Positions 1-64,000 of a stretch of DNA of 64,000 nt are shown one piece after another. Location of the stretch: the NCBI GenBank assembly GCA_016926735.1, contig JAFGOA010000011.1:1-64000 (forward strand). The letters are read 5' to 3'. This DNA is from Promethearchaeota archaeon. GTDB taxonomy: Archaea; Asgardarchaeota; Lokiarchaeia; Sigyniarchaeales; SOKP01. Position 1 is the stretch's first letter; the number at the start of each line of letters is the position of its first letter. The notes beneath the pieces are model-generated. The model was not told the origin of the DNA, made no database searches, and saw only the letters and a program-made list of their open reading frames with translations. The translations under genes and the position numbers were made by a program.

Positions 1-547
1 GATCTCCAAAGGCGTGAATTTCCATAGTCCATACGGTATTAATCGTATCTCACGCGATAATTATGTTTTCTCTTTCTTTTAACCTCCGGATTCCTTCTTG
101 ATTAACTTTGATAGGATCATTACTATTTCTTTTATTTTTCTTATCTAAACGAGTAATCCCTCAATGCTTGGCGATCGTTTTTATATTTATTGTAGATGGT
201 TGTTCTTACTTCTAAAATCTTAGTATATACGAATCTGTAATGTCTGAAATTCATTAAGAATAACGCTTTTTGCTTGACATTCGGATGGACTCGTATATTC
301 ATCGAATGATTACTCGACATAGATAGAAGTGTATAGATAAAATCATTATTATGATATAGGAGAGAATGGAATTAGTATATTTCATTTAAAACCTATTATT
401 CAATTCATCTCCCCCCTAAAAAAGGGAGTGTTCTTGAATCGTCATAATGAAATTTGAATTATAAATTTATCAAATAATCATCATATTATAGAAATAATAA
501 AGTTTATAGATGTTATTTAATAATAATAAATATATAATCTTTATTTT
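1..547. other. Intergenic region, no gene seen
   Basis: I see no convincing protein or RNA gene here: all six frames are broken by stops within about 60 codons. The first 300 bases look slightly richer in G+C than the surrounding genome and could be the worn remains of something inserted. The only structured part I can support is a copy of the dispersed 5' hairpin motif at 398-439 on the minus strand, listed separately. The last 100 bases before the tRNA are plain AT-rich sequence and presumably hold its promoter. Confidence 0.5.
398..439 (-). repeat. Dispersed hairpin motif, copy A (5' end only)
   Basis: Read on the minus strand this starts ATTCAAGAACACTCCC and ends GGGAGATGAATTGAAT. The outer arms ATTCAA/TTGAAT pair, and so do the inner arms CTCCC/GGGAG, around a T-rich loop. 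The same layout recurs at 9228, 15240, 16268, 19950 and 61128 (minus) with different bases in the stems. After it come an ATTCC-containing stretch and unrelated sequence. I could not find the conserved 3' hairpin of the full copies, so this is probably a fragment. Confidence 0.6.
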
Positions 548-644
548 GGACTTGTAGCCAAGCTTGGATTGTTAGAAAAACTAACCCAAAAATGGCGTCG
601 GACTTCTAATCCGAAGATCGCAGGTTCAAATCCTGCCAGGTCCA
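548..644 (+). tRNA. tRNA-Arg(UCU) with a probable D-loop intron
   Basis: The acceptor stem pairs GGACTTG (548-554) with CAGGTCC (637-643), and A644 is the discriminator; CCA is not encoded. The anticodon stem is TCGGA/TCCGA with loop CTTCTAA, anticodon TCT at 605-607. The T arm is GCAGG-TTCAAAT-CCTGC. The D stem GCCA/TGGC (557-560/593-596) encloses 32 bases, far too long for a D-loop. The extra bases fold as TTGG, a 3-nt bulge ATT, a GTTAG/CTAAC hairpin, CCAA, and a 3-nt bulge AAA, which is an archaeal bulge-helix-bulge. Cutting after the second base of each bulge gives a normal D-loop. Confidence 0.93.
570..591 (+). other. Probable tRNA intron (22 nt) in the D-loop
   Basis: The central 4-bp helix is TTGG (564-567) with CCAA (586-589). 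It is flanked by 3-nt bulges ATT (568-570) and AAA (590-592) on opposite strands, and the inner hairpin is GTTAG/CTAAC around AAAAA. This matches the consensus substrate of the archaeal tRNA splicing endonuclease. Cleavage at AT|T and AA|A removes 22 nt and leaves D-loop AGCTTGGATA. The boundaries are inferred from the motif, not observed. Confidence 0.8.
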
Positions 645-774
645 TTTAATCTTTTATTATAGATTAATACTGCATAATGATTTTATTGAAATTACCTATT
701 AATAAAGTATTAATACCTAATTTTTAATTATTTTATCCCTTATACTAATTAAAAACTAATAGAATGGTAATATA

Positions 775-1482
775 ATGTTAAATCGTCGGGACTTTTATCA
801 TCAAAATATCCGATATAGTTTTCATTATCATAGAGAAAGATTAGATAGATTAAACCTATTAAACCAACGTTATAATAAAATAAAGAAATTTTTTGAAAGA
901 ATATATAGTGGCAATATCCCAAATGATGTTTTTAATAAAAAAAAAGCACCAAGAATCTCTAATTTCAGAATTAAAGGAATAAAAAAAACATTTTTAACGA
1001 GTATTGAAAAACGATTAATTAGAACTGGAAAAGTTAAAAAGTTTGACTCTGATTTTATATTATCATCCTATGCGGAAGATGTATTTAATAATTATGTTAA
1101 AAATAGAATTGAAAAAATACCTGGACATGATCCAATTTTAAAAAACATTCTTATAAAAGATAAAAATGCAATTGCTATAGAAATCCCTATATGGAAACAA
1201 GTTCATAATCATTATATTACTGGACATATTGATTTAATCCAAGCAAAAGAAGATATAATTAAAATTATAGATTATAAACCAGAAGGTCATTTTCTTTATT
1301 CATTACCTCAAGTTGCTTCTTATGGGTTAATCTTTAAATCTATTTCATCTTTTAATAAAATTATTTGTGTTTCATTTAATAAGAAAGAAGCATGGGAGTA
1401 TAATCCTAATATCTTATTAGAGGAAATAAAAGATTATTTAAATTTTCATAATATAGAGCAGATTTGGGAAAAATATATATAA
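775..1482 (+). CDS. PD-(D/E)XK nuclease-like protein (RecB/Cas4-type fold)
   Basis: This 235-residue protein has the layout of a compact PD-(D/E)XK nuclease. There is an acidic residue in a beta strand (E136 in AIEIP), a GHIDLI strand carrying D153, then IIDYK with D166 and K168, and a following helix with Q179 and Y183 as in the RecB/Cas4 'QxxxY' motif. The first 90 residues are basic and helical, and may bind nucleic acid. I see no cysteine cluster, so it is not an iron-sulfur Cas4, and there is no CRISPR array nearby. It lies 130 bp downstream of tRNA-Arg and ends 4 nt before a convergent small gene. The fold is a good inference; substrate and role are unknown. Confidence 0.7.
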   Translation: MLNRRDFYHQNIRYSFHYHRERLDRLNLLNQRYNKIKKFFERIYSGNIPNDVFNKKKAPRISNFRIKGIKKTFLTSIEKRLIRTGKVKKFDSDFILSSYAEDVFNNYVKNRIEKIPGHDPILKNILIKDKNAIAIEIPIWKQVHNHYITGHIDLIQAKEDIIKIIDYKPEGHFLYSLPQVASYGLIFKSISSFNKIICVSFNKKEAWEYNPNILLEEIKDYLNFHNIEQIWEKYI

Positions 1483-1486
1483 TAAT

Positions 1487-1735
1487 TTATTTTTGAATTT
1501 TTTTCTTTTTTCGTACTGATTCTTCTGGTGTTATTTTTTCGTTTAAATAGGTCTTGAGAATTAAAAAGCACAAAATAATTCCAAAAATCTCAATTATAAC
1601 CCCAATTAACACAATCAGATTTCCATTAAAACCTGATATCCTTAAAATTACTGCTATAACAAAACCAGATAATGTTAAAATAAACAATAAAAATCCGTTG
1701 ATTAGGTCTCTAAATTTTTTTATTATTGATGACAA
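1487..1735 (-). CDS. Small membrane protein, two TM segments (hypothetical)
   Basis: An 82-residue reading frame with a TTG start. It has two clear hydrophobic segments (roughly residues 14-33 and 39-61), the second followed by a charged, lysine-rich tail ending KKKKIQK. That layout suggests a two-pass membrane protein with the basic tail in the cytoplasm. It is convergent with the nuclease-like gene, with 4 nt between the stops. I do not recognise a family. The alternative is that it is not a gene, but the hydrophobic/charged pattern is more coherent than the overlapping plus-strand frame. Confidence 0.45.
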   Translation of the reverse strand: MSSIIKKFRDLINGFLLFILTLSGFVIAVILRISGFNGNLIVLIGVIIEIFGIILCFLILKTYLNEKITPEESVRKKKKIQK

Positions 1736-1790
1736 ATTTTTTCTTATTTTAATTTAAATTATAAGTATTTTATCTAAATTGTGTATTATT

Positions 1791-2036
1791 TTAATATCTT
1801 TTTGTTATGAACCATTGCAAAAAATCTAGACCTTTCTCGATCAACTTTCTTGCATCTATGTTATATAGACAAGATGCCTTAGTGGCCTTCACCGGACGGT
1901 CTTGAGCACGAATTGTGGGTCTCCTCAGATTTTCTGTGGTCTGATTGACGAAAGTGCGATTACTTGTACCGTATTCAAATCGAACTGAATTGGGATATTC
2001 TTTCTCCTTCCAATGACACAATGTTTTGATACACAC
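1791..2036 (-). pseudogene. Possible insertion-sequence remnant, no intact gene
   Basis: An 81-codon open frame lies in a patch that is visibly richer in G+C than the rest of the window and uses codons unlike its neighbours. The encoded peptide has no start context, membrane segment or motif I can name. Its arginine-rich, Trp/Phe-ending C-terminus (ending FITKRY) is only loosely transposase-like. Just beyond its 5' side, TAGTCCCA (2054-2061) and TGGGACTA (2162-2169) form a perfect 8-bp inverted pair. I read the region as a decayed mobile element, at low confidence. Confidence 0.3.
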
Positions 2037-2053
2037 ACTGAGTAATATAGAGG

Positions 2054-2169
2054 TAGTCCCAATGGCGTATATGAATGATAAAATTTCCTAAATACTTCGA
2101 AATAGTTGGAATACGTGGTTCGTATATGAATTATAATCGTATATGGATTTATCTTAACTTCTGGGACTA
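2054..2169. repeat. Perfect 8-bp inverted pair TAGTCCCA/TGGGACTA
   Basis: The arms lie at 2054-2061 and 2162-2169, about 100 bases apart. The interval also contains three CGTATATG words, at about 2065, 2129 and 2149. It borders the higher-GC remnant at 1791-2036, so it could be what is left of transposon ends. Eight matching bases across 116 can also occur by chance. Confidence 0.35.
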
Positions 2170-2288
2170 TAAATTACCCATAAATTATTTATAAAAAATT
2201 AGGAATTTTTATTGCTTATTATTATATATTTAGAATATTTTTTTTTTCCATTAAGTTCTCTATTAATTATGAATAAAGAATTAAATGG

Positions 2289-4670
2289 TTATTTCACTTT
2301 AGATTTAAATTTTAAATATAATGCTTTATCTAAAAATTTTCCAATCTTTTTTGAAATTATTTTTGAAATTTCATATTTTTCTCCATCATATAATTCTATA
2401 CTGGTAATGTCTTCTTTTTTTTGAGTAGGACGATTTTCTAAAATTTGTTCAATATTCTTTTTTATGTCATTTTTCACGATATTTTGATCTGGTAATTTTA
2501 TCTCTGGTGTTAAACTTTTTATTTTATCTATAGCAAATAGGAAAAATTCTGTCAATCTCTCTATATTATTCCCTTCCAACTCACAATGTAATTTAATATT
2601 CTCTGTTGTAGTCTTTGTGTCTTTTTCTTGCCAGTATAATTGATTTGGATTTATTCCTGGGCTATTAATTCTCATTAAAGAGGATGTGATTCTACGTTCG
2701 ATCCAATTAAGAGTACTTGTTTTTTGTTTTTCTCGTATTAGAATTTTTTTATTTTCTATCTTTTGTTCTTTTAATTTAATTTCTTCAGTAATCGTGTGTC
2801 TTTTAAGTTCTTCAAATTGTTCGAATCTTTTAATGAGATCATATCCAAGGCAATATGAAATGGGAGAAATCAAATCCTTACTGAGTTTTATATCTTTAAC
2901 GTTTTGATATATTGGACTTGGAGAATTGTTATAAATTTTAATTGTTTTTTCTAATGATGAATCTATTAATCGTGCTAATATAAATCCATTAACAAGAAAG
3001 GGTTTATTATCTGCATTAAATATGAGAACTAATTCTTTTTGTCGTTTTTTTAATCGATTTATTAATAATTCCTCTAATTTTATCCATATCCATTCTTCTG
3101 ATTTATTTGTATTATACATTTTTTTTAAAGCTAAAAGATATAATGCTTTTTCGTCTGAGATCTTATTATATGCTTCAATAATTCTACTTAATTGTCTTAA
3201 AATTTTTGATAATATGAAAAAATAGATATCTTTAACGATTTTATTTAAAATTTCTTCAAAATCTAATGAAAAAAGAATTTGCGAATAATTATTAAGATCT
3301 AAATCTTTAAGAAAAATATCATCAATAACATCTTTTTTCTTCTTAAAGTCTCTTAAATCTGAAAATGAAATATTTATTTTTCTTTCTATTACATCCCATA
3401 ATTTCTCATTATCACTTTTTTCCATTTTTAATAAATCATCAAGATTTTTCTTTTCATTTCTGATATTATTTTCTACGTTCAATTCGTATATCTTTAATAA
3501 CGTATTTTTTGCAATACTTAATATGTTTTTTTTTTGATCATTAAGCTGTAATATATCAAATTTATTTATATTATATCTTACCATATTATCTTTAATTTTT
3601 CTGACAATTTCTTCATCCATATTCATAATATGTAGTATATTAAAAATCCCATATTTATTCAAAATATAGATTATTTCCCTAAAATTTTGTTCATTAATGT
3701 TCTGTAAAAAATATATAAAATCATTTGGATTTGTTCTAAATTGAAGAATTATCTCTTTTTTTAAGTAATCAAATACCTTATTTTCAAATATATCATAATC
3801 TATTTCTGTTTCTAAAGCATTCTCAATAATTCGGATTAGGGTTTTTTTTATTTTGTTTGCATTCTTAAAAGCTTTTAATCCCTGTATAGATACCGGAAAA
3901 CGATTAAGATCATATTCCATTATTTTTTTTTTTATCATCCTAACTGACATTGCATTCATTTTTAACTCTTGATATGATTTAAACTCAAATTTTGTTTGAA
4001 TTGAATTTTTTATTTTTATAAGTGTCGATAATTCTATATTTTTATCTTCTTTCTCATTAAGTTGTAATCTTTTCTCTAATTCAACAGAAATATCTCTTAA
4101 TTCTGCACTTTTTTCTAGAACTTCAACTTTGATTATATCCGTTAATCCAATTAGATCTCCAATAAGGTCATAAAAATTATAAGGCGAAAAATGTAATATA
4201 ATATCTAAAATTTCTTTTTCTAAATATTTATCAATTTCATTTAATAATAATTCTTTTTCACTTTCATTAATATCCTTTTTTCTTAAATTTATTAATAAAT
4301 CTAAAAATTTATCTTCTAATTCAATCAGTTTATATAATAATGCTATTTCAGATTCAAATGAATTATTTAATAATAATCTTATTTCTTTATAGATGGTTTT
4401 TTTTTCATTAACCTCTAAAATTTTTGAATATTCAAATGTACCTTTATTAAAATCTACTAATTCCCCTACTCTAATCCCATAATTATGATAGATATGAACA
4501 GAAGCTGTGGCGATTAATAAATCTTTTAAAGTTGGTTTTTTTTCTACCAGTTCAAAAATCTTTAATTTATCTGCTTCTCTTTTAAAATGAGATAGTATTA
4601 AATCAATTGTTTGAAAATATCTAAAAGTACTTTCAATAGCCGTTTTTTTTCTTTTTATTCCGGTTATCAT
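2289..4670 (-). CDS. Very large all-helical protein of unknown function (second of a coupled pair)
   Basis: I do not recognise this protein of about 793 residues. It is almost entirely predicted helix, rich in Leu, Ile, Lys, Glu and Asn, with no membrane segment, no nucleotide-binding motif and no cysteine cluster. A charged segment two thirds of the way along (around residues 640-665) looks like a short coiled coil. I chose the ATG at 4670 rather than the GTG at 4685 because its bases overlap the upstream stop as ATGA, the classic signature of translational coupling. The gene is clearly co-translated with the 767-residue protein before it, so the two probably act together, perhaps as a scaffold or complex. 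No function is claimed. Confidence 0.75.
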   Translation of the reverse strand: MITGIKRKKTAIESTFRYFQTIDLILSHFKREADKLKIFELVEKKPTLKDLLIATASVHIYHNYGIRVGELVDFNKGTFEYSKILEVNEKKTIYKEIRLLLNNSFESEIALLYKLIELEDKFLDLLINLRKKDINESEKELLLNEIDKYLEKEILDIILHFSPYNFYDLIGDLIGLTDIIKVEVLEKSAELRDISVELEKRLQLNEKEDKNIELSTLIKIKNSIQTKFEFKSYQELKMNAMSVRMIKKKIMEYDLNRFPVSIQGLKAFKNANKIKKTLIRIIENALETEIDYDIFENKVFDYLKKEIILQFRTNPNDFIYFLQNINEQNFREIIYILNKYGIFNILHIMNMDEEIVRKIKDNMVRYNINKFDILQLNDQKKNILSIAKNTLLKIYELNVENNIRNEKKNLDDLLKMEKSDNEKLWDVIERKINISFSDLRDFKKKKDVIDDIFLKDLDLNNYSQILFSLDFEEILNKIVKDIYFFILSKILRQLSRIIEAYNKISDEKALYLLALKKMYNTNKSEEWIWIKLEELLINRLKKRQKELVLIFNADNKPFLVNGFILARLIDSSLEKTIKIYNNSPSPIYQNVKDIKLSKDLISPISYCLGYDLIKRFEQFEELKRHTITEEIKLKEQKIENKKILIREKQKTSTLNWIERRITSSLMRINSPGINPNQLYWQEKDTKTTTENIKLHCELEGNNIERLTEFFLFAIDKIKSLTPEIKLPDQNIVKNDIKKNIEQILENRPTQKKEDITSIELYDGEKYEISKIISKKIGKFLDKALYLKFKSKVK

Positions 4671-6970
4671 AATTCTTTTATCCACTCTCTATATACTTCT
4701 TTAAAATTATCAGATAAACTAATCAAAATATTACCTTCTCCCCAATATTTTATGTTAAATACCTGAAACAATTCTCCTTTAAACAGTTCCTTTTCCTCAC
4801 TTGTAAAGATATGTTTAAGTATCAATGATTTAGGAATAGGAATTAATTTAGAAAAATATCTTAATTCATTTTTTCTCATATAATTATAAAAAGTATTCTC
4901 ATTATTAGCTTTAAGATATTCTATTGGAATATATTCCTGTGAAGATAAACTCGTAGTACTAGTTAATTTTTCAATTTTTCTTTTTATATATTTTGGAAAT
5001 TCTGTTTTTATTCCAAGAAAATATTCATATTGCTTAAAAAACTCAATTAATTTTTTTTTTATATCTTCATTTGTTTCTTGAGCTATATAATGATCCAAAA
5101 ATTCCAGAAATTTGTCAGGATTTTGTGAATCTCTCTCTCTGTCTTCTAAATAACCTATAAAATCATTATAGATCTCAATAATACTCCATTTTTTTTGAAC
5201 ATTCATTTTTAAAAATATCTTTGAATAATCCTTAATCCATTCAAGAATATATTTTTTCCAAGTTAAAGTAATTCCTGACAATCTTTTCTCTAAAAATCTA
5301 TGAAACTTAGTTGAAAATAATACAGGATCACTAATTTCTGTATTTGGTATTTCTTTTAAAAATCTATTTATTGTAGAATAACGTAAAATATAGCTCAATA
5401 GAAAATGCAGTTCTTCAGAAAATTTTTTAAATTCTTCTATTGATTTTATTATATTCTTTGAATCATATAAATTGATCTCAGCAAACGAAACAATATCTTT
5501 TATTTTTAATTCTACATCATTAAAAAAAATATCAATATTTTTAGAAATTAACTCTTTAAACGCTTTTAATATAACTGTATCATTAAAATTTCCATCTATT
5601 ATCGTAGAAAGAGATATTCTATCTATCTCCTTGAGAATATAGTCATAAAAATTTTCAATTATACGTTGTCCTAATATTTTCGATGGTTCTGGTTCTTTTA
5701 AAAGATCTATTTTTATGTCTTCTAAGAGTTTTTTGGCAAATAATCCCAGTTTTCTATTTACAAAATATTTAATCTTATAAGTATTTATCATAACAATACT
5801 ATTAGAAACTAATTCTGAAAAATAATTAAAAATCGATATTAACTCATTAGCTCTAATTTTTTCGGATTTAACAACCATTTGAGTTATAAATTTCTTAGTT
5901 ATGTCTAAAATTTCAGAGAAATTACCATTATCATGGGTTTTAATTTCTCTTTCAAATGCATTTACAATCTGTTCTACCGTCCCTACTTCTCCACTTATTT
6001 GAAAATTTTTACTTATTCTTAGAAAATCTTCGATATCTTTTTTATTTCTTAATAATATATCTTCAATTCTTTGTATCATCCATGATTCTGTTTTTTTATC
6101 CGTTTCTTTCCCAATATCTTCATTTATTTTTTTAATGAAATATTTTATCAATTTATTTTGAAAATAATCAATTGTACCTGTGTTTGCTAAATTTAAGAGA
6201 TTTGTACCTAAATACATTGTTTTTTCTATAATAAAATTTGCGCTTGGTTCTGTAATAGAAAATTTAAGATGATCATTTTCTGTTTTTCCCTCAAAAGAAT
6301 TTTTTAATTTATCAAATTTAGAATTGGATAAATTAACAACGACAGGATCCTTATGCCATTGTATATCTATTTTCGATCTAAATTTACAATATTTTTCTAA
6401 ATATTCTTTTTCTATTAAAGTTAAATCTGATAACCCAATCATTCCCTTATTCCATTTATTTTCAATCAATTGACTATATAAACTTTTAGTAAATCGAGAT
6501 GCAAATCGTGTATAAATAAGTTCTCTTTGTTCTTTGGTCAATTCTGGATGATTTGCATAATCTTCAACCTCAAAAAATAATTTACTTATTTTCGTAATAG
6601 CTTTATTTGATTTATGAATATCAAGAATACCTACATCTGGTTTTAAAGCTAGCATTAAACTTTCACATTCTTTATAGTTACCTGGTACTAATATCATTGA
6701 TTTTGGATAAATATTTGTAATATTTGCTTTTAGATTAAAATTTATTAATTCAAATTCTACAAAAAATAATTCAGAACCGGTATAATCCCTTAACATTGCA
6801 TTAAAGCTAGTTAAATAATTTATAACATCTTTGGAGAGTTCTTTAATAAGTGTTTTTTTTAAATTTCTCGGACCTACAATATCCCCAACAATCAAATTTT
6901 CTTTATTTGGTGAAGAATATCCAAATATTATAGAAAATTGATAATTAATTGATTCTCGAGTTGTTATCAT
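4667..6970 (-). CDS. Very large helical protein of unknown function (first of a coupled pair)
   Basis: A 767-residue protein I do not recognise. The first 220 residues mix strand and helix and could be a separate domain (hydrophobic strands near SELFFVEF and KSMILVPG). The remainder is long amphipathic helices without heptad regularity, like a helical-repeat or bundle protein. The last 60 residues return to short strands. There are no TM segments and no Walker or other catalytic motif. Its stop overlaps the start of the next gene as ATGA. Upstream, about 250 bp of AT-rich sequence separate it from a divergent roadblock gene. Size, coupling and lack of recognisable motifs make the pair a good candidate for a lineage-specific complex. 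Confidence 0.75.
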   Translation of the reverse strand: MITTRESINYQFSIIFGYSSPNKENLIVGDIVGPRNLKKTLIKELSKDVINYLTSFNAMLRDYTGSELFFVEFELINFNLKANITNIYPKSMILVPGNYKECESLMLALKPDVGILDIHKSNKAITKISKLFFEVEDYANHPELTKEQRELIYTRFASRFTKSLYSQLIENKWNKGMIGLSDLTLIEKEYLEKYCKFRSKIDIQWHKDPVVVNLSNSKFDKLKNSFEGKTENDHLKFSITEPSANFIIEKTMYLGTNLLNLANTGTIDYFQNKLIKYFIKKINEDIGKETDKKTESWMIQRIEDILLRNKKDIEDFLRISKNFQISGEVGTVEQIVNAFEREIKTHDNGNFSEILDITKKFITQMVVKSEKIRANELISIFNYFSELVSNSIVMINTYKIKYFVNRKLGLFAKKLLEDIKIDLLKEPEPSKILGQRIIENFYDYILKEIDRISLSTIIDGNFNDTVILKAFKELISKNIDIFFNDVELKIKDIVSFAEINLYDSKNIIKSIEEFKKFSEELHFLLSYILRYSTINRFLKEIPNTEISDPVLFSTKFHRFLEKRLSGITLTWKKYILEWIKDYSKIFLKMNVQKKWSIIEIYNDFIGYLEDRERDSQNPDKFLEFLDHYIAQETNEDIKKKLIEFFKQYEYFLGIKTEFPKYIKRKIEKLTSTTSLSSQEYIPIEYLKANNENTFYNYMRKNELRYFSKLIPIPKSLILKHIFTSEEKELFKGELFQVFNIKYWGEGNILISLSDNFKEVYREWIKEL

Positions 6971-7220
6971 TTTTCGTCAATAAAAAAATAATTGCTTTTC
7001 TTTCAATTATATAATAGATTAAATATATCTTTTTAAATAATTGTTCTTTAGATAGTGTATTAAATTCAAATTGACTATATAATTTTCAATCAAATAAAAA
7101 TATTAATGATTATATTTTTAATTATACTATAAAATAAATATCATACTACAGAATTATCTTCATAAAAATTCTTTATTTTTATTATTAAAAGGTGAGAAAA
7201 AGATTCAATTTGGAACTGAC

Positions 7221-7607
7221 TTGGGTATTACTAATGAAGATATCGAAAAAATTAGTCCACAAATTACATTCATTACTTCAAATGCCGATATTGAAGCAAT
7301 AGCATTAGTATCTACTGAAGGCTATCAAATTGCGTTTTCTGCTTTACCACAATATAAAGTAGATGGTGATCAATTTTGTGGTTTAGCATCAGCTTTACTA
7401 ATGACGGGAAGATCAACAATTCAGCAATTATTTCAAGAGGATCTTAGTGAAATAATCCTGAGAGCTGAAGATGGATACATTATCATTACAAATGCTGGTA
7501 AATTAGTTATTGTTTGTGCAGGAACTTTAATCGAAACGCTTATGAAAACAGTAAAGGTTATGAGAGTTGCTGCGAAAAATTTAATGCAAATTTTTGAAGG
7601 AAGATAA
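7221..7607 (+). CDS. Roadblock/LC7 domain protein
   Basis: A single-domain protein of 128 residues with the roadblock/LC7 pattern: an N-terminal helix, the strand pair IEAIALVSTEGYQIAFS, a central helix with LASALLMTGRSTIQQLF, then strands EIILRAEDGYIIITNAG and KLVIVCAG and a C-terminal helix. Roadblock proteins dimerise and bind Ras-family and MglA GTPases as regulators or scaffolds. Two small GTPases lie in this window (29.5 kb and 62.5 kb), although neither is adjacent. The only workable start in frame is TTG at 7221; a GGTGAG lies upstream at 7191 but rather far away. Domain call is strong; partner unknown. Confidence 0.9.
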   Translation: MGITNEDIEKISPQITFITSNADIEAIALVSTEGYQIAFSALPQYKVDGDQFCGLASALLMTGRSTIQQLFQEDLSEIILRAEDGYIIITNAGKLVIVCAGTLIETLMKTVKVMRVAAKNLMQIFEGR

Positions 7608-7762
7608 CCCTATATTTTATTTAATTAGACGATTAAAGCTAAAAAAAGTTGAATTTAGATTTTTTTGTATTAATGTTTTAATATCTTGTTTTATGTGATT
7701 TAATAAGATTTAATATTAATTCACAACAATATATCTATAAAAAATTATCGAGGTATTCAAAT

Positions 7763-9166
7763 ATGGTAGATTACTTTAATTCAAGAATTTTTTTAAATCC
7801 AAATGAAATACCAAAAGAATGGGTAAATATTTTACCTGATTTACCCTCTCCAATGACTCCTTTACTTAATCCAATGGATGGAAAGCCCGCACCATTCGAA
7901 ATGGCATGTGCTGTTTTCCCTAAAGAATGTGTCCTTCAAGAAGTATCACAAGAACCAAATATTCCCATCCCAAATGAAATAAGGGAAATATTTGCAAAAA
8001 CCTATCGACCAACACCTCTTCACAGAGCTTTAGGATTAGAGAGATCTCTTGGAATAGAAGGCGATGATATACAAATTTTCTATAAAAATGAATCAGTCTC
8101 TCCTACAGGGTCTCATAAACCTAATACGGCTATTGCTCAAGCATATTATGCTAAAAAACAAGGACTTCAGGAATTAGTCACTGAAACGGGAGCAGGCCAA
8201 TGGGGGTCTGGTCTTTCATTCGGATGTAGTCAATTTGATTTAAAATGTATTGTTTATATGGTTCGTGCAAGTTTTCTGCAGAAGCCTGGAAGGAAAATAT
8301 TGATGAGATCATTTAATGCAGAGGTTCATGCTAGTCCATCAAGATTTACTGACTCTGGAAAGATATTTTATGAAAAAAATCCAGATCATCCCGGAAGTCT
8401 AGGTCTTGCAATTTCAGAGGCCGTTGAGCATAGCCTTAGAAGTGATAAAGCAAGATATTCACTTGGAAGTGTTGTTAATTTTGTTTTGTTACATCAAACT
8501 ATTGTTGGTCAAGAAGCAAAAATTCAGCTCAAGAAAGGAGGTATTCAAACACCTGATATGATTATTGGATGTATGGGAGGGGGTTCAAACTTTGGGGGAT
8601 TAATGCTTCCATTTGCAAGAGATAAAATAAATGGAATAACTCCGGATATTGATATAATTGGTGTAGAACCAAGAGCTTGTCCGAGTGTATGTAAGGGGAT
8701 ATATCGTTGGGATTTCGGAGATACTGCAAAAAGAGCACCAATTGCAAAAATGCATACTTTGGGTCATACATTTATCCCAAGTCCAATTCATGCGGGAGGA
8801 TTAAGATATCATGGGATTGCACCTATTATTTCGATTCTTCACAATAATAATATCCTTAGAGCGGTAATGCATCATCAAACAGAAGTTATAGAAGCGGGAA
8901 TAAAATTTGCAAATGCAGAAGGAATCATTCCTGCTCCAGAATGTGCACATGCTGTTAAAGAAACTATTGATCAGGCATTAAAAGCGAAAGAAGCTAATGA
9001 AAAGAAAGTCATACTGTTTAATTTTAGTGGACATGGATTTTTTGATTTATTAGCTTATAAGGAGTTTATGACCGGTAATTTAATAGATTATGAATTACCA
9101 ACTGATGAAATTCAAAAAGCCTTAAATTCATCTGAGATGCCAAATATCGATGAATCACAATTCTAA
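7763..9166 (+). CDS. trpB2: TrpB2-type tryptophan synthase beta chain
   Basis: PLP-dependent beta-replacement enzyme that makes L-tryptophan from indole and serine. At 467 residues it is the longer TrpB2 form. The N-terminal extension, TYRPTPLHRALGLE, the PLP lysine K119 in GSHKPN, TGAGQWGSGLSFGC, and the phosphate-binding GGGSN at 272-276 are all visible. TrpB2 enzymes usually work without a TrpA partner, and no trpA or other trp gene is in the window. Some TrpB2 proteins have been suggested to act in serine or related metabolism instead. It is a single gene flanked by long AT-rich spacers. A RBS-like GAGGT lies about 10 bases before the ATG. Confidence 0.93.
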   Translation: MVDYFNSRIFLNPNEIPKEWVNILPDLPSPMTPLLNPMDGKPAPFEMACAVFPKECVLQEVSQEPNIPIPNEIREIFAKTYRPTPLHRALGLERSLGIEGDDIQIFYKNESVSPTGSHKPNTAIAQAYYAKKQGLQELVTETGAGQWGSGLSFGCSQFDLKCIVYMVRASFLQKPGRKILMRSFNAEVHASPSRFTDSGKIFYEKNPDHPGSLGLAISEAVEHSLRSDKARYSLGSVVNFVLLHQTIVGQEAKIQLKKGGIQTPDMIIGCMGGGSNFGGLMLPFARDKINGITPDIDIIGVEPRACPSVCKGIYRWDFGDTAKRAPIAKMHTLGHTFIPSPIHAGGLRYHGIAPIISILHNNNILRAVMHHQTEVIEAGIKFANAEGIIPAPECAHAVKETIDQALKAKEANEKKVILFNFSGHGFFDLLAYKEFMTGNLIDYELPTDEIQKALNSSEMPNIDESQF

Positions 9167-9654
9167 CTTTAAATTTTTTATACTTTTTTTTTAAAAATAA
9201 TATGAATTTAATAATTTATTATTAATTCTCAAAAAACTACATTCTTTTGAGGATAAGATGAATTGAGATTCAATCGAAAATCATGAATCCGTTTATAATT
9301 CCTCTTTTTTCACTTGTTATTATCTAATATTATTACGATAAAATTGGATTTTATATAAAATCAAATTATTATCATATTTTTCCTCTGTGGAAGAATTATC
9401 ATTCCTATCATAATGTAGTGATTCTCCATAACAAAATGACTAATAAATAGTAGAAGAGGTTGTGTACTCGTAGGAAATCACTGCTATTGAGCAGTATATT
9501 ATCCACAACCATTAATATAAAATAAAATATAAGAGATAAACTTATTATTTTTGTTCAATTAGTTTTTTAATTCTATAATTATAAATAATATCTATACTAC
9601 TCTATTAATTAATTTTAGTAAAATATATAAATTAATCAAGAAATTATTATCAAG
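9167..9654. other. Intergenic region holding element copy B
   Basis: This 488-bp spacer between trpB2 and pyrI has no open frame of note. Most of it (9228-9511) is a full copy of the dispersed structured element described separately. The remaining 140 bp before pyrI are AT-rich and include TATA-like sequence, presumably the pyrI promoter. Confidence 0.6.
9228..9511 (+). repeat. Dispersed structured element, full copy B
   Basis: It opens CTCAAAAAACTACATTC and the first domain closes with GATGAATTGAG (outer stem CTCAA/TTGAG). AATTCCTC follows in the middle, then a hairpin TTTTTCC/GGAAGAA. The 3' block is GTAGAAGAGG, TACTCGTAGG and a terminal hairpin ACTGCT-ATTG-AGCAGT (9480-9495). GGTTGTG near 9458 can also pair with CACAACC near 9504-9510. 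The same order and spacing occur at 16268-16545 and, on the minus strand, at 60850-61128. It is either an RNA gene or a non-autonomous mobile element. Confidence 0.65.
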
Positions 9655-10161
9655 ATGTCACAGTCTAATTTAAGAATTGATAGGATTCATGAAGGGACAG
9701 TAATAGATCATATTGATGCAGGATATGCCCTAACAATATTAAATTTAACAGGTCTTGATGAATCCCCTAATCTAATGACTATTGGAGTTAATGTGTCATC
9801 AAAAAAATACGGTAAAAAGGATATTATAAAGATTGAAAATGTATTTTTAGATAAAGTTCAGATGCAAATGATCTCGATTTTATCTCCAAATGCAACAATA
9901 TCTCTCATAGAAAATGATTCTGTTATAAAAAAAGAAAGCGTTAATTTACCAAATATAATTAAAAAATTAATTGCATGTAAAACAAAAACTTGTATTAGCA
10001 ATTCACAAAAAGAACCGATTGATACAGAATTTATTGTATTAGAGGAGAAACCTTTGAAAATTCAATGTGTTTTTTGTGATAGAATATATAAATTAGATGA
10101 AATAAATTTTAAATCAAGAAGGAAAAAGAGAAAAAAGATAAGACAAAGAATTTTATTATAA
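9655..10161 (+). CDS. pyrI: Aspartate carbamoyltransferase regulatory chain
   Basis: PyrI is the allosteric, zinc-binding regulatory subunit of aspartate transcarbamoylase, the first committed step of pyrimidine synthesis. The N-terminal effector domain shows EGTVIDHIDAGYALTILNL and the conserved block VSSKKYGKKDIIKIEN. The zinc domain has the four cysteines as C-x4-C (CKTKTC) and C-x2-C (CVFC). Length is about normal (168), but after the zinc domain it carries an extra Lys/Arg-rich tail (RRKKRKKIRQR) that I do not expect in PyrI. The catalytic subunit pyrB, normally adjacent, is not in this window. Confidence 0.92.
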   Translation: MSQSNLRIDRIHEGTVIDHIDAGYALTILNLTGLDESPNLMTIGVNVSSKKYGKKDIIKIENVFLDKVQMQMISILSPNATISLIENDSVIKKESVNLPNIIKKLIACKTKTCISNSQKEPIDTEFIVLEEKPLKIQCVFCDRIYKLDEINFKSRRKKRKKIRQRILL

Positions 10162-10190
10162 TTGGGATCCAATTAATGTTAAAATATAAA

Positions 10191-10601
10191 TTATAATAAC
10201 AATAGAGTGTGTATTATCGTGGTAACTATCATAAATAATAGAAAATAGATTCCTAATCCAGGCATAATAATTTTTTTCCAATTCCATTCCTCTTTATCAT
10301 ACTTAAATTTAAAAATTATAAAACTTGCAAAAAATGGAAATAGAAACAAAAATATAATCATCCATAAAAATAACCACCAACCAATGAATCCTAATAAAAG
10401 GCGACCAATGAACCCGCTTAAAACTCCGGTAATAGCACGAGTCCAATATAATTTTGTTTGTCTTGCTAAACGGATATCGAGACTACTCTCTTTTCCTTTT
10501 TTTTCTTTACTATGAACTTCTAATTTTGCTTGTCTTAATTTGATTAGTTTCTTCCTTTTCTTACGAATATCGACCTTCTTTGGGCGGGTTTTTTTTACCA
10601 T
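10191..10601 (-). CDS. EMC6/Rab5IP-like small membrane protein (tentative)
   Basis: 136 residues with a strongly basic soluble N-terminus of about 55 residues, then three hydrophobic segments (about 59-80, 82-102 and 113-135). The first TM segment has a Gly-rich run, GVLSGFIG, and there is a conserved-looking KEEWNWKKI loop before the last. This arrangement resembles archaeal EMC6-like proteins, relatives of a subunit of the eukaryotic ER membrane protein complex that helps insert membrane proteins. I base that on topology and the Gly-rich motif only. Convergent with pyrI. If the match is wrong, it is simply a three-TM protein with a basic cytoplasmic head. Confidence 0.55.
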   Translation of the reverse strand: MVKKTRPKKVDIRKKRKKLIKLRQAKLEVHSKEKKGKESSLDIRLARQTKLYWTRAITGVLSGFIGRLLLGFIGWWLFLWMIIFLFLFPFFASFIIFKFKYDKEEWNWKKIIMPGLGIYFLLFMIVTTIIHTLLLL

Positions 10602-11048
10602 GATTTTTTTTAAATTAATATGAATTTTGAATTGATATTAATTAAAAATTAAAAGCATTATTTAATTTTTTTATTGAAAACTAATTTTTATTTCTTCTAT
10701 TTATTTGAAAAATCTTTTTTTATAAATAGCAGCTCAATTAATAAGTTAAAAATATTCATACTATCCTTTAAAAAATTTAAATTATTCTTTTATGAAGTGT
10801 TTTTACTATTTTTTGTAAAATTTTTGATAACCTAACAAGACCATTATAAGTAAAAAGTGGATCTATTAAATTATCTCTAAATTAATGATATTTATGATAT
10901 TCTTATTTAAGATAATTTATGTAAAAGTTTATTCATCTTGATAGTTTGACAATCTAAAGATTTATACTCCTTAAATTCTTATATTTAATAATCTCATTTG
11001 ATAATTATTTTAATAACTATCAATCATCTAATAAAATTAAATTTAAGG
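10602..11048. other. Long AT-rich intergenic region between divergent genes
   Basis: About 450 bp of very AT-rich sequence. I see no open frame, tRNA, repeat copy or strong hairpin. It separates two divergent genes and must contain both promoters, but the base composition makes individual TATA boxes unrecognisable by eye. Confidence 0.5.
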
Positions 11049-13091
11049 TTGTCAAAAATTAAAACTTATTTTTCAAATATTGATGTATCTGCAATTGTTA
11101 GAGAATTAGATCAATCTTTGACAATGGGTAGGATTATAAATGTCTATGAAATTGAAGAATTACTCATATTAAAGATTAATACAATTGAAGGAAATAAAAA
11201 TTTAATAATTAAAAAAGATGCACGTATCAATTTAACTGAATATAATTATCCCAAACCTAAATATCCTAGTCAATACATAATATCACTACGAAAGTTCCTT
11301 AAAAATAAGAAAATCACAAAAATATACCAATATAATTTTGATAGAATTCTCGTGATTGAATATATCGTTGAGGATAAAATCTGGAAATTTATAATTGAAC
11401 TATTTAACAAAGGAAATTATATAATTATCGATAATGAAAGCATAATAAGAGTTGCTAAAAGATATTTAAAATATAGAGATAGATCGATTCTTGCTAAAAA
11501 AGAATACTTTTTCCCAAAATCTTTTGGTATTAACTTTATGGAAATTAATAAGGATGAATTTCTAAGGATTTTAAATAAAGAATCTCAGATTGTTAAGATT
11601 TTTGCTAAAGAAATTAGTGTATCTGGTATTTATAGCGAAGAAATCTGTTTTAGAGCGAATATTGATAAAGAAATAATGGGAAATCAATTAACTAATGATC
11701 AGATTGATTCTTTATTCAATGCTTTTAAAAATTTAAGAAATGATTTACTATTTAAAGATATTAGAGCACATATTATTTATGATAATAAAAATCTTGAATT
11801 ATCTGTGCTTCCTTTTGAATTATTAATCTATAAAAATTATGAAAAGAAAGATTTTCCTACCTTTAATGAAGCAGTAGATTTTTATTTTTCCAAAATTGAT
11901 TCAAAAACTATTATTAAAGGATCAGATTCTCAAATTAATAATAAAATAAAATCTCAAAAAAAAATCCTCAATAATCAAACTGAATATATAGAACAACTTG
12001 GGTTAAAAATTAAGAAATATTATGATCAAGGAGACTTCATCTATGCTAATATGGACTCATTAGAGAAATTGTTGGATGTAATAAAAATCGCACGAAATAA
12101 GAAATATGCATGGGAAGATATAAATAATAAATTGATTCAGGCAAAAGAAAATAGTATGAATGAAGCATTATTTTTCAAAAAAATTATTCCATCTACACAA
12201 GAAATTGTATTAGAATATCATAATGGGGAAATCTATATAGATTCCAAAAAAACAATTGGAGAAAATGCAAATCTACTCTATCAGAAAGGAAAAAAATTGA
12301 AAAAGAAAAAAAAAGGCACTGAAGAAGCAATCGAAAAAACTAACAATACTTTAAAAAAACTAGAAAGAGAAAAAGAACACTATGAAGAAGAAATAGATTT
12401 TCTTGTAAAAAAACCAGAAAAAAAATGGTTTGAAAAATATCACTGGTTTAAATCATCAACAAATTTTCTTATAATCGGTGGGAGAGATGCATCATCTAAT
12501 GAATTAATATTTAGAAAGCATATTGATCCAAATGATTTAGTATTTCATACAATTTTTCCGGGATCACCATTAGTAATTATAAAAAATCCTGATAAAAAAA
12601 TAATATCTGAAGAAACAATTAAAGAGGTATCTATTTTTGTAGTAAGTTATTCTCAAGCATGGAAAGAGAATTGGGGATATGCAGATATCTTCTATGTAAA
12701 TCCAGAACAAATCTCAAAAACACCTCCTTCAGGTGAATTTCTACCAAAAGGATCTTTTATGATCGAAGGGAAAAAAAATATTATAAAAAGTGTGAAAACA
12801 GAATTAGCCATAGGCCTTCTTTTAGACGAAATGGATGGAGATGAGTATGAAAAAATCTATTATCCAAAAATTATATCTGGACCCATAAATGCAATTAAAA
12901 ATCAAACTGATAACTATTTAATTATTTCCCCCTCAAAATCAGGAGAAACCAAAGGAAAGATTGCTAAAAAAATTAAAAATTTCTTTATTGATAGAGGTAA
13001 AGAAAAAAGAAAATGGATAAAATTTCTCTCATTAGACGATATAATTCTAGTACTTCCGAATGGTTCTTCAAAGATCAATTATTCTAATTAG
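11049..13091 (+). CDS. rqcH: NFACT family protein (RqcH/NEMF/Tae2 homologue)
   Basis: Ribosome-associated quality-control factor that binds the large subunit carrying a peptidyl-tRNA and, in known homologues, recruits tRNA-Ala to add C-terminal tails. The NFACT-N domain begins at IDVSAIVRELDQSL. It is followed by helix-hairpin-like and coiled-coil parts (Lys/Glu-rich around residues 420-450). The NFACT-R domain shows KYHWFKSSTNFLIIGGRDASSNE and DLVFHTIFPGSP. I prefer the TTG at 11049, because family members begin a few residues before this IDVxAxVxEL motif; the open frame extends 17 codons further upstream. It overlaps the convergent GDPD gene by 4 nt. Confidence 0.9.
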   Translation: MSKIKTYFSNIDVSAIVRELDQSLTMGRIINVYEIEELLILKINTIEGNKNLIIKKDARINLTEYNYPKPKYPSQYIISLRKFLKNKKITKIYQYNFDRILVIEYIVEDKIWKFIIELFNKGNYIIIDNESIIRVAKRYLKYRDRSILAKKEYFFPKSFGINFMEINKDEFLRILNKESQIVKIFAKEISVSGIYSEEICFRANIDKEIMGNQLTNDQIDSLFNAFKNLRNDLLFKDIRAHIIYDNKNLELSVLPFELLIYKNYEKKDFPTFNEAVDFYFSKIDSKTIIKGSDSQINNKIKSQKKILNNQTEYIEQLGLKIKKYYDQGDFIYANMDSLEKLLDVIKIARNKKYAWEDINNKLIQAKENSMNEALFFKKIIPSTQEIVLEYHNGEIYIDSKKTIGENANLLYQKGKKLKKKKKGTEEAIEKTNNTLKKLEREKEHYEEEIDFLVKKPEKKWFEKYHWFKSSTNFLIIGGRDASSNELIFRKHIDPNDLVFHTIFPGSPLVIIKNPDKKIISEETIKEVSIFVVSYSQAWKENWGYADIFYVNPEQISKTPPSGEFLPKGSFMIEGKKNIIKSVKTELAIGLLLDEMDGDEYEKIYYPKIISGPINAIKNQTDNYLIISPSKSGETKGKIAKKIKNFFIDRGKEKRKWIKFLSLDDIILVLPNGSSKINYSN

Positions 13092-13828
13092 ATTAATAAA
13101 TCTTTCCATTCTTTTATTTTAGATATATTTTGATAATCATCAAATAATATTCCATCAATACCCAATCTAATTAATTCTTTAATCTTTTGCAAAGGATCTT
13201 CATAGATTAAAAAATCCCATGAAAATGCTAATATATCATTATTATGACACTTCTCTATAAATTCAATAGATACTTGATTTGATCTCAAACTGATCATATC
13301 TATAGGAAATTTAATTTTGTTAAATTTTTCATCATCTAAAAAAGACTTTAAAGTTAGCTCTTTTCCTTTAGTTATATTATAACATATTAAACATGTAGGA
13401 ATTATTTTCTTTAATTTTATTATCTCAATAAGACTTCGTCCACTTATTATACAATTTTTTATTATATTTTTTTCAATAATCATCCTTCCTATTTCATCTT
13501 GAATTCCTTTCTCTTTTAATTCTATCATAAAATTAATTTTATTATGGTACTTTGTTAAAATATCACTTAATAATGATACTTTCTGGTTATTATTTTTTGT
13601 CCTATATTTTTTAAGTTCATCATAAGTATAACTATTTACTTTACCAGAACCATTGGTTGTCCGTTCCAATGTTTCATCATGGAAAATAATAAGGTGATTA
13701 TCTTTGGATTTTCTCACATCAAATTCAATATACATTGCTCCTGAATCTATTGCATAATCAAAAGCTTTTATTGTATTCTCATCAAAATCTTTTCGGGTGC
13801 CTCTATGTCCAATAAAAAAAAAAGTCAT
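13088..13828 (-). CDS. Glycerophosphodiester phosphodiesterase
   Basis: GDPD family TIM-barrel enzyme that hydrolyses glycerophosphodiesters to glycerol-3-phosphate (or glycerol-1-phosphate in archaea) and an alcohol. Active-site features are visible: GHRG with H8 and R9, EFDVR with E35 and D37, FHDETLERTTNGSG with H50, and MIELK further on. Length 246 is normal. There is no signal peptide, so it acts in the cytoplasm. It starts 23 bp downstream of a small membrane protein gene and may belong to that minus-strand group. Confidence 0.92.
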   Translation of the reverse strand: MTFFFIGHRGTRKDFDENTIKAFDYAIDSGAMYIEFDVRKSKDNHLIIFHDETLERTTNGSGKVNSYTYDELKKYRTKNNNQKVSLLSDILTKYHNKINFMIELKEKGIQDEIGRMIIEKNIIKNCIISGRSLIEIIKLKKIIPTCLICYNITKGKELTLKSFLDDEKFNKIKFPIDMISLRSNQVSIEFIEKCHNNDILAFSWDFLIYEDPLQKIKELIRLGIDGILFDDYQNISKIKEWKDLLI

Positions 13829-13850
13829 TTTTTTTTCTAATATATTTTAT

Positions 13851-14261
13851 CTATTCTTGAATAAGATAAAGATATATTATTAAAAAAATTAAACCTAAGA
13901 AAGTAAATGCAAAAACAGCTCCATTTAAGGATGATTGGATTAATGATAATAAAAATAATCCAAATAGTTCTTTCCAATTTAGAGGTTTACCCGTTAAATC
14001 TTTATAATTCCCTACACTTATTGTCATGAAAAAGAAAAACAATAAAATAATAGTTGTCTTAAAAATAATTCCCATTATATCTAAGAGTAAGATATCTTCA
14101 AAAGATATTGAGATAATATTCCCATTAAAGATTAAAGAGAGAATAAATAGAATTACTCCTATGATTGCCGAGAAAATAACTGTTCTATAAGAAAAATCTT
14201 TATCTGCGTTTTTTATCTTTTTTATATCCTTTTTAATATTTGGATTTTTAAACTTTGACAT
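13851..14261 (-). CDS. Small multi-pass membrane protein (hypothetical)
   Basis: 136 residues. A short charged N-terminus (about 25 residues) is followed by four hydrophobic segments (about 28-46, 62-84, 93-112 and 116-133). I recognise no family. It starts 3 nt after the stop of the exported protein upstream (14264), so the two are almost certainly co-transcribed, with the GDPD gene next. Confidence 0.7.
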   Translation of the reverse strand: MSKFKNPNIKKDIKKIKNADKDFSYRTVIFSAIIGVILFILSLIFNGNIISISFEDILLLDIMGIIFKTTIILLFFFFMTISVGNYKDLTGKPLNWKELFGLFLLSLIQSSLNGAVFAFTFLGLIFLIIYLYLIQE

Positions 14262-14263
14262 AA

Positions 14264-15076
14264 TTATCTTATCCTTTTCATTTTTTTCTTTAACAATATA
14301 ATTCTATAAATATAGAATCCAATAAATGCACCATTTAAACTAAAGATAGTAATACTAAAAGCGATCATCAATATTTCAATATTAAAAAATGGTGTTTCAG
14401 GGGGATTTTTAATGTTAATAGTAATATTATCACTTCTAATAATCCCTTCGGGATATGAAGGATTCTCTCCTTGGCTTATATTGAATTTATAAGACTTTCC
14501 ATATTCTAAATAAGCATCTTCTGATTTATCTATATCAAGAGGAATATGAAATTCATAAGTAAAAATGTTCACATCTGATTGTTTTTCAATTTTTCCTGCG
14601 CCATTACCATCAATTAATTGATCTCTCGTAAAATTATTTGTAGTATAATCTATATTGTAGTCTGTATATGTATAATCCGTATACGATGAGATGTTCACTA
14701 TTTTAGCGTCTACAAAATCATATTGGGTATAAGAATTTGCATTTGAAATTAAAATAGCAAGGAATCCATTTGGTCCTTGAGACCCATTGTTTATTTCAAA
14801 CTGAAATAACATATACAAATCATTTTTATCCTGTATTGCCTTAATGGATGTTTCCAATCCAAGAGGCTCTTCTGGTTTTGTTTTTAAATAAGCTGTATCA
14901 AATAAGATATCATTCCATTCATCTATATCTATTTCTCCATTTACATTTGGAGTATCTCTAATTACTGGATTGATTTCTAAAGGCGTTCCTAAGGATATGG
15001 GCATTATATATGTTGAAAATAATATTATGCTACAAATTAGTGATACACCTAAAATTTTAGAATTCTTTTTTTTCAA
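14264..15076 (-). CDS. Exported, membrane-anchored DOMON/CBM9-like protein
   Basis: 270 residues. An N-terminal signal-like segment (about 8-30) comes first. Then come NGEIDIDEWND, LYMLFQFE and later strands typical of the CBM9/DOMON-like beta-sandwich often found in cell-surface sugar- or haem-binding proteins. A single TM helix (about 235-258) is followed by a basic tail (KKKMKRIR). The beta domain would lie outside the cell with the tail inside. The two genes downstream are packed tightly behind it. The 'NGxIDxxEW' start is a good match to this fold; the ligand is unknown. Confidence 0.7.
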   Translation of the reverse strand: MKKKNSKILGVSLICSIILFSTYIMPISLGTPLEINPVIRDTPNVNGEIDIDEWNDILFDTAYLKTKPEEPLGLETSIKAIQDKNDLYMLFQFEINNGSQGPNGFLAILISNANSYTQYDFVDAKIVNISSYTDYTYTDYNIDYTTNNFTRDQLIDGNGAGKIEKQSDVNIFTYEFHIPLDIDKSEDAYLEYGKSYKFNISQGENPSYPEGIIRSDNITINIKNPPETPFFNIEILMIAFSITIFSLNGAFIGFYIYRIILLKKKMKRIR

Positions 15077-15239
15077 AGGTTTCCTTCACTTTTTAATTCA
15101 TAAATTATTTTTAATGATGATTCTACAAAATTTTCCTTTATTTTTAATTTTTCTTAAATTTTAGTTATAAGATTCCTATTTATGATATCAAAAAAAAAAA
15201 ATTATTTAAATATTCAAAAAAGATTTTTCTATAATGACA

Positions 15240-15284
15240 ATTCAAGAAAACTTCCACCTTTAGGGGGGAAATGAATTGGAGGGT
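15240..15284 (+). repeat. Dispersed hairpin motif, copy D (5' end only)
   Basis: Begins ATTCAAGAAAACTTCCACC, loop TTTA, then GGGGGGAAATGAATTGGA. The inner stem pairs TTCC and CC with GG and GGAA; the outer arms TTCAA/TTGgA pair with one mismatch. The bases immediately before it (ATGACAATTC) nearly match those before copy A (ATGACGATTC). No 3' block follows; a second CAAGAAG occurs at 15309. It lies upstream of the exported-protein gene. Confidence 0.6.
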
Positions 15285-15341
15285 AGTTTTTCATTGAAGA
15301 AAATTATTCAAGAAGTCCTAATACGATCTATTTTTGAAATT

Positions 15342-15785
15342 TTAAATTATATAATTTGGTAATAAAACTATACAATTGAATTTATTAATATAGGTATTAA
15401 TATAATTTAAGATTCGCATTATTTCCCTTTTTGCTTCAGAATTATTGTTATTATAATCTGAAAATTCTTTAGGACCCAAAGCAATCAATGTACCGGAAAT
15501 ATCTTTTTCTCTTTTGATTAAAAATAAGAAATCCTTATTTTTTTCCATATCTTTTATTATTAATAAAATCCATGGGTTTAAAGACCAATCTATATTATCT
15601 GGAGAATATACGCTTTCAATACCCCTTCCCGTCATATACTTATTTGAAGTTCTTATTGCTTTATTGAGGCTATTGAAATAACTTCGTTTTATTGTTAAAT
15701 ATCCATCAAAATACTTCTTGACATCAAATAGAGAAATTGTTTTTTTTTGATTATTTAATTTGATATCGACAAACCAATTATCCAT
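15342..15785 (-). CDS. Unknown protein, second of a pair
   Basis: I do not recognise this protein of about 147 residues. It is soluble, with alternating strands and helices, and a hydrophobic strand PWILLIIKDME in the middle. An open frame extends to a TTG at 15824, but the ATG at 15785 has a good ribosome-binding site (AGAGGT) about 10 nt before it and begins 19 nt after the upstream stop, so I use that. It is probably co-transcribed with the gene at 15805-16236. Confidence 0.6.
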   Translation of the reverse strand: MDNWFVDIKLNNQKKTISLFDVKKYFDGYLTIKRSYFNSLNKAIRTSNKYMTGRGIESVYSPDNIDWSLNPWILLIIKDMEKNKDFLFLIKREKDISGTLIALGPKEFSDYNNNNSEAKREIMRILNYINTYINKFNCIVLLPNYII

Positions 15786-15804
15786 TTTTTTAACCAAACC
15801 TCTT

Positions 15805-16236
15805 TTATAATGAAATTTCTTCAATCTTAATATTTTTAATTAATTTTTTTAATTTATCTAAAGGAATTTTAGACTTTGTTGTAATGCATTTATTAGTTTC
15901 AAATATTTCATAGTAATCCAAATAACATTCAAAAATCAATTTATTTCCTCTTGATGTAAGCCCTGAGGTATGTAAAATATTAAAGTCCTTTAAGATATCC
16001 ACTAACGCATCAATTTGAGCTTTAGATATATCCTCTTCTTTAATTATTATTTTAGTTATTCTATCATTAGCTATTGGATAGATTGTTAATCTTAAACATT
16101 CAGGAGTTTTTGATTTAATAACCAAGATATATTTTGAATTAATCAATTTTTCATCTTCAAAAATATAACCATCTAATTTATTATTAAGAATATCATTTCG
16201 ATCATAAATATTTCCTTCTGTAAGATTTTTTTTCAT
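15805..16236 (-). CDS. Unknown protein, possibly ACT-like regulatory fold
   Basis: About 143 residues. The core has a strand-helix-strand-strand-helix rhythm (ECLRLTIYP, ISKAQIDALVDILKDF, ILHTSGLTS, KLIFECYLDYYEIF) that would fit an ACT-like ligand-binding domain, but this is only by pattern. An in-frame TTG exists at 16272, inside repeat copy C. I use the ATG at 16236 because it starts clear of the repeat. It sits 19 nt upstream of the next unknown gene. Confidence 0.6.
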   Translation of the reverse strand: MKKNLTEGNIYDRNDILNNKLDGYIFEDEKLINSKYILVIKSKTPECLRLTIYPIANDRITKIIIKEEDISKAQIDALVDILKDFNILHTSGLTSRGNKLIFECYLDYYEIFETNKCITTKSKIPLDKLKKLIKNIKIEEISL

Positions 16237-16267
16237 AATTACTAACTTTTTATTTTTATCATAATTA

Positions 16268-16545
16268 CTCAAGAAGCCACCTTCCTTTTGGGATATGTTG
16301 AATTGAGTGAATTATTACCTATTAGTAAATCATAACACTTATACTATTTTTAAGTTTCTTATTCCTCTATATTAGTAGAGAAATTTATAAATATAAAAAA
16401 TCAATTTCTTATTGCATAAACCCTCCGTGAACGAGGAATCACTTCTAGAGCAATGGAATGGGATTCTACGAAAAATAGACCAATCTCTAGTAGAAACGGT
16501 TGCATACTCATAGGTAACCATAACCATCAGGTTATGTTAGTTCAA
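16268..16545 (+). repeat. Dispersed structured element, full copy C
   Basis: It begins CTCAAGAAGCCACCTTCC and its first domain closes with GTTGAATTGAG. TTATTCCTC lies in the middle, then the hairpin CCTC-CGTGAAC-GAGG (about 16422-16436). The 3' block is GTAGAAACGG, TACTCATAGG and a terminal hairpin CATAACC-ATCA-GGTTATG (16519-16536) followed by TTAGTTC. It fills the gap between two minus-strand genes in antisense orientation and touches the end of rnp2. Compared with copy B, the terminal stem has changed on both sides and still pairs. Confidence 0.65.
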
Positions 16546-16877
16546 TTCAATATCTCGGTAATTTTATTTTTTATTTTTTTTATTGTCCCAGATGTTTTAA
16601 TTGGTGTTATTATTACTCTTCTTTCTTTTATCTCTTGTACTAAACTTAAAGCTGAAATTATTAATTCTTTATTATTATGGGAGAATTTTATAATTCCATA
16701 GTTTTTATCTGTATTAAGAGTGATAATCCATAATCCCATCTTATTAACTACGCTCAGACCATAATATTTCCAAATAACTTTCCAGATTACGGATATTAAA
16801 TCTCTTTTATTGTACCTATGATCTTTTTCATTTAACAGAGTAAAAAGAATATATCTGCTTCTTTCATGTTTAACCAA
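16542..16877 (-). CDS. rnp2: RNase P protein component 2 (Pop5)
   Basis: Pop5/Rpp14-family subunit of archaeal RNase P, which pairs with Rpp30 to activate the catalytic RNA for 5' tRNA maturation. Visible landmarks are an N-terminal RYILFTLL strand, a helix, the strand GIIKFSHNN followed by a helix ending ALSLVQEI, and the C-terminal signature TSGTIKK. The length, 111, is short-to-normal. It starts with TTG; a strong GGGAGG lies 8 nt before it, inside the last codons of rpp30, so translation is coupled to rpp30. Start and stop are tightly packed between neighbours. Confidence 0.88.
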   Translation of the reverse strand: MVKHERSRYILFTLLNEKDHRYNKRDLISVIWKVIWKYYGLSVVNKMGLWIITLNTDKNYGIIKFSHNNKELIISALSLVQEIKERRVIITPIKTSGTIKKIKNKITEILN

Positions 16878-16881
16878 TCTA

Positions 16882-17601
16882 TTAGCCTCCCTTTATTATC
16901 CTTACTCCCTCTTCGTATATCTCTTCACTTTGCCGAGATTTAGCTCTATTAATCAATTTTATGACATTTTGATTAAACGCTTTTTTTGCTTCTGGGAATG
17001 GGATTCCTAATATTGTATGACAGATACTTACTAATGCTCTTGGATTTCTAAAATTATATGTCTCTGAAAATCCACCACTTATAATATAGTTTGATTTGGA
17101 ATTAATTACTTTTGTTATTGATCTGAAAAGGTGTCTTATTGTTTTTGATTGATATGATATATTTTCGGACATTATCGGTGCTAATGTAAATTCAATAAAT
17201 GAGTTATTTTGATTTACTAAAGATATAATCCCTTTTGAAAGAGATTTTAATAAATCTAAATTAGTAAATGAGATGATATCCACCCTTGAATCTCGCGCAG
17301 CATGAATTTGAACGTCTAAATTTGATGATTCAACACATATAATTTCTGAACAATTATGATATAATTTGATTTTGTTTTTAAAATCTTTTAAATTCTTAGG
17401 CTTTATACAGATTCTGTAGTATATATTAATCGGTGTAATTTCTTTAATTCTTTGTTTTATTTTATTTTTAATTATATTAATATCATCTAAAGGTTCTAGA
17501 ATTATATTTTTAATATTTAATTTTTCACAAAACTTAAGTTTTTCTTCTATTTCACATAGATTATCCAAATTGATGATTAATTTTGATTCAAATAATGACA
17601 A
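16882..17601 (-). CDS. rnp3: RNase P protein component 3 (Rpp30)
   Basis: TIM-barrel-like Rpp30 subunit of RNase P, the direct partner of Pop5. Typical segments are NIKNIILEP, the region VQIHAARDSRVDIISF (equivalent to the conserved 'ahdlRvDiis' strand), then SGGFSETYNFRNPRALVSIC and ILGIPFPEAKKAF, matching the C-terminal 'SSgA...RsprDlaaLa..lGl...a' block. 239 residues, normal length. It starts at TTG and is followed 4 nt later by pop5. The order rpl15e-rpp30-pop5 is a known archaeal arrangement linked to the exosome/ribosome superoperon. Confidence 0.9.
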   Translation of the reverse strand: MSLFESKLIINLDNLCEIEEKLKFCEKLNIKNIILEPLDDINIIKNKIKQRIKEITPINIYYRICIKPKNLKDFKNKIKLYHNCSEIICVESSNLDVQIHAARDSRVDIISFTNLDLLKSLSKGIISLVNQNNSFIEFTLAPIMSENISYQSKTIRHLFRSITKVINSKSNYIISGGFSETYNFRNPRALVSICHTILGIPFPEAKKAFNQNVIKLINRAKSRQSEEIYEEGVRIIKGG

Positions 17602-17749
17602 TATTAGAGCTCTATTTTAATTATTATAAATAATTCTAAGATTCAGTAATTATAAATCGTTAAAAAAATTTTATTAAAAATATTGATCAAATATTATTTT
17701 ATTTTTAGAATTAAAAAAAAGGAATATAACCTAATATCATCGAGGTAGT

Positions 17750-18334
17750 TTATTTACCTCGACCTTTATTTGCCCTAATACTTGGACGAGTTTTTTCAGA
17801 ACCCCATCCCTTCTTATTTAAGCCCCGTGATCTCTTTCCTGCAGAGGTTTTTCCTCGATTTACTCTTTTCTTATGGGATGGTGAGGATATCCAATTTATT
17901 TTAGGATCAGCCTTTACTACAGGATGATTTGGATCTACAAGAATTATTTCATAATACCAATTATATCCATCTGAATAAATTTTATAACTGTTTAAAACTT
18001 CTAGATTAGGAAATTTCTTTTGGGTTCGTTCTTCAGCTACAGTCTGTAAATTTTTACCCGTTGTATATTTCGAAACACCTAAAGCACGTGGTTTTCTTCC
18101 CCTTTTAGGTCTAATTTTGTGCATTCCTCCTTTTCTAATCCTTGCTCTTGCCATTACATATCCTTGTTTTGCTTTATATCCTAATTCTCTTGCTCTATAG
18201 ATTTTGGTGGGTTTATCAATTCTTTGAACGGATCTACCTTTTCTATATTCTATTCCTCTATACCAATCGGGTGTTTCATAACCTTTTTCATGTTTTTCGA
18301 ATGTTTCTTTAACATATTTATATCCAGACTTCAA
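17750..18334 (-). CDS. rpl15e: 50S ribosomal protein L15e
   Basis: Archaeal/eukaryotic large-subunit protein. The start region GYKYVKETFEKH, then WRxGxx-like IEYRKGRSVQRIDKPTKIYRARELGYKAKQG, RIRKGGMHKIRPKRGRKPRALG and the basic C-terminus RGLNKKGWGSEKTRPSIRANKGRGK identify it. 194 residues, family-typical. The start is TTG with GGTAAT just upstream. rpp30 follows after about 150 bp of AT-rich spacer. Confidence 0.97.
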   Translation of the reverse strand: MKSGYKYVKETFEKHEKGYETPDWYRGIEYRKGRSVQRIDKPTKIYRARELGYKAKQGYVMARARIRKGGMHKIRPKRGRKPRALGVSKYTTGKNLQTVAEERTQKKFPNLEVLNSYKIYSDGYNWYYEIILVDPNHPVVKADPKINWISSPSHKKRVNRGKTSAGKRSRGLNKKGWGSEKTRPSIRANKGRGK

Positions 18335-18401
18335 TTTTATTACCTTTTTATTATTTTATATATCAATTAATTTTTGATAATTTTAGAATTTTATGAATTG
18401 A

Positions 18402-19328
18402 TTATTGGAGATTTTTCAAAAAATTAACAATTTTTAATGCAATTCCTGTACTTGCTTCTATCTGGGTTTCTATCGTTTGACTGCCAATATGTGGTGTCAG
18501 AATTAAATTATTTATACAATTACATAGGTCTAAATTATCAAGAGGTTCTTTTCTAAATACATCTAGAGCCGCACCTCCAATTTTTCCATTATTTAATGCA
18601 TCTAATAATGCTTTTTCATTAATCAGCGTTCCTCTAGCAGTATTTACAATCAATGTACTTTTATTCATTAAATTTAGTTGCATATCATCAATAATATTTT
18701 CTGTATTTTCTGTTGCGGGGAGATGTAATGATATAATTTGACAATCTTTAATTAAATCTTCCAAAGAAGGATATACTTTATACCCTAATTCTTTTGCTTT
18801 GGATCTGGCTTGTTCAGCAACATCATAGATTCCAATATTCATTTCAAATGCTTTAGCTCGTCTTGCAACTTCTATTCCAATATGTCCAAAACCAATTAAT
18901 CCTAAATTTTTTCCTTTTATTACTCTACCCATATAATCATTCTTGCACCATTCTCCACAATGCATTGTTTTATCTGCTTTTGTTATATGTCTGGTTAAAC
19001 TTAGAATTAATCCAATTGTTAATTCCGCTACGGATACAGACGGGGCTTCAGGAGTATTTAAAACATAAATCCCTCTTTTGTTAGCTTCTTCTATATCCAC
19101 ATTATCTAATCCTGCTCCTGCTCTACCAATAACCTTTAAATTAATACCCTTTTCTAATATATCCGATGTTAATTTAGTTCGCGAACGAATGATAATTGCA
19201 TCATAATCTCTGATTATTTTGATAAGCTTCTCTTTTTCAATTGAAAAATCTTTATCAACTTCAAATCCTCCTGCTTCTAATATTTTAATTCCTTCTTCGT
19301 CAATCTTATCAGAAACTAATATCCTCAT
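18402..19328 (-). CDS. serA: D-3-phosphoglycerate dehydrogenase (short form)
   Basis: First enzyme of serine synthesis, oxidising 3-phosphoglycerate with NAD. The NAD-binding signature GLIGFGHIGIEVARRAKAF, the preceding GRAGAGLDNVDIEEA, NTARGTLINE (catalytic Arg) and LTPHIGSQT (catalytic His) are all present. At 308 residues it lacks the C-terminal ACT regulatory domain of longer SerA enzymes. Other 2-hydroxyacid dehydrogenases share these motifs, but the VNTARGTLINEKALLDAL block and 'GRAGxGxDNVD' favour SerA. Confidence 0.88.
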   Translation of the reverse strand: MRILVSDKIDEEGIKILEAGGFEVDKDFSIEKEKLIKIIRDYDAIIIRSRTKLTSDILEKGINLKVIGRAGAGLDNVDIEEANKRGIYVLNTPEAPSVSVAELTIGLILSLTRHITKADKTMHCGEWCKNDYMGRVIKGKNLGLIGFGHIGIEVARRAKAFEMNIGIYDVAEQARSKAKELGYKVYPSLEDLIKDCQIISLHLPATENTENIIDDMQLNLMNKSTLIVNTARGTLINEKALLDALNNGKIGGAALDVFRKEPLDNLDLCNCINNLILTPHIGSQTIETQIEASTGIALKIVNFLKNLQ

Positions 19329-19431
19329 AATTAATTATAAGTATAATTTTACTTTATTATTATAATAATAATAAATAGTTAAATATCAAATACCTTATAG
19401 ACTTATCTGAATATATTAAAAAGTGATATAT

Positions 19432-19887
19432 ATGAATCATCAACCTGAAGAATATCAGAAATTCAAATCTATTAAGATAGAGAGTAAGGAATGTATTAAT
19501 TTTACATATGATAAAGATGAGATTGAGAAAGAGATACCTCATATTATTAATGAAATAGCAACTAATAAGGATATGATTAAAATTGATTCTATAAAATATA
19601 ATGAAGAAAAAACTAAAAAGGAGGAAAATGTGGGATTATATTTTGAGGAGTTAACAAATCCCTCTGCTTTAGATTTTATCAGAAGATGTAATACTAAGAA
19701 AGACGCTGTTGAAATTTTAGATTATTTATTAAGAAGAAAGGAAATTTCCGAAAAAAATTATAATTTATATAAAGAAGAAATTGAGAAAGAAAACGGATTA
19801 GAAATTTTGATTGAAAAAAACGGAGGATTTAAAAAATCAGGTTATTATTTAAGAAAATATTATTTTAAAGATAAAAAAAATAAATAA
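19432..19887 (+). CDS. DUF2095-like archaeal protein
   Basis: About 151 residues, no membrane segment. The second half carries SALDFIRRCNTKKDAVEILDYLLRRKEISEKN, then a region ending GYYLRKYYF. This resembles the archaeal DUF2095 family, whose members have an 'aleFlrRC.t.eEAleIieyLerRGEIs' helix pair and end in a 'K..GYY' motif. Function is unknown. A GTG nine bases upstream is in frame, but GTGAT at that point looks like the ribosome-binding site for the ATG at 19432, which I use. Confidence 0.65.
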   Translation: MNHQPEEYQKFKSIKIESKECINFTYDKDEIEKEIPHIINEIATNKDMIKIDSIKYNEEKTKKEENVGLYFEELTNPSALDFIRRCNTKKDAVEILDYLLRRKEISEKNYNLYKEEIEKENGLEILIEKNGGFKKSGYYLRKYYFKDKKNK

Positions 19888-19949
19888 AGACTTTATTTAA
19901 CGTATAGATCTAATTTTTTTCATAAAATTATTATACTTTTATCATGATT

Positions 19950-19990
19950 GATCAATAAACTACCTCTCTTTAGAGATGATGATTAGAATA
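19950..19990 (+). repeat. Dispersed hairpin motif, copy E (5' end, degenerate)
   Basis: Reads GATCAATAAACTACC, then the hairpin TCTC-TTTA-GAGA and GATGATTAGAAT. Spacing and order match the 5' domain of the other copies, but the outer stem is weak. A GCTCATAACG about 110 nt further on faintly recalls the TACTCATAGG of full copies, without a convincing terminal hairpin. Probably a decayed copy. Confidence 0.45.
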
Positions 19991-20117
19991 AGACTAATAA
20001 AGTATAAAACAATATAAAATGTGACAGATGATGAACTTGTGACAATATTAAAGAGTTATTGCTCATAACGATGAATAAGCTTGCCCCAGACTGATGTCCT
20101 TATATTAAAGATATAAG

Positions 20118-20378
20118 TTAATAAATGTTATTTTTATTTATTTTCGTTTTAAAGCGATGCCCTTTTTCTGTAAGGATATATTCTTCTTCTATCTTTTCAA
20201 TCAAGTTTAAATTTAGTAAGACTGGTACTCTACCTCTAATGCATGAAATAGGAATACCTGAAAAGAGTTTAATTGTATCAAAATTACGAGCTCCCCTATC
20301 GATCGCAAAAAAGATTTCAATACCAATATTCCCCAGCAAATATTTCAGATCATCTTCTGAAGGTTCTTCCTTTGACAT
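20118..20378 (-). CDS. Winged-helix DNA-binding protein (putative regulator)
   Basis: About 86 residues forming one winged-helix domain. An N-terminal helix is followed by ARNFDTIKLFSGIPISCIRGRVPVLLNLNLIEKI (helix-turn-helix) and the wing EEYILTEKGHRF. This is the layout of small archaeal ArsR/MarR-like regulators. I use the ATG at 20378; a TTG lies three codons upstream. Target genes are unknown; the longin-wHTH gene begins on the same strand further upstream. Confidence 0.75.
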   Translation of the reverse strand: MSKEEPSEDDLKYLLGNIGIEIFFAIDRGARNFDTIKLFSGIPISCIRGRVPVLLNLNLIEKIEEEYILTEKGHRFKTKINKNNIY

Positions 20379-20485
20379 AAACAACAATCAAGCTCTCAAT
20401 TAAATAAGATCCTAAGAAATTTATTTCTTTAATTTTTTATTTTATATTTTTTTTATTATTTTTTTTAAAGTTCTTTTTTAGATCC

Positions 20486-21724
20486 TTAAAGATCTTTTTC
20501 TTTATGATCATTTGTGGAACCTTCAACAGATGTTAATAATTTCTTTTTTTTTGAATAATTTTTTGAATTACTAATTTCTTCATTAAGATTTGGAATATAT
20601 GTTTCGGCGACGACAGGTTTTACCTCTTTTGGTAATAATTTTCTTAAATATTCAGGGAATGCAGTTGTAATTTGTAAATTTGTTTTTAACACGATATATC
20701 TCTCATTTTTATATTTTAATTCTTCAATAATATCATATTTTTTTAAAAAATCTATTACTTTACTGAGAGCATCCAAATTCCTTTTTGAAACTAATTTTGG
20801 TAATTTATCTCTTGGAATTAGACCATTTCTTAGCTCTGAAAGCACATTATACTTTTTAGGATCTGCAATAATTTGAAAAAGACGAAAAGAATCATTCTCT
20901 AATTCTTCTTCTGTTTTAGTTTCATAAGAACTAAAATATTTTTGAACTTTTGGAAGAATTAATTCAATAAGTTTAGGTGTTTGGTCAATATATTCGATAA
21001 CGCTATCTGGAGGAATTCTTTCAGCATTAACTTCTTTAAGAAGTAATACATATTTTTCAACAATTCCTATTTGGTTGATAAAGATCAGCTGTCTTTCAAT
21101 AAGTAAATCAATAATATCATTGAATGATCTCTTTGGAAAACTATTTTGAAACCATTCTCGAAGCCAATCTAACGGTAGGGGTCCTTTAGAGAGTTTTCTT
21201 AATATGTGAAAAATATATTTTTTTTTTAAAAGACTAGCTAATTTTTCTTCCTCAGATTTCTCTCTTGTGACCTCAATAGTAGCCCAGTATAATTCTCTAA
21301 CCCATAGTTTTACTAATTCGTTATTTTTAATAATAATTTCTTGTTCTTCTTTATCAAAATTTCTAATATCTCCAATACGAAATGCTGTGTAAATTTCTTC
21401 ATTTGATTTTAATTTTTCAGAAAATTCTGAACATAGAGATTGTATCTTATCTTCAATTTCTGTAATCATTTGTTGATTAAATATAATTGAAATCATGAGC
21501 ATATCTCGATTTCCGCGAGCCCAATCTGATTGAATTTCAAAATAATAATTCAAAGTGATTATTTCTTCAAATGAATGTGTAAAGAATCCTTCTATAAATT
21601 GTTGATCCATTATATTTGCTATCCTTGTGGATAATTTTTCATCTAATATATCCTCTGGATAGGAATAATATACCAAAGGCCCTATTTTACGATGAAAATA
21701 ACTTAATGCACAAATATTCTTCAA
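20486..21724 (-). CDS. Longin-like domain plus winged helices (NPRL2-like architecture)
   Basis: 412 residues. The N-terminal 130 residues (ICALSYFHRKIGPLVYYSYPED, then a helix, strands NYYFEIQSDW and DMLMISIIFN, and a long helix) fit a longin domain of the kind in NPRL2, which starts 'iFFseFhptlGPkIxyqvPed'. Two or three winged-helix-like modules follow (YIFHILRKLSKGPLPLDWL..., and one near 330-370), ending in a low-complexity basic tail. NPRL2 is part of the GATOR1 complex, which acts on Rag GTPases. Longin domains are a known Asgard feature. Start is TTG with GGAGAG 10 nt before. Architecture is inferred by eye. Confidence 0.6.
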   Translation of the reverse strand: MKNICALSYFHRKIGPLVYYSYPEDILDEKLSTRIANIMDQQFIEGFFTHSFEEIITLNYYFEIQSDWARGNRDMLMISIIFNQQMITEIEDKIQSLCSEFSEKLKSNEEIYTAFRIGDIRNFDKEEQEIIIKNNELVKLWVRELYWATIEVTREKSEEEKLASLLKKKYIFHILRKLSKGPLPLDWLREWFQNSFPKRSFNDIIDLLIERQLIFINQIGIVEKYVLLLKEVNAERIPPDSVIEYIDQTPKLIELILPKVQKYFSSYETKTEEELENDSFRLFQIIADPKKYNVLSELRNGLIPRDKLPKLVSKRNLDALSKVIDFLKKYDIIEELKYKNERYIVLKTNLQITTAFPEYLRKLLPKEVKPVVAETYIPNLNEEISNSKNYSKKKKLLTSVEGSTNDHKEKDL

Positions 21725-21894
21725 CTAATAGCTCTCCAAATATTTAATTGTTCTTATGTGAATTTCTGTTAATATTCTATTATTGTATAAACATTAATAC
21801 TAAGGATTATATATACCTAAATATAAATAAATTTATGTTATTCATTGACATTATTTTATTGAAAGAATTAAATTAAATAGAAATTATTATTGTT

Positions 21895-21916
21895 ATATTT
21901 GAGTAATCTCAAATAT
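21895..21916. promoter_or_regulatory. Palindrome between divergent promoters (possible operator)
   Basis: ATATTTGAG (21895-21903), TAAT, CTCAAATAT (21908-21916) is a perfect 9-bp inverted repeat. It lies 37 bp before the HAD gene and within the divergent spacer of the longin gene. Nine paired bases with a 4-base centre are more than expected by chance even in AT-rich DNA, and GAG/CTC sits in the middle of each arm. It could be a regulator binding site. Confidence 0.45.
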
Positions 21917-21953
21917 TATAGATCTCAAAAAAGTTATTTATATTTGAATAAAA

Positions 21954-22691
21954 ATGACAATTAAATTAGTTGGTTTTGATTTAGATGATTGCCTTTTTGA
22001 TTCGACTGGATTGTCTTTAAAAGCTCGTTTAAAGGGAATTGAGGCAATGATAAAACTTGGATTAGAAATTAAAAAAGAAGAAGCAGAAAAGATCCTTTTT
22101 GAAATAGTAGAAGAATATGGTTCTAATTTTTCCAAACATTTTAATTATTTTATCCGTAGGTTAAATCTAATTCATGAAAATATAAACCTATCTTATAATA
22201 TGCAATATAAATATATCGCTGCCGCAGTAATGGCATATCATAAAGAAAAAATTGAATCAATATGTCTTTATGATGATGTAAAAGAATGTCTTTCTAATTT
22301 AAGAGAACGAAATATCAAAACAGCTATAATAACAGATGGAATTCCCATAAAACAATATGAAAAAATCCTCCGATTGGAGATAGATCATCTGATAGATCTA
22401 GTTTTGATAACAGATCAAATTGGCATTCGAAAACCTAACCCAAGCCTTTTTGAATATTGCCTTAAAAAATTCAATGTTAAAGGTCAAGAAACTATTTATA
22501 TTGGAGATCGATTGGATAAAGATATAGAACCTGCTTTAAAGAATGGAATACATAGCATTTTTATACATAGAGGAGGTAAATACGATTTACCTTCTAAAAT
22601 TAAGGATAAAGGACAGAATATAAAACCAACTTATGAAATAAATACATTAGATGAAATAGTTGAAATCATATCAGATATAAATTCAAAATAA
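21954..22691 (+). CDS. HAD-family phosphatase
   Basis: HAD-superfamily hydrolase of the archaeal TIGR02253-like group. Motif I is GFDLDDCLFDS (nucleophile D9, acid D11; a Cys replaces the usual Thr after it). A helical cap covers about 20-100, motif II is in AIITDG, the lysine in IRKPNPSLF, and motif III in YIGDRLDKD. 245 residues, normal. Substrate cannot be read from the sequence; phosphoglycolate- and sugar-phosphate-like compounds are usual for this group. It lies 4 nt upstream of the nitrilase-family gene, likely the same operon. Confidence 0.85.
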   Translation: MTIKLVGFDLDDCLFDSTGLSLKARLKGIEAMIKLGLEIKKEEAEKILFEIVEEYGSNFSKHFNYFIRRLNLIHENINLSYNMQYKYIAAAVMAYHKEKIESICLYDDVKECLSNLRERNIKTAIITDGIPIKQYEKILRLEIDHLIDLVLITDQIGIRKPNPSLFEYCLKKFNVKGQETIYIGDRLDKDIEPALKNGIHSIFIHRGGKYDLPSKIKDKGQNIKPTYEINTLDEIVEIISDINSK

Positions 22692-22695
22692 AAAA

Positions 22696-23508
22696 ATGAA
22701 AATTGCATGTCTCCAGCCTAATCTTTTGAAAAATAGAATGAAATGTTATAAACATATACATAATTTAATAGATAGTTTATTTAACAGATATAATAAATGC
22801 GATTTAATATGTTTACCTGAAAGATGGATTCCTTTTTTTGATAATAAAGGCGAAGATTTCCAGAAAGAAAGAGGAGAGGATTATTCATTTATAAAATCCA
22901 TTTCTAAGGAATATTCAACTAGTATTCTTTCAGGTGCAATTTGGGAGAAAAGAAACAATTTAGATAAACCTCTAATCACATGTTATTTATTTAATGATAA
23001 TGGGGATGAATTAGGAAGACAAGATAAGATTCATCTTTATCAAAAAGAATTAAAATTATTTCAAAGTGGTAAAAAATTAAATATCTTTAAGTTCAAAAAT
23101 CATAATATTGCTATTTTAATATGTTTTGATATGGCTTTTTATGAAACACCTCGATTAGCAGCTGAGAATGGTGCAGATGTCTTATTTTCACCCACTCAAA
23201 TAAGTATTGAAGGGATGTACAACTGGAAAGTGTATTTACAAGCGAGAGCTCTTGAAAATCGAATTCCTGTGGTGGGATGTAATACTTTGGGTAAAATATG
23301 TAATAAAATATTTCCAGGAAATAGTAAAATCATTTCTTTTGATAAAAGCAAAGTAACTCCATCAAAACTTAAAATTATTGAAGCCCCCATTAATCAAAGT
23401 TGTTTTTTATACGGAGAAATTGATTTAGACTATCCTAAGACAATAAGAGATGTTCGTTTAAATGAAAGAATAGATAAAAATACTATTGAAGTGAAGAAAA
23501 TTAGTTGA
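22696..23508 (+). CDS. Nitrilase-superfamily carbon-nitrogen hydrolase
   Basis: Amidase/nitrilase-fold enzyme with the full Glu-Lys-Cys catalytic set: E42 (LICLPERW), K111 (RQDKIHLY) and C143 (ILICFDMAFYE). 270 residues is normal for the omega-amidase/deaminated-glutathione-amidase branches. It probably removes an amide group from a small metabolite. It is translated 4 nt after the HAD phosphatase stop, which hints at paired metabolite-repair or salvage functions. Substrate unknown. Confidence 0.88.
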   Translation: MKIACLQPNLLKNRMKCYKHIHNLIDSLFNRYNKCDLICLPERWIPFFDNKGEDFQKERGEDYSFIKSISKEYSTSILSGAIWEKRNNLDKPLITCYLFNDNGDELGRQDKIHLYQKELKLFQSGKKLNIFKFKNHNIAILICFDMAFYETPRLAAENGADVLFSPTQISIEGMYNWKVYLQARALENRIPVVGCNTLGKICNKIFPGNSKIISFDKSKVTPSKLKIIEAPINQSCFLYGEIDLDYPKTIRDVRLNERIDKNTIEVKKIS

Positions 23509-23607
23509 AAATGGTGCTTTACAATATTTATTTTTACTTCTAATTATCTCTCTCTGTGGGGTTTAAATATGAAAATTAAAATTATATATAAAAAAATTTT
23601 ATAAAAA

Positions 23608-24822
23608 ATGATAACTACAAAAGAAAATATAAATTTTGTTGGAGCAAGAGCACTTTTTGATCCTTATTACATCCCGCCTAAATTACTACACAGAAAAATG
23701 GAAGAAAAATATCTTTTTTCAATTATAAATGATTGCTTAATAGATGATTATTCTATGAATATTTTATATCAAGGTGCTGAAGGAATTGGAAAAAAAGTAA
23801 TTATTAATAAAGTTTTACGGGATCTTATCAATAAAAATTATTCTTATAATGATATATATAAAATTCATATTGATTGTAAAGAAAAAAGTCAAGATGAGGT
23901 AATTATATATATTCTTACAACAATATTAAAGACTTTAAATCTTAAAATTGATATCAATCTAATGATTAATTCTAATATCCATCAACTATGGAATATTTTA
24001 AAATTAACTTTAAAGAAAATGGATGGTAAAATATTTATTATTATGAATAATACTGAAAATCAGAACCTTAAACTAATAAAAAAGATACTTATACTAGGTA
24101 AAGAATTAAAAATTAATACCATTTCAACAAGAAATCAAGTTCTAATGCCCCAAAATTTTGAGATAAAATCATGTTATGATCTAAAAAAAAAATTAAATCA
24201 TTTTTCATATAATCAACTTTTTGATATTCTCAAACAAAGATCTTCATTAAGTTTCCTACATCAAATTGACACAGAAGTAATAGAATATATTACAGACATT
24301 ATTTTTGATAATTATATCCCAATCCCTGGAAAAGGAATTGAGATCTTAAAGGATCTGTTCCCCTCTCTTCAAAAAAAGCAATCAATAAATTATAATCAAT
24401 TAATTCAAATTTGCGAGACTCATTTTGAATCATTTCTTATTTTTAGCGAATATAATATGTTATCCTTTCTTTCAGAAGAAGATCTATTAACAATGTTATT
24501 TCTTGATAATTTAGCTAATTATTTTATGAGTAAATCATCTTTATTCTATATAAATTTGAAAATTCTAAAAGAAATATATTTTATCTCCTGTGAGACCATT
24601 GGATATAATAAAAATCTTAAAGAATTTTCTCAATTGATCAAAAAATTTGAAAATCTTGGAATTATTAATTTATCAAAAAAAAATCTCTTGGTTAATAAAG
24701 AAAATCATTTATATAATCTTCCATCAATGAATTCTTATTTTATATCAATAAGTCCATTGAAATTAAAAGCTATGATTGATGCTATTTTTGAAAAGAATCA
24801 TATAATTAATTTGAATAATTAA
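23608..24822 (+). CDS. Degenerate Orc1/Cdc6-like AAA+ protein
   Basis: 404 residues with the outline of archaeal Orc1/Cdc6. FDPYYIPPKLLHRKMEE matches the family's 'f...yvP..l.hRe.ei' opening. The Walker A position reads GAEGIGKK (56-63) with Lys replacing the final Thr/Ser. A strand IFIIMNN (142-148) sits where Walker B DE should be. ISTRN fits sensor 1, and FSYNQLFDILKQRSS fits the lid entry. The C-terminal third has winged-helix-like helices. The lost Ser/Thr and acidic pair suggest it binds or hydrolyses ATP poorly, if at all. It ends about 130 bp before smc. It could instead belong to another STAND/AAA+ group. Confidence 0.65.
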   Translation: MITTKENINFVGARALFDPYYIPPKLLHRKMEEKYLFSIINDCLIDDYSMNILYQGAEGIGKKVIINKVLRDLINKNYSYNDIYKIHIDCKEKSQDEVIIYILTTILKTLNLKIDINLMINSNIHQLWNILKLTLKKMDGKIFIIMNNTENQNLKLIKKILILGKELKINTISTRNQVLMPQNFEIKSCYDLKKKLNHFSYNQLFDILKQRSSLSFLHQIDTEVIEYITDIIFDNYIPIPGKGIEILKDLFPSLQKKQSINYNQLIQICETHFESFLIFSEYNMLSFLSEEDLLTMLFLDNLANYFMSKSSLFYINLKILKEIYFISCETIGYNKNLKEFSQLIKKFENLGIINLSKKNLLVNKENHLYNLPSMNSYFISISPLKLKAMIDAIFEKNHIINLNN

Positions 24823-24956
24823 TTTTTTTTTATACTATTCTTATTAATTATTCAATTTTAGTATTATATAATAAAAAAGAGAATATAAAAAAAACATTTA
24901 TACTCATATAAACTTTTTTAATGTATCATAGGATAATTTGAGATTAGGTTTTTTTA

Positions 24957-27900
24957 TTGACATATATAAAAAAAATTTCAATGACTGGATTCAAATCATT
25001 CGGAGATCGCACAGTAACTATAAAATTATCTCCAGGATTTACATGCGTTGTTGGTCCAAATGGAGCTGGTAAATCAAATATAATCGACGCTTTATGTTTT
25101 GCACTTGGACGATTATCAAAAAAAACTATGAGAGCTGAAAAACTTGAGGACCTTATTTTTGCGGGATCAAGAGCTCATAATCCTTCAAATCGTGCATCTG
25201 TGACTTTATATTTTGATAATTCTGATGGAACTTTTCCTGGAGGTACAAATGACTTTGAAATTACTCGTGTAGTAATTAAAGGTAAGGGAAATAAATATAA
25301 AATGAATGGACAGCGAGCAACCCGTCAACAAATCCTAAATGTTCTTGCAGCTGCAAATATTGATCCTGATGGTAGCAATCAATTTGTTCTACAAGGAAAA
25401 ATAGTTGAACTTACTCATATGAATACTGAAGAGCGACGAAAATTTATTGAAGAACTGATTGGGCTTCAAAAGTATGATGATATGAAGGATGATACTCTAA
25501 AGGAGTTGGAAAAAGCAGAACGTGATTTAGGACAATTTGAAGCTATTTTTAAAGAAGTATCTTCTCAGTTAAAAAAAGTTGAAAAAGAAAAAAATGATGC
25601 TTTAGCTTGGAAAGAATTGGACCAGAAAGTTAAAGAACTTAATGTTAAACTTATTGCTTTAAAAATTTCAAAATTAAAGGAAGAAGAAGAAGCAATCGAA
25701 AAAAAGATCGAGCAATCTCAAAAATATATTGAAGAAATTCAAGAGAAAATCTCACGTCAAGAAGAGACTCTTAAGCAAGAATCCTTAGTTATGGAAAATA
25801 TTCAGAAAGTCATAAATGAAAGGGAAAAAGAAAGAGATAATATAAATGAACAAATTACTCAATTAAAAACCGAGTTATCCTCACATCTGACGACTTCTGA
25901 TTTAGCAAAAAAGTCAATTGAAAAATTAAAAAAAGAAAGATCAAAACTAGAAAACCTTCAAATGCAGTTAGAAGAGGGACAGAATTATGATTCTTTAATT
26001 AATAATATAAACACCGAAATTGATAGTATTAAAATTAAAATTGAAAACTCAAAGAAAGAAATCGAGGAAAAACAACAAAATCAACAACAACTAGATGAAC
26101 AAATAAATAATGCTGAGAAAGAAAAATCAAAACTAATTTCAGATATTTCAAAATTTGAGCAAGAAATTTCATCAAAGGAAGCTAGTATTAATGGTCTGAA
26201 AGAAAATATAAAGAAAAATATCCAAAAAAAAGAAAAAAGAGAAGAAGAATTACAAGATCTTAAAGGGGAAGCTGAAAGCGTTGAAAGCGCTATGAAATTA
26301 GTAAAGGGAGAAGAAGAAAATATAAGAAAAGAAATTGAAATCGTTAAAATCCAGATATCTAAAGAAAATGAAAATAGAAAGAATTTAGAAAACAATATTA
26401 CAGTAAAACAAAAGGAGAAAAATATAATTATCTCAAATATATCTGAAATCAAATCCACATTGTCTTCAATTAGCACTGAAATTAAGATGTATAACGATAA
26501 TATCCAAAATCTTGAAAATAAAAAACTACTAATTAATCAAAAAATTGAAGATATAAGTAAGGGTTCTGAAATTGAAAAAGCATTAAAAAAAAATCTTGAA
26601 GATAGAAAACAACTCACTCAAGAATTAGATCAGATAAAGAAGAAAATTAAAGAAGAGGATTTTGAATTTAGGAAAAATGAAAAAAATCTTGAACTTATAA
26701 AAATGAAACAAAATGCTTTATTAACTGAAATAAATGATAATCAGTCAAAAATTAGTAACTTAGGAACAAAATCAAGAATTTTCCAAAAAGAATTCACTAA
26801 TTTAGAAAGGGAAATTAATACTATAACAGTAAATCTTGAAAATGTGAATAAAGATATTGAGGAAAATGATATTAATATAGAAAATCTCAATAAAAGAAAA
26901 GATAATATTATCCGTAGACTCGAGGAATTAAATGCTGAAAAAAAAAGAATTCAAGATAGAATTGATAATGCAGAACAAGAATATGAAAAAGATAAATCAG
27001 ATATTAATGGAATTTTACAGATCTTAAATATGTTAACTCAAAATATCAATATTTCTGTGGAATCTATAAAAAGTAATATTCAACAATCTAATTCTGAAGC
27101 CATTGATTATTCTGCTGAAGATTTTCGAAAATTTATCTTAGATGTTATTGATATGATGAAAACAATAGAGGATGTGAAATGTGAAACCAATACGGAAAAT
27201 ATTATTCCTATTCTTGAATCAATGGTACAAACATTATCATTATTTAATGAAAATGCAGATCAAACAATTGAACAACTAGTATATCGGATTAAAGAATCTG
27301 TGGATGTTGCTGTTCAAGATTCAACTTCGAATTTTGATCACTTTGTTCAAGATTTAATGGAAATATTGGAAAATGTTCATGTATCTCTAAGAAAATTAAC
27401 CGTTTCTAAAGGACAAGACCTATATAAACAACTTGAAGAAATAAGTGAGAGTATTCAAGAACAAGGAGATCAAGTAAATGAAATAGGAATGAATATCTCT
27501 GAACTTCAAATTAAAAATATTCATAATAATAAAGAGAAAACAACAAATCAAATTAAATTTGAAGAAGTGCAAAAAAGAATAAATGAATTAAATGAAAAAA
27601 ATACCGAATTTAATAAAGAAATAGATGAAAGAAATTCAATTATCAATGAGAGAAACAAACAAGAAGAAGAAATAAAAAAACAAATAGAGGAATTAAAGAA
27701 ATTTAGAGATGAACATTGGGATACGACAACCAAATTACAAGAAGAATTGGATAAAAAACAAAATAATATTTCAAACTTGGAACAAAAACTTCAAGATTTA
27801 AAAGGAATTGAAACGCTCTTTGAAAATCTCGATGATATATCACAAAATATAGAAAGTATAAAAAAATCAATCGAAGATAAAAAATTATCAATAATTGATA

Positions 27901-29396
27901 TTGAAGATAATATAAAAAATAAAAATGAAGAATTAAATGCAGTACAAAAAGAAATTGAGCAATTAAATAATAAAAAAGAAACTTTCTGGGAAATTAATAA
28001 ATCACTTCAAGAGAAGATAGAAGATAAAAACAAAGACCTTGAAAAAGTCTTGGATAGATTAAGATCATTAGAAAATATAGTAAGATTGATACATTCCATT
28101 GAAGAATTAAAAAATGAAAATATTGAAGCAGATAAAAAAATAAAAGATAATACTAAATTAATTGAAGAAGCTAAAACAAATATAGAAACCATTCAAAAAG
28201 ATGTAGATAAAAAACAAAAAATAACTGAGAATTTGAGAACTGAAAAATCTAAAATGATTAAAGAACAAAAAATTGCTCAAGAAAACCTTAATAATCTCAA
28301 TAAAGAATTTCAAGACGCACAATCAAAATTGAATGAACTCAATAAAAACAAGGATAGAGAAGAAAAGATTAATTCAATTTACTCTGAAATAGAACAAACT
28401 AAAAAACAAATAGAAGAGGTTCAAATTAAAATCAAAGACATTGAAACAAACCTTGAAGAAGTTAATGCCAAAAAGATTGAAAAACAAAATGAAATTGATA
28501 GAAATATTACTGAAAAAGATGAATCATGGAAAAAACAAAAACAATTTCAAAAAATTTATACAGATTTAAAATCTGACTTCTCGATGGAAAAATCAAAATT
28601 AAATAATTTAGAGTCAAAAAAGGTAATAAATAATGACCAAATTGAAGCATTATTTCATAGATCTAAAGATTTTGGAATCCTCCCTCAAGTTACGGAAGAT
28701 CTATCTGAAATGGATTTAGAAAATGATATAACCGCCTCAATTAAACAAAGAGAAGCTCTTGAACCTGTAAATCTAAGAGCAATCAAACAATATGATGCGG
28801 TAAAGGAACGATTTGATGAAATTGATATGAGAAGACAAACAATACAAAGAGAAAGAAAATCAATTCTAGATGCAATTGAAAAAATAGAATTAGAGAAATT
28901 TCAATCATTTACGAAAGCTTATCATGAAATAAACAGAGAATTCTCCAGAATATTTCAAAAATTATCTCCAGGAGGATCTGCTAAAATGATACTAGACAGA
29001 CCAGATAAACCTTTTGAAGGAGGAATTAGTATTGAGGCAAGACCTCGTGGAAAAAAAATATCCTCTCTTGAAATTTTAAGTGGAGGTGAGAAAACTCTTG
29101 TAGCACTCTCATTTATCTTTTCTGTTCAAGAATTCTATCCCGCACCTTTTTATATAATGGATGAGATTGATGCTGCGTTGGACGGTCCGAACGTACATCG
29201 TGTTTCCACGGTTATCCAAGAATTTTCTCATCAAGCACAGTTTATTGTTATAAGTCACCGAGAAGAAAATATTGTTAATGCTGAAAGGATATATGGTGTA
29301 TCAATGCAACAAAGTGGAATAACAGACGTATTCAGCGTTGATTTAGAAGAAGAAGCAAAACGTCTTTTGGATATTGAGAATGTAGAAGCAAATTAG
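24957..29396 (+). CDS. smc: SMC chromosome-partition ATPase, enlarged, no recognisable hinge
   Basis: Chromosome-organising ATPase. The N-head is canonical (GFKSFGDRTV, Walker A GPNGAGKSN at 33-41, NQFVLQGKI). So is the C-head (EPVNLRAI, signature LSGGEKTL at about 1374, Walker B FYIMDEIDAALD). The two coiled-coil arms run about 170-680 and 820-1270, longer than usual; total length 1479 against about 1150-1200. Between the arms (about 683-820) I find no SMC hinge: no Gly-rich GVxG strand, and no cysteine hook, only four or so acidic amphipathic helices. Start TTG with no better ATG. scpA and scpB follow at 31.4-33.3 kb. Confidence 0.95.
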   Translation: MTYIKKISMTGFKSFGDRTVTIKLSPGFTCVVGPNGAGKSNIIDALCFALGRLSKKTMRAEKLEDLIFAGSRAHNPSNRASVTLYFDNSDGTFPGGTNDFEITRVVIKGKGNKYKMNGQRATRQQILNVLAAANIDPDGSNQFVLQGKIVELTHMNTEERRKFIEELIGLQKYDDMKDDTLKELEKAERDLGQFEAIFKEVSSQLKKVEKEKNDALAWKELDQKVKELNVKLIALKISKLKEEEEAIEKKIEQSQKYIEEIQEKISRQEETLKQESLVMENIQKVINEREKERDNINEQITQLKTELSSHLTTSDLAKKSIEKLKKERSKLENLQMQLEEGQNYDSLINNINTEIDSIKIKIENSKKEIEEKQQNQQQLDEQINNAEKEKSKLISDISKFEQEISSKEASINGLKENIKKNIQKKEKREEELQDLKGEAESVESAMKLVKGEEENIRKEIEIVKIQISKENENRKNLENNITVKQKEKNIIISNISEIKSTLSSISTEIKMYNDNIQNLENKKLLINQKIEDISKGSEIEKALKKNLEDRKQLTQELDQIKKKIKEEDFEFRKNEKNLELIKMKQNALLTEINDNQSKISNLGTKSRIFQKEFTNLEREINTITVNLENVNKDIEENDINIENLNKRKDNIIRRLEELNAEKKRIQDRIDNAEQEYEKDKSDINGILQILNMLTQNINISVESIKSNIQQSNSEAIDYSAEDFRKFILDVIDMMKTIEDVKCETNTENIIPILESMVQTLSLFNENADQTIEQLVYRIKESVDVAVQDSTSNFDHFVQDLMEILENVHVSLRKLTVSKGQDLYKQLEEISESIQEQGDQVNEIGMNISELQIKNIHNNKEKTTNQIKFEEVQKRINELNEKNTEFNKEIDERNSIINERNKQEEEIKKQIEELKKFRDEHWDTTTKLQEELDKKQNNISNLEQKLQDLKGIETLFENLDDISQNIESIKKSIEDKKLSIIDIEDNIKNKNEELNAVQKEIEQLNNKKETFWEINKSLQEKIEDKNKDLEKVLDRLRSLENIVRLIHSIEELKNENIEADKKIKDNTKLIEEAKTNIETIQKDVDKKQKITENLRTEKSKMIKEQKIAQENLNNLNKEFQDAQSKLNELNKNKDREEKINSIYSEIEQTKKQIEEVQIKIKDIETNLEEVNAKKIEKQNEIDRNITEKDESWKKQKQFQKIYTDLKSDFSMEKSKLNNLESKKVINNDQIEALFHRSKDFGILPQVTEDLSEMDLENDITASIKQREALEPVNLRAIKQYDAVKERFDEIDMRRQTIQRERKSILDAIEKIELEKFQSFTKAYHEINREFSRIFQKLSPGGSAKMILDRPDKPFEGGISIEARPRGKKISSLEILSGGEKTLVALSFIFSVQEFYPAPFYIMDEIDAALDGPNVHRVSTVIQEFSHQAQFIVISHREENIVNAERIYGVSMQQSGITDVFSVDLEEEAKRLLDIENVEAN

Positions 29397-29414
29397 AAAA
29401 TCAAATAGGTGAAT

Positions 29415-29431
29415 CTTTTTTTTAAAAAAAC
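29415..29431 (+). terminator. T-tract terminator after smc
   Basis: Eight or nine T residues followed by seven A residues lie about 20 bp after the smc stop. A run of T on the coding strand is the usual archaeal termination signal. The next gene begins about 80 bp later. Confidence 0.4.
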
Positions 29432-29511
29432 TTAGAAAACCGCCAGACTCTCATTATTAATTGACTAAGTTTTTCTTTTTTATAGTAATAAAATTCTTGT
29501 TGAGAATTCTT

Positions 29512-30042
29512 ATGCTTATATCTCCATCTCAAGAAACAAAATTATTAAAAATAATTATTGCTGGAAATGCAAGTGTGGGTAAAACTACCTTGATCAAACG
29601 TTATATTGAAGGAATATTTTTAAAAAACTCTAAAATGACTGTTGGTGTTGAACATTATGCTAAAGAAATAGAAATATCTGATTTTGTTTGTAAGATGCAA
29701 TTATGGGATTTGGGTGGTCAAGATAGGTTTCGATATATTTTAGATTTTGCAATAAAAGGAGCTCATGGTGCGTTATTATTATTCGACATTACAAATTATA
29801 GTAGTTTTATTTCTATAGATAAATGGGTAAAATTATTAAGATCTGAGAATGATAACTTACCCATCCTCTTAGTTGGTACTAAAACAGATCTTCAAAATTG
29901 TTCAGTTGTTAAAGATGTTCTCATTCCAAAAGTGGTAAAAAGAAATAATTTCTCTAATTATTTAGAAACATCTTCAAAAACGGGTTTAAATATAGAAAAT
30001 GTTTTTCAATCCATCCTTTCAGATATTTTAATACAAAATTAA
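29512..30042 (+). CDS. Ras-like small GTPase
   Basis: About 176 residues. G1 is AGNASVGKTT, switch I has a Thr before VGVEHY, and G3 is WDLGGQD with the catalytic Gln kept. G4 is VGTKTD (Thr in place of Asn of NKxD) and G5 is ETSSKTG. This is an Asgard Ras/Rab/Arf-like GTPase. There is no C-terminal cysteine for prenylation and no N-terminal myristoylation site, so it is soluble or held by partners. The frame opens at TTG 29461, but the extra 17 residues are hydrophobic and family members start near the ATG at 29512. It lies between smc and scpA. Confidence 0.9.
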   Translation: MLISPSQETKLLKIIIAGNASVGKTTLIKRYIEGIFLKNSKMTVGVEHYAKEIEISDFVCKMQLWDLGGQDRFRYILDFAIKGAHGALLLFDITNYSSFISIDKWVKLLRSENDNLPILLVGTKTDLQNCSVVKDVLIPKVVKRNNFSNYLETSSKTGLNIENVFQSILSDILIQN

Positions 30043-30134
30043 AAATTTTTTTTTTGGATTTTTATAATTTTGCTTTTACTTTTTATATATAGTTACAAAT
30101 GACAAATTAATATAATAAGGAAGTGATTTCACCA

Positions 30135-30251
30135 TTGGAAATTAACAAAAAAATTATAGTTGGACTTACTATTTTATTAACTGTAGCTTATGGATTATCA
30201 CTTGCTACTGCTGGTGTAAGTTATCCAGGATGTGCAGAAGGACAACCATAA
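30135..30251 (+). CDS. Small single-TM peptide (about 38 residues)
   Basis: A short frame starting TTG with GGAAGTGAT 8 nt upstream. It encodes a basic start (MEINKK), one hydrophobic segment of about 20 residues rich in Leu, Thr and Ala, and a short tail ending PGCAEGQP. A GTG at 30123 is also in frame. A strong T tract follows directly. RBS, TM segment and terminator together make a real membrane microprotein plausible. I recognise no family. Confidence 0.55.
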   Translation: MEINKKIIVGLTILLTVAYGLSLATAGVSYPGCAEGQP

Positions 30252-30285
30252 ATATATATAAAAAAATAAAATTAAGGTCCCAATA

Positions 30286-30304
30286 TTTTTTCTTTTTTTT
30301 TTTT
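30286..30304 (+). terminator. T-tract terminator after the small TM gene
   Basis: Nineteen bases that are all T except one C, 35 bp after the stop of the 38-residue gene, preceded by GGTCCC. Typical of archaeal U-tract termination. Confidence 0.5.
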
Positions 30305-30460
30305 CCAAATTGTAATGATAATTTAAAACTTTATAGAATTATTAAATTAAAAAGAATTCTTTAGTCTAAAAGATTCAATTTAAAATGCAGTTTTTATAGG
30401 TTAAAAAAAAAAGAATGATATAAGATAATTTTTAAATTTAAAAATTTAAGTGGACTTATA

Positions 30461-31279
30461 ATGGAACCCAAAAAACTAAAATATAAAAATTTCTTTTTTA
30501 TTCTCGGTATTTCTTTAATATTTTTATATATATTTCTATTCCTATTCATATGGCCTCAAATTAGCAACATCTTTAATAATATAGAATCTTATTTAGCAAT
30601 TCTTATTATTATCTTTAGAATATTGATCTTTGGGTCTTTTACTGCTTTCTTATTAAAGAAATGGTTTAATCAAGAAGCTATTTATACATCTGATGCATAT
30701 TTCCTATTTTCTTTATTTTTTATAATTTTAATTATGGGAAAAGGTGTTGATCTTATAATTTCTTTAATATATTTAGATAATCTAATTAATTCAGATTATA
30801 TGTTAATTTTCTTTAAAATTAGATATATTATTATTGTGATTAATGCTATCCCTTTGCTGTTTTTAGGATTAGAAGTATTGATAAATCTGTTTGACATTTA
30901 TGTAAAAAAAATACCAAAAACTAAAATTAATTATATAAAGATATCAATTGTATCCGTTTTCTTAATAATAAATTCTATTGTTATTTTGATTTCTCCTAGT
31001 ACAGAAGTAATTCAAAATATTTTACCTATAATTACAACCTTAACAATGATTGGAATTGTTATCTTATTTGTATTAATGTATAAAATCAAACGGTTATCTC
31101 AAGCACATGGATTAATTATAGGTATAGGCTTTCTTTTTGTTATAATTTCTCATATTTTAAGACCAATTTTCACTAAAGATTTCAATGTATCCATACTAAT
31201 TATCGCCGAGATGATAGATCAACTGATTTATATAATAATTTTCATTGGTTTTATAAAAAAACCTCCCTATATATACTGA
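30461..31279 (+). CDS. Multi-pass (about 7-8 TM) membrane protein, unknown
   Basis: 272 residues, nearly all in hydrophobic helices, with an N-terminal basic stretch (MEPKKLKYKN) in the cytoplasm and a short C-terminus. Polar residues inside helices are few, and I see no transporter or enzyme signature. Seven to eight passes without soluble domains recall the integral-membrane sensor-like proteins common in Asgard genomes, but that is only a resemblance. It sits alone between the microprotein and scpA. Confidence 0.75.
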   Translation: MEPKKLKYKNFFFILGISLIFLYIFLFLFIWPQISNIFNNIESYLAILIIIFRILIFGSFTAFLLKKWFNQEAIYTSDAYFLFSLFFIILIMGKGVDLIISLIYLDNLINSDYMLIFFKIRYIIIVINAIPLLFLGLEVLINLFDIYVKKIPKTKINYIKISIVSVFLIINSIVILISPSTEVIQNILPIITTLTMIGIVILFVLMYKIKRLSQAHGLIIGIGFLFVIISHILRPIFTKDFNVSILIIAEMIDQLIYIIIFIGFIKKPPYIY

Positions 31280-31435
31280 TTTTTTAAATTTCATCTTTTT
31301 TTTTGAGAAAATTGTTATCTGTTTATCTAATTAGAATTGCTAAAAGTTATATGTTTATAATAATATATAATTGAATGAACAAGAGATTCTTTGAATTCAT
31401 TTACCTATAAAAATGATAATGGGCTTAATAGAACT

Positions 31436-32431
31436 ATGAGTGAAAAACAAAAGGAAGAAGAATATAATTTTAAAAATTTTACGATAAAACAATTAAGAGA
31501 TTTTGCCGCTGTTAATCATATTTCTATTCCTACAAAATCAAAAAAAATAGATATAATAGAATTATTAGAAAAGATCGTAAAAAGTCCTGAATTTATCGAT
31601 CGGAATAAAGAAGAATTTTTTGAAGAAGAACTAGTTGTTGATTTTAATGATGAGGACGTTGCTCCTCTCTTTAGAAAAGAAGAAAAAGAATTGAAATTTT
31701 GGCAAAAACCTCCTTTTTCTACTTTATTAAATTTGGAATTAGCTAAAGATTCTGATATTGCATTCTATGATTTATCAAATTTAGTTAATAAATTTTTTGA
31801 TAAGATGCTTCATGAAGATTTTATCAATTATAAAGTCTCTGGAATTGCTTTAAAAACTTCTGCATCTTTACATCATCATAAAATTACCAGTATTATTAAA
31901 GAAGAAGAAGATATTCAAAAAAAAGAAGAAATTGAACAATTTAGACAAAGAACGAGAAGAGGAATTCCTAAAACATTAACCCAACCAATTCAATCAAAAC
32001 TTAAGATAACAAGTAAAGATGAACTTTTTGAAGCTATGAGAGCAGCTATAATAGAAACAATGCAGAAAAAAGAAAAATTAAGACGACAAAGATTAAGAAA
32101 AGAGGAAAAATTACAACGAAAAAAAGAATTATCAGCAAAAGCTCAATTACCAAAAGAATTACTAAAACATATTAGTGGAAGAGAACAAACAATTGAAGAG
32201 TTACTTGATAATTGGTATAGCAAAATTAAAGCAATTATTAAATTTGAAGAAAAAGAAGCTGCTAATTTTTATGGTCTAATTAATCTAATTAATGAAGATC
32301 AAGAAACGGTTTTAGGTAGAAAATATGAATTTGTAAGAATGTTTTTAGCATTAATGTTTCTCAGCACAAACAATAGAATATCTCTTGAACAAAATCAAGA
32401 TTTTACTGATATAAACATTAAAATAAAATAA
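31436..32431 (+). CDS. scpA: ScpA kleisin with an N-terminal SAP-like domain
   Basis: Kleisin subunit that bridges SMC heads. The body has the ScpA pattern: DIAFYDLSNLVNKFFDKML and LKTSASLHHHKI for the N-terminal helical domain, a long charged linker rich in Lys/Arg/Glu, and a C-terminal winged helix (AANFYGLINLI..., RKYEFVRMFLALMFLS...). Before it lies FTIKQLRDFAAVNHISIPTKSKK followed by a leucine-rich helix, which fits a SAP DNA-binding motif at about residues 15-50. That is not usual in bacterial ScpA. Start ATG 31436; a TTG 45 nt earlier is in frame. scpB follows within about 30 bp. Confidence 0.85.
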   Translation: MSEKQKEEEYNFKNFTIKQLRDFAAVNHISIPTKSKKIDIIELLEKIVKSPEFIDRNKEEFFEEELVVDFNDEDVAPLFRKEEKELKFWQKPPFSTLLNLELAKDSDIAFYDLSNLVNKFFDKMLHEDFINYKVSGIALKTSASLHHHKITSIIKEEEDIQKKEEIEQFRQRTRRGIPKTLTQPIQSKLKITSKDELFEAMRAAIIETMQKKEKLRRQRLRKEEKLQRKKELSAKAQLPKELLKHISGREQTIEELLDNWYSKIKAIIKFEEKEAANFYGLINLINEDQETVLGRKYEFVRMFLALMFLSTNNRISLEQNQDFTDINIKIK

Positions 32432-32462
32432 AAACGTATTATCTGATTAAGTGACAATTATT

Positions 32463-33272
32463 ATGAATAATGATATCAATAAATCTGAAAATAATGATGA
32501 AAACGATATAGATAAAACTAAAGATGATGATCAAGATTCTTTTAATGACAATATTATTGGCAATGATGAAAAAATAATAGAGGAAAGTAATAGTGAAATA
32601 GATAATATTGATAATGATGAATTCTCAAAAAATGAAAATTTTAATGGAAAATTCTCAGAAGAAAATAACAATGAAATCGGCAATCTTGAGAAAAACAATC
32701 AAGAACAATCTCAAGAAGAAAAAAAAACCACTAAAGACCCATCTGAGGAGGAAATTCATGATATTTATAGAAATCTAGTAGAAGGGGCTCTTTATGCTGC
32801 AGGAAAATCGCTATCCATTGAAGAAATCTCTACAAAATTAAATCTTTCAAAAATTGAGATAGAAGACTTGCTTAATGAACTTCTTGAAATTTATCATAAT
32901 AGATCGAGTGCTATCACCATAATTAAATTAGGAGATAAATATCAAATGCAAATAAAGACTGAATATGCTGAAAAAATCTCTCAATTTGCTCAAGGAGGGG
33001 CTATCTCTGAAAAATATTTAAGAACTCTTACAATTATTGCATTAAAACAACCAATTTTAAAATCTCTTGTGATAAAAATAAGAGGAACTGGAGCATATGA
33101 ACACATTAAATTTCTTGAAGAAAATGGATTTATTGTTTCTGGTAAAAAAGGAAGATCTGCTGAACTAATCACAACTGATAAATATGCAGAAATGTTTGGT
33201 CTTCCGAAAGATAAACAAGAAATGAAAAAAGTTATGATTGAACAATTAGGAATTGAAAAAAAATCAAATTAA
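32463..33272 (+). CDS. scpB: ScpB segregation and condensation protein with an acidic N-terminal tail
   Basis: Dimeric winged-helix partner of ScpA. The core runs from IYRNLVEGALYAAGKSLSIEEI through AEKISQFAQGGAISEKYLRTLTIIALKQPILKS and IKIRGTGAYEHIKFLEENGFI to RSAELITTDKYAEMFGLP, a good ScpB match. The first 100 residues are an Asp/Glu/Asn-rich, low-complexity tail with no structure, not part of the usual family length of about 180-200. Start ATG 32463; GTG 32451 is possible. It overlaps the convergent valS by 4 nt. Confidence 0.92.
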   Translation: MNNDINKSENNDENDIDKTKDDDQDSFNDNIIGNDEKIIEESNSEIDNIDNDEFSKNENFNGKFSEENNNEIGNLEKNNQEQSQEEKKTTKDPSEEEIHDIYRNLVEGALYAAGKSLSIEEISTKLNLSKIEIEDLLNELLEIYHNRSSAITIIKLGDKYQMQIKTEYAEKISQFAQGGAISEKYLRTLTIIALKQPILKSLVIKIRGTGAYEHIKFLEENGFIVSGKKGRSAELITTDKYAEMFGLPKDKQEMKKVMIEQLGIEKKSN

Positions 33273-35869
33273 TTTATATTATTTAAAATTATATCAAAAT
33301 CTTCAATAATTTCTTTATTCTTTTCATCCAATTTAAGTGAAGCTTCTTCTGATTTATCTAATATCATGAGTTCTTTAATTCTAATTGTATTTACAATGCT
33401 TTCTTTAAGATCATTTAAAATAGTTATTTGATTATTACTTGTGAACAAATAAACTTTTTCAATTTCTTGATTTAAAGGTATTTGAAGTTTAGATTTATAT
33501 GTTCTAAGGGATTTAATAATTTTCATACAAAAATCTCCATTTTTAGCTGAATCCTCTGGAATATCCTTATATCGTGAAGGCCATTTCTCAAGGTGGATTG
33601 ATTTTAAGTTAATAAATTGGTTATATATAATAGAATAAATTTCTTCAGAAATAAATGGCATGAAAATAGCAAATATTTTTAATATTTTATAAAACAAATT
33701 TATAGCATTTTTTAAAGCGTTAATTTTGATCTTTTCATCTTCTAAATAGAACTTATATTTAATTGCCTCAATATAATTATCACATATATCATTCCAAAAG
33801 AATGATCTTAAAAGCATAAATGCTTCATGCCAATTATATTCTTCAAAAAAGTTTGTAACTTTTTCTAAAACTAAGTTAAATTCAGAAAAGATATAATGAT
33901 CAATTTGAGATAATGAATCTTTATCAAAATTAATATCGGTGATATTAATTTTATCTATATTAATCTTTAAAAATCTATAAGCATTCCATATTTTAGTTAA
34001 TAATCTTTGCGCTCCTATTAATTGTTCATATTTTCTACGGTATTTCTTGTTAAAATTATCTTTTGATAAGATTTTCATTTCTTTCTTAATAACTTCATCT
34101 TTTATTGGTTGCTTCGTATGAATATTCATCCATACATATTCAAATGGATAGTCATCGCCTAATGATCCCATAGCTGCCCATTGTCTTATCACATCTGCTC
34201 CAAAATCAGGAAGCACTTCATCAGGAGAAACAATATTTCCAAAACTTTTTGACATTTTTCTTCCATCAGGTCCTGCTACCATTCCATTTATCATAATTTC
34301 GTTGAAAGGAGCTTTTCCTGTCAATTTCTTACAACGAAATAATGTATAAAAGAGCCAAGTTCTTATTATTTCATATCCTTGAGGCCGATGAACATTTGCA
34401 TAAGTATATGTTTTATTGAAAAATTCCTTATCTTCTAACCATTTTCCAATAGCTAAGGGAGTTATACTTGAATCTATCCAACAATCACATACATCCCTTT
34501 CTCCTTCGATTTTTTTACTTTTACATTTTGGGCATTGGTTAATTGGTGGTTTTAGTTTTACGGGATCTAAAGGTAAATCTTTCTCATTTGGAGTAATAAT
34601 TTCACCACAATCTGAACAATACCAAAAAGGAATTGGTGTTCCAAATATTCTTTGTCTTGAGATTACCCAATTCCAATCCAGTCCGTCTGCCCAATCAATA
34701 AGTCGTTGTTTATGTTTTTCTGGATACCATTTCATTATTTCTCCAGCTTCTATAATTTCATCAGTAAACTCCTTTAATTTTATAAACCACTGATATACTG
34801 GTAGATATTCTATTGGTTTTCGACAGGATGATCGTTCTGAATGAACAATAATACTATGTTCATGCTCCTCTATTTTTTCTAATAAACCTTGTTCATCAAG
34901 ATCTTTTACTATCTGAATTCTTGCCTCATTGATTGTTAATCCTTGATATTTTGAGTTTTGATTCATATGACCATCCTTAGTAAAGATTTGGATTTCTTCT
35001 AAATCATATTCAAATTTCCATCTTATATCTGTTTCATCTCCATATGTACAACAATATACAATTCCAGTACCAAAATGCATATCCACATTTTTATCGACTC
35101 TTATTCGAACTTTCCGTTCAGTAAATGGAATCTTAACCTCTGCAGCAGATAAATGAGAATATCTCTCGTCATTTGGGTGAATAAAGACACCCACACAAGC
35201 TTCTACATATTCAGGACGAGTCGTGGCGATTGTAATATATTCATTATCACTACCTACAATAGGTAATTTAAGATACCATAAATTTCCTTTTTCTACCTCG
35301 TATCCTACTTCTGCTTTTGCAACTGATGTTTCACAATTAACACAGAAATGTGTTGGAAATTTCTCTCTGTATAACCAATCTTTTTTATAATAATTTAAAA
35401 GGGATTTTTGTACTTTATATTTATAATTTTCATCCATGGTTCTATAAGTATAATTCCAATCTGTAGAATAACCTAAAGAATCAAATTGTTTTCTCATATT
35501 TACAATATTATCCTCAACCCATTCAATACATTTGTTTAGAAATAGGTCTCGTTGATCCTTTGATATTCCATAATTCTTTTGTACCGCAAGTTCTACAGGA
35601 AGCCCATGACAATCAAATCCTTGTGGAAAATATACATTTTCACCTTTCATCTTATGATAACGTGCAACAAAATCAATCCAAGAATGATTTAATACATGTC
35701 CAAGATGCAACGTTCCACTTACAAAAGGAGGAGGTGTATCAATTGTAAATATTTTTCCTTCTTTCTTATCATCGAAAGAATATATATCATTATCTTTCCA
35801 ATATTTTATCCATTTCTTTTGAACTTCATCGAATTTAAATCGTTTTGGAAATGTTATCTCTTGAGTCAT
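33269..35869 (-). CDS. valS: Valyl-tRNA synthetase
   Basis: Class I synthetase charging tRNA-Val. HIGH-type motif in SGTLHLGHVLNHSW, PQGFDCHGLPVE, an editing domain with ATTRPEYVEACVG, KMSKS as GRKMSKSFGN, zinc-binding CVNC and CSDC/CPKC pairs, and DCWIDSS. 866 residues is normal for archaeal ValRS. ValRS, LeuRS and IleRS look alike, but the HLGHVLNHSWIDFVARY and FDCHGLPVE patterns fit archaeal ValRS best. Convergent with scpB. Confidence 0.92.
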   Translation of the reverse strand: MTQEITFPKRFKFDEVQKKWIKYWKDNDIYSFDDKKEGKIFTIDTPPPFVSGTLHLGHVLNHSWIDFVARYHKMKGENVYFPQGFDCHGLPVELAVQKNYGISKDQRDLFLNKCIEWVEDNIVNMRKQFDSLGYSTDWNYTYRTMDENYKYKVQKSLLNYYKKDWLYREKFPTHFCVNCETSVAKAEVGYEVEKGNLWYLKLPIVGSDNEYITIATTRPEYVEACVGVFIHPNDERYSHLSAAEVKIPFTERKVRIRVDKNVDMHFGTGIVYCCTYGDETDIRWKFEYDLEEIQIFTKDGHMNQNSKYQGLTINEARIQIVKDLDEQGLLEKIEEHEHSIIVHSERSSCRKPIEYLPVYQWFIKLKEFTDEIIEAGEIMKWYPEKHKQRLIDWADGLDWNWVISRQRIFGTPIPFWYCSDCGEIITPNEKDLPLDPVKLKPPINQCPKCKSKKIEGERDVCDCWIDSSITPLAIGKWLEDKEFFNKTYTYANVHRPQGYEIIRTWLFYTLFRCKKLTGKAPFNEIMINGMVAGPDGRKMSKSFGNIVSPDEVLPDFGADVIRQWAAMGSLGDDYPFEYVWMNIHTKQPIKDEVIKKEMKILSKDNFNKKYRRKYEQLIGAQRLLTKIWNAYRFLKINIDKINITDINFDKDSLSQIDHYIFSEFNLVLEKVTNFFEEYNWHEAFMLLRSFFWNDICDNYIEAIKYKFYLEDEKIKINALKNAINLFYKILKIFAIFMPFISEEIYSIIYNQFINLKSIHLEKWPSRYKDIPEDSAKNGDFCMKIIKSLRTYKSKLQIPLNQEIEKVYLFTSNNQITILNDLKESIVNTIRIKELMILDKSEEASLKLDEKNKEIIEDFDIILNNIN

Positions 35870-36044
35870 ATCGTTTCAAATTTCTAATCTATTTTTTATT
35901 TAGTTAAAAAAGAAAATCACTAAATAATTAATTAGTCTAATTAAAAATCATTTTTGAGTCTATTGATTCTAATTTTATTTAATAATTTTAAATAAGATTA
36001 ACTAAATTGTATGATTTTTAATAAAAATGAGGATGATATGTATT

Positions 36045-36725
36045 TTAGTAATTAGATCTCATATTTTTATTTTTTTGTAAGATATAAAAAGCACAATCAA
36101 ATTCTTTTAAATCAATATTTTTTACCATTTTTATTTCTTTTTTTAGATGTTTAACTTTTTTTAGTTCTTCTTTACTTAAATTTTTCTCATTTATATTTTT
36201 CATTACCTCTTCAAGTGGTTTGTAATAATCTGTCCACCAAAATCCTTCTGGTAATGCAAAATAATCATATAATTTAAAACCATTTTTCTCTATACATTCT
36301 TTATTTTTCTCTAATTTTTTAATTGATTCATGTAATACAAAAAAACCATTATTTTTAAGAAGTTCATAACAGACTTTAAATGATTTCTCAAATCCTATAA
36401 TATGAATAACTCCTTCTGCCCAAATTATATCGAAGCTCTCTTTCATAAATTTAATATTTAAAAGATTATAATTCATTACTTTTACTTTTTTCAGAAGATT
36501 TTGTTCTTTTATTTTTTTATTAAAATTATCTAATGCTTTTTTATCAATATCAATTCCTATGATAGAACCATTACTTAATTTTAATAATTCAATAGTACTC
36601 TGTCCAGTACCACAACCTATATCTAAAATCTTAGGATTAGTCATTGATGGTAATAATGAGAAGGCTTTTCGTGTGAATTTAAGAAAATTTCTTTTGTATT
36701 TTGAATCAAGTTCATTTATTTTCAT
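36045..36725 (-). CDS. Class I SAM-dependent methyltransferase
   Basis: 226 residues with the Rossmann SAM-binding motif ILDIGCGTGQSTIELLKL, an acidic end of strand 2 in IIGIDIDKKAL, motif III around DIIWAEGVIHIIGF, and FFVLHES. It belongs to the UbiE/Methyltransf_11-type small-molecule group. Substrate cannot be predicted. It stands alone between valS and a tRNA gene. Confidence 0.85.
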   Translation of the reverse strand: MKINELDSKYKRNFLKFTRKAFSLLPSMTNPKILDIGCGTGQSTIELLKLSNGSIIGIDIDKKALDNFNKKIKEQNLLKKVKVMNYNLLNIKFMKESFDIIWAEGVIHIIGFEKSFKVCYELLKNNGFFVLHESIKKLEKNKECIEKNGFKLYDYFALPEGFWWTDYYKPLEEVMKNINEKNLSKEELKKVKHLKKEIKMVKNIDLKEFDCAFYILQKNKNMRSNY

Positions 36726-36799
36726 AATATTCTAATTTTTATTATATATTGTTTCTTATAAAAAGAATTATAATATCTTTTTATTAATTAAAAAAATAA

Positions 36800-36901
36800 T
36801 GGACCTGACGGGGATTGAACCCGTGACCTCATGATTGCGAACTTCACGTTATTAGATGTATTATCCAATAAACACGCGATCTTCCACTAATCTACAGGCC
36901 C
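36800..36901 (-). tRNA. tRNA-Ala(CGC) with a probable intron at 30/31
   Basis: On the minus strand the acceptor stem GGGCCTG pairs with CAGGTCC, with the G3:U70 pair that marks alanine tRNA; A73 is at 36800. D arm GATT...GATC, T arm ACGGG-TTCAATC-CCCGT, variable loop AGGTC. The anticodon loop TTCGCAA (anticodon CGC at 36839-36837) is followed by TCATG, but its 5' partner CGTG is 30 nt too far away. Removing the bulge-helix-bulge intron gives CGTGG-TTCGCAA-TCATG, a normal arm with wobble pairs. Confidence 0.93.
36843..36872 (-). other. Probable tRNA intron (30 nt) at position 30/31
   Basis: Read on the minus strand, the central helix is CGCG with CGTG (one G-U). It is flanked by 3-nt bulges TGT and AAG, and the inner 9-bp hairpin TTATTGGAT/ATCTAATAA closes on AATAC. 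Cutting TG|T and AA|G removes exactly 30 nt. The same geometry explains the tRNA-Arg intron at 570-591, which strengthens both calls. Confidence 0.8.
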
Positions 36902-37005
36902 ATAAAATAAAATATTGTATATTAAAATAATTACTCTTAAAAATAATTTTTTATTTCAATTTAATAAGATCTAAAAATCATTTTAGTTTATTTTATAATA
37001 AGAGA

Positions 37006-37878
37006 ATGCAGAATATCGATAAAAAAAAAATAAGATTAGAAAATAGAAAATATAAAAAAATAACTGGAGTTCCTCATCCTTTTCTAAAATGGGCGGGAGG
37101 AAAACGTCAACTTATGAGTCAGATTGATCCCTTTATTCCAGAGAACTTCGATAATTATATTGAACCCTTTGTAGGAGGGGGGGCTCTATTTTTCTATTTA
37201 TTACCTGATAAAGCAATCTTAATAGATAATAATCCTGTTTTAGTTAATGCTTATCAAGTTATAAAAAATAATGTAGATGAACTTATTGAATTATTAAAAC
37301 AACATGTAAATGACGAAAAGTATTATTATAAAATAAGAAATATAGATAGAGAAGAGGAATTCCAAGAATGGACTCTCATTGAAAGGGCTTCTCGTATAAT
37401 CTATCTAAATCGTTGCTGTTATAATGGATTATTCAGAGTGAACAGTAAAGGATTTTTTAATGTTCCTTTTGGACGATATAAGAATCCAAATTTCTGTAAT
37501 GAGAAAAATCTTAGAATAATTCATCAGATATTGCAAAATGTAAAATTAATTCATGGATCATTTGAATTATGTATAGATTTTGCAAAAAAAAATGATTTTG
37601 TATATTTTGATCCTCCCTATTCTCCTTTATCAAAAACAGCAAATTTTACAAGTTATACAAAAGAAAATTTCGATGAAAAGGATCAGCTTAAATTAAAATT
37701 TGTTATAGATAAATTGTCAAAAAGGCGTGTAAAAGTATTGTTAAGTAATTCTAATAACGATTTTATATTAAAATTATATGAAAATTATCATATCGAGATT
37801 GTTAAGGCAAAAAGAGCAATAAATAGCAATCCCTGTAAGCGTGGAAACATAAAAGAAGTATTAATTACTAATTATTGA
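37006..37878 (+). CDS. dam: Dam-type DNA adenine-N6 methyltransferase
   Basis: D12-class (alpha) adenine methylase. The SAM motif is HPFLKWAGGKRQLM, with EPFVGGGALFFYL next, catalytic YFDPPYSPLS, and TANFTSYTKENF, as in Dam, M.MboI and M.DpnII, which modify GATC. 290 residues. No restriction endonuclease gene is next to it, so it may be a solitary methylase. GATC is the likely but unproven target. Single gene with its own spacer after tRNA-Ala. Confidence 0.9.
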   Translation: MQNIDKKKIRLENRKYKKITGVPHPFLKWAGGKRQLMSQIDPFIPENFDNYIEPFVGGGALFFYLLPDKAILIDNNPVLVNAYQVIKNNVDELIELLKQHVNDEKYYYKIRNIDREEEFQEWTLIERASRIIYLNRCCYNGLFRVNSKGFFNVPFGRYKNPNFCNEKNLRIIHQILQNVKLIHGSFELCIDFAKKNDFVYFDPPYSPLSKTANFTSYTKENFDEKDQLKLKFVIDKLSKRRVKVLLSNSNNDFILKLYENYHIEIVKAKRAINSNPCKRGNIKEVLITNY

Positions 37879-38019
37879 AACATTTAGAATATATTATAAA
37901 GAGGACACTCTATAAATAATATAATTTGAGATTAAAGAAGATTATAGAAAGTTAAATAAACTTCATTTATTTGCATTTTTTAATATTTATCAATCAATCA
38001 ATGAATAAGGAAAAATATT

Positions 38020-39363
38020 ATGACTCAAGATTTTATTAAAGTAAAAGGAATGGATTTTATACTTAACAATAAAATAATAACATTCCGTGGTTTTGGAATT
38101 CCAAATTTATTCAATTTAGAACATTTTTTAATTGGATTACCTGGTTCTGAACTTCAAATAAAAGGAGCAATTATAGATGCATATGGTGAAGAGAATTCAA
38201 AAATATTTTGGGATAAGTTTTATAATTGCTATTTAAATGAAAAAGATTTTGAATTCTTTAAAAAAATTGGAATAAATGTTATTAGACTTTCATTTAATTA
38301 TCGTTTGTTTGAATCAGATCAAAATCCTTATAATTATAATGAAAACGGGTTTAAACAAATTGATCGTATTCTAAACTTATGTGAAAGATATGAAATATAT
38401 GCAATATTAGATTTACATTCTGCACCTGGAGGACAGAATCCAGACTGGCATTCTGATAATGCCGTTGGAGAATCTCTCTTTTGGGAGTATGCGGATTTTA
38501 GAAACCGTACAATTTTTTTATGGGAACATATTGCAGAAAGATATAAAAATAATCCGTGGATTGCTGCATACGATTTAATTAATGAACCTTGTCTATATGA
38601 CCTCGATGGAAAACCTGTTAATAATTTTTATGTAAAAATTATCAAAAAAATAAGAAAAATCGATAATAATCACATAATATTTATTGAGGGCGATTTTTAC
38701 GCAAGAGATTTTACCTATTTTGATGAAATTGATGATCCTAATATAGCATATTCTTTTCATTATTATGCTTTTTTTAACCTAAATAAATTTCATTCAGGTG
38801 ATATTTTAAAAAAAGTTGAAATTGATTTATTTGAAAATATAACCTTAGATTATCTATTAAAAAAATTAAAAAGACCAATATGGTGTGGTGAAACAGGTAT
38901 ATTACTAAATTCTCAAGATAAAGTACTTGAGGAAAATGTTTTAAAAAATACCATTGAAATCTTTGAAAAGTACAACATATCTTGGAGTTTGTGGGATTAT
39001 AAGGATGCACGAAGTATGGGGGCAATATTTCCTTCAGAAAGTTCAAAATGGATGGAACTTTCGCGTAAAGCTTGCAATAATTGGGAATTCTGGCATGATC
39101 AGAGAGAAATTGAAAAAGAAGTAAAAATGTTATTTAAAAGGTATTCCATTGATTATAAAAATAAAAAATTATTTCTCAAACTCAAATTTAGAATTATGGC
39201 TAATAACCATCTTTTATATGTTGAAAATTATAAAAATATTTTTTCAGAAATTAAATTTGAAGATTTAGTAGAATATCCTGAATCCTTTCTATTTGATAAT
39301 TGTGAAAAGTGGAATGAAATTATACAAATAATAACAGATTATACAAAGAAATTTATTTCTTAA
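38020..39363 (+). CDS. Glycoside hydrolase family 5-like enzyme, cytoplasmic
   Basis: 447 residues with a GH5 (clan A) TIM barrel: INVIRLSFNYR, LDLHSAPGGQNPDWH, the acid/base E189 in DLINEP, HYYAFF at 247-252, and the nucleophile E291 in WCGETG, then SWSLWDYKDA. Family members cut beta-glucosidic or mannosidic bonds. There is no signal peptide or TM segment, so it acts inside the cell. The last 80 residues lie beyond the barrel. It overlaps a convergent SemiSWEET sugar-transporter gene by 4 nt. Substrate unknown; possible lateral transfer. Confidence 0.85.
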   Translation: MTQDFIKVKGMDFILNNKIITFRGFGIPNLFNLEHFLIGLPGSELQIKGAIIDAYGEENSKIFWDKFYNCYLNEKDFEFFKKIGINVIRLSFNYRLFESDQNPYNYNENGFKQIDRILNLCERYEIYAILDLHSAPGGQNPDWHSDNAVGESLFWEYADFRNRTIFLWEHIAERYKNNPWIAAYDLINEPCLYDLDGKPVNNFYVKIIKKIRKIDNNHIIFIEGDFYARDFTYFDEIDDPNIAYSFHYYAFFNLNKFHSGDILKKVEIDLFENITLDYLLKKLKRPIWCGETGILLNSQDKVLEENVLKNTIEIFEKYNISWSLWDYKDARSMGAIFPSESSKWMELSRKACNNWEFWHDQREIEKEVKMLFKRYSIDYKNKKLFLKLKFRIMANNHLLYVENYKNIFSEIKFEDLVEYPESFLFDNCEKWNEIIQIITDYTKKFIS

Positions 39364-39617
39364 TTATAAATAAATTTATATCTTATAATAATTATCAGAC
39401 AAACTAATGTAATAAAATTTCCAAGAATAACTCCAATACTCATGATCAATATTCCGTAAATTAACCAAAGAAAGACACCAAATGCAAAAATAACAATCCA
39501 ATACCATGATAGATCTTGAGTGGATTTAGTTTTTATCACTCGAATTGTTTGAGGTAAAAAGGCTAAAGTAGTAAAAATTGCTGCAATAATTCCCATTAAT
39601 TCTATTACAAAATTCAT
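39360..39617 (-). CDS. SemiSWEET-type sugar transporter (PQ-loop)
   Basis: 85 residues forming one triple-helix bundle. TM1 carries the PQ motif in TTLAFLPQTIRVIKTKSTQDLSW; TM2 and TM3 follow (WYWIVIFAFGVFLWLIYGI and GNFITLVCLIIIIRY). SemiSWEETs work as dimers and move sugars by facilitated diffusion. It lies next to the cytoplasmic GH5 gene, on the opposite strand. Confidence 0.88.
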   Translation of the reverse strand: MNFVIELMGIIAAIFTTLAFLPQTIRVIKTKSTQDLSWYWIVIFAFGVFLWLIYGILIMSIGVILGNFITLVCLIIIIRYKFIYN

Positions 39618-39667
39618 AATTTATTCTCGATAATTAAGATTATTGTATTTTAGATAATTCTCTACTA

Positions 39668-40807
39668 TTATTTTTTATGAATCCCATATAATTTATTTAT
39701 AAATTTTTGATATATCTCTATACTATATAAATACTCTTCAATTTCTATAAATTCATTATCACTATGTTCAAGTCTAGGATCTCCACTTCCAAATGTTATG
39801 GAAGGAATATTATAATGAATTCCTATAGTGTTTATAAATGTTGTTCCTGTTTTTTTAATTAAAATTGGTTTTTTGTTAAGGGTTTTAAATATTGCCCATC
39901 TTAATGCTCCAATGATTGGTTCATCTTTTTTAACTTCAAATCCTTCAACTTGGCTTTGTATTTCTTCTTCAATTTGAATTTCTTTTCCTTCATTAATAAC
40001 TATAGTTTCTCTGTAAATTCTAATATTTTGTCTTATTATTTTTAATATTTCTTTTGAAGTGATCAATGGGGGAAAACGAATATCCACATTCATTATACAC
40101 TCAAAGGGAACGCAGTTTGTTAATTTTCCTCCAGATAAAACTGTTAGATTTGTTATTATTTGATTAAAATATTTTTTTTTAGAATCATTAATCTCATATT
40201 CTTCTGATAATTCTTTACAACTTTTTTTGATAATTTCCCAAATTTTTAATCCGATTTCAATTGCATTATAATATAACCACGAGCATGCTACATGCCCTAT
40301 TTCTGTATTGATTTTATATTGAATTGACAATCTTCCTTTATAACCAATACATATCTGATTTATTGTTGTAGGTTCACCAAATATCGCATAATCTGGTTTA
40401 ATTTCTGATTTAATTAATTCCTTTATTCCAATTAAGCTATCTTCTTCACGAACTATTCCAGCGAAAATTAATTTTCCTGTATTCTCTTGTGTAAAATCAT
40501 AGTGAGATATTGCATATACCATCGCTGCTAGGGAAGGTTTGCAATCTACAGCACCTCTTCCATATATTTTTCCCTCCTTTTCTATAACGGGTAGCTCTCC
40601 GGGGATTGTATCCATATGAGACGAAAATAGAATAATTGGGGTTCCAACACCCTTTTCTGCGATTAAATTGCCAACGTTATCAAAATATACCTTGAAACCA
40701 TGAATTCTTAGGAATTCAGCAAGAAATTCAGAATATTCCTTCTCGTGTCCGGAAGGACTATAATATTCAATACATTTTTTTAAAAAATTAACAGACTTAT
40801 CATTCAT
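39668..40807 (-). CDS. lysK: [LysW]-lysine/[LysW]-ornithine hydrolase
   Basis: M20-family zinc carboxypeptidase that releases lysine (or ornithine) from the carrier protein LysW, the last step of the archaeal lysine/arginine pathway. Metal-site motifs ILFSSHMDT, GRGAVDCKPSLAAM and IVREEDS are present, and the C-terminal metal His lies in GDPRLEHSDNEFIEIEE. 379 residues, normal. Its start overlaps the end of lysZ by 8 nt. Neighbouring lysZ and lysX make the LysK assignment much safer than for an isolated M20 peptidase. Confidence 0.9.
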   Translation of the reverse strand: MNDKSVNFLKKCIEYYSPSGHEKEYSEFLAEFLRIHGFKVYFDNVGNLIAEKGVGTPIILFSSHMDTIPGELPVIEKEGKIYGRGAVDCKPSLAAMVYAISHYDFTQENTGKLIFAGIVREEDSLIGIKELIKSEIKPDYAIFGEPTTINQICIGYKGRLSIQYKINTEIGHVACSWLYYNAIEIGLKIWEIIKKSCKELSEEYEINDSKKKYFNQIITNLTVLSGGKLTNCVPFECIMNVDIRFPPLITSKEILKIIRQNIRIYRETIVINEGKEIQIEEEIQSQVEGFEVKKDEPIIGALRWAIFKTLNKKPILIKKTGTTFINTIGIHYNIPSITFGSGDPRLEHSDNEFIEIEEYLYSIEIYQKFINKLYGIHKK

Positions 40808-41627
40808 TTGTTATCACGGTTCCTGTTTTATTTTCAAGAGCGTTATAGATTGGATTTAAAGATTCTCCTGAGGTTATTATCACTTTTTTTAAGTTTTTAT
40901 CTAAAGCTTCTAAAGCAGCATATGCTTTTTTTTTCATCCCTCCTTCTAATTCATCAAGAAGGTCTTTAAGTTTAGTGGATGTTATTTTTTTTATTAATGA
41001 ATCTTTTTTTTCAAAATTTCTATATATTCCATCAACATCAGTTAAACTAATTAAAATATCGGCGTTTAATGATTCCGCTACACAACTAGCAGCTCTATCT
41101 CCATCTACATTCACTATTTCTCCATCCTCACTCTTAGCTAATGAAGCAATTATTGGTATAATATCATTTTTTATGAAAAATTTCAGAACTTTATTTTCAG
41201 CTTTTATTACTTTTCCAGAATATTCTCCTCTCTTCATTATTCTTTTATTATCAATTAAGACCAATATTTTATCCTTTCTCTTAGCTTCAATTATACCTCC
41301 ATCAAATCCAGACAATCCAAATGCATTAACATTGCGTTTTTGTAAGGATTCCACCAATCTTTTATTATTTTTTCCTGCTAATGCCATAATTGCAGCCTCA
41401 ATTGCCTCTTGGTCTGTATATCGTGTTTTATATCCTGAAGGAGTATTAAAATATTTAGGTTCCTTATTCATCTGTCGAAGTAATTCATTTATTTGAGGTC
41501 CTCCGCCATGAATAATAACCAATTTATATTTGTCTTTTTTATTCAGATAAATATCTACAATATCATCGATAACATTATCAAAATTTTTAGATAATAAAGC
41601 TCCCCCAACTTTAATAACAATAAGCAA
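40800..41627 (-). CDS. lysZ: [LysW]-aminoadipate/[LysW]-glutamate kinase
   Basis: Amino-acid kinase family (ArgB-like). VIKVGGALLS is the N-terminal phosphate loop, VIIHGGGPQINELL follows, and the late block has NVDGDRAASCVAESLNAD and LISLTDVDGIYR. It phosphorylates the side-chain carboxylate of LysW-bound aminoadipate or glutamate. 275 residues, normal. Between lysX (13 nt upstream) and lysK (overlapping). Lysine and arginine branches often share this enzyme, and I cannot tell which it serves. Confidence 0.9.
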   Translation of the reverse strand: MLIVIKVGGALLSKNFDNVIDDIVDIYLNKKDKYKLVIIHGGGPQINELLRQMNKEPKYFNTPSGYKTRYTDQEAIEAAIMALAGKNNKRLVESLQKRNVNAFGLSGFDGGIIEAKRKDKILVLIDNKRIMKRGEYSGKVIKAENKVLKFFIKNDIIPIIASLAKSEDGEIVNVDGDRAASCVAESLNADILISLTDVDGIYRNFEKKDSLIKKITSTKLKDLLDELEGGMKKKAYAALEALDKNLKKVIITSGESLNPIYNALENKTGTVITNE

Positions 41628-41639
41628 ATATAATCACAT

Positions 41640-42512
41640 CTATTTATAATTATTAATTATATAATCGATAATTTCTTCTGCAATATTTATTTTTGTGGCA
41701 GATGCAACTCCTTTAAATTGAGGTGTTCCATTTACTTCAATTACAGATAATTTATCCTCATCTTTCATAAGATCTATCCCTACTATGTCTCCTTTTGTTG
41801 CGTTTGCTGCTTTTTGACTCAATTTTTCTATTTCCAATGTTAGTTCTATTGGTTTTGCTGTACCTCCAATTGCGAGATTACTTCTAAAATCTCTTCCTTG
41901 ATGGAACCTACCCATTGCTGCAATACATTTGTTACCTATAACAAATACTCTTAAATCGGTAGGGGTTGTTTCACCACCATTATGAATAGGTAAATATTTT
42001 TGAATATAAAAAATCTTTTGAAGTATATTGCCTAAAGTCTCTCGAACTTCCAAATTCGCACTTGCGCTGTTAAAATCATCTAATTTAGCAATTAATCTAC
42101 CCCAAGAACCAATAATAGGTTTTATAATTGCTGGATAATTAATCCCCTCTTCAATTGCTTTGATAGAAGAATCACTAGTAAACGCTATACAAGTTTGTGG
42201 TGTTGGAATATCATCTTGAACTAATTTTAATGTTGTTAATAATTTATTTCCTGTAATATTTAAACATTCAAAGTTATTAATCACTTTGTAGCCTTTTGTT
42301 TCTAATATCGCCGTTGAGTATAAACTTCTTAAATAACTAAGTGAACGTTCTAAAAATAAATCACAATCGTATATAATATCTTTTTTTTTATTCAATTTAA
42401 AAAAAATATCTTGATTATTAATTAGACTATAACCAATTTTTTTCTTTTCTAATTCATTAACTATCTGTTTGATTTCCCAAGTGATTCTATTAAATAAAAT
42501 ACCAATCTTCAT
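41640..42512 (-). CDS. lysX: [LysW]-aminoadipate/glutamate ligase (LysX/ArgX)
   Basis: ATP-grasp ligase that attaches aminoadipate (LysX) or glutamate (ArgX) to the C-terminus of LysW. The nucleotide-binding lysine lies in YPAIIKPIIGSWGR, then LPIHNGGETTPTDLRVFVIG, AMGRFHQGRDFRSNLAIGG and IGIDLMK-type VGIDLMKDEDKLSVIEVNGTPQFKGV. 290 residues. First gene of lysX-lysZ-lysK. The carrier LysW, the reductase LysY and the aminotransferase LysJ are absent from the window. Confidence 0.9.
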   Translation of the reverse strand: MKIGILFNRITWEIKQIVNELEKKKIGYSLINNQDIFFKLNKKKDIIYDCDLFLERSLSYLRSLYSTAILETKGYKVINNFECLNITGNKLLTTLKLVQDDIPTPQTCIAFTSDSSIKAIEEGINYPAIIKPIIGSWGRLIAKLDDFNSASANLEVRETLGNILQKIFYIQKYLPIHNGGETTPTDLRVFVIGNKCIAAMGRFHQGRDFRSNLAIGGTAKPIELTLEIEKLSQKAANATKGDIVGIDLMKDEDKLSVIEVNGTPQFKGVASATKINIAEEIIDYIINNYK

Positions 42513-42610
42513 TTCTTAGTTCATTATACTTTTTTAATAAGTTTTTAAACTCTCGCTTATAATTTAATGTATCTAATTATCCTATATTAAGTTAATTTAT
42601 AAAATTAAAA

Positions 42611-44062
42611 ATGAATTTGCTTTTTATCATACCTGGATTCTTTAATATTGAGGAATATCAAGAAAAGATATATAATAACAATGTTCCTCTAGGAACTTTA
42701 CAAATTTCCTCCTTTTTAAAAGAAAAATTTCAAATTAAGACGGACTTAATTGATATACGAATTGAAAAGGAAAATAATAATTATTTCTCTCTAAAAAATA
42801 ATTATGATATGATAATAAAATCATATTTAAAAATACTTGATTCAAATAATATACAAAAGTTTCAATATATTGGAATAAATTGCTACACTTCTTATCAATA
42901 TCTCCCTACACTGATCATTGGTAATTTAATACGAAAAGAATTTCCAGAAAAAAAGATTATTGTTGGAGGATATCATCCATCTAGTTATCCAGATGATTTT
43001 ATATATAAAAATTCTCCTTTTGATTATATTGTGAAAGATGAAGCTGAATTATCTTTATTCAATCTTTTGAAAAAAGACAATTTAAATAATAGAGAATTTC
43101 AATCCCCAAAAATTATTGAGAAATGTGATTTAATTGATATAAACCTTTTACCTCCCCCCGATTATGAACTCTATTTATCAAAATATTCCAATAGAGATGA
43201 TTTTAATTTTGACCTCTATTTGTCTAGAGGGTGTCCTTATCAATGTAACTTTTGTTCTATAAATTATCCTTTTAGAACAATGCATTACAGTAAATTTAAA
43301 GAAAATATGGATTATATGATAAGATTATTTAATAAGTTTAAGAAAGATAAAATCAAAATTAGTTTCGCAGATCAATCATTTTTTGATAATACAAATGCAG
43401 AATCAATCTTGGATTATATTATTCAAAATGACCTGCAAGATAAATTCAAATTTTCTTGTCAAAGTAGAATAGAAAGTATAGCTAATAGACACAATATATT
43501 AAAAAAAATCCAGAAATCAAAATTAATTATTGGTTTTGGATTTGAATCAGCAAATCCAAATATACTAATTGAGATGAATAAAACAAAAACACCATCTCAG
43601 TATATCCAATCTATGAAAAAAATAATTGAATATTATAAAAAAAATAATAATATCTATTGTAGAATTAATATTGTCTGTGGTTTCCCGGGAGAAACCAAAA
43701 GAACTTTTAAAAAAACAGCTGAATTTATTCAAAAAAATGCCTTAGATGAAAATATACAAATAAGTCCTTCTCTTTTTTCATGTTATCCAAATACTCCCGT
43801 TTATCGAAATATGGATTATTATATTAAAAAGTATGGTTCATTATTCAATAAAATGTGGTGGAAATCTAATTCTGAAAATCTATTTAAGCTTTCAATACTT
43901 AAAAAATCATCAAAACAATATTCAATAAAAGATATACTTTTAGATTACAAAAATGAATATACCCGAATTTTAAATTTATTTAAACATAAGAATTTCTCAG
44001 ATTTAATCATTTGGAAGAAATTTTATAGTAAATGGTATTATGAATTATGTGAAGAAATTTGA
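42611..44062 (+). CDS. B12-binding radical SAM protein
   Basis: 483 residues. An N-terminal cobalamin-binding Rossmann domain (IGINCYTSYQYLPTLIIGN, KIIVGGYHPSSYPDDF, DYIVKDEAE) precedes a radical SAM barrel with its 4Fe-4S motif in SRGCPYQCNFC (C-x3-C-x2-C), followed by ADQSFFDN and GFGFESANP. Relatives methylate or rearrange unactivated carbons in lipids, cofactors or tRNA. The substrate cannot be inferred. Stands alone, divergent from lysX. Confidence 0.88.
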   Translation: MNLLFIIPGFFNIEEYQEKIYNNNVPLGTLQISSFLKEKFQIKTDLIDIRIEKENNNYFSLKNNYDMIIKSYLKILDSNNIQKFQYIGINCYTSYQYLPTLIIGNLIRKEFPEKKIIVGGYHPSSYPDDFIYKNSPFDYIVKDEAELSLFNLLKKDNLNNREFQSPKIIEKCDLIDINLLPPPDYELYLSKYSNRDDFNFDLYLSRGCPYQCNFCSINYPFRTMHYSKFKENMDYMIRLFNKFKKDKIKISFADQSFFDNTNAESILDYIIQNDLQDKFKFSCQSRIESIANRHNILKKIQKSKLIIGFGFESANPNILIEMNKTKTPSQYIQSMKKIIEYYKKNNNIYCRINIVCGFPGETKRTFKKTAEFIQKNALDENIQISPSLFSCYPNTPVYRNMDYYIKKYGSLFNKMWWKSNSENLFKLSILKKSSKQYSIKDILLDYKNEYTRILNLFKHKNFSDLIIWKKFYSKWYYELCEEI

Positions 44063-44176
44063 AATTCTTACAAAAGCTAATTTAATTTTTATAAAGAAAA
44101 ATTTTTTTGAGATGAATTTTTATTTAGGTTTAAGTTATATTGGAAAAATTTAATTTTATTTTTAAGAGGTAAGAAG

Positions 44177-45451
44177 ATGTCTTATAAACACCCTAGTAAA
44201 GATATAATGGAAACAGAGGGTACTATTTTACGAGGAAAAACAATATGTTTATGTCTAACTGGAAGTGTTGCGATAATAAGTGCACCAATAATAGCCAGAG
44301 AGTTAATGAGAAAAGGTGCGGAAGTAATTGCTGTAATGACAAAATCTGCTACAGAATTAATATCTCCATCATTAATTCATTGGGCCACAGGGAATCAAGT
44401 TATTTCTAATTTATCTGGCGCTGTAGAACATATTTATTTAGCTGGAGAACGACCTAAAATGGTAGGAAGAGCCGATTTAATACTTGTTTGTCCTGCTACT
44501 GCTAATACTATTTCAAAGATTGCATGTGGAATAGATGATACTCCAGTAACAACTGTAGTTACAACTGCATTTGGATCTGGGATTCCAATAATTGTTGTTC
44601 CTGCTATGCACGAAAGTATGTTTAGACATGATATTCTCATCGAGAATACTAAAAAACTAAGAAAATATGGAGTAGAAATTTTAGGTCCAAGAATTTCTGA
44701 AGGTAAAGCAAAGATTGCAAGAATTGATGATATTATTGATCGTGTAATAGACTTATTAGTTGCAAAAAAAGATTTGCATAGTATGAAGATTCTTGTTACT
44801 TCTGGACCTACGAGAGAACCTATTGATACCGTAAGATTTGTATCTAATAGATCATCAGGTAAACAAGGTATAGAGATTGCAAAGGAATGTTCTGCAAGAG
44901 GTGCGGATGTATTATTAATAAACGGAAAAAGTATTATAGTTCCGCCAGATTATTTAAATGTGATTGATGTAACAACCACTCAAGATTTTATTAATATAGT
45001 TAAGAAAGAATTAATGGAAAATAAATATGATATCTTCATTTGTGCAGCAGCAATAAGTGATTATTCTCCAAAAGACTATATCAAAGGTAAGATCTCATCT
45101 GATGATGTTGAAGAACTTCAGATAAATATGGCTTTAACCCCAAAAATAATTAATGAAGCAAGAAAGGTCGATAATAATATTTTTATTGTTGCATTTAAAG
45201 CAGAATCTAATATCTCTAAAAATGAACTGATAGATCGAGCATTCTCACGTTTAAGTACATCTAAAGTAGATCTAATCGTTGCAAATGATATTGGAAGAGA
45301 TGATATCGGATTTGATAGTATGAATAATGAGGTATATATTATTAATAGAGAAAGGCATGTAAAACATATTCCAAAACATTCAAAAAGATATATAGCTTCT
45401 AAATTAGTTGATACAATTTTGGAAAATTATAGAATTAAAGACCTCCAATAG
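44177..45451 (+). CDS. coaBC: Bifunctional phosphopantothenoylcysteine decarboxylase/synthetase
   Basis: Two-domain coenzyme A enzyme. The N-terminal flavoprotein CoaC half shows ICLCLTGSVAIISAPIIAREL, RADLILVCPATANTISKIACG and VVPAMHESM (catalytic region). The C-terminal CoaB half begins KILVTSGPTREPIDTVRFVSNRSSGKQG and includes FICAAAISDYSP and VDLIVANDI. 424 residues, normal. RBS AGAGGT lies 8 bp before the ATG. Confidence 0.94.
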   Translation: MSYKHPSKDIMETEGTILRGKTICLCLTGSVAIISAPIIARELMRKGAEVIAVMTKSATELISPSLIHWATGNQVISNLSGAVEHIYLAGERPKMVGRADLILVCPATANTISKIACGIDDTPVTTVVTTAFGSGIPIIVVPAMHESMFRHDILIENTKKLRKYGVEILGPRISEGKAKIARIDDIIDRVIDLLVAKKDLHSMKILVTSGPTREPIDTVRFVSNRSSGKQGIEIAKECSARGADVLLINGKSIIVPPDYLNVIDVTTTQDFINIVKKELMENKYDIFICAAAISDYSPKDYIKGKISSDDVEELQINMALTPKIINEARKVDNNIFIVAFKAESNISKNELIDRAFSRLSTSKVDLIVANDIGRDDIGFDSMNNEVYIINRERHVKHIPKHSKRYIASKLVDTILENYRIKDLQ

Positions 45452-45825
45452 TAATTCATAATTTATTTATTTTGTATTCGTTTTTAAATATTTTTAAATA
45501 ATATTAGGTAAAAATAACCTAAATTATTTCCTCTCATATTAATATATTTGATTTATAATTTATTATAGATCCACATGGTTCAAGATTTTAAAAAGAATAA
45601 AATCTTTATTGAATTAAGGATAGTTCTTTCATCATAACTTAAAAGTTTTTTAAGAACAAAAAAGTTTAAATAATAATTCGGCTTTTAAATTAAGTGAAAA
45701 TAATTCTACATCTAAGGTAGAAAGTTGGTTTAATAAACAATTACTCATATATCTTATATAAAACAGATTATAGATCTCTGTTTATTATATATCATGATTA
45801 ATTAAGACATAATACATAAAAACTG
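45452..45825. other. Intergenic region before top6B with two small hairpins
   Basis: This 374-bp spacer has no gene. It contains TTAGGT-7 nt-ACCTAA (45504-45522), about 50 bp after coaBC and perhaps a terminator, and TTCTAC-7 nt-GTAGAA (45704-45722), about 100 bp before top6B. A TATA-like TTATATAAAA lies at 45754-45763, giving a probable transcript start about 40 bp before the GTG of top6B. Confidence 0.45.
45754..45763 (+). promoter_or_regulatory. Probable TATA box for the top6BA operon
   Basis: TTATATAAAA, about 70 bp before the top6B start. With archaeal spacing of about 25 bp to the start site, it would leave a leader of about 40 nt. The high A+T content means other matches exist. Confidence 0.35.
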
Positions 45826-48800
45826 GTGTGTTTTAAAATTAAAGAAGAAGAAGATCAGATAAAACAAGGAACAATCGCAGGATTCATGAGAAAAAGAACT
45901 CAGCTAGTTGGTTTTGAGTTTGGATACTGGAAACATACCCAATATTCTGCTGAATTTCTAGATAACGCACTTGATGCTATTGAGGCCTTTCAATGGGAAG
46001 AATTGAAAAAAAGTGATTCTCAAATTAAATATACACTTGATCAAGATGCAAATTTAGAAAACCTCTCAAATTTATGGAAAAAAGATTTTGAAAAAAAAGA
46101 TCAGAATCTTGAAAGTGATATAAAATATAGATCTAATGAAACCATTAATTCAGAGCAACATTATAGAGCTCTAATTGATGACAATGAAAAAGTTGAAACT
46201 GAAAAATTATCAAAAAAAAAAGAAGAGATTGAAGAACTAGAAGTTACACATATTATTAACGATTTAGAAACACTTCTCGCTCCTTTAAACAATTTAAATA
46301 TTATTGATAAAGAACCGGTAGTTATTATTAGATTGAATGAATCTGAAGCACATTCTTTATTAACCGGTGAAATTGATGCTAAAAATATAATGAGTTATCA
46401 GTTTGAGATATTTGATAATGGGCAAGGAATGTCTAAAATTGATTTGAGAAAATATGGAAAATATTTAGCATCATCAAAAAGCTCTGAATTAAAACAAACA
46501 AGGGGTAGTCAAGGATTTGGAGCCCCAAGTGCATTTAGTGATGCCCAAAACACAACAGGAAAACCTGTTATTGTAATATCTAAAAATATTGATCATTTAT
46601 ATGCTTCAGCTTCAGAGTTCTTCACAACATCTAAAAATGAAAAAAAATATGTTATTCATCCTACAGAAATTGATTCACCTTTTCTTCATGGTACTTATAT
46701 TAAACTAAATTATCTTAATATAAAATACATTCGTGGATATGTTGATACTTATATTCAACAAACAGCATTAATGAATCCTCATGTCACACTTATTTTTATC
46801 GATCCTAATAACGAAGAATATATATATCCTCGAAAGGTTTCTTCTTTTCCATCTCAGCCAAAATACGCCAAACCACATCCTTCATCAACAAATATCGGAG
46901 ATCTTCAAGATTTATTAGCAAAATCAGAGAATAATTCATTAATATCCTTCTTTAAAGAAAATTTTGTTAGGATGAGTAATAAAATTGCAAAAGATGTGTT
47001 AAATCTAGCTGAAAATGATCTTCAAGATAATTTAAACTTATTTGTATTAGAAAATGGTTATATTAATAAAAATAAATCATCTGATGAACCAATTTATTTT
47101 ATTCGATTTGAAAAGAGAATATATGGAAAGTCATCAAAACCAAGAGATAAAATTATAGTATATGAAATCATATCTGATAATCTAAAAAGGATTTATTGGG
47201 AGACGATTTTAGAATATAATAAAAATCATAGTGAAATAGAGAAAATCTATAAAAAAATAAAAAAAAAGAAAGATAAAATTCAAAATACTGATACTAAAAA
47301 AGAAATTTCTAAAATTAAGTCTGAAATAAAAAATTACAATCAGGCGATTGAAAAATATAAAAAAGAAAAAGAATTATTAAAAAGGAAAATTGAAAGTGTA
47401 TTAAAACTTAATAATATTGATTTTAAGGAGATAAAAAATAAAAAAATTACAGAAAAATATTCGGATTTAGTAAAAGAAGTTAAGATTTCAGAAGCGAAGC
47501 CAGAGAGCCTTACTAATAACCAATTTAATTCACTGTTTCTCGCTTTTAAATCAATTAAATATATGGCTCCTCCAACAGATACCGTTGTTCCTGTTGGTGA
47601 TATTGTGCTTGAAAACACTTTAATTAAAGAATTAGATCTTAGAGTGTCTGAGAATTTAGATGATTTTGGTAATGTAAGCCAAAAATTAATTCAAACTTCA
47701 AAATATTTACTTGAACAAAAAAAAGAATTAATAAAAAAAGAAAAAAACAATAATGACGCATTAGAAGATATAAAAATAAATGATTCAGAAATAAAAGATT
47801 TTAGTTCAAAGATTTTATCTTCTTTTTTTTTGAATAATACAAGTTTTGAACCTGAAAATTACTTAAAAAATATAAGAGATATATTAGATTCTAATGAGAA
47901 ATCTGAGAAAGTCTTATATCAAGATGTTTTTGAATATTTTATTGAAAATTTTACTAGAGAAGATGATTTTGTAGCAGCAGAAACTAGGGATCCAACAAGT
48001 GGTAAAGGATTAGCATATGTAGTTGAAGCTGTAATGGCATATTCAAATAAATTAGGAATACCAAAACGTTCAAGGGATGTATTATCTCGATTTGTAAATA
48101 GAACTCCAAAATTACGAGACACAGCAGATTGTGCAATTACTAAAGCAGTACAATCTGTTAATTGGAAAAACTATAAATTAGAGCTTTTTGAAAATAACCT
48201 TCCAAAGGGACCAATCCAACTTTTAGTTAATGTTTCAGGACCATATGTTCATTTAATGTTTAAATCTCAATCTAAAAATGCTTTAGCTGATGATGAAAGA
48301 TTAATTAGTGAGATTAAATATTGTTTAGAAGCAATTGGCAGAAGATTAAGAATTTATCTAAATAGAAGAGCGAAAATTCATAGTAAGGAAAAGAGAGCGA
48401 ATTTAATTGAAAAATATATTCCTCCTTTTATTGAAAGTTTGTATAATATTGCCTCTAAGGGAGGAAAATTCAAAGATCAAATAAGTCTTAAAAACCTAGA
48501 AAATTTAATGATTGAAGCTATTAAAAAACCTATACTACAACCTACAAAATCCTTAACATCTGAACCACCTAAAGAAAAAGTTCTCAAAACAGAGAAATTG
48601 AAAGAAGAAGAACTTATAGAAACATCTGTAATTGGCAGTGTTATATCCTCTGAGAAAGAAGCTCAAGAGATTAAAACATTGTCTGTTCCAAAAGTGGAAA
48701 GAAGCGAAATAAAAGATGAAATTCATACTACTTTTATTACACATAGAAAATCTTCTTACACACCAAAACCTATAAAGAAAGAAGTTTCCAAACCAAAACC

Positions 48801-49029
48801 ACAATTAATAAAGAGTAAACAAACACAATTACCTATTTTAACTACAGAAGTGATAATGAATGCTTTAGATAGGAACGAATGGCAAAATATGAAACATTTA
48901 ATTTTTAAACTGAGAATAAAAGATATGCTTGATGCAAGATTACTTCAAGTAAAATTAAAAGAGTTGGAAAAAAAAGGAAGTGTTTTTGGAATGATTCAAA
49001 AGGGAAAACATTTTTGGAAATTAAAATAA
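45826..49029 (+). CDS. top6B: DNA topoisomerase VI subunit B, greatly enlarged
   Basis: GHKL ATPase subunit of topo VI. N-box AEFLDNALDA (E43, N47), G1 box DNGQGM at 197-202, G2 box RGSQGFGA at 227-233, KFMAPPT-like KYMAPPTDTVVPVGD, transducer block DFVAAETRDPTSGKG, and a C-terminal winged helix ending KHFWKLK. It has 1067 residues where 500-660 is usual. Extra parts are a charged insert of about 110 residues between N-box and G1, a Lys/Glu coiled coil near 475-545, another insert near 620-700 and a long C-terminal linker. Start GTG. top6A follows at once. Confidence 0.93.
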   Translation: MCFKIKEEEDQIKQGTIAGFMRKRTQLVGFEFGYWKHTQYSAEFLDNALDAIEAFQWEELKKSDSQIKYTLDQDANLENLSNLWKKDFEKKDQNLESDIKYRSNETINSEQHYRALIDDNEKVETEKLSKKKEEIEELEVTHIINDLETLLAPLNNLNIIDKEPVVIIRLNESEAHSLLTGEIDAKNIMSYQFEIFDNGQGMSKIDLRKYGKYLASSKSSELKQTRGSQGFGAPSAFSDAQNTTGKPVIVISKNIDHLYASASEFFTTSKNEKKYVIHPTEIDSPFLHGTYIKLNYLNIKYIRGYVDTYIQQTALMNPHVTLIFIDPNNEEYIYPRKVSSFPSQPKYAKPHPSSTNIGDLQDLLAKSENNSLISFFKENFVRMSNKIAKDVLNLAENDLQDNLNLFVLENGYINKNKSSDEPIYFIRFEKRIYGKSSKPRDKIIVYEIISDNLKRIYWETILEYNKNHSEIEKIYKKIKKKKDKIQNTDTKKEISKIKSEIKNYNQAIEKYKKEKELLKRKIESVLKLNNIDFKEIKNKKITEKYSDLVKEVKISEAKPESLTNNQFNSLFLAFKSIKYMAPPTDTVVPVGDIVLENTLIKELDLRVSENLDDFGNVSQKLIQTSKYLLEQKKELIKKEKNNNDALEDIKINDSEIKDFSSKILSSFFLNNTSFEPENYLKNIRDILDSNEKSEKVLYQDVFEYFIENFTREDDFVAAETRDPTSGKGLAYVVEAVMAYSNKLGIPKRSRDVLSRFVNRTPKLRDTADCAITKAVQSVNWKNYKLELFENNLPKGPIQLLVNVSGPYVHLMFKSQSKNALADDERLISEIKYCLEAIGRRLRIYLNRRAKIHSKEKRANLIEKYIPPFIESLYNIASKGGKFKDQISLKNLENLMIEAIKKPILQPTKSLTSEPPKEKVLKTEKLKEEELIETSVIGSVISSEKEAQEIKTLSVPKVERSEIKDEIHTTFITHRKSSYTPKPIKKEVSKPKPQLIKSKQTQLPILTTEVIMNALDRNEWQNMKHLIFKLRIKDMLDARLLQVKLKELEKKGSVFGMIQKGKHFWKLK

Positions 49030-49047
49030 TTTAATTTGGAAAATATT

Positions 49048-50235
49048 ATGAGCAAACAAAAGTCAAAAAAAGAATATGATTTTAAGGCAGCAAAGGAATT
49101 ATATAAAGAGTATTTAGAAATAGGAGAAGAAAAAAAGAAAATAACCTTACCTGAAGGTACTGTTAAAATTGATGATCTAAATAGGAGGGAAGCAATCAAA
49201 CGTATCCACGATCTAGCTGATGATTTAATAGAAAAAATTCTAACTACAGGAAAACCATCAATAGAATTACCTTCTAGAAGCAGTTCAAATATAATTTGGG
49301 ATGAAAAAAATGATCTATTATTACTTGGGCAACAAATAATGCAAAAACAATTTCATTCTCTAACAAGTGTAGTTGATATTACAAGATTAATTAGAGTTTT
49401 AGAAATGGTTTATAGCCTATTGACCGAGGATATACACACATCAAAACGAGATATTTTCTATAACGATGTTAAACTTTTTGGAAAACAGGAAGCAAGTGAT
49501 AAATGTATTGAAGATGTAGCTACAATGCTTTATACCACAAGAAATTCAACTCATATTGTAGCTAACCCAAGAGGAGGATGTGTAGGAAGATTAAGGATAA
49601 GAGATAAAAATGATATTATAGATTTAGAAACATTAGGAAGTGGAACATGGCAAATTTCACCCTATCTTGATCAAATTGAAATTCTTGAATCAGATGCAGA
49701 ATTTATTTTAGTTATTGAAAAAAATGCGGTTATGATGAGATTAACAGAAGATCGCTTTTGGCGAAAACATCCTTGTATTCTACTTACGGCTCAAGGAGTA
49801 GGAAATGTTGCAACACGTATGTTTTTGAAGAGATTAAATAAAGAATTAAATCTTCCTACTTTTACATTGGTAGATAGCGATCCTTATGGACATTATATCC
49901 ATTCTGTTTATTTAAGGGGTTCTAAAAGATTAAGCTATGAAACACCATTTCTAGCAACACCAAATATTAAATTATTAGGAGTTTTAACAAAAGATTTGGA
50001 TGAATACAACATACCCAAATTAGCAAGATTACCAATGAAACCACTTGATATTAAACGAGCAAAAGATCTGTTAAAAGAAGATTTTGTTCAAAAAAATAAA
50101 AAATGGGAAAAAGATATAAAAATGGCTTTAAAAGATAAAGTCAAAGCAGAAATTCAAGCTCTTTCTACTCATGGATTTAAATTTATTACAGATGAATATT
50201 TACCCGAGAAATTATCAACAGGAGATTGGATATAA
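49048..50235 (+). CDS. top6A: DNA topoisomerase VI subunit A (Spo11-like)
   Basis: DNA-cleaving subunit. The catalytic tyrosine lies in TSKRDIFYNDVKLF (about residue 138 from this start), a motif close to eukaryotic Spo11 'RDIFYxxxxLF'. GGCVGRLRI follows, then the Toprim domain with LVIEKNAVMMRL (metal Glu) and LVDSDPYGHYI (DxD). About 395 residues, normal. Start ATG 49048; a TTG at 49036 is also in frame. It is coupled to top6B, and the next small gene begins 14 nt downstream. Confidence 0.94.
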   Translation: MSKQKSKKEYDFKAAKELYKEYLEIGEEKKKITLPEGTVKIDDLNRREAIKRIHDLADDLIEKILTTGKPSIELPSRSSSNIIWDEKNDLLLLGQQIMQKQFHSLTSVVDITRLIRVLEMVYSLLTEDIHTSKRDIFYNDVKLFGKQEASDKCIEDVATMLYTTRNSTHIVANPRGGCVGRLRIRDKNDIIDLETLGSGTWQISPYLDQIEILESDAEFILVIEKNAVMMRLTEDRFWRKHPCILLTAQGVGNVATRMFLKRLNKELNLPTFTLVDSDPYGHYIHSVYLRGSKRLSYETPFLATPNIKLLGVLTKDLDEYNIPKLARLPMKPLDIKRAKDLLKEDFVQKNKKWEKDIKMALKDKVKAEIQALSTHGFKFITDEYLPEKLSTGDWI

Positions 50236-50249
50236 AAAAAGGTGGGATT

Positions 50250-50774
50250 ATGAGAATATTTCATAAAAAAGATGGAGGTATTGTTCAATTAGTAGATAAA
50301 AATAATATGTTAGAATGGCCAATTGAATTACCGTTAATTTTTGTAGAGTATATCAGAAGTAATAAATTAGATACTTACGGTGATTCTAAAGTAAAAAAAG
50401 AAATTGAAGAATATCTTGAAGAAATCACTAAAGATATAGCAATTCCACGATTTATATCGGTATTAAAAGGGGATAATTATGAAGAAATAATTCTTGCTTT
50501 AACAAGAATCGAAGAGCTGTCAAAGAAAAAATCTAAAATTGATATGATTAAACCAATTGAAAAATATTTAGAAGATTTACTAAATAATAACAATAAAAAG
50601 ATCTCTTTACTTGCAAATAATATATCTAAAAACTTTATATCAGCCGAAAGAAAAAAACAGTTAGATAAAAAAAGAAAAGTTATGAAAGAAAAAGAAGAAT
50701 TATTTTTAGTAGGAAAAATAAGCCCCGAAGAATACGCTAACGCAAGAAAAGAATACCTTAATTTAAAGGATTAA
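50250..50774 (+). CDS. Unknown helical protein downstream of top6A
   Basis: About 174 residues. The start ATG at 50250 has GGTGG 4 nt before it, so I prefer it over an in-frame TTG. A short beta-rich N-terminus (GGIVQLVDKNNMLEWPIELP) is followed by amphipathic helices like HEAT units. The C-terminus, EKEELFLVGKISPEEYANARKEYL, resembles a SHOCT-type oligomerisation motif. Co-transcribed with top6BA, so a role linked to topo VI or chromosome topology is possible. No family recognised. Confidence 0.65.
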   Translation: MRIFHKKDGGIVQLVDKNNMLEWPIELPLIFVEYIRSNKLDTYGDSKVKKEIEEYLEEITKDIAIPRFISVLKGDNYEEIILALTRIEELSKKKSKIDMIKPIEKYLEDLLNNNNKKISLLANNISKNFISAERKKQLDKKRKVMKEKEELFLVGKISPEEYANARKEYLNLKD

Positions 50775-51350
50775 TTAATCTTGATTTAGATAATGAGTTC
50801 TCCAAATATTAATCCACTCAGATATTTTTCTCACAAATAATAATTCTGAATTTGTCAATAATTTTTCATCTAAAGGGGATAAATCAGAGATTCCCAATCG
50901 TAATAATTTTTGAAGTCTACTATCAATTAAATTTGTATTATATGAATTATATCTATCTAGATCTATTTTTGCTTTTTTTCCACTTAATACAGCTTTTTTC
51001 ATGAATCTCCTAAATTCTTTTATCTTGTCCAGAAAATATTTATTATCTAATTCCTTTAATTTTAAATCATCTCTTTCGATAATAGCATATCGTTGGACAT
51101 CATTAATTTCAAATCTTTCTTCGAAAGCAATTTTAAGAATATCTCTCTTAATTAGAGGAATAGCTATAAATAATTTTATTTTATAGTTTTTACCTTTTTG
51201 AAAAGGACCTATTTTTTCCTTAAAAATAGAAAAACCTTTAAAATTATTTATACATTCTGTCAAAATTTTTTGATTTCTATAAATAAAAGTAATTCGATTC
51301 AATATATGTTCTAAATTTTCTTCAATCATTAACAAATTTTTATAACTCAT
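50775..51350 (-). CDS. GINS-like replication subunit (Gins51 type, tentative)
   Basis: 191 residues, all helical in the first part. The block IGPFQKGKNYKIKLFIAIPLIKRDILKIAFEERFEINDVQ fits the GINS A/B junction pattern ('PF..G..y.LplwlA..L..rg...i....'), then FLDKIKEFRRFMKKA. GINS joins MCM and Cdc45 in the replicative helicase, and mcm lies only one gene away, which supports the call. The divergent sequence leaves room for error. Its stop is directly adjacent to the stop of the convergent gene. Confidence 0.6.
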   Translation of the reverse strand: MSYKNLLMIEENLEHILNRITFIYRNQKILTECINNFKGFSIFKEKIGPFQKGKNYKIKLFIAIPLIKRDILKIAFEERFEINDVQRYAIIERDDLKLKELDNKYFLDKIKEFRRFMKKAVLSGKKAKIDLDRYNSYNTNLIDSRLQKLLRLGISDLSPLDEKLLTNSELLFVRKISEWINIWRTHYLNQD

Positions 51351-51464
51351 TATCTTTATTTTTTAAAATAATATTATATCGATGTAGTAATTTTTATAGA
51401 ATAATAAAAGTGAAAAAATAAAATAATTTATTTATTAAAATATTATTAGGTTCTGTGAATTAAA

Positions 51465-54400
51465 TTGATAGCTGAAATTATCTTAATTATAATTTTCTTT
51501 ATTTTCCTGATATTGGGTTATTATATAATTTATCGACAAGTTATACTTATAAAAAAAGGGAGCTTCTCTTTAAAAGACAGGTTCTTATGTTTTATCTATG
51601 GTTTTATATTTAGCATGGCAATTATGATTGTTATGTCTATGGCCTTTATATTTGCTATTAAGACTCCGGATTTATGGAAATTTATTCAACCTCAAGAAAA
51701 TATTCATCCAATAATGCTTGTACTACCTATAATTGTATGTTTGTGCTATATTATCATCTACCCCTTAGTAGATTTCATTTACATTGCTATTAACTCTGAA
51801 TCTAAAGAAGGATTGACAATTTTTCATAAAATTATAGGTAATAATTTTATAAATAGAAGTAATTCTAAAGTTATTTCTCTTTTTATGGCTTTATTTTTGT
51901 ATTTTTGTATTTTTTTACTTCCCTTAATTATCCTTATATTAGCAAATTTACCATTTATTTTTGTATGTATTACATGCTATTTGGTATATCCCCTTATGAT
52001 TCTCACTCATTATGGATCAAAGGGATATATAGCAGGATTACTTCATAATTATTACCATGTACCGGATTTTAAACGTTCTTTTTTTCTTGGTTTTGAAGAT
52101 TCAAAACGCGCATTTAAAGACTTCTCTAACGCTCCTTTACCAAGAATACTTATAGGATTTATGTTATTTGTCTTTGTTTGGCAATGGATTTCGCTGATAC
52201 AAACATTAAATCTTCTTTTTACCGGATCTTTAACTATTTCAACATATTCATATTCTGGTATGGTTTTCATTACACTGCTTTTTGGAATTATTGGGTATTT
52301 TACTAGATTTTGGGGAAGAAAAATAAAATATCGAGGAATGGACATCTTTTTTTCAGCTTATCTTATGGCAGCTGTTGGATTAAATATTTTCGTAAATTTT
52401 CTAATAGTTAATATCGATAAAATCGAGAATACATTAAATGCATGGATTTTAACTTCACAAATAACTTCTGATCCATTATTATTTGCAATTCCCGCAGTTA
52501 TTGAAGAGGTCTTTGTAATTTTGTTTATTTCATATTATTTCTTAAACAAAAAGAACTCTTTTGTAGCTAACTTTATAAAATCAAAGATCACTACTTGCGG
52601 TCAAATATTTGATCCTATTCCATTATTTAATTTTATAAAAAATAAAAAATCGGATATAAGAGATCACGCACGAAAATCATTAATAAATATGTATGAAAGA
52701 ATTCCTCTAAAAATTGAGATTGATCTTAATAAAGATAAGTACAAAAACTCTCTATTTGATGGTTTATGTGATTATGATAAGATAACAAGAGAAATTTCAT
52801 ATCAAATCCTCTTACAACTTGAAAAAAATGCACCAGAAATATTAATATCATGGATAATTGAAAATCTCCATGAACCTAATTATGATAAAATTTTTCCAGT
52901 ATTATATTCTTTAAATGAGGTAGATATTGATTTTCTTAACAGAATACCAAAATCTTTGATTTATGGATTACTTAATGATCCAGAATGGAGAGTACAAAAT
53001 TTATCACTTAAATTATTATCAAGATTACTAGAATCAAATAAAAATATCTTTGAAGAATTAGATATCCTAAAATTATTAGAGAATCCAAATTATGAGTTGC
53101 AAATTGAACTTATGAATATTTTATTAAAATTGTCTATACCTATCCCCGAGTATATACTTATCAGAAAAATTGAACACAAGAATAAAAACATTAAAGCAAT
53201 AGCAATTAAATATCTTATAAATCTTCCAAAAGATAAATTAAAACCAAAATTTATTTCAAAATTAATCCCCTTAATGACAGATCCTTCAAGTTCAGTTAGA
53301 GCATCAATATTTGAATTATTTGCAAATATTGGTCAATTTAATAAATATTCTTTATCGGTTTCTCCCTTCTTAGCTGGTTTAACTGATCCTGACGAAAAGT
53401 TAAGAAATGCATCGATATCTGGACTTTTAAAATATGCTGAAGAAAAGCCAAAAGCTTTAGATATTGATAATATTTCTAAAAGAATTGATAAAAAAGACAC
53501 AGAATCTCTTATTAGCATTATTACTCTTTTTGGTATGTTATGGGATAAAAATCCTGAAAAAATATTAAATTTATTTATGGAATTTATAAAATTTGAAGAT
53601 ATTAGAATAAAAGAAAAAATTTCGGAAATTTTAATTGAAAAATATAATTCAAGACCAAACTTGATTTTTGATAATGTAATTGAAATTCCTGATACATCAA
53701 AATTTATTACAAAGGGTATCATCTCAAAGACTCTAATTAAAATAGTTAATAAGGATCCTAAGAAGGTCATTCCTATGCTTAATAAAGTAATTTTTGATAT
53801 GAAAAAAGAAGAAAGTTGTTACAATGCGATTTCAGCTTTAGAAGGAATTAATAGTGACTTCTATGAATTAATTGATATTAGCACTTTAGTCTCAACTTTA
53901 AAAAAGAATCAAAACCCAAGAATAAGAACTTCTATCATTAATATTTTGATAAATATTGGAAAGATAAAACCACAATTGCTAAAATCAGAGATTCCAATTT
54001 TGATGGATATGGTTCACAAACAAGAAGTATCTTTTAGAATTACTTTTACAAAAGCTCTTGTGGAAATTACTGAAAAATCACCAAATATTATGAATTCAAA
54101 CACACTTTTAGAATTTCTTAATGATAAAGATTCTTTTGTAAGGGAATCAGCTACAAAAACTCTAGGTAAGATTGGAGTTAATATTGATGATTTTAAAAAA
54201 TCAATAGATCTATTACTAAACAAATCACTTACTGATAAAGAGTGGATTGTGAGAGAAGCTGCGGTTTCTAGTCTTGGTGAAATATTAGATAAAGTAGAAG
54301 AAAAAGGGTTTATCATTCAAAAATTAGTTCCTCTTTTAGATGATAAAGAAAGTTGGGTTAGAAGATCTGCACTGCTTATCTTATCAGAACTTGATAATAT

Positions 54401-54821
54401 TAGTTCTTCTGAAGTACCTTTTCATAAAATTTTGGGAAATATTTCTCATGAAGATGAGAATGTAAGACAAGCAGCTATTGGATTGTTAAGAATGTATTCT
54501 TATGATTATCTGAAAGAAAAATTTGATATTATTTTGACTTTATTAGAAGATCCATTCGAAGAAGTAAGATTTGAGATTATTAATATATTGATTGAGATTA
54601 TTATGAAAGAGGATATCGGTAAAATATTACCAAATTTATTAAAATATTTTAGTGATGATTTTTCAATTATATTACAAAGATCTATAGCAACTATTATTGG
54701 GCGCACAATTATATATTGTAATGAAGACATAAAAAAAAGAGCAATCTCACTTTTAAAGATCAGATGTGAAGTATCTCAAGATGAAACGATTTGTAAAATT
54801 TACCACCAACTCAAAAACTAA
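51465..54821 (+). CDS. Membrane protein with long HEAT-repeat tail
   Basis: 1118 residues. About nine TM segments occupy roughly residues 1-365. From about 380 to the end runs a solenoid of HEAT-like helix pairs, seen as recurring 'D.S..VR.sai..L..i...' units (DPSSSVRASIFELF, DKESWVRRSALLIL, DENVRQAAIGLL, DPFEEVRFEIINIL). The HEAT part would lie in the cytoplasm and serve as a protein-binding platform at the membrane. I do not know a named family with this fusion. It lies between GINS and mcm but is AT-rich like its neighbours. Starts TTG. Confidence 0.8.
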   Translation: MIAEIILIIIFFIFLILGYYIIYRQVILIKKGSFSLKDRFLCFIYGFIFSMAIMIVMSMAFIFAIKTPDLWKFIQPQENIHPIMLVLPIIVCLCYIIIYPLVDFIYIAINSESKEGLTIFHKIIGNNFINRSNSKVISLFMALFLYFCIFLLPLIILILANLPFIFVCITCYLVYPLMILTHYGSKGYIAGLLHNYYHVPDFKRSFFLGFEDSKRAFKDFSNAPLPRILIGFMLFVFVWQWISLIQTLNLLFTGSLTISTYSYSGMVFITLLFGIIGYFTRFWGRKIKYRGMDIFFSAYLMAAVGLNIFVNFLIVNIDKIENTLNAWILTSQITSDPLLFAIPAVIEEVFVILFISYYFLNKKNSFVANFIKSKITTCGQIFDPIPLFNFIKNKKSDIRDHARKSLINMYERIPLKIEIDLNKDKYKNSLFDGLCDYDKITREISYQILLQLEKNAPEILISWIIENLHEPNYDKIFPVLYSLNEVDIDFLNRIPKSLIYGLLNDPEWRVQNLSLKLLSRLLESNKNIFEELDILKLLENPNYELQIELMNILLKLSIPIPEYILIRKIEHKNKNIKAIAIKYLINLPKDKLKPKFISKLIPLMTDPSSSVRASIFELFANIGQFNKYSLSVSPFLAGLTDPDEKLRNASISGLLKYAEEKPKALDIDNISKRIDKKDTESLISIITLFGMLWDKNPEKILNLFMEFIKFEDIRIKEKISEILIEKYNSRPNLIFDNVIEIPDTSKFITKGIISKTLIKIVNKDPKKVIPMLNKVIFDMKKEESCYNAISALEGINSDFYELIDISTLVSTLKKNQNPRIRTSIINILINIGKIKPQLLKSEIPILMDMVHKQEVSFRITFTKALVEITEKSPNIMNSNTLLEFLNDKDSFVRESATKTLGKIGVNIDDFKKSIDLLLNKSLTDKEWIVREAAVSSLGEILDKVEEKGFIIQKLVPLLDDKESWVRRSALLILSELDNISSSEVPFHKILGNISHEDENVRQAAIGLLRMYSYDYLKEKFDIILTLLEDPFEEVRFEIINILIEIIMKEDIGKILPNLLKYFSDDFSIILQRSIATIIGRTIIYCNEDIKKRAISLLKIRCEVSQDETICKIYHQLKN

Positions 54822-54963
54822 CAATATTTTTGTAAATTCATGCTCTCTTTATTTTTATTAATTTATTATTAATTAGATAGTACAATAATTCTAAGTTAAT
54901 AATTGCATTAATATAAAATTGAAAATATTTTTAGTTATAACTTAAAAAATATAAGTGAGAATT

Positions 54964-57900
54964 ATGACAACACCTCTCTCAAGTCCTAAATTACCCATTA
55001 ACATAATTCAGAGATTTGAAGATTTTTATCGTCTTTTTGAAGATTCTCCTGGCATTTACAAATATCAAGAACAAATAAAAGATATTAGTGCGAAAGGAGG
55101 AAATACTTTAACTATTTTCTATGAGGATCTTTTAGCTTTTGATTTTGAAATCGCAGAAATGTTAAAAAAAGATCCAGAACCATTGATTGAAGATTCTATT
55201 AAAGCCTTTAAAAATCTATTAAAATTCCAAACTAGTGACATCCACATAGATAGGGAATATTATGTAAGATTTTCTACCAAGGATGAAAAAAGTCCAATAG
55301 CGATTAGTATAAGGGGTTTAAGGTCAAAACATATAGATAAACTTGTTTGTATTAATGGAATAACTATACGAAGTTCTGTTGTTAGACCAAAATTAACGAA
55401 AGCAGTTTTCGAATGTATTGTATGTGGTTCTACTTTTGAAATATTACAATTAACATCAAGTATAAGATGGCCAAATTTTTGTTCTGAAAAAAGATGTAAA
55501 GCAAAGGCTAAATCGGATTTCCGACTCATTACTAAAAAATCTGAATTTATCGATTGGCAAAGTATTACTATTCAAGAAGTCCCAGAAGATCTTCCTCCTG
55601 GAAGAATACCCAGATCAATTCAAGCAATTTTAACCCATGATTTAGTTGATTATGTAAAACCTGGAGATCGAATAAAACTTGTTGGTATTTTTAAATCTGT
55701 ACTTGCAACCTCAATGAATAGTAACAATTCTAATCTCTTTAAAACATTCATTGAGACAAATTATATTGATCCCGAGGATAAAAGCGAAGAACACATTGAT
55801 ATAACAAAAGAAGAAAAAATTGAAATTGAAAATCTCGCTAAAGAACCATTCATACAAAGAAAAATCGCTCGTTCTATTGCACCAACAATTTATGGAAGAG
55901 ATGATCTAAAAATGGCATGTGCTCTAAGTCTCTTCGCTGGAACAAGAAAGAAAAAGTCAGGTGGGGGATATAAAAGAGGAGATATACATGTTCTATTTGT
56001 AGGAGATCCTGGAACAGGAAAAAGTATTCATGGCTCTGAAAAAATATATATCGGTGAAAAAAATTGTGAAAGGAAAAGATGGGTACAGAGATGTATTGGG
56101 AATTTTGTTGATGAGTTATTAAAAAAAAATTCTTCAAAGAAAATATTAAATGGAGATACAGAACTCCTTAGACTTGAAAATCTACCTGAATATTACACAT
56201 ATTCTATTAATCCTAAAAATTTCAAGACTCAAGAATCTAAAATTAATGAAATTAGTCGCCATAAAACTAAAATTCTTATTAAGATAAAAACTAAAAATGG
56301 AAGAGAAATTCTAGCAACTCCAAATCATTCTTTCTCAACTTTAATAAATGGTAAATTTCAAACAATTGATGCAAATCAACTATTTAATATGAAGAATTTT
56401 ATTACAAAATCAGATTCAAATCAACGGGTTTACTTACCTGTTGCAAGAAACATTGAATGTGATACAAATTTTCATAGTTTAAATATGGCAGATAATATTG
56501 ATGAGAAAGATTCTCAAAATTCTTATAATATAATTAAAAATATTTCTTTATATAATCAAGGTAAGATTACACTTAATTATGCAGCTAAAAATACAAATAT
56601 AGCTAAATCAACAATTCTATTATATAGTCAAAATTCCTCTTCCATCCCTTCTAGTGATTGGATTAGAAAAAAAGGAAAGATCAATTGGACGCCTCATTTT
56701 ATAGAATTAAATGATGTGATTGGTAGAATTGTCGGATTATATTTAGCGGAAGGAGATTTCAATAAAAATTCTGTTAGAATCACAAATACTCACCCTGATA
56801 TTATTAATTCTCTTCAAAAAGATATTAAATCCATTTTTAATAAAGTTTCAATTTATAATTATGATAATTCAATACAAATTCACAATTCTCTATTTAAAAA
56901 ATGGATTCTGAAAAATTTTGGAAATCATGCTGAAAATAAAAAAATCAATTCACAATTTCTTTTTACTCCTGAAATATTTCGTCTCGGTTTATTATCAGGG
57001 TATTTTTCTGGAGATGGTTATATTGAGAAAAATAATTTAAATATTGTAGCAATTACTGCTAGTAGAGAATTAGCATATGCTATCTCGGATATGTTAAGTA
57101 CATTTGGTATTTTTGCAACAATAGGGTATAAAAAAATAAAATCTGGACAATATAGAGGATATTTATATTATAAAATAATTCTAACTGGAGACGAAGCAAT
57201 TAAATTTCATAACAAAATTGGTTTTATCATAAAAAATAAACAAGATGAATTAAAAAAATCAATTCAAATTGCCTCAGAAACATATAGATATCAAAAAAAA
57301 GATACAATTCCAAATTTTGGACCCGCTCTAACAAATATAATGAAAGATCTTAGTATTAGTGCTCAAAGAGGATCTTGGATAAGAAGTTTTTATGGTGAAC
57401 TTCGTGGAAAGACACAGAGACAAAGAATGGGACGGATATACCTCCGTAAAATTGTTCAAAAATTAGAATTCCTTTATAATGAAAAAAGAAAAGAATATTG
57501 TAATGATCTAATCTGGTTAAGATCTTTATCTGAATCTGATATTTTATGGGATGAGATCGAGAATATAGATGTCATAGAAAGAAATTGTTATGTTTATGAT
57601 TTAGGAACAACTGATCATCATTTTATTGTAGCTAATGGAAACCTAATAGTACATAATAGTGAAATATTAAAATCTGCTGTAGAGATATCTCCAAGAGGAT
57701 TATATACTTCTGGAAAGGGTAGCTCAGCGGTTGGTCTCACGGCAGCGGTAATAAAAGATAATGATACTGGACAAATGAATTTAGAAGCTGGTGCTATTGT
57801 ATTAGCTAATGGAGGGGTTGCTGCTATAGATGAATTTGATAAAATGACTACTGCAGATAGATCGGCCCTGCATGAGGCACTTGAGCAGCAGACCGTAAGT

Positions 57901-58734
57901 ATAGCAAAGGCGGGGATTGTAGCAACCTTAAAAGCAGAAACAGCAGTTATCTCTGCTGCAAATCCTTATTCTGGAAGGTATGATATTTATAAAACACCAA
58001 CTCAAAATATACGACTTCCTCCATCCCTATTATCCAGATTTGATCTTATATTTGTAGTTGTTGATCGTCCAAATAAAGAAGAAGATGCTCAAATGGCTGA
58101 ATTTATATTACAGAATGCAATGGAAATGAATGAAGATGATAATCTTGATGATTATAAAGCTAAAGATTTTTCTCCTATTTCGGGTGAATTATTAAAAAAA
58201 TATATAAAACATGCAAAAAGAGCATGTAAACCAAGACTAACCAAAGTTGCTAAAAACCATATTAAAGAATTTTATCTCAGGTTACGTGGAGATTATAGTA
58301 GTGAAGATGCAATAGTATCAATTTTAGCAAGAAATCTTGATGCATTAGTTAGATTAAGTGAAGCCCATGCAAAAATGGCATTAAGAGAAAAAGTATTAAA
58401 AGAAGATGTTGTTGAGATTATTAAACTTTTCAAACGCTATCTAAAAGACACGGGTTATGACGAAACTACTGGAAAAATCGATATGGATAGAATATTCGTT
58501 GGAGAATCAAGAAGTAAATTAAATAAATTTGAGAAATTAATGGACAGAATCAAGGAGATATTTGAAGAGAATAATGGGAAAATGCTTGAAAGGAAATCCC
58601 TTATTCAAATACTAGATTTAGAGGAACAATTGGAAGAGGAATATATTAAGAAAATGCTTAAGAAATTGATCAATGAGGGTACTCTATATGAACCTAAACA
58701 AGGATATATTAAATTTACAAGAAATGAAGAATAG
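54964..58734 (+). CDS. mcm: MCM replicative helicase, interrupted by an intein
   Basis: Replicative DNA helicase. The N-terminal OB/zinc region has CIVCG...CSEKRC (zinc ligands), then GRIPRSIQ. AAA+ parts are Walker A GDPGTGK|S (split by the intein at residue 357 counting from GTG 54955), Walker B AAIDEFDKM, sensor 1 AISAANP, and arginine finger LLSRFDLI. The C-terminus is a winged helix. Without the 545-residue intein the host protein is about 711 residues, family-typical. Start ATG 54964 with AAGTGAG before it. A UvrD-like gene begins 6 nt after the stop. Confidence 0.95.
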   Translation: MTTPLSSPKLPINIIQRFEDFYRLFEDSPGIYKYQEQIKDISAKGGNTLTIFYEDLLAFDFEIAEMLKKDPEPLIEDSIKAFKNLLKFQTSDIHIDREYYVRFSTKDEKSPIAISIRGLRSKHIDKLVCINGITIRSSVVRPKLTKAVFECIVCGSTFEILQLTSSIRWPNFCSEKRCKAKAKSDFRLITKKSEFIDWQSITIQEVPEDLPPGRIPRSIQAILTHDLVDYVKPGDRIKLVGIFKSVLATSMNSNNSNLFKTFIETNYIDPEDKSEEHIDITKEEKIEIENLAKEPFIQRKIARSIAPTIYGRDDLKMACALSLFAGTRKKKSGGGYKRGDIHVLFVGDPGTGKSIHGSEKIYIGEKNCERKRWVQRCIGNFVDELLKKNSSKKILNGDTELLRLENLPEYYTYSINPKNFKTQESKINEISRHKTKILIKIKTKNGREILATPNHSFSTLINGKFQTIDANQLFNMKNFITKSDSNQRVYLPVARNIECDTNFHSLNMADNIDEKDSQNSYNIIKNISLYNQGKITLNYAAKNTNIAKSTILLYSQNSSSIPSSDWIRKKGKINWTPHFIELNDVIGRIVGLYLAEGDFNKNSVRITNTHPDIINSLQKDIKSIFNKVSIYNYDNSIQIHNSLFKKWILKNFGNHAENKKINSQFLFTPEIFRLGLLSGYFSGDGYIEKNNLNIVAITASRELAYAISDMLSTFGIFATIGYKKIKSGQYRGYLYYKIILTGDEAIKFHNKIGFIIKNKQDELKKSIQIASETYRYQKKDTIPNFGPALTNIMKDLSISAQRGSWIRSFYGELRGKTQRQRMGRIYLRKIVQKLEFLYNEKRKEYCNDLIWLRSLSESDILWDEIENIDVIERNCYVYDLGTTDHHFIVANGNLIVHNSEILKSAVEISPRGLYTSGKGSSAVGLTAAVIKDNDTGQMNLEAGAIVLANGGVAAIDEFDKMTTADRSALHEALEQQTVSIAKAGIVATLKAETAVISAANPYSGRYDIYKTPTQNIRLPPSLLSRFDLIFVVVDRPNKEEDAQMAEFILQNAMEMNEDDNLDDYKAKDFSPISGELLKKYIKHAKRACKPRLTKVAKNHIKEFYLRLRGDYSSEDAIVSILARNLDALVRLSEAHAKMALREKVLKEDVVEIIKLFKRYLKDTGYDETTGKIDMDRIFVGESRSKLNKFEKLMDRIKEIFEENNGKMLERKSLIQILDLEEQLEEEYIKKMLKKLINEGTLYEPKQGYIKFTRNEE
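56023..57657 (+). mobile_element. Intein with LAGLIDADG homing endonuclease in MCM Walker A
   Basis: 545 residues. It begins at Ser (SIHGSEKIYIGE), has the block-B TPNH (ATPNHSFST), and ends VYDLGTTDHHFIV...VHN followed by the host Ser. Removal restores GDPGTGK-SEILKSAV. Two dodecapeptide motifs, VGLYLAEGDF and LLSGYFSGDGYI, mark a DOD homing endonuclease. All residues needed for splicing (Ser1, block-B Thr/His, terminal His-Asn, +1 Ser) are present, so it should splice. Confidence 0.93.
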
Positions 58735-58740
58735 ATCTCT

Positions 58741-60822
58741 ATGGAAAAGTATTATAAACCCACACAGGGACTAAAAAATAATAAAATAAAGCATCGTTTC
58801 AATGAATATTTCTTCAAGGATAATTTAAATGATGAACAATTAGAAGTTATTGAAAATCTTGGAGGACCTATGATTATTATTGCGGGGGCTGGCTCTGGCA
58901 AAACCAGAATTATAACATATAGTGTTGCAAAATTATTAAGTAAAGATATAAAGCCTTCTGAAATTATGCTAGTAACTTTTACTAATAAAGCAACAGATGA
59001 AATGTTAAAAAGAATTAAAGAAATAATTGGATATATGCCAAAAGGTATATGGGGAGGTACTTTTCATTCATTAGCTAATAGATTTATTAGAATATATACT
59101 GAAGAAGCTGGATTAAGACCTGCATATACAATAATTGATCAATCTGATTCTTTATATCTCATTAAATTAATAAAAGAATATAATTATAAAGATAAAGATT
59201 TTGGATTTATTCCTTCACCAAAAATTTGTTTTAAAATATATTCCTATTCAATCAATAAAAACAAATCGATACGTACAATTTTAATGGAAAATTATTCTGA
59301 ATATAATCAAGAAAAGAATCTCAACAGTATAAAAGAGATTTTAAAAAAATACGAGCAGAGAAAGAAATTAAATAATTTTGTTGATTTTAATGATCTTCTT
59401 ATTATTTGGAATAAATTGTTAGATTCAAAAAAAATTGCACAAAAAATAGCCCAAAAAATAAAATACATTTTAGTCGATGAATATCAAGACACAAATTATC
59501 TACAATCCCAAATAATTTATAAAATAGCAAAATTAAATAACAATATTATTGTTGTTGGAGATGATGCTCAAAGTATTTATGGTTTTCGAGGAGCTAATTT
59601 TAAAAATCTTTTAGGGTTTGAAAAATTATTTCCTAATTTTAAAAAATATAAAATTAGCTATAATTATCGATCTACTTCTGAAATTCTAGATTTAGCCAAT
59701 AACTCCATTAAGAATAATAAAATTCAATTCAAAAAAAAAATGATATCAACAAGAAGAATTCAAAAAAAGCCATTTCATATAATTGTTAGTAATGAACTTG
59801 AACAAGCAGAGTTTATTATTTCCAAGATTTTTGAACTAAAACATAGAGGGATCAATTATTCAGATATTTCAATCCTTTTCAGATCAAATTATCACTCATT
59901 AGTTTTACAAAAACAACTTCAGTCTCATAAAATACCTTTTTTAGTACGATCAGGTCTATCTTTTTTTGAACAATCTCATATAAAAGATTTCATTTCCTTT
60001 TCTAAAATTGCTCTAAATCAATGTGATGAATTAGCTTGGAGAAGAATCTTAAAAATCATTCCAGGAATTGGAAAAATCAGTACTGAAAGAATTATTGAGA
60101 TAATATTCACAAATCAAAATCAAAAAAATTCTATATTAAAAAATAATCTCCTTTTAGAAAAAGTCAAAAAATTTAAATTAAAACAAAAATCCTTTGATTT
60201 ATTAAATAAATTCTTTAGAGATTTTAAGGAATTTAATAGTAATACGAATCCAATAGAAGTATTCAAAGCTACACTTAATTTTACTAAAAATTATATTGAA
60301 AATAAATATAACAATTTAAATAAAAGATTGAAAGATATTGACCAATTGAAAGAGTTTTATAAACAATATAAAACAATCAAAAATCTTTTTGATGATATAA
60401 GTTTGAATATTGAAGAATCGGATAATTCTTCCGAAGTTCATGAAAAGGATAAAGATCGAATAATTTTATCAACAATTCACAGAGCTAAAGGGTTGGAATG
60501 GAAAATTGTTTTTTTAATTTCTTTAACTGAAATGATATTTCCTTCCTCTCAAAATATGAATAATCAAGAAAAGTTGGAAGAGGAAAGAAGGATATTTTAT
60601 GTTGGAGTAACCAGAGCTAAAGATGAGTTATATTTAGTTTCACCGCAAGAATATAATATAATTGGAAAGAAAATAAATTCAACAATATCTCGATTTGTAG
60701 CTGAACTTGATAATAATTTATATAATAAAATTGCACCTTACAATTACGATACTTCTGATAAGGAATTTTTTAAAAATCTTAATTTTATAACTGCTGATAA
60801 ATTATTTCATGATAAAAAATAA
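58741..60822 (+). CDS. UvrD/PcrA-like superfamily 1 helicase
   Basis: 693 residues with SF1A helicase motifs in order: Q-motif LNDEQLEVIE, Walker A IAGAGSGKTRII, Ia LVTFTNKATDEM, Ic GTFHSLANRFI, II ILVDEYQDTNYLQ, III VVGDDAQSIYGFRGA, IV FRSNYHS, V STIHRAKGLEW, and VI RIFYVGVTRAKDEL. It unwinds DNA 3' to 5', probably in repair or fork restart. This is a bacterial-type family of patchy occurrence in archaea. It starts 6 nt after mcm, so the two are co-transcribed. Confidence 0.94.
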   Translation: MEKYYKPTQGLKNNKIKHRFNEYFFKDNLNDEQLEVIENLGGPMIIIAGAGSGKTRIITYSVAKLLSKDIKPSEIMLVTFTNKATDEMLKRIKEIIGYMPKGIWGGTFHSLANRFIRIYTEEAGLRPAYTIIDQSDSLYLIKLIKEYNYKDKDFGFIPSPKICFKIYSYSINKNKSIRTILMENYSEYNQEKNLNSIKEILKKYEQRKKLNNFVDFNDLLIIWNKLLDSKKIAQKIAQKIKYILVDEYQDTNYLQSQIIYKIAKLNNNIIVVGDDAQSIYGFRGANFKNLLGFEKLFPNFKKYKISYNYRSTSEILDLANNSIKNNKIQFKKKMISTRRIQKKPFHIIVSNELEQAEFIISKIFELKHRGINYSDISILFRSNYHSLVLQKQLQSHKIPFLVRSGLSFFEQSHIKDFISFSKIALNQCDELAWRRILKIIPGIGKISTERIIEIIFTNQNQKNSILKNNLLLEKVKKFKLKQKSFDLLNKFFRDFKEFNSNTNPIEVFKATLNFTKNYIENKYNNLNKRLKDIDQLKEFYKQYKTIKNLFDDISLNIEESDNSSEVHEKDKDRIILSTIHRAKGLEWKIVFLISLTEMIFPSSQNMNNQEKLEEERRIFYVGVTRAKDELYLVSPQEYNIIGKKINSTISRFVAELDNNLYNKIAPYNYDTSDKEFFKNLNFITADKLFHDKK

Positions 60823-61145
60823 TAAAAAAAATCAATTATATATCTTTAAATGAACTACATACAGTCTAAAGACTTTTACACTCTATAAGTACGCTCTTTC
60901 TTCTACAATGGATATAGCTATTCATCACAATAAACTATTCTATTTTTTTAAGAATAATTCCTCGTTCACGGAAGGAATATACCATACGAAATTCATTTTA
61001 CAAGAATTCAAATTTTATATCTATAACAATAGATGATATGAATCGTAAAAAGAGGAATATAAAAAAGATTAATGTTTTTTATTTGAATCTCAAATCATCA
61101 CCTTCATAAATAAAGATGTGTTCTTGATTAATGATAATGATAAAA
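60823..61145. other. Intergenic region holding element copy F
   Basis: No gene is visible in this spacer of about 320 bp between the helicase and rubrerythrin genes. Nearly all of it is a full minus-strand copy of the dispersed structured element (60850-61128). The rubrerythrin start follows directly, with little room for a separate promoter. Confidence 0.55.
60850..61128 (-). repeat. Dispersed structured element, full copy F
   Basis: On the minus strand: ATCAAGAACACATCTT ... GAAGGTGATGATTTGAG (inner stem CATCTT/AAGGTG), TATATTCCTC, the hairpin ATTCCT..CGTGAACG..AGGAAT, then GTAGAAGAAAG, TACTTATAG and the terminal hairpin AGTC-TTTA-GACT (60863-60874), TATGTAGTTC. Block order and spacing match copies B and C, and the terminal stem again differs in sequence but pairs. 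CCGTGAACGAGGAAT is shared exactly with copy C. Confidence 0.65.
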
Positions 61146-61718
61146 ATGTCTCTAGTTATTGATAATTTAAAAGAAGCAATTATTGGAGAGTCTATTGCGA
61201 AAAGAAAATATGAATTATTTTCTGAAAATGCAATAAAAGAAAATCAAAATGAAATTGCCCATATTTTTAGAGCAGTCTCATCAGCAGAAGAAATACATAT
61301 AAAAAATCATCTAAAAGCATTATCAATTATTTCCAAGATTTCAATTGAACAAATTAAAACAGAGCTTCTTGAAGATATACATTATGATATAAATAAAAAT
61401 AATAATACGATTTCTAATTTAGAAGATGCGATTAAAGGAGAAAATTATGAATCAAAAGTAATGTACAAAAATTTTGAAAAAAATGCTTTAAATAATAAAA
61501 ATAATTTAGCAGAGCTTAGTTTTTCTTTAGCTAGAAAAGCTGAAAAAATCCATGCTAAAATATTTTCTAATTACTTAAGGGAGCTCAAAAAAAATAGACC
61601 TATCAATGCAAAGAAAATATATATATGTAAAATTTGTGGAAATGTAGAGTTTGGTAATCCTCCTGCTAAATGTCCTATATGTGATCATTCAAGTAAATTT
61701 TTCAAGGAAATAATGTGA
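61146..61718 (+). CDS. Rubrerythrin
   Basis: Non-haem di-iron peroxidase. The ferritin-like four-helix domain shows DNLKEAIIGESIAKRKYE, SSAEEIHIKNHLKAL, a second carboxylate helix pair from EDAIKGENYESKVMYKNF, and EKIHAKIF. The C-terminal rubredoxin domain has ICKICGN and KCPICDH for its Fe(Cys)4 site. About 190 residues. It protects an anaerobe from peroxide. Several ATGs lie in a row; I use the third (61146), which gives the family-like start MSLVIDNLKEA. A VIT1-type iron transporter lies convergent to it. Confidence 0.92.
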   Translation: MSLVIDNLKEAIIGESIAKRKYELFSENAIKENQNEIAHIFRAVSSAEEIHIKNHLKALSIISKISIEQIKTELLEDIHYDINKNNNTISNLEDAIKGENYESKVMYKNFEKNALNNKNNLAELSFSLARKAEKIHAKIFSNYLRELKKNRPINAKKIYICKICGNVEFGNPPAKCPICDHSSKFFKEIM

Positions 61719-61742
61719 TAAATGGAAAATCCTATTTTGAAA

Positions 61743-62450
61743 TTATAATGAAGGAATTATATGATCAAGCCATAATCCAATGCTGAATGAAACAAAAAAT
61801 CCTATTATTCCTATTAAAATCATCTCAATTGCGCTTTTTATTTTTTGTTCTCCAGTTATTTTTGTTTTTATAAATCCGACTATAAACAACATAGAAAAAG
61901 AAATTATAGATGATAAAATTAAAGAAATCACACCTAAATTTAAGAAATATGGAAATAATGTTGTAAATGCACCCAGTACAAAAGCAATAAAAGTAAGAAC
62001 CCCTCCAATTAACGGATTTTCGGGGGTATCCAATCCTAACTCTCCTTTAATTAAAAAATCTAACCATATTTCCTTATTTGAAGTTATTTTTTTTGTACTT
62101 TCTTCAAGTAAATGGCCTTCAAAACCCCATGACTGAAATATTTCTTTTACTTCTTCTTCCTCTTCTTTTGGAAATAATTCAATTTCAGCTTCTTCCTTAT
62201 TTAATTCATTATTAATATATTTTACTTCACTTTTTGAAGATATATATTCTCCTAAACCCATACTTATTGCTCCAGAAACCATTGCAGCAATACCTGTAAG
62301 AATTACGATTACATTATTACCTGATGAAATAGTTGCAGTAGCGATTCCTACTAATAATGTAAAGGTTGATATAAGCCCATCATTAAATCCTAAAATAATA
62401 CTACGGATCTTTTCTCCTCCTTGAATATGTTTTTCATTTCTCTCTTCCAT
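61743..62450 (-). CDS. VIT1/CCC1-family iron/manganese transporter
   Basis: 235 residues, five TM helices. The start GEKIRSIILGFNDGLISTFTLLVGIA and GAISMGLGEYISSKSE are hallmark VIT motifs. A Glu-rich cytoplasmic loop (KEEEEEVKEIF) follows, with GELGLDTPENPLIGGVLTFIAFVLGAF. Members move Fe2+ or Mn2+ out of the cytoplasm. Convergent with rubrerythrin, 24 bp between stops; an iron/oxidative-stress link is sensible. Starts 21 bp after the Rab-like GTPase stop. Confidence 0.92.
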   Translation of the reverse strand: MEERNEKHIQGGEKIRSIILGFNDGLISTFTLLVGIATATISSGNNVIVILTGIAAMVSGAISMGLGEYISSKSEVKYINNELNKEEAEIELFPKEEEEEVKEIFQSWGFEGHLLEESTKKITSNKEIWLDFLIKGELGLDTPENPLIGGVLTFIAFVLGAFTTLFPYFLNLGVISLILSSIISFSMLFIVGFIKTKITGEQKIKSAIEMILIGIIGFFVSFSIGLWLDHIIPSL

Positions 62451-62471
62451 TTTAGACCCTAAAAAATATGT

Positions 62472-63005
62472 TTATTTACCTATTTCTTTTTTTCCAATAA
62501 TTATTTTTGCTAAATATTCAAATGCATTATCAACATGTACTCCTGTTTTAGCAGAAGTTCGAAAAAACTTTGTAGGTTGAATTTGTGTTTTAATTTTTTC
62601 TATATCCTTATCAGTTATTTCTTGTTCAAGATCACATTTATTACCAATTAAAATAATCGGTATTGATTGAGTGTATTTTTCTAAGTCAGGATACCAGAAA
62701 TCTACAATATTATCAAAAGATCTTTTTCTTGATAAATCTCCCAAAATAATTGCTCCATGTGTTCCAATATAATACCGATGTCTCATTCTTCTCCAACGTT
62801 CTTGTCCTGCAATATCCCATAGATTTAATTTTATTTTTGTCCCATTTTTTAGATCTATGTCTTTGGTATATATATTTGTCCCAATAGTACTTCTATATTC
62901 CTTACTAAAATGACCACTTATATATCTCTGAACTATACTTGTTTTTCCAACATTAGGTGCTCCTATTATAATAATTTTAAATTTAAAATCTTTTTGTTCA
63001 GACAT
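62472..63005 (-). CDS. Rab-like small GTPase
   Basis: 177 residues. G1 GAPNVGKTS, G2 Thr in STIGTN, G3 WDIAGQER, G4 GNKCD and G5 TSAKTG are all canonical, so this should be an active switch. The RYISGHFSKEYRSTIG switch I and WRRMRHRYYIGTHGAII switch II regions resemble eukaryotic Rabs. There is no C-terminal Cys for a lipid anchor. It lies upstream of the VIT1 gene on the same strand and is divergent from the HDAC-family gene. Confidence 0.94.
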   Translation of the reverse strand: MSEQKDFKFKIIIIGAPNVGKTSIVQRYISGHFSKEYRSTIGTNIYTKDIDLKNGTKIKLNLWDIAGQERWRRMRHRYYIGTHGAIILGDLSRKRSFDNIVDFWYPDLEKYTQSIPIILIGNKCDLEQEITDKDIEKIKTQIQPTKFFRTSAKTGVHVDNAFEYLAKIIIGKKEIGK

Positions 63006-63169
63006 TATCCAAATATTTTTTATTCATCTGTTTTAATCTAATAAGTAAAGATATTTTACAAATTTAAAAATAATTAAAACAAAAAAAAGATAAAATAGCT
63101 TCAGAATTTAAATAAGAATATATTATATTTTATTATTTAGATATTAAAAATATAAAAAGATAATGAATT

Positions 63170-64000
63170 ATGACTACAGGAATTATCTATGATCCTATAT
63201 ATTTAGAACATCGTATAGGACAACATGTTGAATCTCATGAACGATTAATTGCGATTATAGAGTATTTAAAAGAAAAGCAAATTCTAGACGATCCTAACTT
63301 TAAATTAATTAAACCAAGAAGTGCAACTCTAGAACAAATTAAATATGTACATACTGAAGCTTTAATTAATGAGATTAAAGAAATAAGTAAAATTGCAGAT
63401 TTAACAGGTAAGATCCAAAATCTTGATATGGATACATCTGTTTCTGCAAAGACGTATGATGCTTCTTTATTCTCTGTAGGAGGTAATCTTGAAGCTATAG
63501 ATAGAATTCTTAATGGAGATATTACTAATGCGTTTTCAATTGTCCGTCCTCCTGGTCATCATTCAAGAAAAAACAGATGTTCTGGTTTTTGTATATTTAA
63601 TAATATTGCGATAACAGCAGAATATTTGCTAAGAGAAAAAGAATTTAAGAAAGTTGCTATAATCGATTGGGATTGTCATCATGGTGATGGAACTCAGGAG
63701 ATATTTTATCAAGGAAGCTCTTCAGAAAAAGGAGATGTCATTTTTTTTAGCTCTCATCAAGACGGAAGAACTTTATATCCTGGAAGTGGTTTTATTAATG
63801 AAATTGGAAAGGGGAAAGGAGAAGGAAAGATTATTAATTATCCTATGCCCCCTAAAGCAGCTGATGATGTTCTAATGATTTTTTTTGAAGAAATAATTAA
63901 ACCAATATTATTTGAGTTTAAACCTGATTTTATTTTAATTTCTGCAGGATTTGATACTCATTGGACAGATAGATTAACTAATATGGGATGGACATATCAA
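63170..64000 (+). CDS. Histone deacetylase family protein (partial, runs off the window)
   Basis: The first 277 residues are present and the gene continues beyond 64000. Zinc deacetylase motifs are clear: RPPGHHSRKNRCSGFCIFNN with the catalytic His pair 130-131, and IDWDCHHGDGTQEIF with ligands D168 and H170. The third ligand is Asp in SAGFDTHW. It fits the HDAC/AcuC/acetylpolyamine-amidohydrolase superfamily, class II-like. Substrate may be acetyl-lysine in a protein or a polyamine. ATG at 63170 follows a short AT-rich spacer shared with the divergent GTPase. Confidence 0.93.
   Translation, partial: MTTGIIYDPIYLEHRIGQHVESHERLIAIIEYLKEKQILDDPNFKLIKPRSATLEQIKYVHTEALINEIKEISKIADLTGKIQNLDMDTSVSAKTYDASLFSVGGNLEAIDRILNGDITNAFSIVRPPGHHSRKNRCSGFCIFNNIAITAEYLLREKEFKKVAIIDWDCHHGDGTQEIFYQGSSSEKGDVIFFSSHQDGRTLYPGSGFINEIGKGKGEGKIINYPMPPKAADDVLMIFFEEIIKPILFEFKPDFILISAGFDTHWTDRLTNMGWTYQ

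What the first reader, a model, noticed from the sequence alone, without database searches (positions are those of the whole stretch)
548..644. tRNA-Arg(UCU) with an intron in the D-loop
The D-stem encloses 32 nt that fold into a bulge-helix-bulge: TTGG/CCAA between 3-nt bulges ATT and AAA, inner hairpin GTTAG/CTAAC. Cutting as the archaeal endonuclease does removes 22 nt and leaves a normal D-loop. Most archaeal tRNA introns sit at 37/38; D-loop introns are rare outside some Thermoproteota.
Basis: partly seen in the sequence, partly recalled or inferred. Interest (0 to 1): 0.72.

Follow-up and report, generated by a model that had tools for sequence, protein, structure and literature searches.

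The report
Lokiarchaeial tRNA-Arg with D-loop intron
A transfer-RNA gene of a Lokiarchaeia archaeon carries a 22-base intron in its D-loop that the cell's tRNA-splicing enzyme very probably cuts out; this is a real but already known kind of archaeal tRNA intron.

Summary
Window 548-644 (+) is a tRNA-Arg(UCU) gene whose D-loop holds a 22-nt insert (570-591) between positions 20a and 21. The precursor folds into a cloverleaf with a bulge-helix-bulge (BHB) in the D arm. ARAGORN recognises the gene only after the insert is removed. The cut predicted from the fold restores a 10-nt D-loop one base away from that of intronless relatives; 25 of 49 Lokiarchaeial orthologs lack an insert, 24 have one. 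The genome encodes a catalytic EndA subunit with intact active site and the Lys-Pro-Arg of the 'Crenarchaea-specific loop', plus a degenerate partner: the (alpha-beta)2 type linked to broad specificity (PMC6379350, PMC12397907, passages). The sister species shares the intron, and no other tRNA-Arg(UCU) was detected there. An intronless tRNA-Arg(UCU) does exist in the window's genome, in a chromosomal tRNA array, but is very different in sequence (41 of 75 columns identical); the window copy does not look like a pseudogene. D-arm introns are known in archaea, and non-canonical tRNA introns abound in other Asgard archaea (PMC11291895, passages). Verdict: a new member of a known kind.

The parts
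548..569 (+). 5' exon of tRNA-Arg(UCU): acceptor 5' strand, positions 8-9, D-stem 5' strand, D-loop A14-T20a (22 nt)
   Evidence: matches intronless orthologs
570..591 (+). 22-nt intron TGTTAGAAAAACTAACCCAAAA, between tRNA positions 20a and 21
   Evidence: only strict BHB solution; its removal gives an ARAGORN tRNA-Arg(tct) of 75 nt
592..644 (+). 3' exon: A21, D-stem 3' strand, anticodon arm, variable loop, T arm, acceptor 3' strand, discriminator A (53 nt)
   Evidence: (Rfam tRNA 33.7 bits over 584-636)
564..567 (+). BHB central helix, 5' strand TTGG (pairs with 586-589)
568..570 (+). 5' bulge ATT, predicted cut after 569
   Evidence: cut rule inferred from the known EndA mechanism
571..585 (+). 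inner hairpin GTTAG-AAAAA-CTAAC
586..589 (+). BHB central helix, 3' strand CCAA
590..592 (+). 3' bulge AAA (faces AGC 561-563 as an internal loop), predicted cut after 591
605..607 (+). anticodon TCT (Arg, AGA)

Best explanation
Window 548-644 is a functional tRNA-Arg(UCU) gene of a Lokiarchaeia archaeon, interrupted by a 22-nt BHB intron between positions 20a and 21 in the D-loop. The precursor folds as a cloverleaf with a relaxed BHB in the D arm (shown by computation). A heterotetrameric (alpha-beta)2 splicing endonuclease, whose alpha subunit carries the crenarchaeal-type recognition loop, cuts in both 3-nt bulges after the second base, and the exons are ligated, giving a 75-nt tRNA with a 10-nt D-loop AGCTTGGATA (inferred from known EndA chemistry, not observed).
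For: Unique strict BHB solution equals the junction of intronless orthologs; removal gives an ARAGORN tRNA; shuffles 1/100,000 and 1/30,000. 25 of 49 orthologs are intronless with D-loop AGCCTGGATA (17), AGCATGGATA (5), AGCCCGGATA (2), AGCCTGGATT (1). The spliced window tRNA differs from its nearest intronless relatives at 3 of 75 positions and from the spliced sister at 1 of 75. In the sister (L055, named record JAGXOA010000195.1 = L142) the helices of the intron are unchanged while the hairpin loop differs and is one base longer. In 14 of 24 insert-bearing orthologs a 4/4 central-helix BHB restores the 10-nt D-loop, in 4 more a 3/4 one. EndA alpha aligns to A. pernix EndA over 181 residues, E 7e-36, with Tyr, His, Lys and the CSL Lys-Pro-Arg kept; the second subunit lacks the Tyr and His. 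AGA is 371 of 551 Arg codons in 28 long window ORFs, so a UCU tRNA is needed.
Against: No RNA data: splicing is inferred. The BHB lacks an outer helix flush with the 3' bulge, so it is relaxed. In 6 of 24 insert-bearing orthologs the scan found no BHB restoring the 10-nt D-loop (G001, G002, G003, G005, G023, G043). The own genome holds a second, intronless tRNA-Arg(UCU) in an array, so the window gene may not be the only source of this tRNA there. The isolated D arm folds only modestly better than shuffles.
Confidence: 0.93

Rival explanations
1. The gene is a pseudogene: an insertion destroyed it, and the intronless arrayed tRNA-Arg(UCU) on contig C157 does the work.
For: A second, intact, intronless tRNA-Arg(UCU) exists in the same genome (C157:7778-7849), on a contig with chromosomal synteny to the sister.
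Against: All stems are intact and the body differs from intronless relatives at only 3 of 75 positions. The sister species keeps both gene and intron, with 1 of 75 exon differences, and no other UCU tRNA was detected there. The insert is a BHB whose removal restores the family's D-loop form.
Confidence: 0.03
2. The tRNA works with an enlarged, unspliced D-loop.
For: Exons and stems stay paired in the unspliced fold.
Against: The cut restores the conserved D-loop; ARAGORN does not accept the unspliced form; the organism has a broad-type splicing endonuclease and other tRNAs with BHB introns.
Confidence: 0.02
3. The insert is an intron but with other cut sites, in a shifted BHB register.
For: A neighbouring register leaving AGCTTGGATT|AA has central 3/4 and inner 4.
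Against: That register gives a worse helix and a D-loop unlike any of the 25 intronless orthologs.
Confidence: 0.02

Closest known systems
Crenarchaeal D-arm tRNA introns (S. tokodaii tRNA-Glu, A. pernix tRNA-Thr(UGU-1); PMC4307357, passages read)
   Same: Short BHB intron in the D arm of a tRNA in an organism with EndA; for S. tokodaii tRNA-Glu, EndA cleavage at the predicted sites was shown.
   Different: Different phylum (Promethearchaeota, Lokiarchaeia) and different tRNA; here cleavage has not been tested.
Non-canonical tRNA introns of Atabeyarchaeia and Freyarchaeia (Asgard; PMC11291895, passages read)
   Same: Asgard archaea, abundant tRNA introns, often at non-canonical positions.
   Different: Other classes; the passages I read do not name tRNA-Arg(UCU) or position 20a/21, and the supplement was not read. 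Here intron presence and absence differ between close relatives.
(alpha-beta)2 EndA of Aeropyrum pernix (PDB 3P1Z, 3AJV)
   Same: Catalytic alpha subunit with Tyr/His/Lys and CSL Lys-Pro-Arg at the same aligned places; separate degenerate partner subunit.
   Different: 40% identity for alpha; assembly and specificity untested here.

Membership tests
Archaeal BHB tRNA intron | Two 3-nt bulges separated by a 4-bp helix, followed by an inner helix | tested here: met
   TTGG/CCAA, bulges ATT and AAA, 5-bp inner helix
Archaeal BHB tRNA intron | Canonical (strict) form, with an outer helix flush with the 3' bulge; not required of the relaxed form | tested here: not met
   outer = 0; AGC faces AAA. 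Relaxed forms are an accepted part of the family (PMC6379350, passages)
Archaeal BHB tRNA intron | Removal at the predicted cuts restores a normal tRNA | tested here: met
   ARAGORN; junction of 25 intronless orthologs
Archaeal BHB tRNA intron | Genome encodes the splicing endonuclease | tested here: met
   two PF01974+PF02778 proteins
Archaeal BHB tRNA intron | Excision and ligation in the cell | not testable with these tools
   no RNA data
Broad-specificity (alpha-beta)2 EndA | Catalytic subunit with Tyr/His/Lys plus separate structural subunit | tested here: met
   alpha keeps all three; partner has Phe for Tyr and no His. Which residues are the triad is recalled
Broad-specificity (alpha-beta)2 EndA | CSL with conserved Lys, Pro, Arg/Lys (K44-P45-R46 in A. 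pernix) | tested here: met
   (GISKPR against DVEKPR, ungapped); role of the residues from PMC12397907 passages
Broad-specificity (alpha-beta)2 EndA | Heterotetramer that cleaves relaxed BHBs | not testable with these tools
   needs protein and an in vitro assay
tRNA pseudogene | Broken stems or relaxed conservation | tested here: not met
   3 of 75 differences from the nearest intronless relatives; all stems paired

The most novel reading that the evidence does not exclude
Some Lokiarchaeia keep two parallel tRNA repertoires: a scattered set rich in BHB introns at several positions, to which the window gene belongs, and a second set of 26 almost entirely intronless genes covering all 20 amino acids, in conserved order in chromosomal arrays. 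The arrayed set would let translation run without tRNA splicing (for example when splicing is limiting or when infection damages tRNAs), which would relax selection on the scattered set and explain rapid intron gain and loss in it.
Probability: 0.15. Interest if true: 0.65.

Novelty: new member of a known kind. Interest (0 to 1): 0.32.

Why it matters
The gene is a clean natural experiment: in related Lokiarchaeia the same tRNA-Arg(UCU) occurs with no intron, with a D-loop intron at 20a/21, 19/20 or about 17/17a, and with added T-loop inserts. That makes intron gain, loss and choice of position directly comparable among close relatives, in the archaeal phylum thought nearest to eukaryotes (recalled), and ties it to a splicing endonuclease that carries the broad-specificity loop. 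It also shows that annotation can miss such genes: ARAGORN found neither of the window's two intron-bearing tRNA genes.

Tried and rejected
Considered and rejected: pseudogene (body conserved, sister keeps it), enlarged unspliced D-loop, shifted cut register, and contamination as the source of the arrayed second copy (contig C157 is syntenic with sister contig C266, proteins 77-87% identical). The isolated D arm gives only z -1.58, so folding energy of the fragment alone is weak evidence. No covariance-model score for the spliced form was obtained.

Inventory limits: in the whole-genome tRNA searches only 150 of 312 (own) and 150 of 283 (sister) candidates were scored, so tRNA lists are lower bounds, and 'no second UCU tRNA in the sister' means none among those detected, in a 98% complete genome of about 290 contigs. 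Of 65 family genomes, 49 gave a readable full-length tRNA-Arg(UCU); G012 was cut by a contig end, and 15 gave none by BLAST or pattern except arrayed copies in G014 and G016; introns in the 3' half could hide the gene there. A second reading of some own tRNAs with relaxed motifs (Glu-UUC, Glu-CUC, Pro-GGG, a Met-like gene on C166, a Leu-like gene on C130) gave no convincing solution, and they are not counted. A GC-richer stretch (window 1790-2170) was checked as possible structured RNA: z -0.46, matches in only 2 of 64 other genomes, so not pursued.

Full report
What is there. The gene at window 548-644 (+) has a complete cloverleaf: acceptor GGACTTG/CAGGTCC, D-stem GCCA/TGGC, anticodon arm with TCT at 605-607, T arm GCAGG/CCTGC and discriminator A. 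ARAGORN finds no tRNA in the window and Rfam's tRNA model matches only 584-636, with 33.7 bits. The D-stem encloses 32 nt. With 22 nt left out (570-591), ARAGORN calls tRNA-Arg(tct) over all 75 nt, and it does not call the unspliced form.

Is it more than chance. Shuffling the insert between fixed exons gave central 4/4 with inner helix >=5 in 1 of 100,000 mononucleotide and 1 of 30,000 dinucleotide shuffles. The whole precursor folds at -34.0 kcal/mol into cloverleaf plus BHB, z -4.57, 0 of 200 shuffles as good; the isolated D arm is weaker (z -1.58, 13 of 200). The 3' bulge faces three bases rather than a flush outer helix (outer = 0), so the motif is of the relaxed kind.

Comparison. A search of 65 genomes of the family gave matches in 59. 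All 44 named contigs that carry the 3' exon pattern are titled Candidatus Lokiarchaeota or Lokiarchaeia. Of 49 genomes with a readable full-length tRNA-Arg(UCU), 25 have a 10-nt D-loop without insert and 24 have a D-loop insert, 12 of these with a T-loop insert as well. The intronless D-loops are AGCCTGGATA (17), AGCATGGATA (5), AGCCCGGATA (2) and AGCCTGGATT (1); the spliced window gene gives AGCTTGGATA. The spliced gene differs from its nearest intronless relatives at 3 of 75 positions. In 14 of 24 insert-bearing genes a central-4/4 BHB restores the 10-nt D-loop and in 4 more a 3/4 one does; in 6 the scan found none that does (counted from the listing). Positions differ: 20a/21 in the window's genus, 19/20 in several others, about 17/17a in G011 (numbering assigned by me). 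Within one genus (g8) the second inner pair occurs as G-C, G-T and A-T, a small sign of structural constraint.

The sister. G009 (same genus; the same sequence is in named record JAGXOA010000195.1, L142) has the same intron; its helices are identical and its hairpin loop differs and is one base longer. Its exons differ from the window's at 1 of 75 positions. Among tRNAs detected in the sister no other tRNA-Arg(UCU) was found; the one 'tct' call is, by my reading, a misreading of a two-intron tRNA-Gly-like gene. Only 150 of 283 candidates were scored there.

The enzyme. The genome has two proteins with both tRNA-intron endonuclease domains. One (203 aa) matches A. pernix EndA best (PDB 3P1Z, E 7e-36) and keeps the Tyr, His and Lys of the active site; the other (202 aa) has Phe for Tyr and lacks the His. 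The first also aligns without gap over the Crenarchaea-specific loop and keeps Lys-Pro-Arg, the residues named K44, P45 and R46 in A. pernix (PMC12397907, passages). According to PMC6379350 (passages) only (alpha-beta)2 and epsilon2 enzymes remove relaxed-BHB introns efficiently. So the enzyme fits the substrate.

Not an isolated case. In the same genome strict D-arm BHB introns with an ARAGORN-accepted product occur in tRNA-Pro(UGG) and tRNA-Cys(GCA) and in tRNA-His(GUG), which needs a second intron removed. The sister shows one in tRNA-Gln(UUG) where the window's genome has an intronless tRNA-Gln(UUG). Introns elsewhere: T-loop in Lys(CUU) and Arg(CCU), variable region in Arg(UCG), and 30/31 in Ala(CGC) inside the window (positions assigned by me).

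The second copy. A second intact tRNA-Arg(UCU) lies at C157:7778-7849. It is one of 26 genes on contigs C157 and C42 that together cover all 20 amino acids; ARAGORN reads 25 without intron and one (Phe) with one (a further tRNA call on C42, 8358-8492, is not part of the array). C157 carries Asgard-type genes (my reading) and is syntenic with sister contig C266, so contamination is unlikely. The arrayed gene matches the window's mature tRNA at 41 of 75 aligned columns, so it is not a recent duplicate that would make the window gene a relic. The half-array with Arg(UCU) was not found at the syntenic place in the sister.

What is known. D-arm introns are known in archaea: position 20/21 is in the list of PMC4090602 (passages); S. 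tokodaii tRNA-Glu and A. pernix tRNA-Thr have D-arm introns, and cleavage was shown for the former (PMC4307357, passages). tRNAscan-SE 2.0 reports 673 non-canonical introns in 217 archaeal genomes (PMC8450103, passages). In Asgard archaea, 92-95% of tRNA genes of three Atabeyarchaeia and Freyarchaeia genomes contain introns, often at non-canonical positions (PMC11291895, passages). My searches for Lokiarchaeial tRNA introns listed no paper devoted to them, but only an open-licence library was searched. So this is a new member of a known kind.

Verdict. What is shown: sequence, fold, junction, endonuclease genes. What is inferred: actual cleavage, ligation and function.

Noticed in passing
window 36800-36901 (-): A second tRNA gene of the window, Ala(CGC), with a 30-nt BHB intron at about 36843-36872 (position 30/31 by my reading); ARAGORN misses it until the intron is left out.
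   Followed up: partly
G000 contigs C157:7086-8394, C157:12331-13605, C42:7266-7742 (L086, L087, L088): 26 tightly packed tRNA genes, 25 intronless, covering all 20 amino acids, including Ile(UAU) and only one Met(CAU). A similar isotype order recurs in G016, G012 and G014 and part of it in sister G009, with much diverged sequences. Six other family genomes show no comparable clusters. A 2019 survey found archaeal clusters only in halophiles and methanogens (PMC6333295, passages).
   Followed up: partly
L103 (G011), L104, L105, L083, L100, L204-L210: tRNA-Arg(UCU) genes with both a D-loop and a T-loop insert, 12 of 49 Lokiarchaeial genomes.
   Followed up: partly
L074 (G043) and L079 (G023): D-loop insert made of AGCC/TAGC repeats shared by genomes of two genera; no BHB restoring the usual D-loop was found.
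   Followed up: no
G000:C62:248-693 (L043, L221); G009:C224 and C234 (L190, L192): Degenerate tRNA-like sequences, several close together, with odd anticodon arms.
   Followed up: no
window 1790-2170: GC-richer stretch with a short open frame; matches only 2 of 64 other family genomes, fold not unusual (z -0.46); perhaps a gene remnant.
   Followed up: partly
L103 (G011), just upstream of the tRNA-Arg gene: A partial extra copy of the 5' half of tRNA-Arg(UCU) lies upstream of the gene.
   Followed up: no

Follow-up and report, generated by a model that had tools for sequence, protein, structure and literature searches.

An SMC protein encoded in a 64,000-nucleotide stretch of a Promethearchaeota archaeon genome (contig JAFGOA010000011.1; the whole stretch is hereafter called the window) has canonical ATPase heads and carries, in the place of the hinge, an acidic domain composed of two helical repeats (hereafter the tip). 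On the basis of the sequence comparisons described below, the loss of the hinge and its replacement in this protein can be considered as good as shown. SMC proteins dimerise through the hinge, which, to our knowledge, is treated as near-universal in SMC proper. In the scenario that we consider likely, a single event in the ancestor of the order Promethearchaeales exchanged the hinge for a helical module, which would dimerise the arms as a four-helix bundle.

The hinge position and the tip domain

The smc open reading frame (Table 1) starts with a TTG codon, and its product matched SMC_N (PF02463) with both ends aligned (143.6 bits, E = 7.9e-42). It scored 592 bits against TIGR02168, above the cut-off of 567, and 639 bits against TIGR02169, under the cut-off of 729, and its heads fitted SMC proper with far higher scores than they did Rad50 or ASRP. 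Walker A, the signature and Walker B of the split ABC-type ATPase head could all be read in the sequence, and genes matching PF02616 and PF04079 lie downstream. These results agree with an initial annotation of the window, which had described textbook SMC heads with scpA and scpB close by, no recognisable hinge and no CxxC zinc hook.

SMC_hinge (PF06470) was not detected in the window SMC at E ≤ 1, and the single PF06470 match in the whole window genome fell in a different protein, on contig C109. A hinge HMM made from 25 Asgard hinges matched all of the 11 canonical control archaeal SMCs at 73–165 bits, including divergent ones from Nanohaloarchaeota and Bathyarchaeota (one control, from genome G096, was also among the training sequences). 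The same HMM weakly matched one divergent Asgard SMC (16 bits) and the C109 SMC of the window genome (19–21 bits), and matched none of the five helical-tip SMCs searched with filters off, the window protein included. Comparison of the tip profile with the hinge profile by hhalign aligned a single column with a probability of 0.1, and the median number of glycines was 3 in the tip versus 8 in the hinge. The CxxC of the Rad50/SbcC and ASRP zinc hook, sought in the full-length orthologues, was present in 0/29.

In an alignment of 26 orthologues, mean conservation per 20 residues was 0.63–0.84 across residues 681–825, compared with 0.66–0.81 in the N-terminal head and 0.5–0.65 in most arm segments of the same SMCs. 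The tip thus roughly equals the N-terminal head in conservation, in contrast to the drifting arms, suggesting that it has a function of its own. Within the tip, conservation was highest at the base of the hairpin and lowest at the apex loop, which is acidic and differs in length among the orthologues. The net charge of the tip was −16 in the window protein, with a family median of −18 versus −3 for hinges. Median arm lengths were 506 and 430 residues (N- and C-terminal arm, respectively) in tip SMCs versus 363 and 336 residues in canonical SMCs, and the former were near-constant at 506 and 429–430 residues except in family f4 (410 and 341). The stretch that the initial annotation had singled out, 26990–27420, corresponds to residues 679–822 and coincides with the domain delimited by conservation (residues 676–832); the acidic helices and arms about a third longer than usual that it had reported were likewise borne out.

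The two halves of the tip aligned with each other by hhalign over 58 columns without gaps, with a score of 69.9 and E = 1.5e-14, whereas control pairs of arm segments of equal lengths scored at most 30.4. We regard it as shown, at the level of sequence profiles, that the tip consists of two helical repeats of ~58 residues derived from an internal duplication. Large hydrophobic residues made up 37% of the tip helices versus 26% of the arms, in which the highest fractions for any segment were 0.32 and 0.30, and charged residues made up 25% versus 40%. The hydrophobic period was 3.64–3.66 in the tip helices versus a mean of 3.47 in the arms, and 0 of 135–143 arm segments, which overlap and are not independent trials, reached 3.6, though one stretch of canonical SMC arms likewise reaches this value. 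This composition and period suggest hydrophobic faces too wide for a two-stranded heptad coil; judged from sequence, the pattern is that of multi-helix bundles, whose helices are straighter and have broad hydrophobic faces. The proposal in the initial annotation of a different helical module in the place of the hinge is well supported, as regards a lineage-wide replacement, by the hinge HMM search, the domain boundaries, duplication and composition, and the distribution described below.

AlphaFold2 predicted a helical hairpin from the window sequence (helices 640–742 and 749–869) and a similar hairpin with short breaks when a distant orthologue was used as the first sequence; no strand was predicted in the tip with either. 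Neither a PF06470 match nor a predicted hinge fold, either of which would have contradicted the initial annotation, was thus found. The pLDDT was >90 in the arms and ~70–80 in the tip, and lower tip confidence in single-chain models would be as expected if a partner is missing. The pTM of the hairpin models was only 0.43–0.45 and the five models differed from each other; given these values and the tip pLDDT, the models support helices and not a detailed fold. Foldseek searches with the tip models returned generic helical hairpins only (best E 0.013 and 4e-4), a profile search of PDB sequences with the tip returned generic coiled coils only (E at least 0.025), and no relative of the tip was found in viral contigs.

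Table 1. Positions of the tip SMC, its parts and associated genes in the window, and of related loci on other contigs
Feature	Position	Strand	Evidence
Divergent Orc1/Cdc6-like ATPase, directly upstream of smc	23608..24822	+	TIGR02928 38.8 bits, far under cut-off
smc, 1479 aa, helical-tip SMC	24957..29396	+	Open reading frame; Pfam SMC_N; TIGR profiles
ATPase head, N-terminal half, residues 1–170, Walker A GPNGAGKSN	24957..25466	+	26-orthologue alignment; head HMM
N-terminal coiled-coil arm, residues 171–675	25467..26981	+	Hydrophobic period about 3.47
Tip domain replacing hinge, residues 676–832, acidic, all-helical by prediction	26982..27452	+	Conservation; AlphaFold; HMM matches
Tip repeat 1, residues 680–737, hairpin helix 1	26994..27167	+	hhalign
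Apex loop, residues 743–748	27183..27200	+	AlphaFold loop; alignment indels
Tip repeat 2, residues 750–807, hairpin helix 2	27204..27377	+	hhalign
C-terminal coiled-coil arm, residues 833–1261	27453..28739	+	Period; arm-length comparison
ATPase head, C-terminal half, residues 1262–1470, LSGGEKTL, DEIDAALD, VISHR	28740..29366	+	Alignment; head HMM
Ras-family small GTPase, between smc and scpA	29461..30042	+	PF00071 141.7 bits
scpA (kleisin), N-terminal extension of ~100 residues, SAP/LEM-like by similarity to L170 and L020	31391..32431	+	PF02616 19.3 bits (under cut-off); iterative orthologue HMM
scpB (kite)	32451..33272	+	PF04079 113 bits; TIGR00281 100.3 bits
Second SMC of the window genome, 1161 aa, weak hinge, with the two genes that follow it	L071 (contig C109), 4778..9478		PF06470 32 bits
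Hinge-bearing SMC paralogues of the order with scpB-like neighbour	L164, L169, L171, L173, L176, L179, L180		
Tandem-tip protein	L165, 2000..5122; L166, 3915..6692; L206, 1086..3860	−	Tip-profile matches

Distribution, ancestry and coexisting SMCs

The close relatives of the window SMC found in public genomes are Lokiarchaeota, and the order concerned is Promethearchaeales, to which the named relative Harpocratesius, whose genome shares its order with that of the window, belongs. The initial annotation had suggested collecting homologues to see whether the replacement is lineage-wide; among 228 Asgard genomes surveyed, tip SMCs were found in 66 of the 79 genomes of this order (order counts taken from tables), and many of those without one are incomplete or have broken contigs. 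Outside the order, 0/4 genomes of the same class had a convincing match. The only strong match outside the order, in genome G048, is almost identical to a gene of family f3 and lies on an 8.6-kb contig, indicating contamination or recent transfer, and weak tip-profile matches in four other genomes (G008, G019, G082 and G174) are probably coiled-coil noise.

A strong canonical hinge (E ≤ 1e-20) was found in only 16/79 genomes of the order, one of which, G160, groups with another family and may reflect contamination. Some genomes thus keep a hinge-bearing SMC paralogue as well, and most, including that of the window, lack one. In genomes with both kinds, the hinge-bearing copy is ~1195 aa long and has a small scpB-like gene beside it and no scpA. 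A tree built from the heads of 44 SMCs placed the tip SMCs in one group (100/100), among archaeal SMCs and apart from the order's own hinge-bearing copies; this group adjoined the weak-hinge SMCs of families f5, f7 and f15, though with support (90/87) that is not firm. A tree joining the order's hinge-bearing copies with the tip SMCs, as would follow if the tip SMC had arisen from the hinge-bearing copy by a duplication within the order, was not the best tree and was not rejected (AU test, p = 0.083). We read these sequence data as indicating that the tip SMC may derive from a second SMC lineage, whose hinge, perhaps diverging already, gave way to the tip along the order's stem.

The window genome also encodes the weak-hinge SMC on contig C109, counterparts of which are present in most of the order. 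After it come a 216-aa gene without a match and one of 173 aa that faintly resembles ScpB (21 bits), and this locus possibly encodes a separate SMC–kleisin–kite complex. The C109 SMC was considered as a heterodimer partner of the tip SMC, which is unlikely because the heads are very distant (29–31 bits). In families f15 and f16 (L168, 5244–10875 on the minus strand, and L204), the gene for an SMC with a very weak hinge match precedes scpA and a pair of distinct scpB-like genes, whose products might form a kite heterodimer.

Partner genes and a second tip-bearing protein

Almost every tip-SMC locus with sufficient flanking sequence also contains scpA and scpB, and in the window genome the tip SMC is the only scpA/scpB-linked SMC found. 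Between smc and scpA in the window lie the small GTPase gene (Table 1) and a gene for a 272-aa protein without a Pfam match; 2.5–5 kb likewise separates scpA from smc at L014 and L020. In the ScpA partners of tip SMCs, about 85–105 residues precede a motif that lies after ~10 residues in canonical Asgard ScpAs, as read from copies with a full N-terminus, several gene starts in family f1 being uncertain. The extension is Ish1/SAP/LEM-like at L170 (PF10281, 31.2 bits), a helix–hairpin–helix at L014 (PF14520, 50.5 bits), a C2H2-like finger at L015 (by eye and by a weak PF00096 match) and a lysine-rich tail in family f3. These lineage-specific extensions were apparently gained repeatedly, and all belong to nucleic-acid-binding types, in keeping with a transfer of DNA contacts from the tip to the kleisin.

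The tip also occurs outside SMC. A second, non-SMC protein (926–1041 aa) matched the tip profile twice in tandem, each match spanning almost all of the domain (70.5/28.5 and 62.6/46.4 bits); arm profiles and Pfam domains gave no match. This protein has four helical repeats in total and a lysine-rich C-terminal tail, and was detected in family f3 only, in genera g12 and g13. The presence of the tip in tandem and without arms in another protein indicates that the tip is a movable domain. Two tips per chain have the look of a natural single-chain dimer, though this is suggestive only, and the tandem-tip protein could be a partner or a competitor of the SMC tip.

Role of the tip

The best-established task of the hinge is to hold the two arms together. 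Considering the above results, we propose the following scenario for the tip SMC. The two tandem repeats of ~58 residues would fold back on each other into an antiparallel hairpin, which would be pseudo-two-fold symmetric because its two helices are duplicates. Two SMC chains may then pack their hairpins into a four-helix bundle, either side by side (parallel, chemoreceptor-like) or end to end (antiparallel, Rop-like), doing the job of the hinge dimer. With ScpA and ScpB still bridging the heads, ATP cycling and DNA movement would proceed as in other SMC–ScpAB complexes. Given the strong acidity of the tip, any DNA contacts of the kind made by a hinge are probably now made at another site, most likely by the N-terminal modules of DNA-binding type on ScpA; we hypothesise this hand-over from the correlation between the two features. 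Dimerisation by the new tip, of which single chains were modelled, is in our judgement likely. The joint reading, in which the duplicated acidic tip dimerises the order's main condensin as a four-helix bundle and varied kleisin modules have taken over the hinge's DNA contacts, is offered tentatively, as a possibility short of probable.

Several published observations bear on such a role. In Bacillus subtilis, Smc carrying the Rad50 zinc hook in place of its hinge allowed normal growth on rich medium, from which the authors concluded that it does not matter for chromosome segregation there which fold the dimerisation domain has, and Smc function in this bacterium needs dimerisation at the arm end (PMC5344682). 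In fission yeast, Rad50 remains functional when SMC hinges, of either MukB or Smc, take the place of its hook (PMC6969161). Because the tip has the features expected of a hinge stand-in, it is taken to dimerise SMC as a four-helix bundle, and this is the best inference from its wide hydrophobic faces, its pseudo-symmetry, the tandem pair in another protein and the published hinge stand-ins. The low pTM of the single-chain models, the conservation peak at the hairpin base and the generic Foldseek matches count against it.

Conservation that peaks at the hairpin base and an apex loop that varies would also suit a tip acting as a docking platform for a partner protein, with the SMC chains joined only through heads, kleisin and arm–arm contacts, and the tandem-tip protein of family f3 with its lysine-rich tail is a candidate partner. 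That protein was, however, found in just two genera, whereas SMCs with the tip occur throughout the order, which speaks against it as a common partner, and the arm-end dimerisation required for B. subtilis Smc (PMC5344682) further argues against this role, which we consider unlikely. Less likely again is a hinge lost without replacement, leaving a plain coiled-coil hairpin end with no special role. RecN and the ‘hinge-less’ actinobacterial SMCs (for the latter, PMC12153180) would be comparable cases, and the AlphaFold helices are essentially continuous, but the tip greatly exceeds the arms in conservation, differs from them in composition and periodicity, and is an old duplication that recurs as a separate domain.

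Since the SMCs of families f5, f7 and f15, neighbours of the tip SMCs in the head tree, have weak hinges (16–38 bits), divergence of the hinge may have been under way in that lineage already. Nevertheless, the near-absence of alignment between the tip and hinge profiles, the lack of any predicted strand, the rarer glycines and a duplicated helical repeat that accounts for the stretch make a true hinge diverged past recognition very improbable. The window genome, which is 99% complete, is a draft of 238 contigs and probably a metagenome assembly, and a frameshift, chimeric assembly or miscalled gene might be suspected; this is refuted by the same full-length open architecture in dozens of independent genomes, with near-constant arm lengths in almost all of them, and its probability is negligible. 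Dimerisation by the tip thus stands as the preferred reading.

Compared with known systems, the tip SMC shares its head motifs, long arms and scpA/scpB linkage with SMC–ScpAB (PF02463 with PF06470, PF02616 and PF04079), but it has a duplicated helical tip and no hinge, its arms are 28–39% longer, and its ScpA partner has long N-terminal extensions. Rad50/SbcC and the ASRPs (ClsN/Sph) are likewise long-armed ATPases of SMC type in which a non-hinge element closes the arms; in their case this is the zinc hook, whose CxxC the tip-SMC orthologues lack. In marine Actinobacteria, hinge-less SMCs occur lineage-wide, with no replacing domain described and no co-occurring normal SMC found (PMC12153180). 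Compared by description, these bacterial proteins and the archaeal tip SMCs are both hinge-free lineage-wide, whereas some Promethearchaeales genomes carry both SMC kinds. In the engineered hinge swaps (PMC5344682, PMC6969161), as putatively in the tip SMC, an unrelated dimerisation module replaces the hinge and the complex continues to function; those swaps are laboratory-made, whereas the tip SMC would be an evolutionary swap with a helical module.

In the cytoplasmic domain of chemoreceptors and in Rop, two hairpins of antiparallel helices pair to give a four-helix bundle, and both serve here purely as analogies. The former headed the Foldseek list of one tip model, but the match was weak and generic (E = 0.013), and neither Foldseek nor the profile search of PDB sequences detected homology of the tip to the chemoreceptor signalling domain. 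No description of the tip SMC was found in the open-access literature, most subscription papers and preprints lying outside the search. The tip SMC looks like a naturally occurring exchange of the SMC pairing module, of which engineered proteins have hitherto been the only examples.

It is debated whether the hinge works as an active gate or acts solely as a clamp. A lineage that replaced the hinge, with some relatives keeping a hinge-bearing paralogue, constitutes a natural experiment on the role of the hinge, and whatever tip-SMC complexes still do needs no hinge fold. If the joint reading is true, the SMC cycle in these archaea cannot depend on the hinge fold opening or binding DNA. The tip SMC also adds a case of coexisting SMC paralogues in an archaeal order close to where eukaryotes arose, a setting in which duplications of SMC and changes of its partners are of particular interest.
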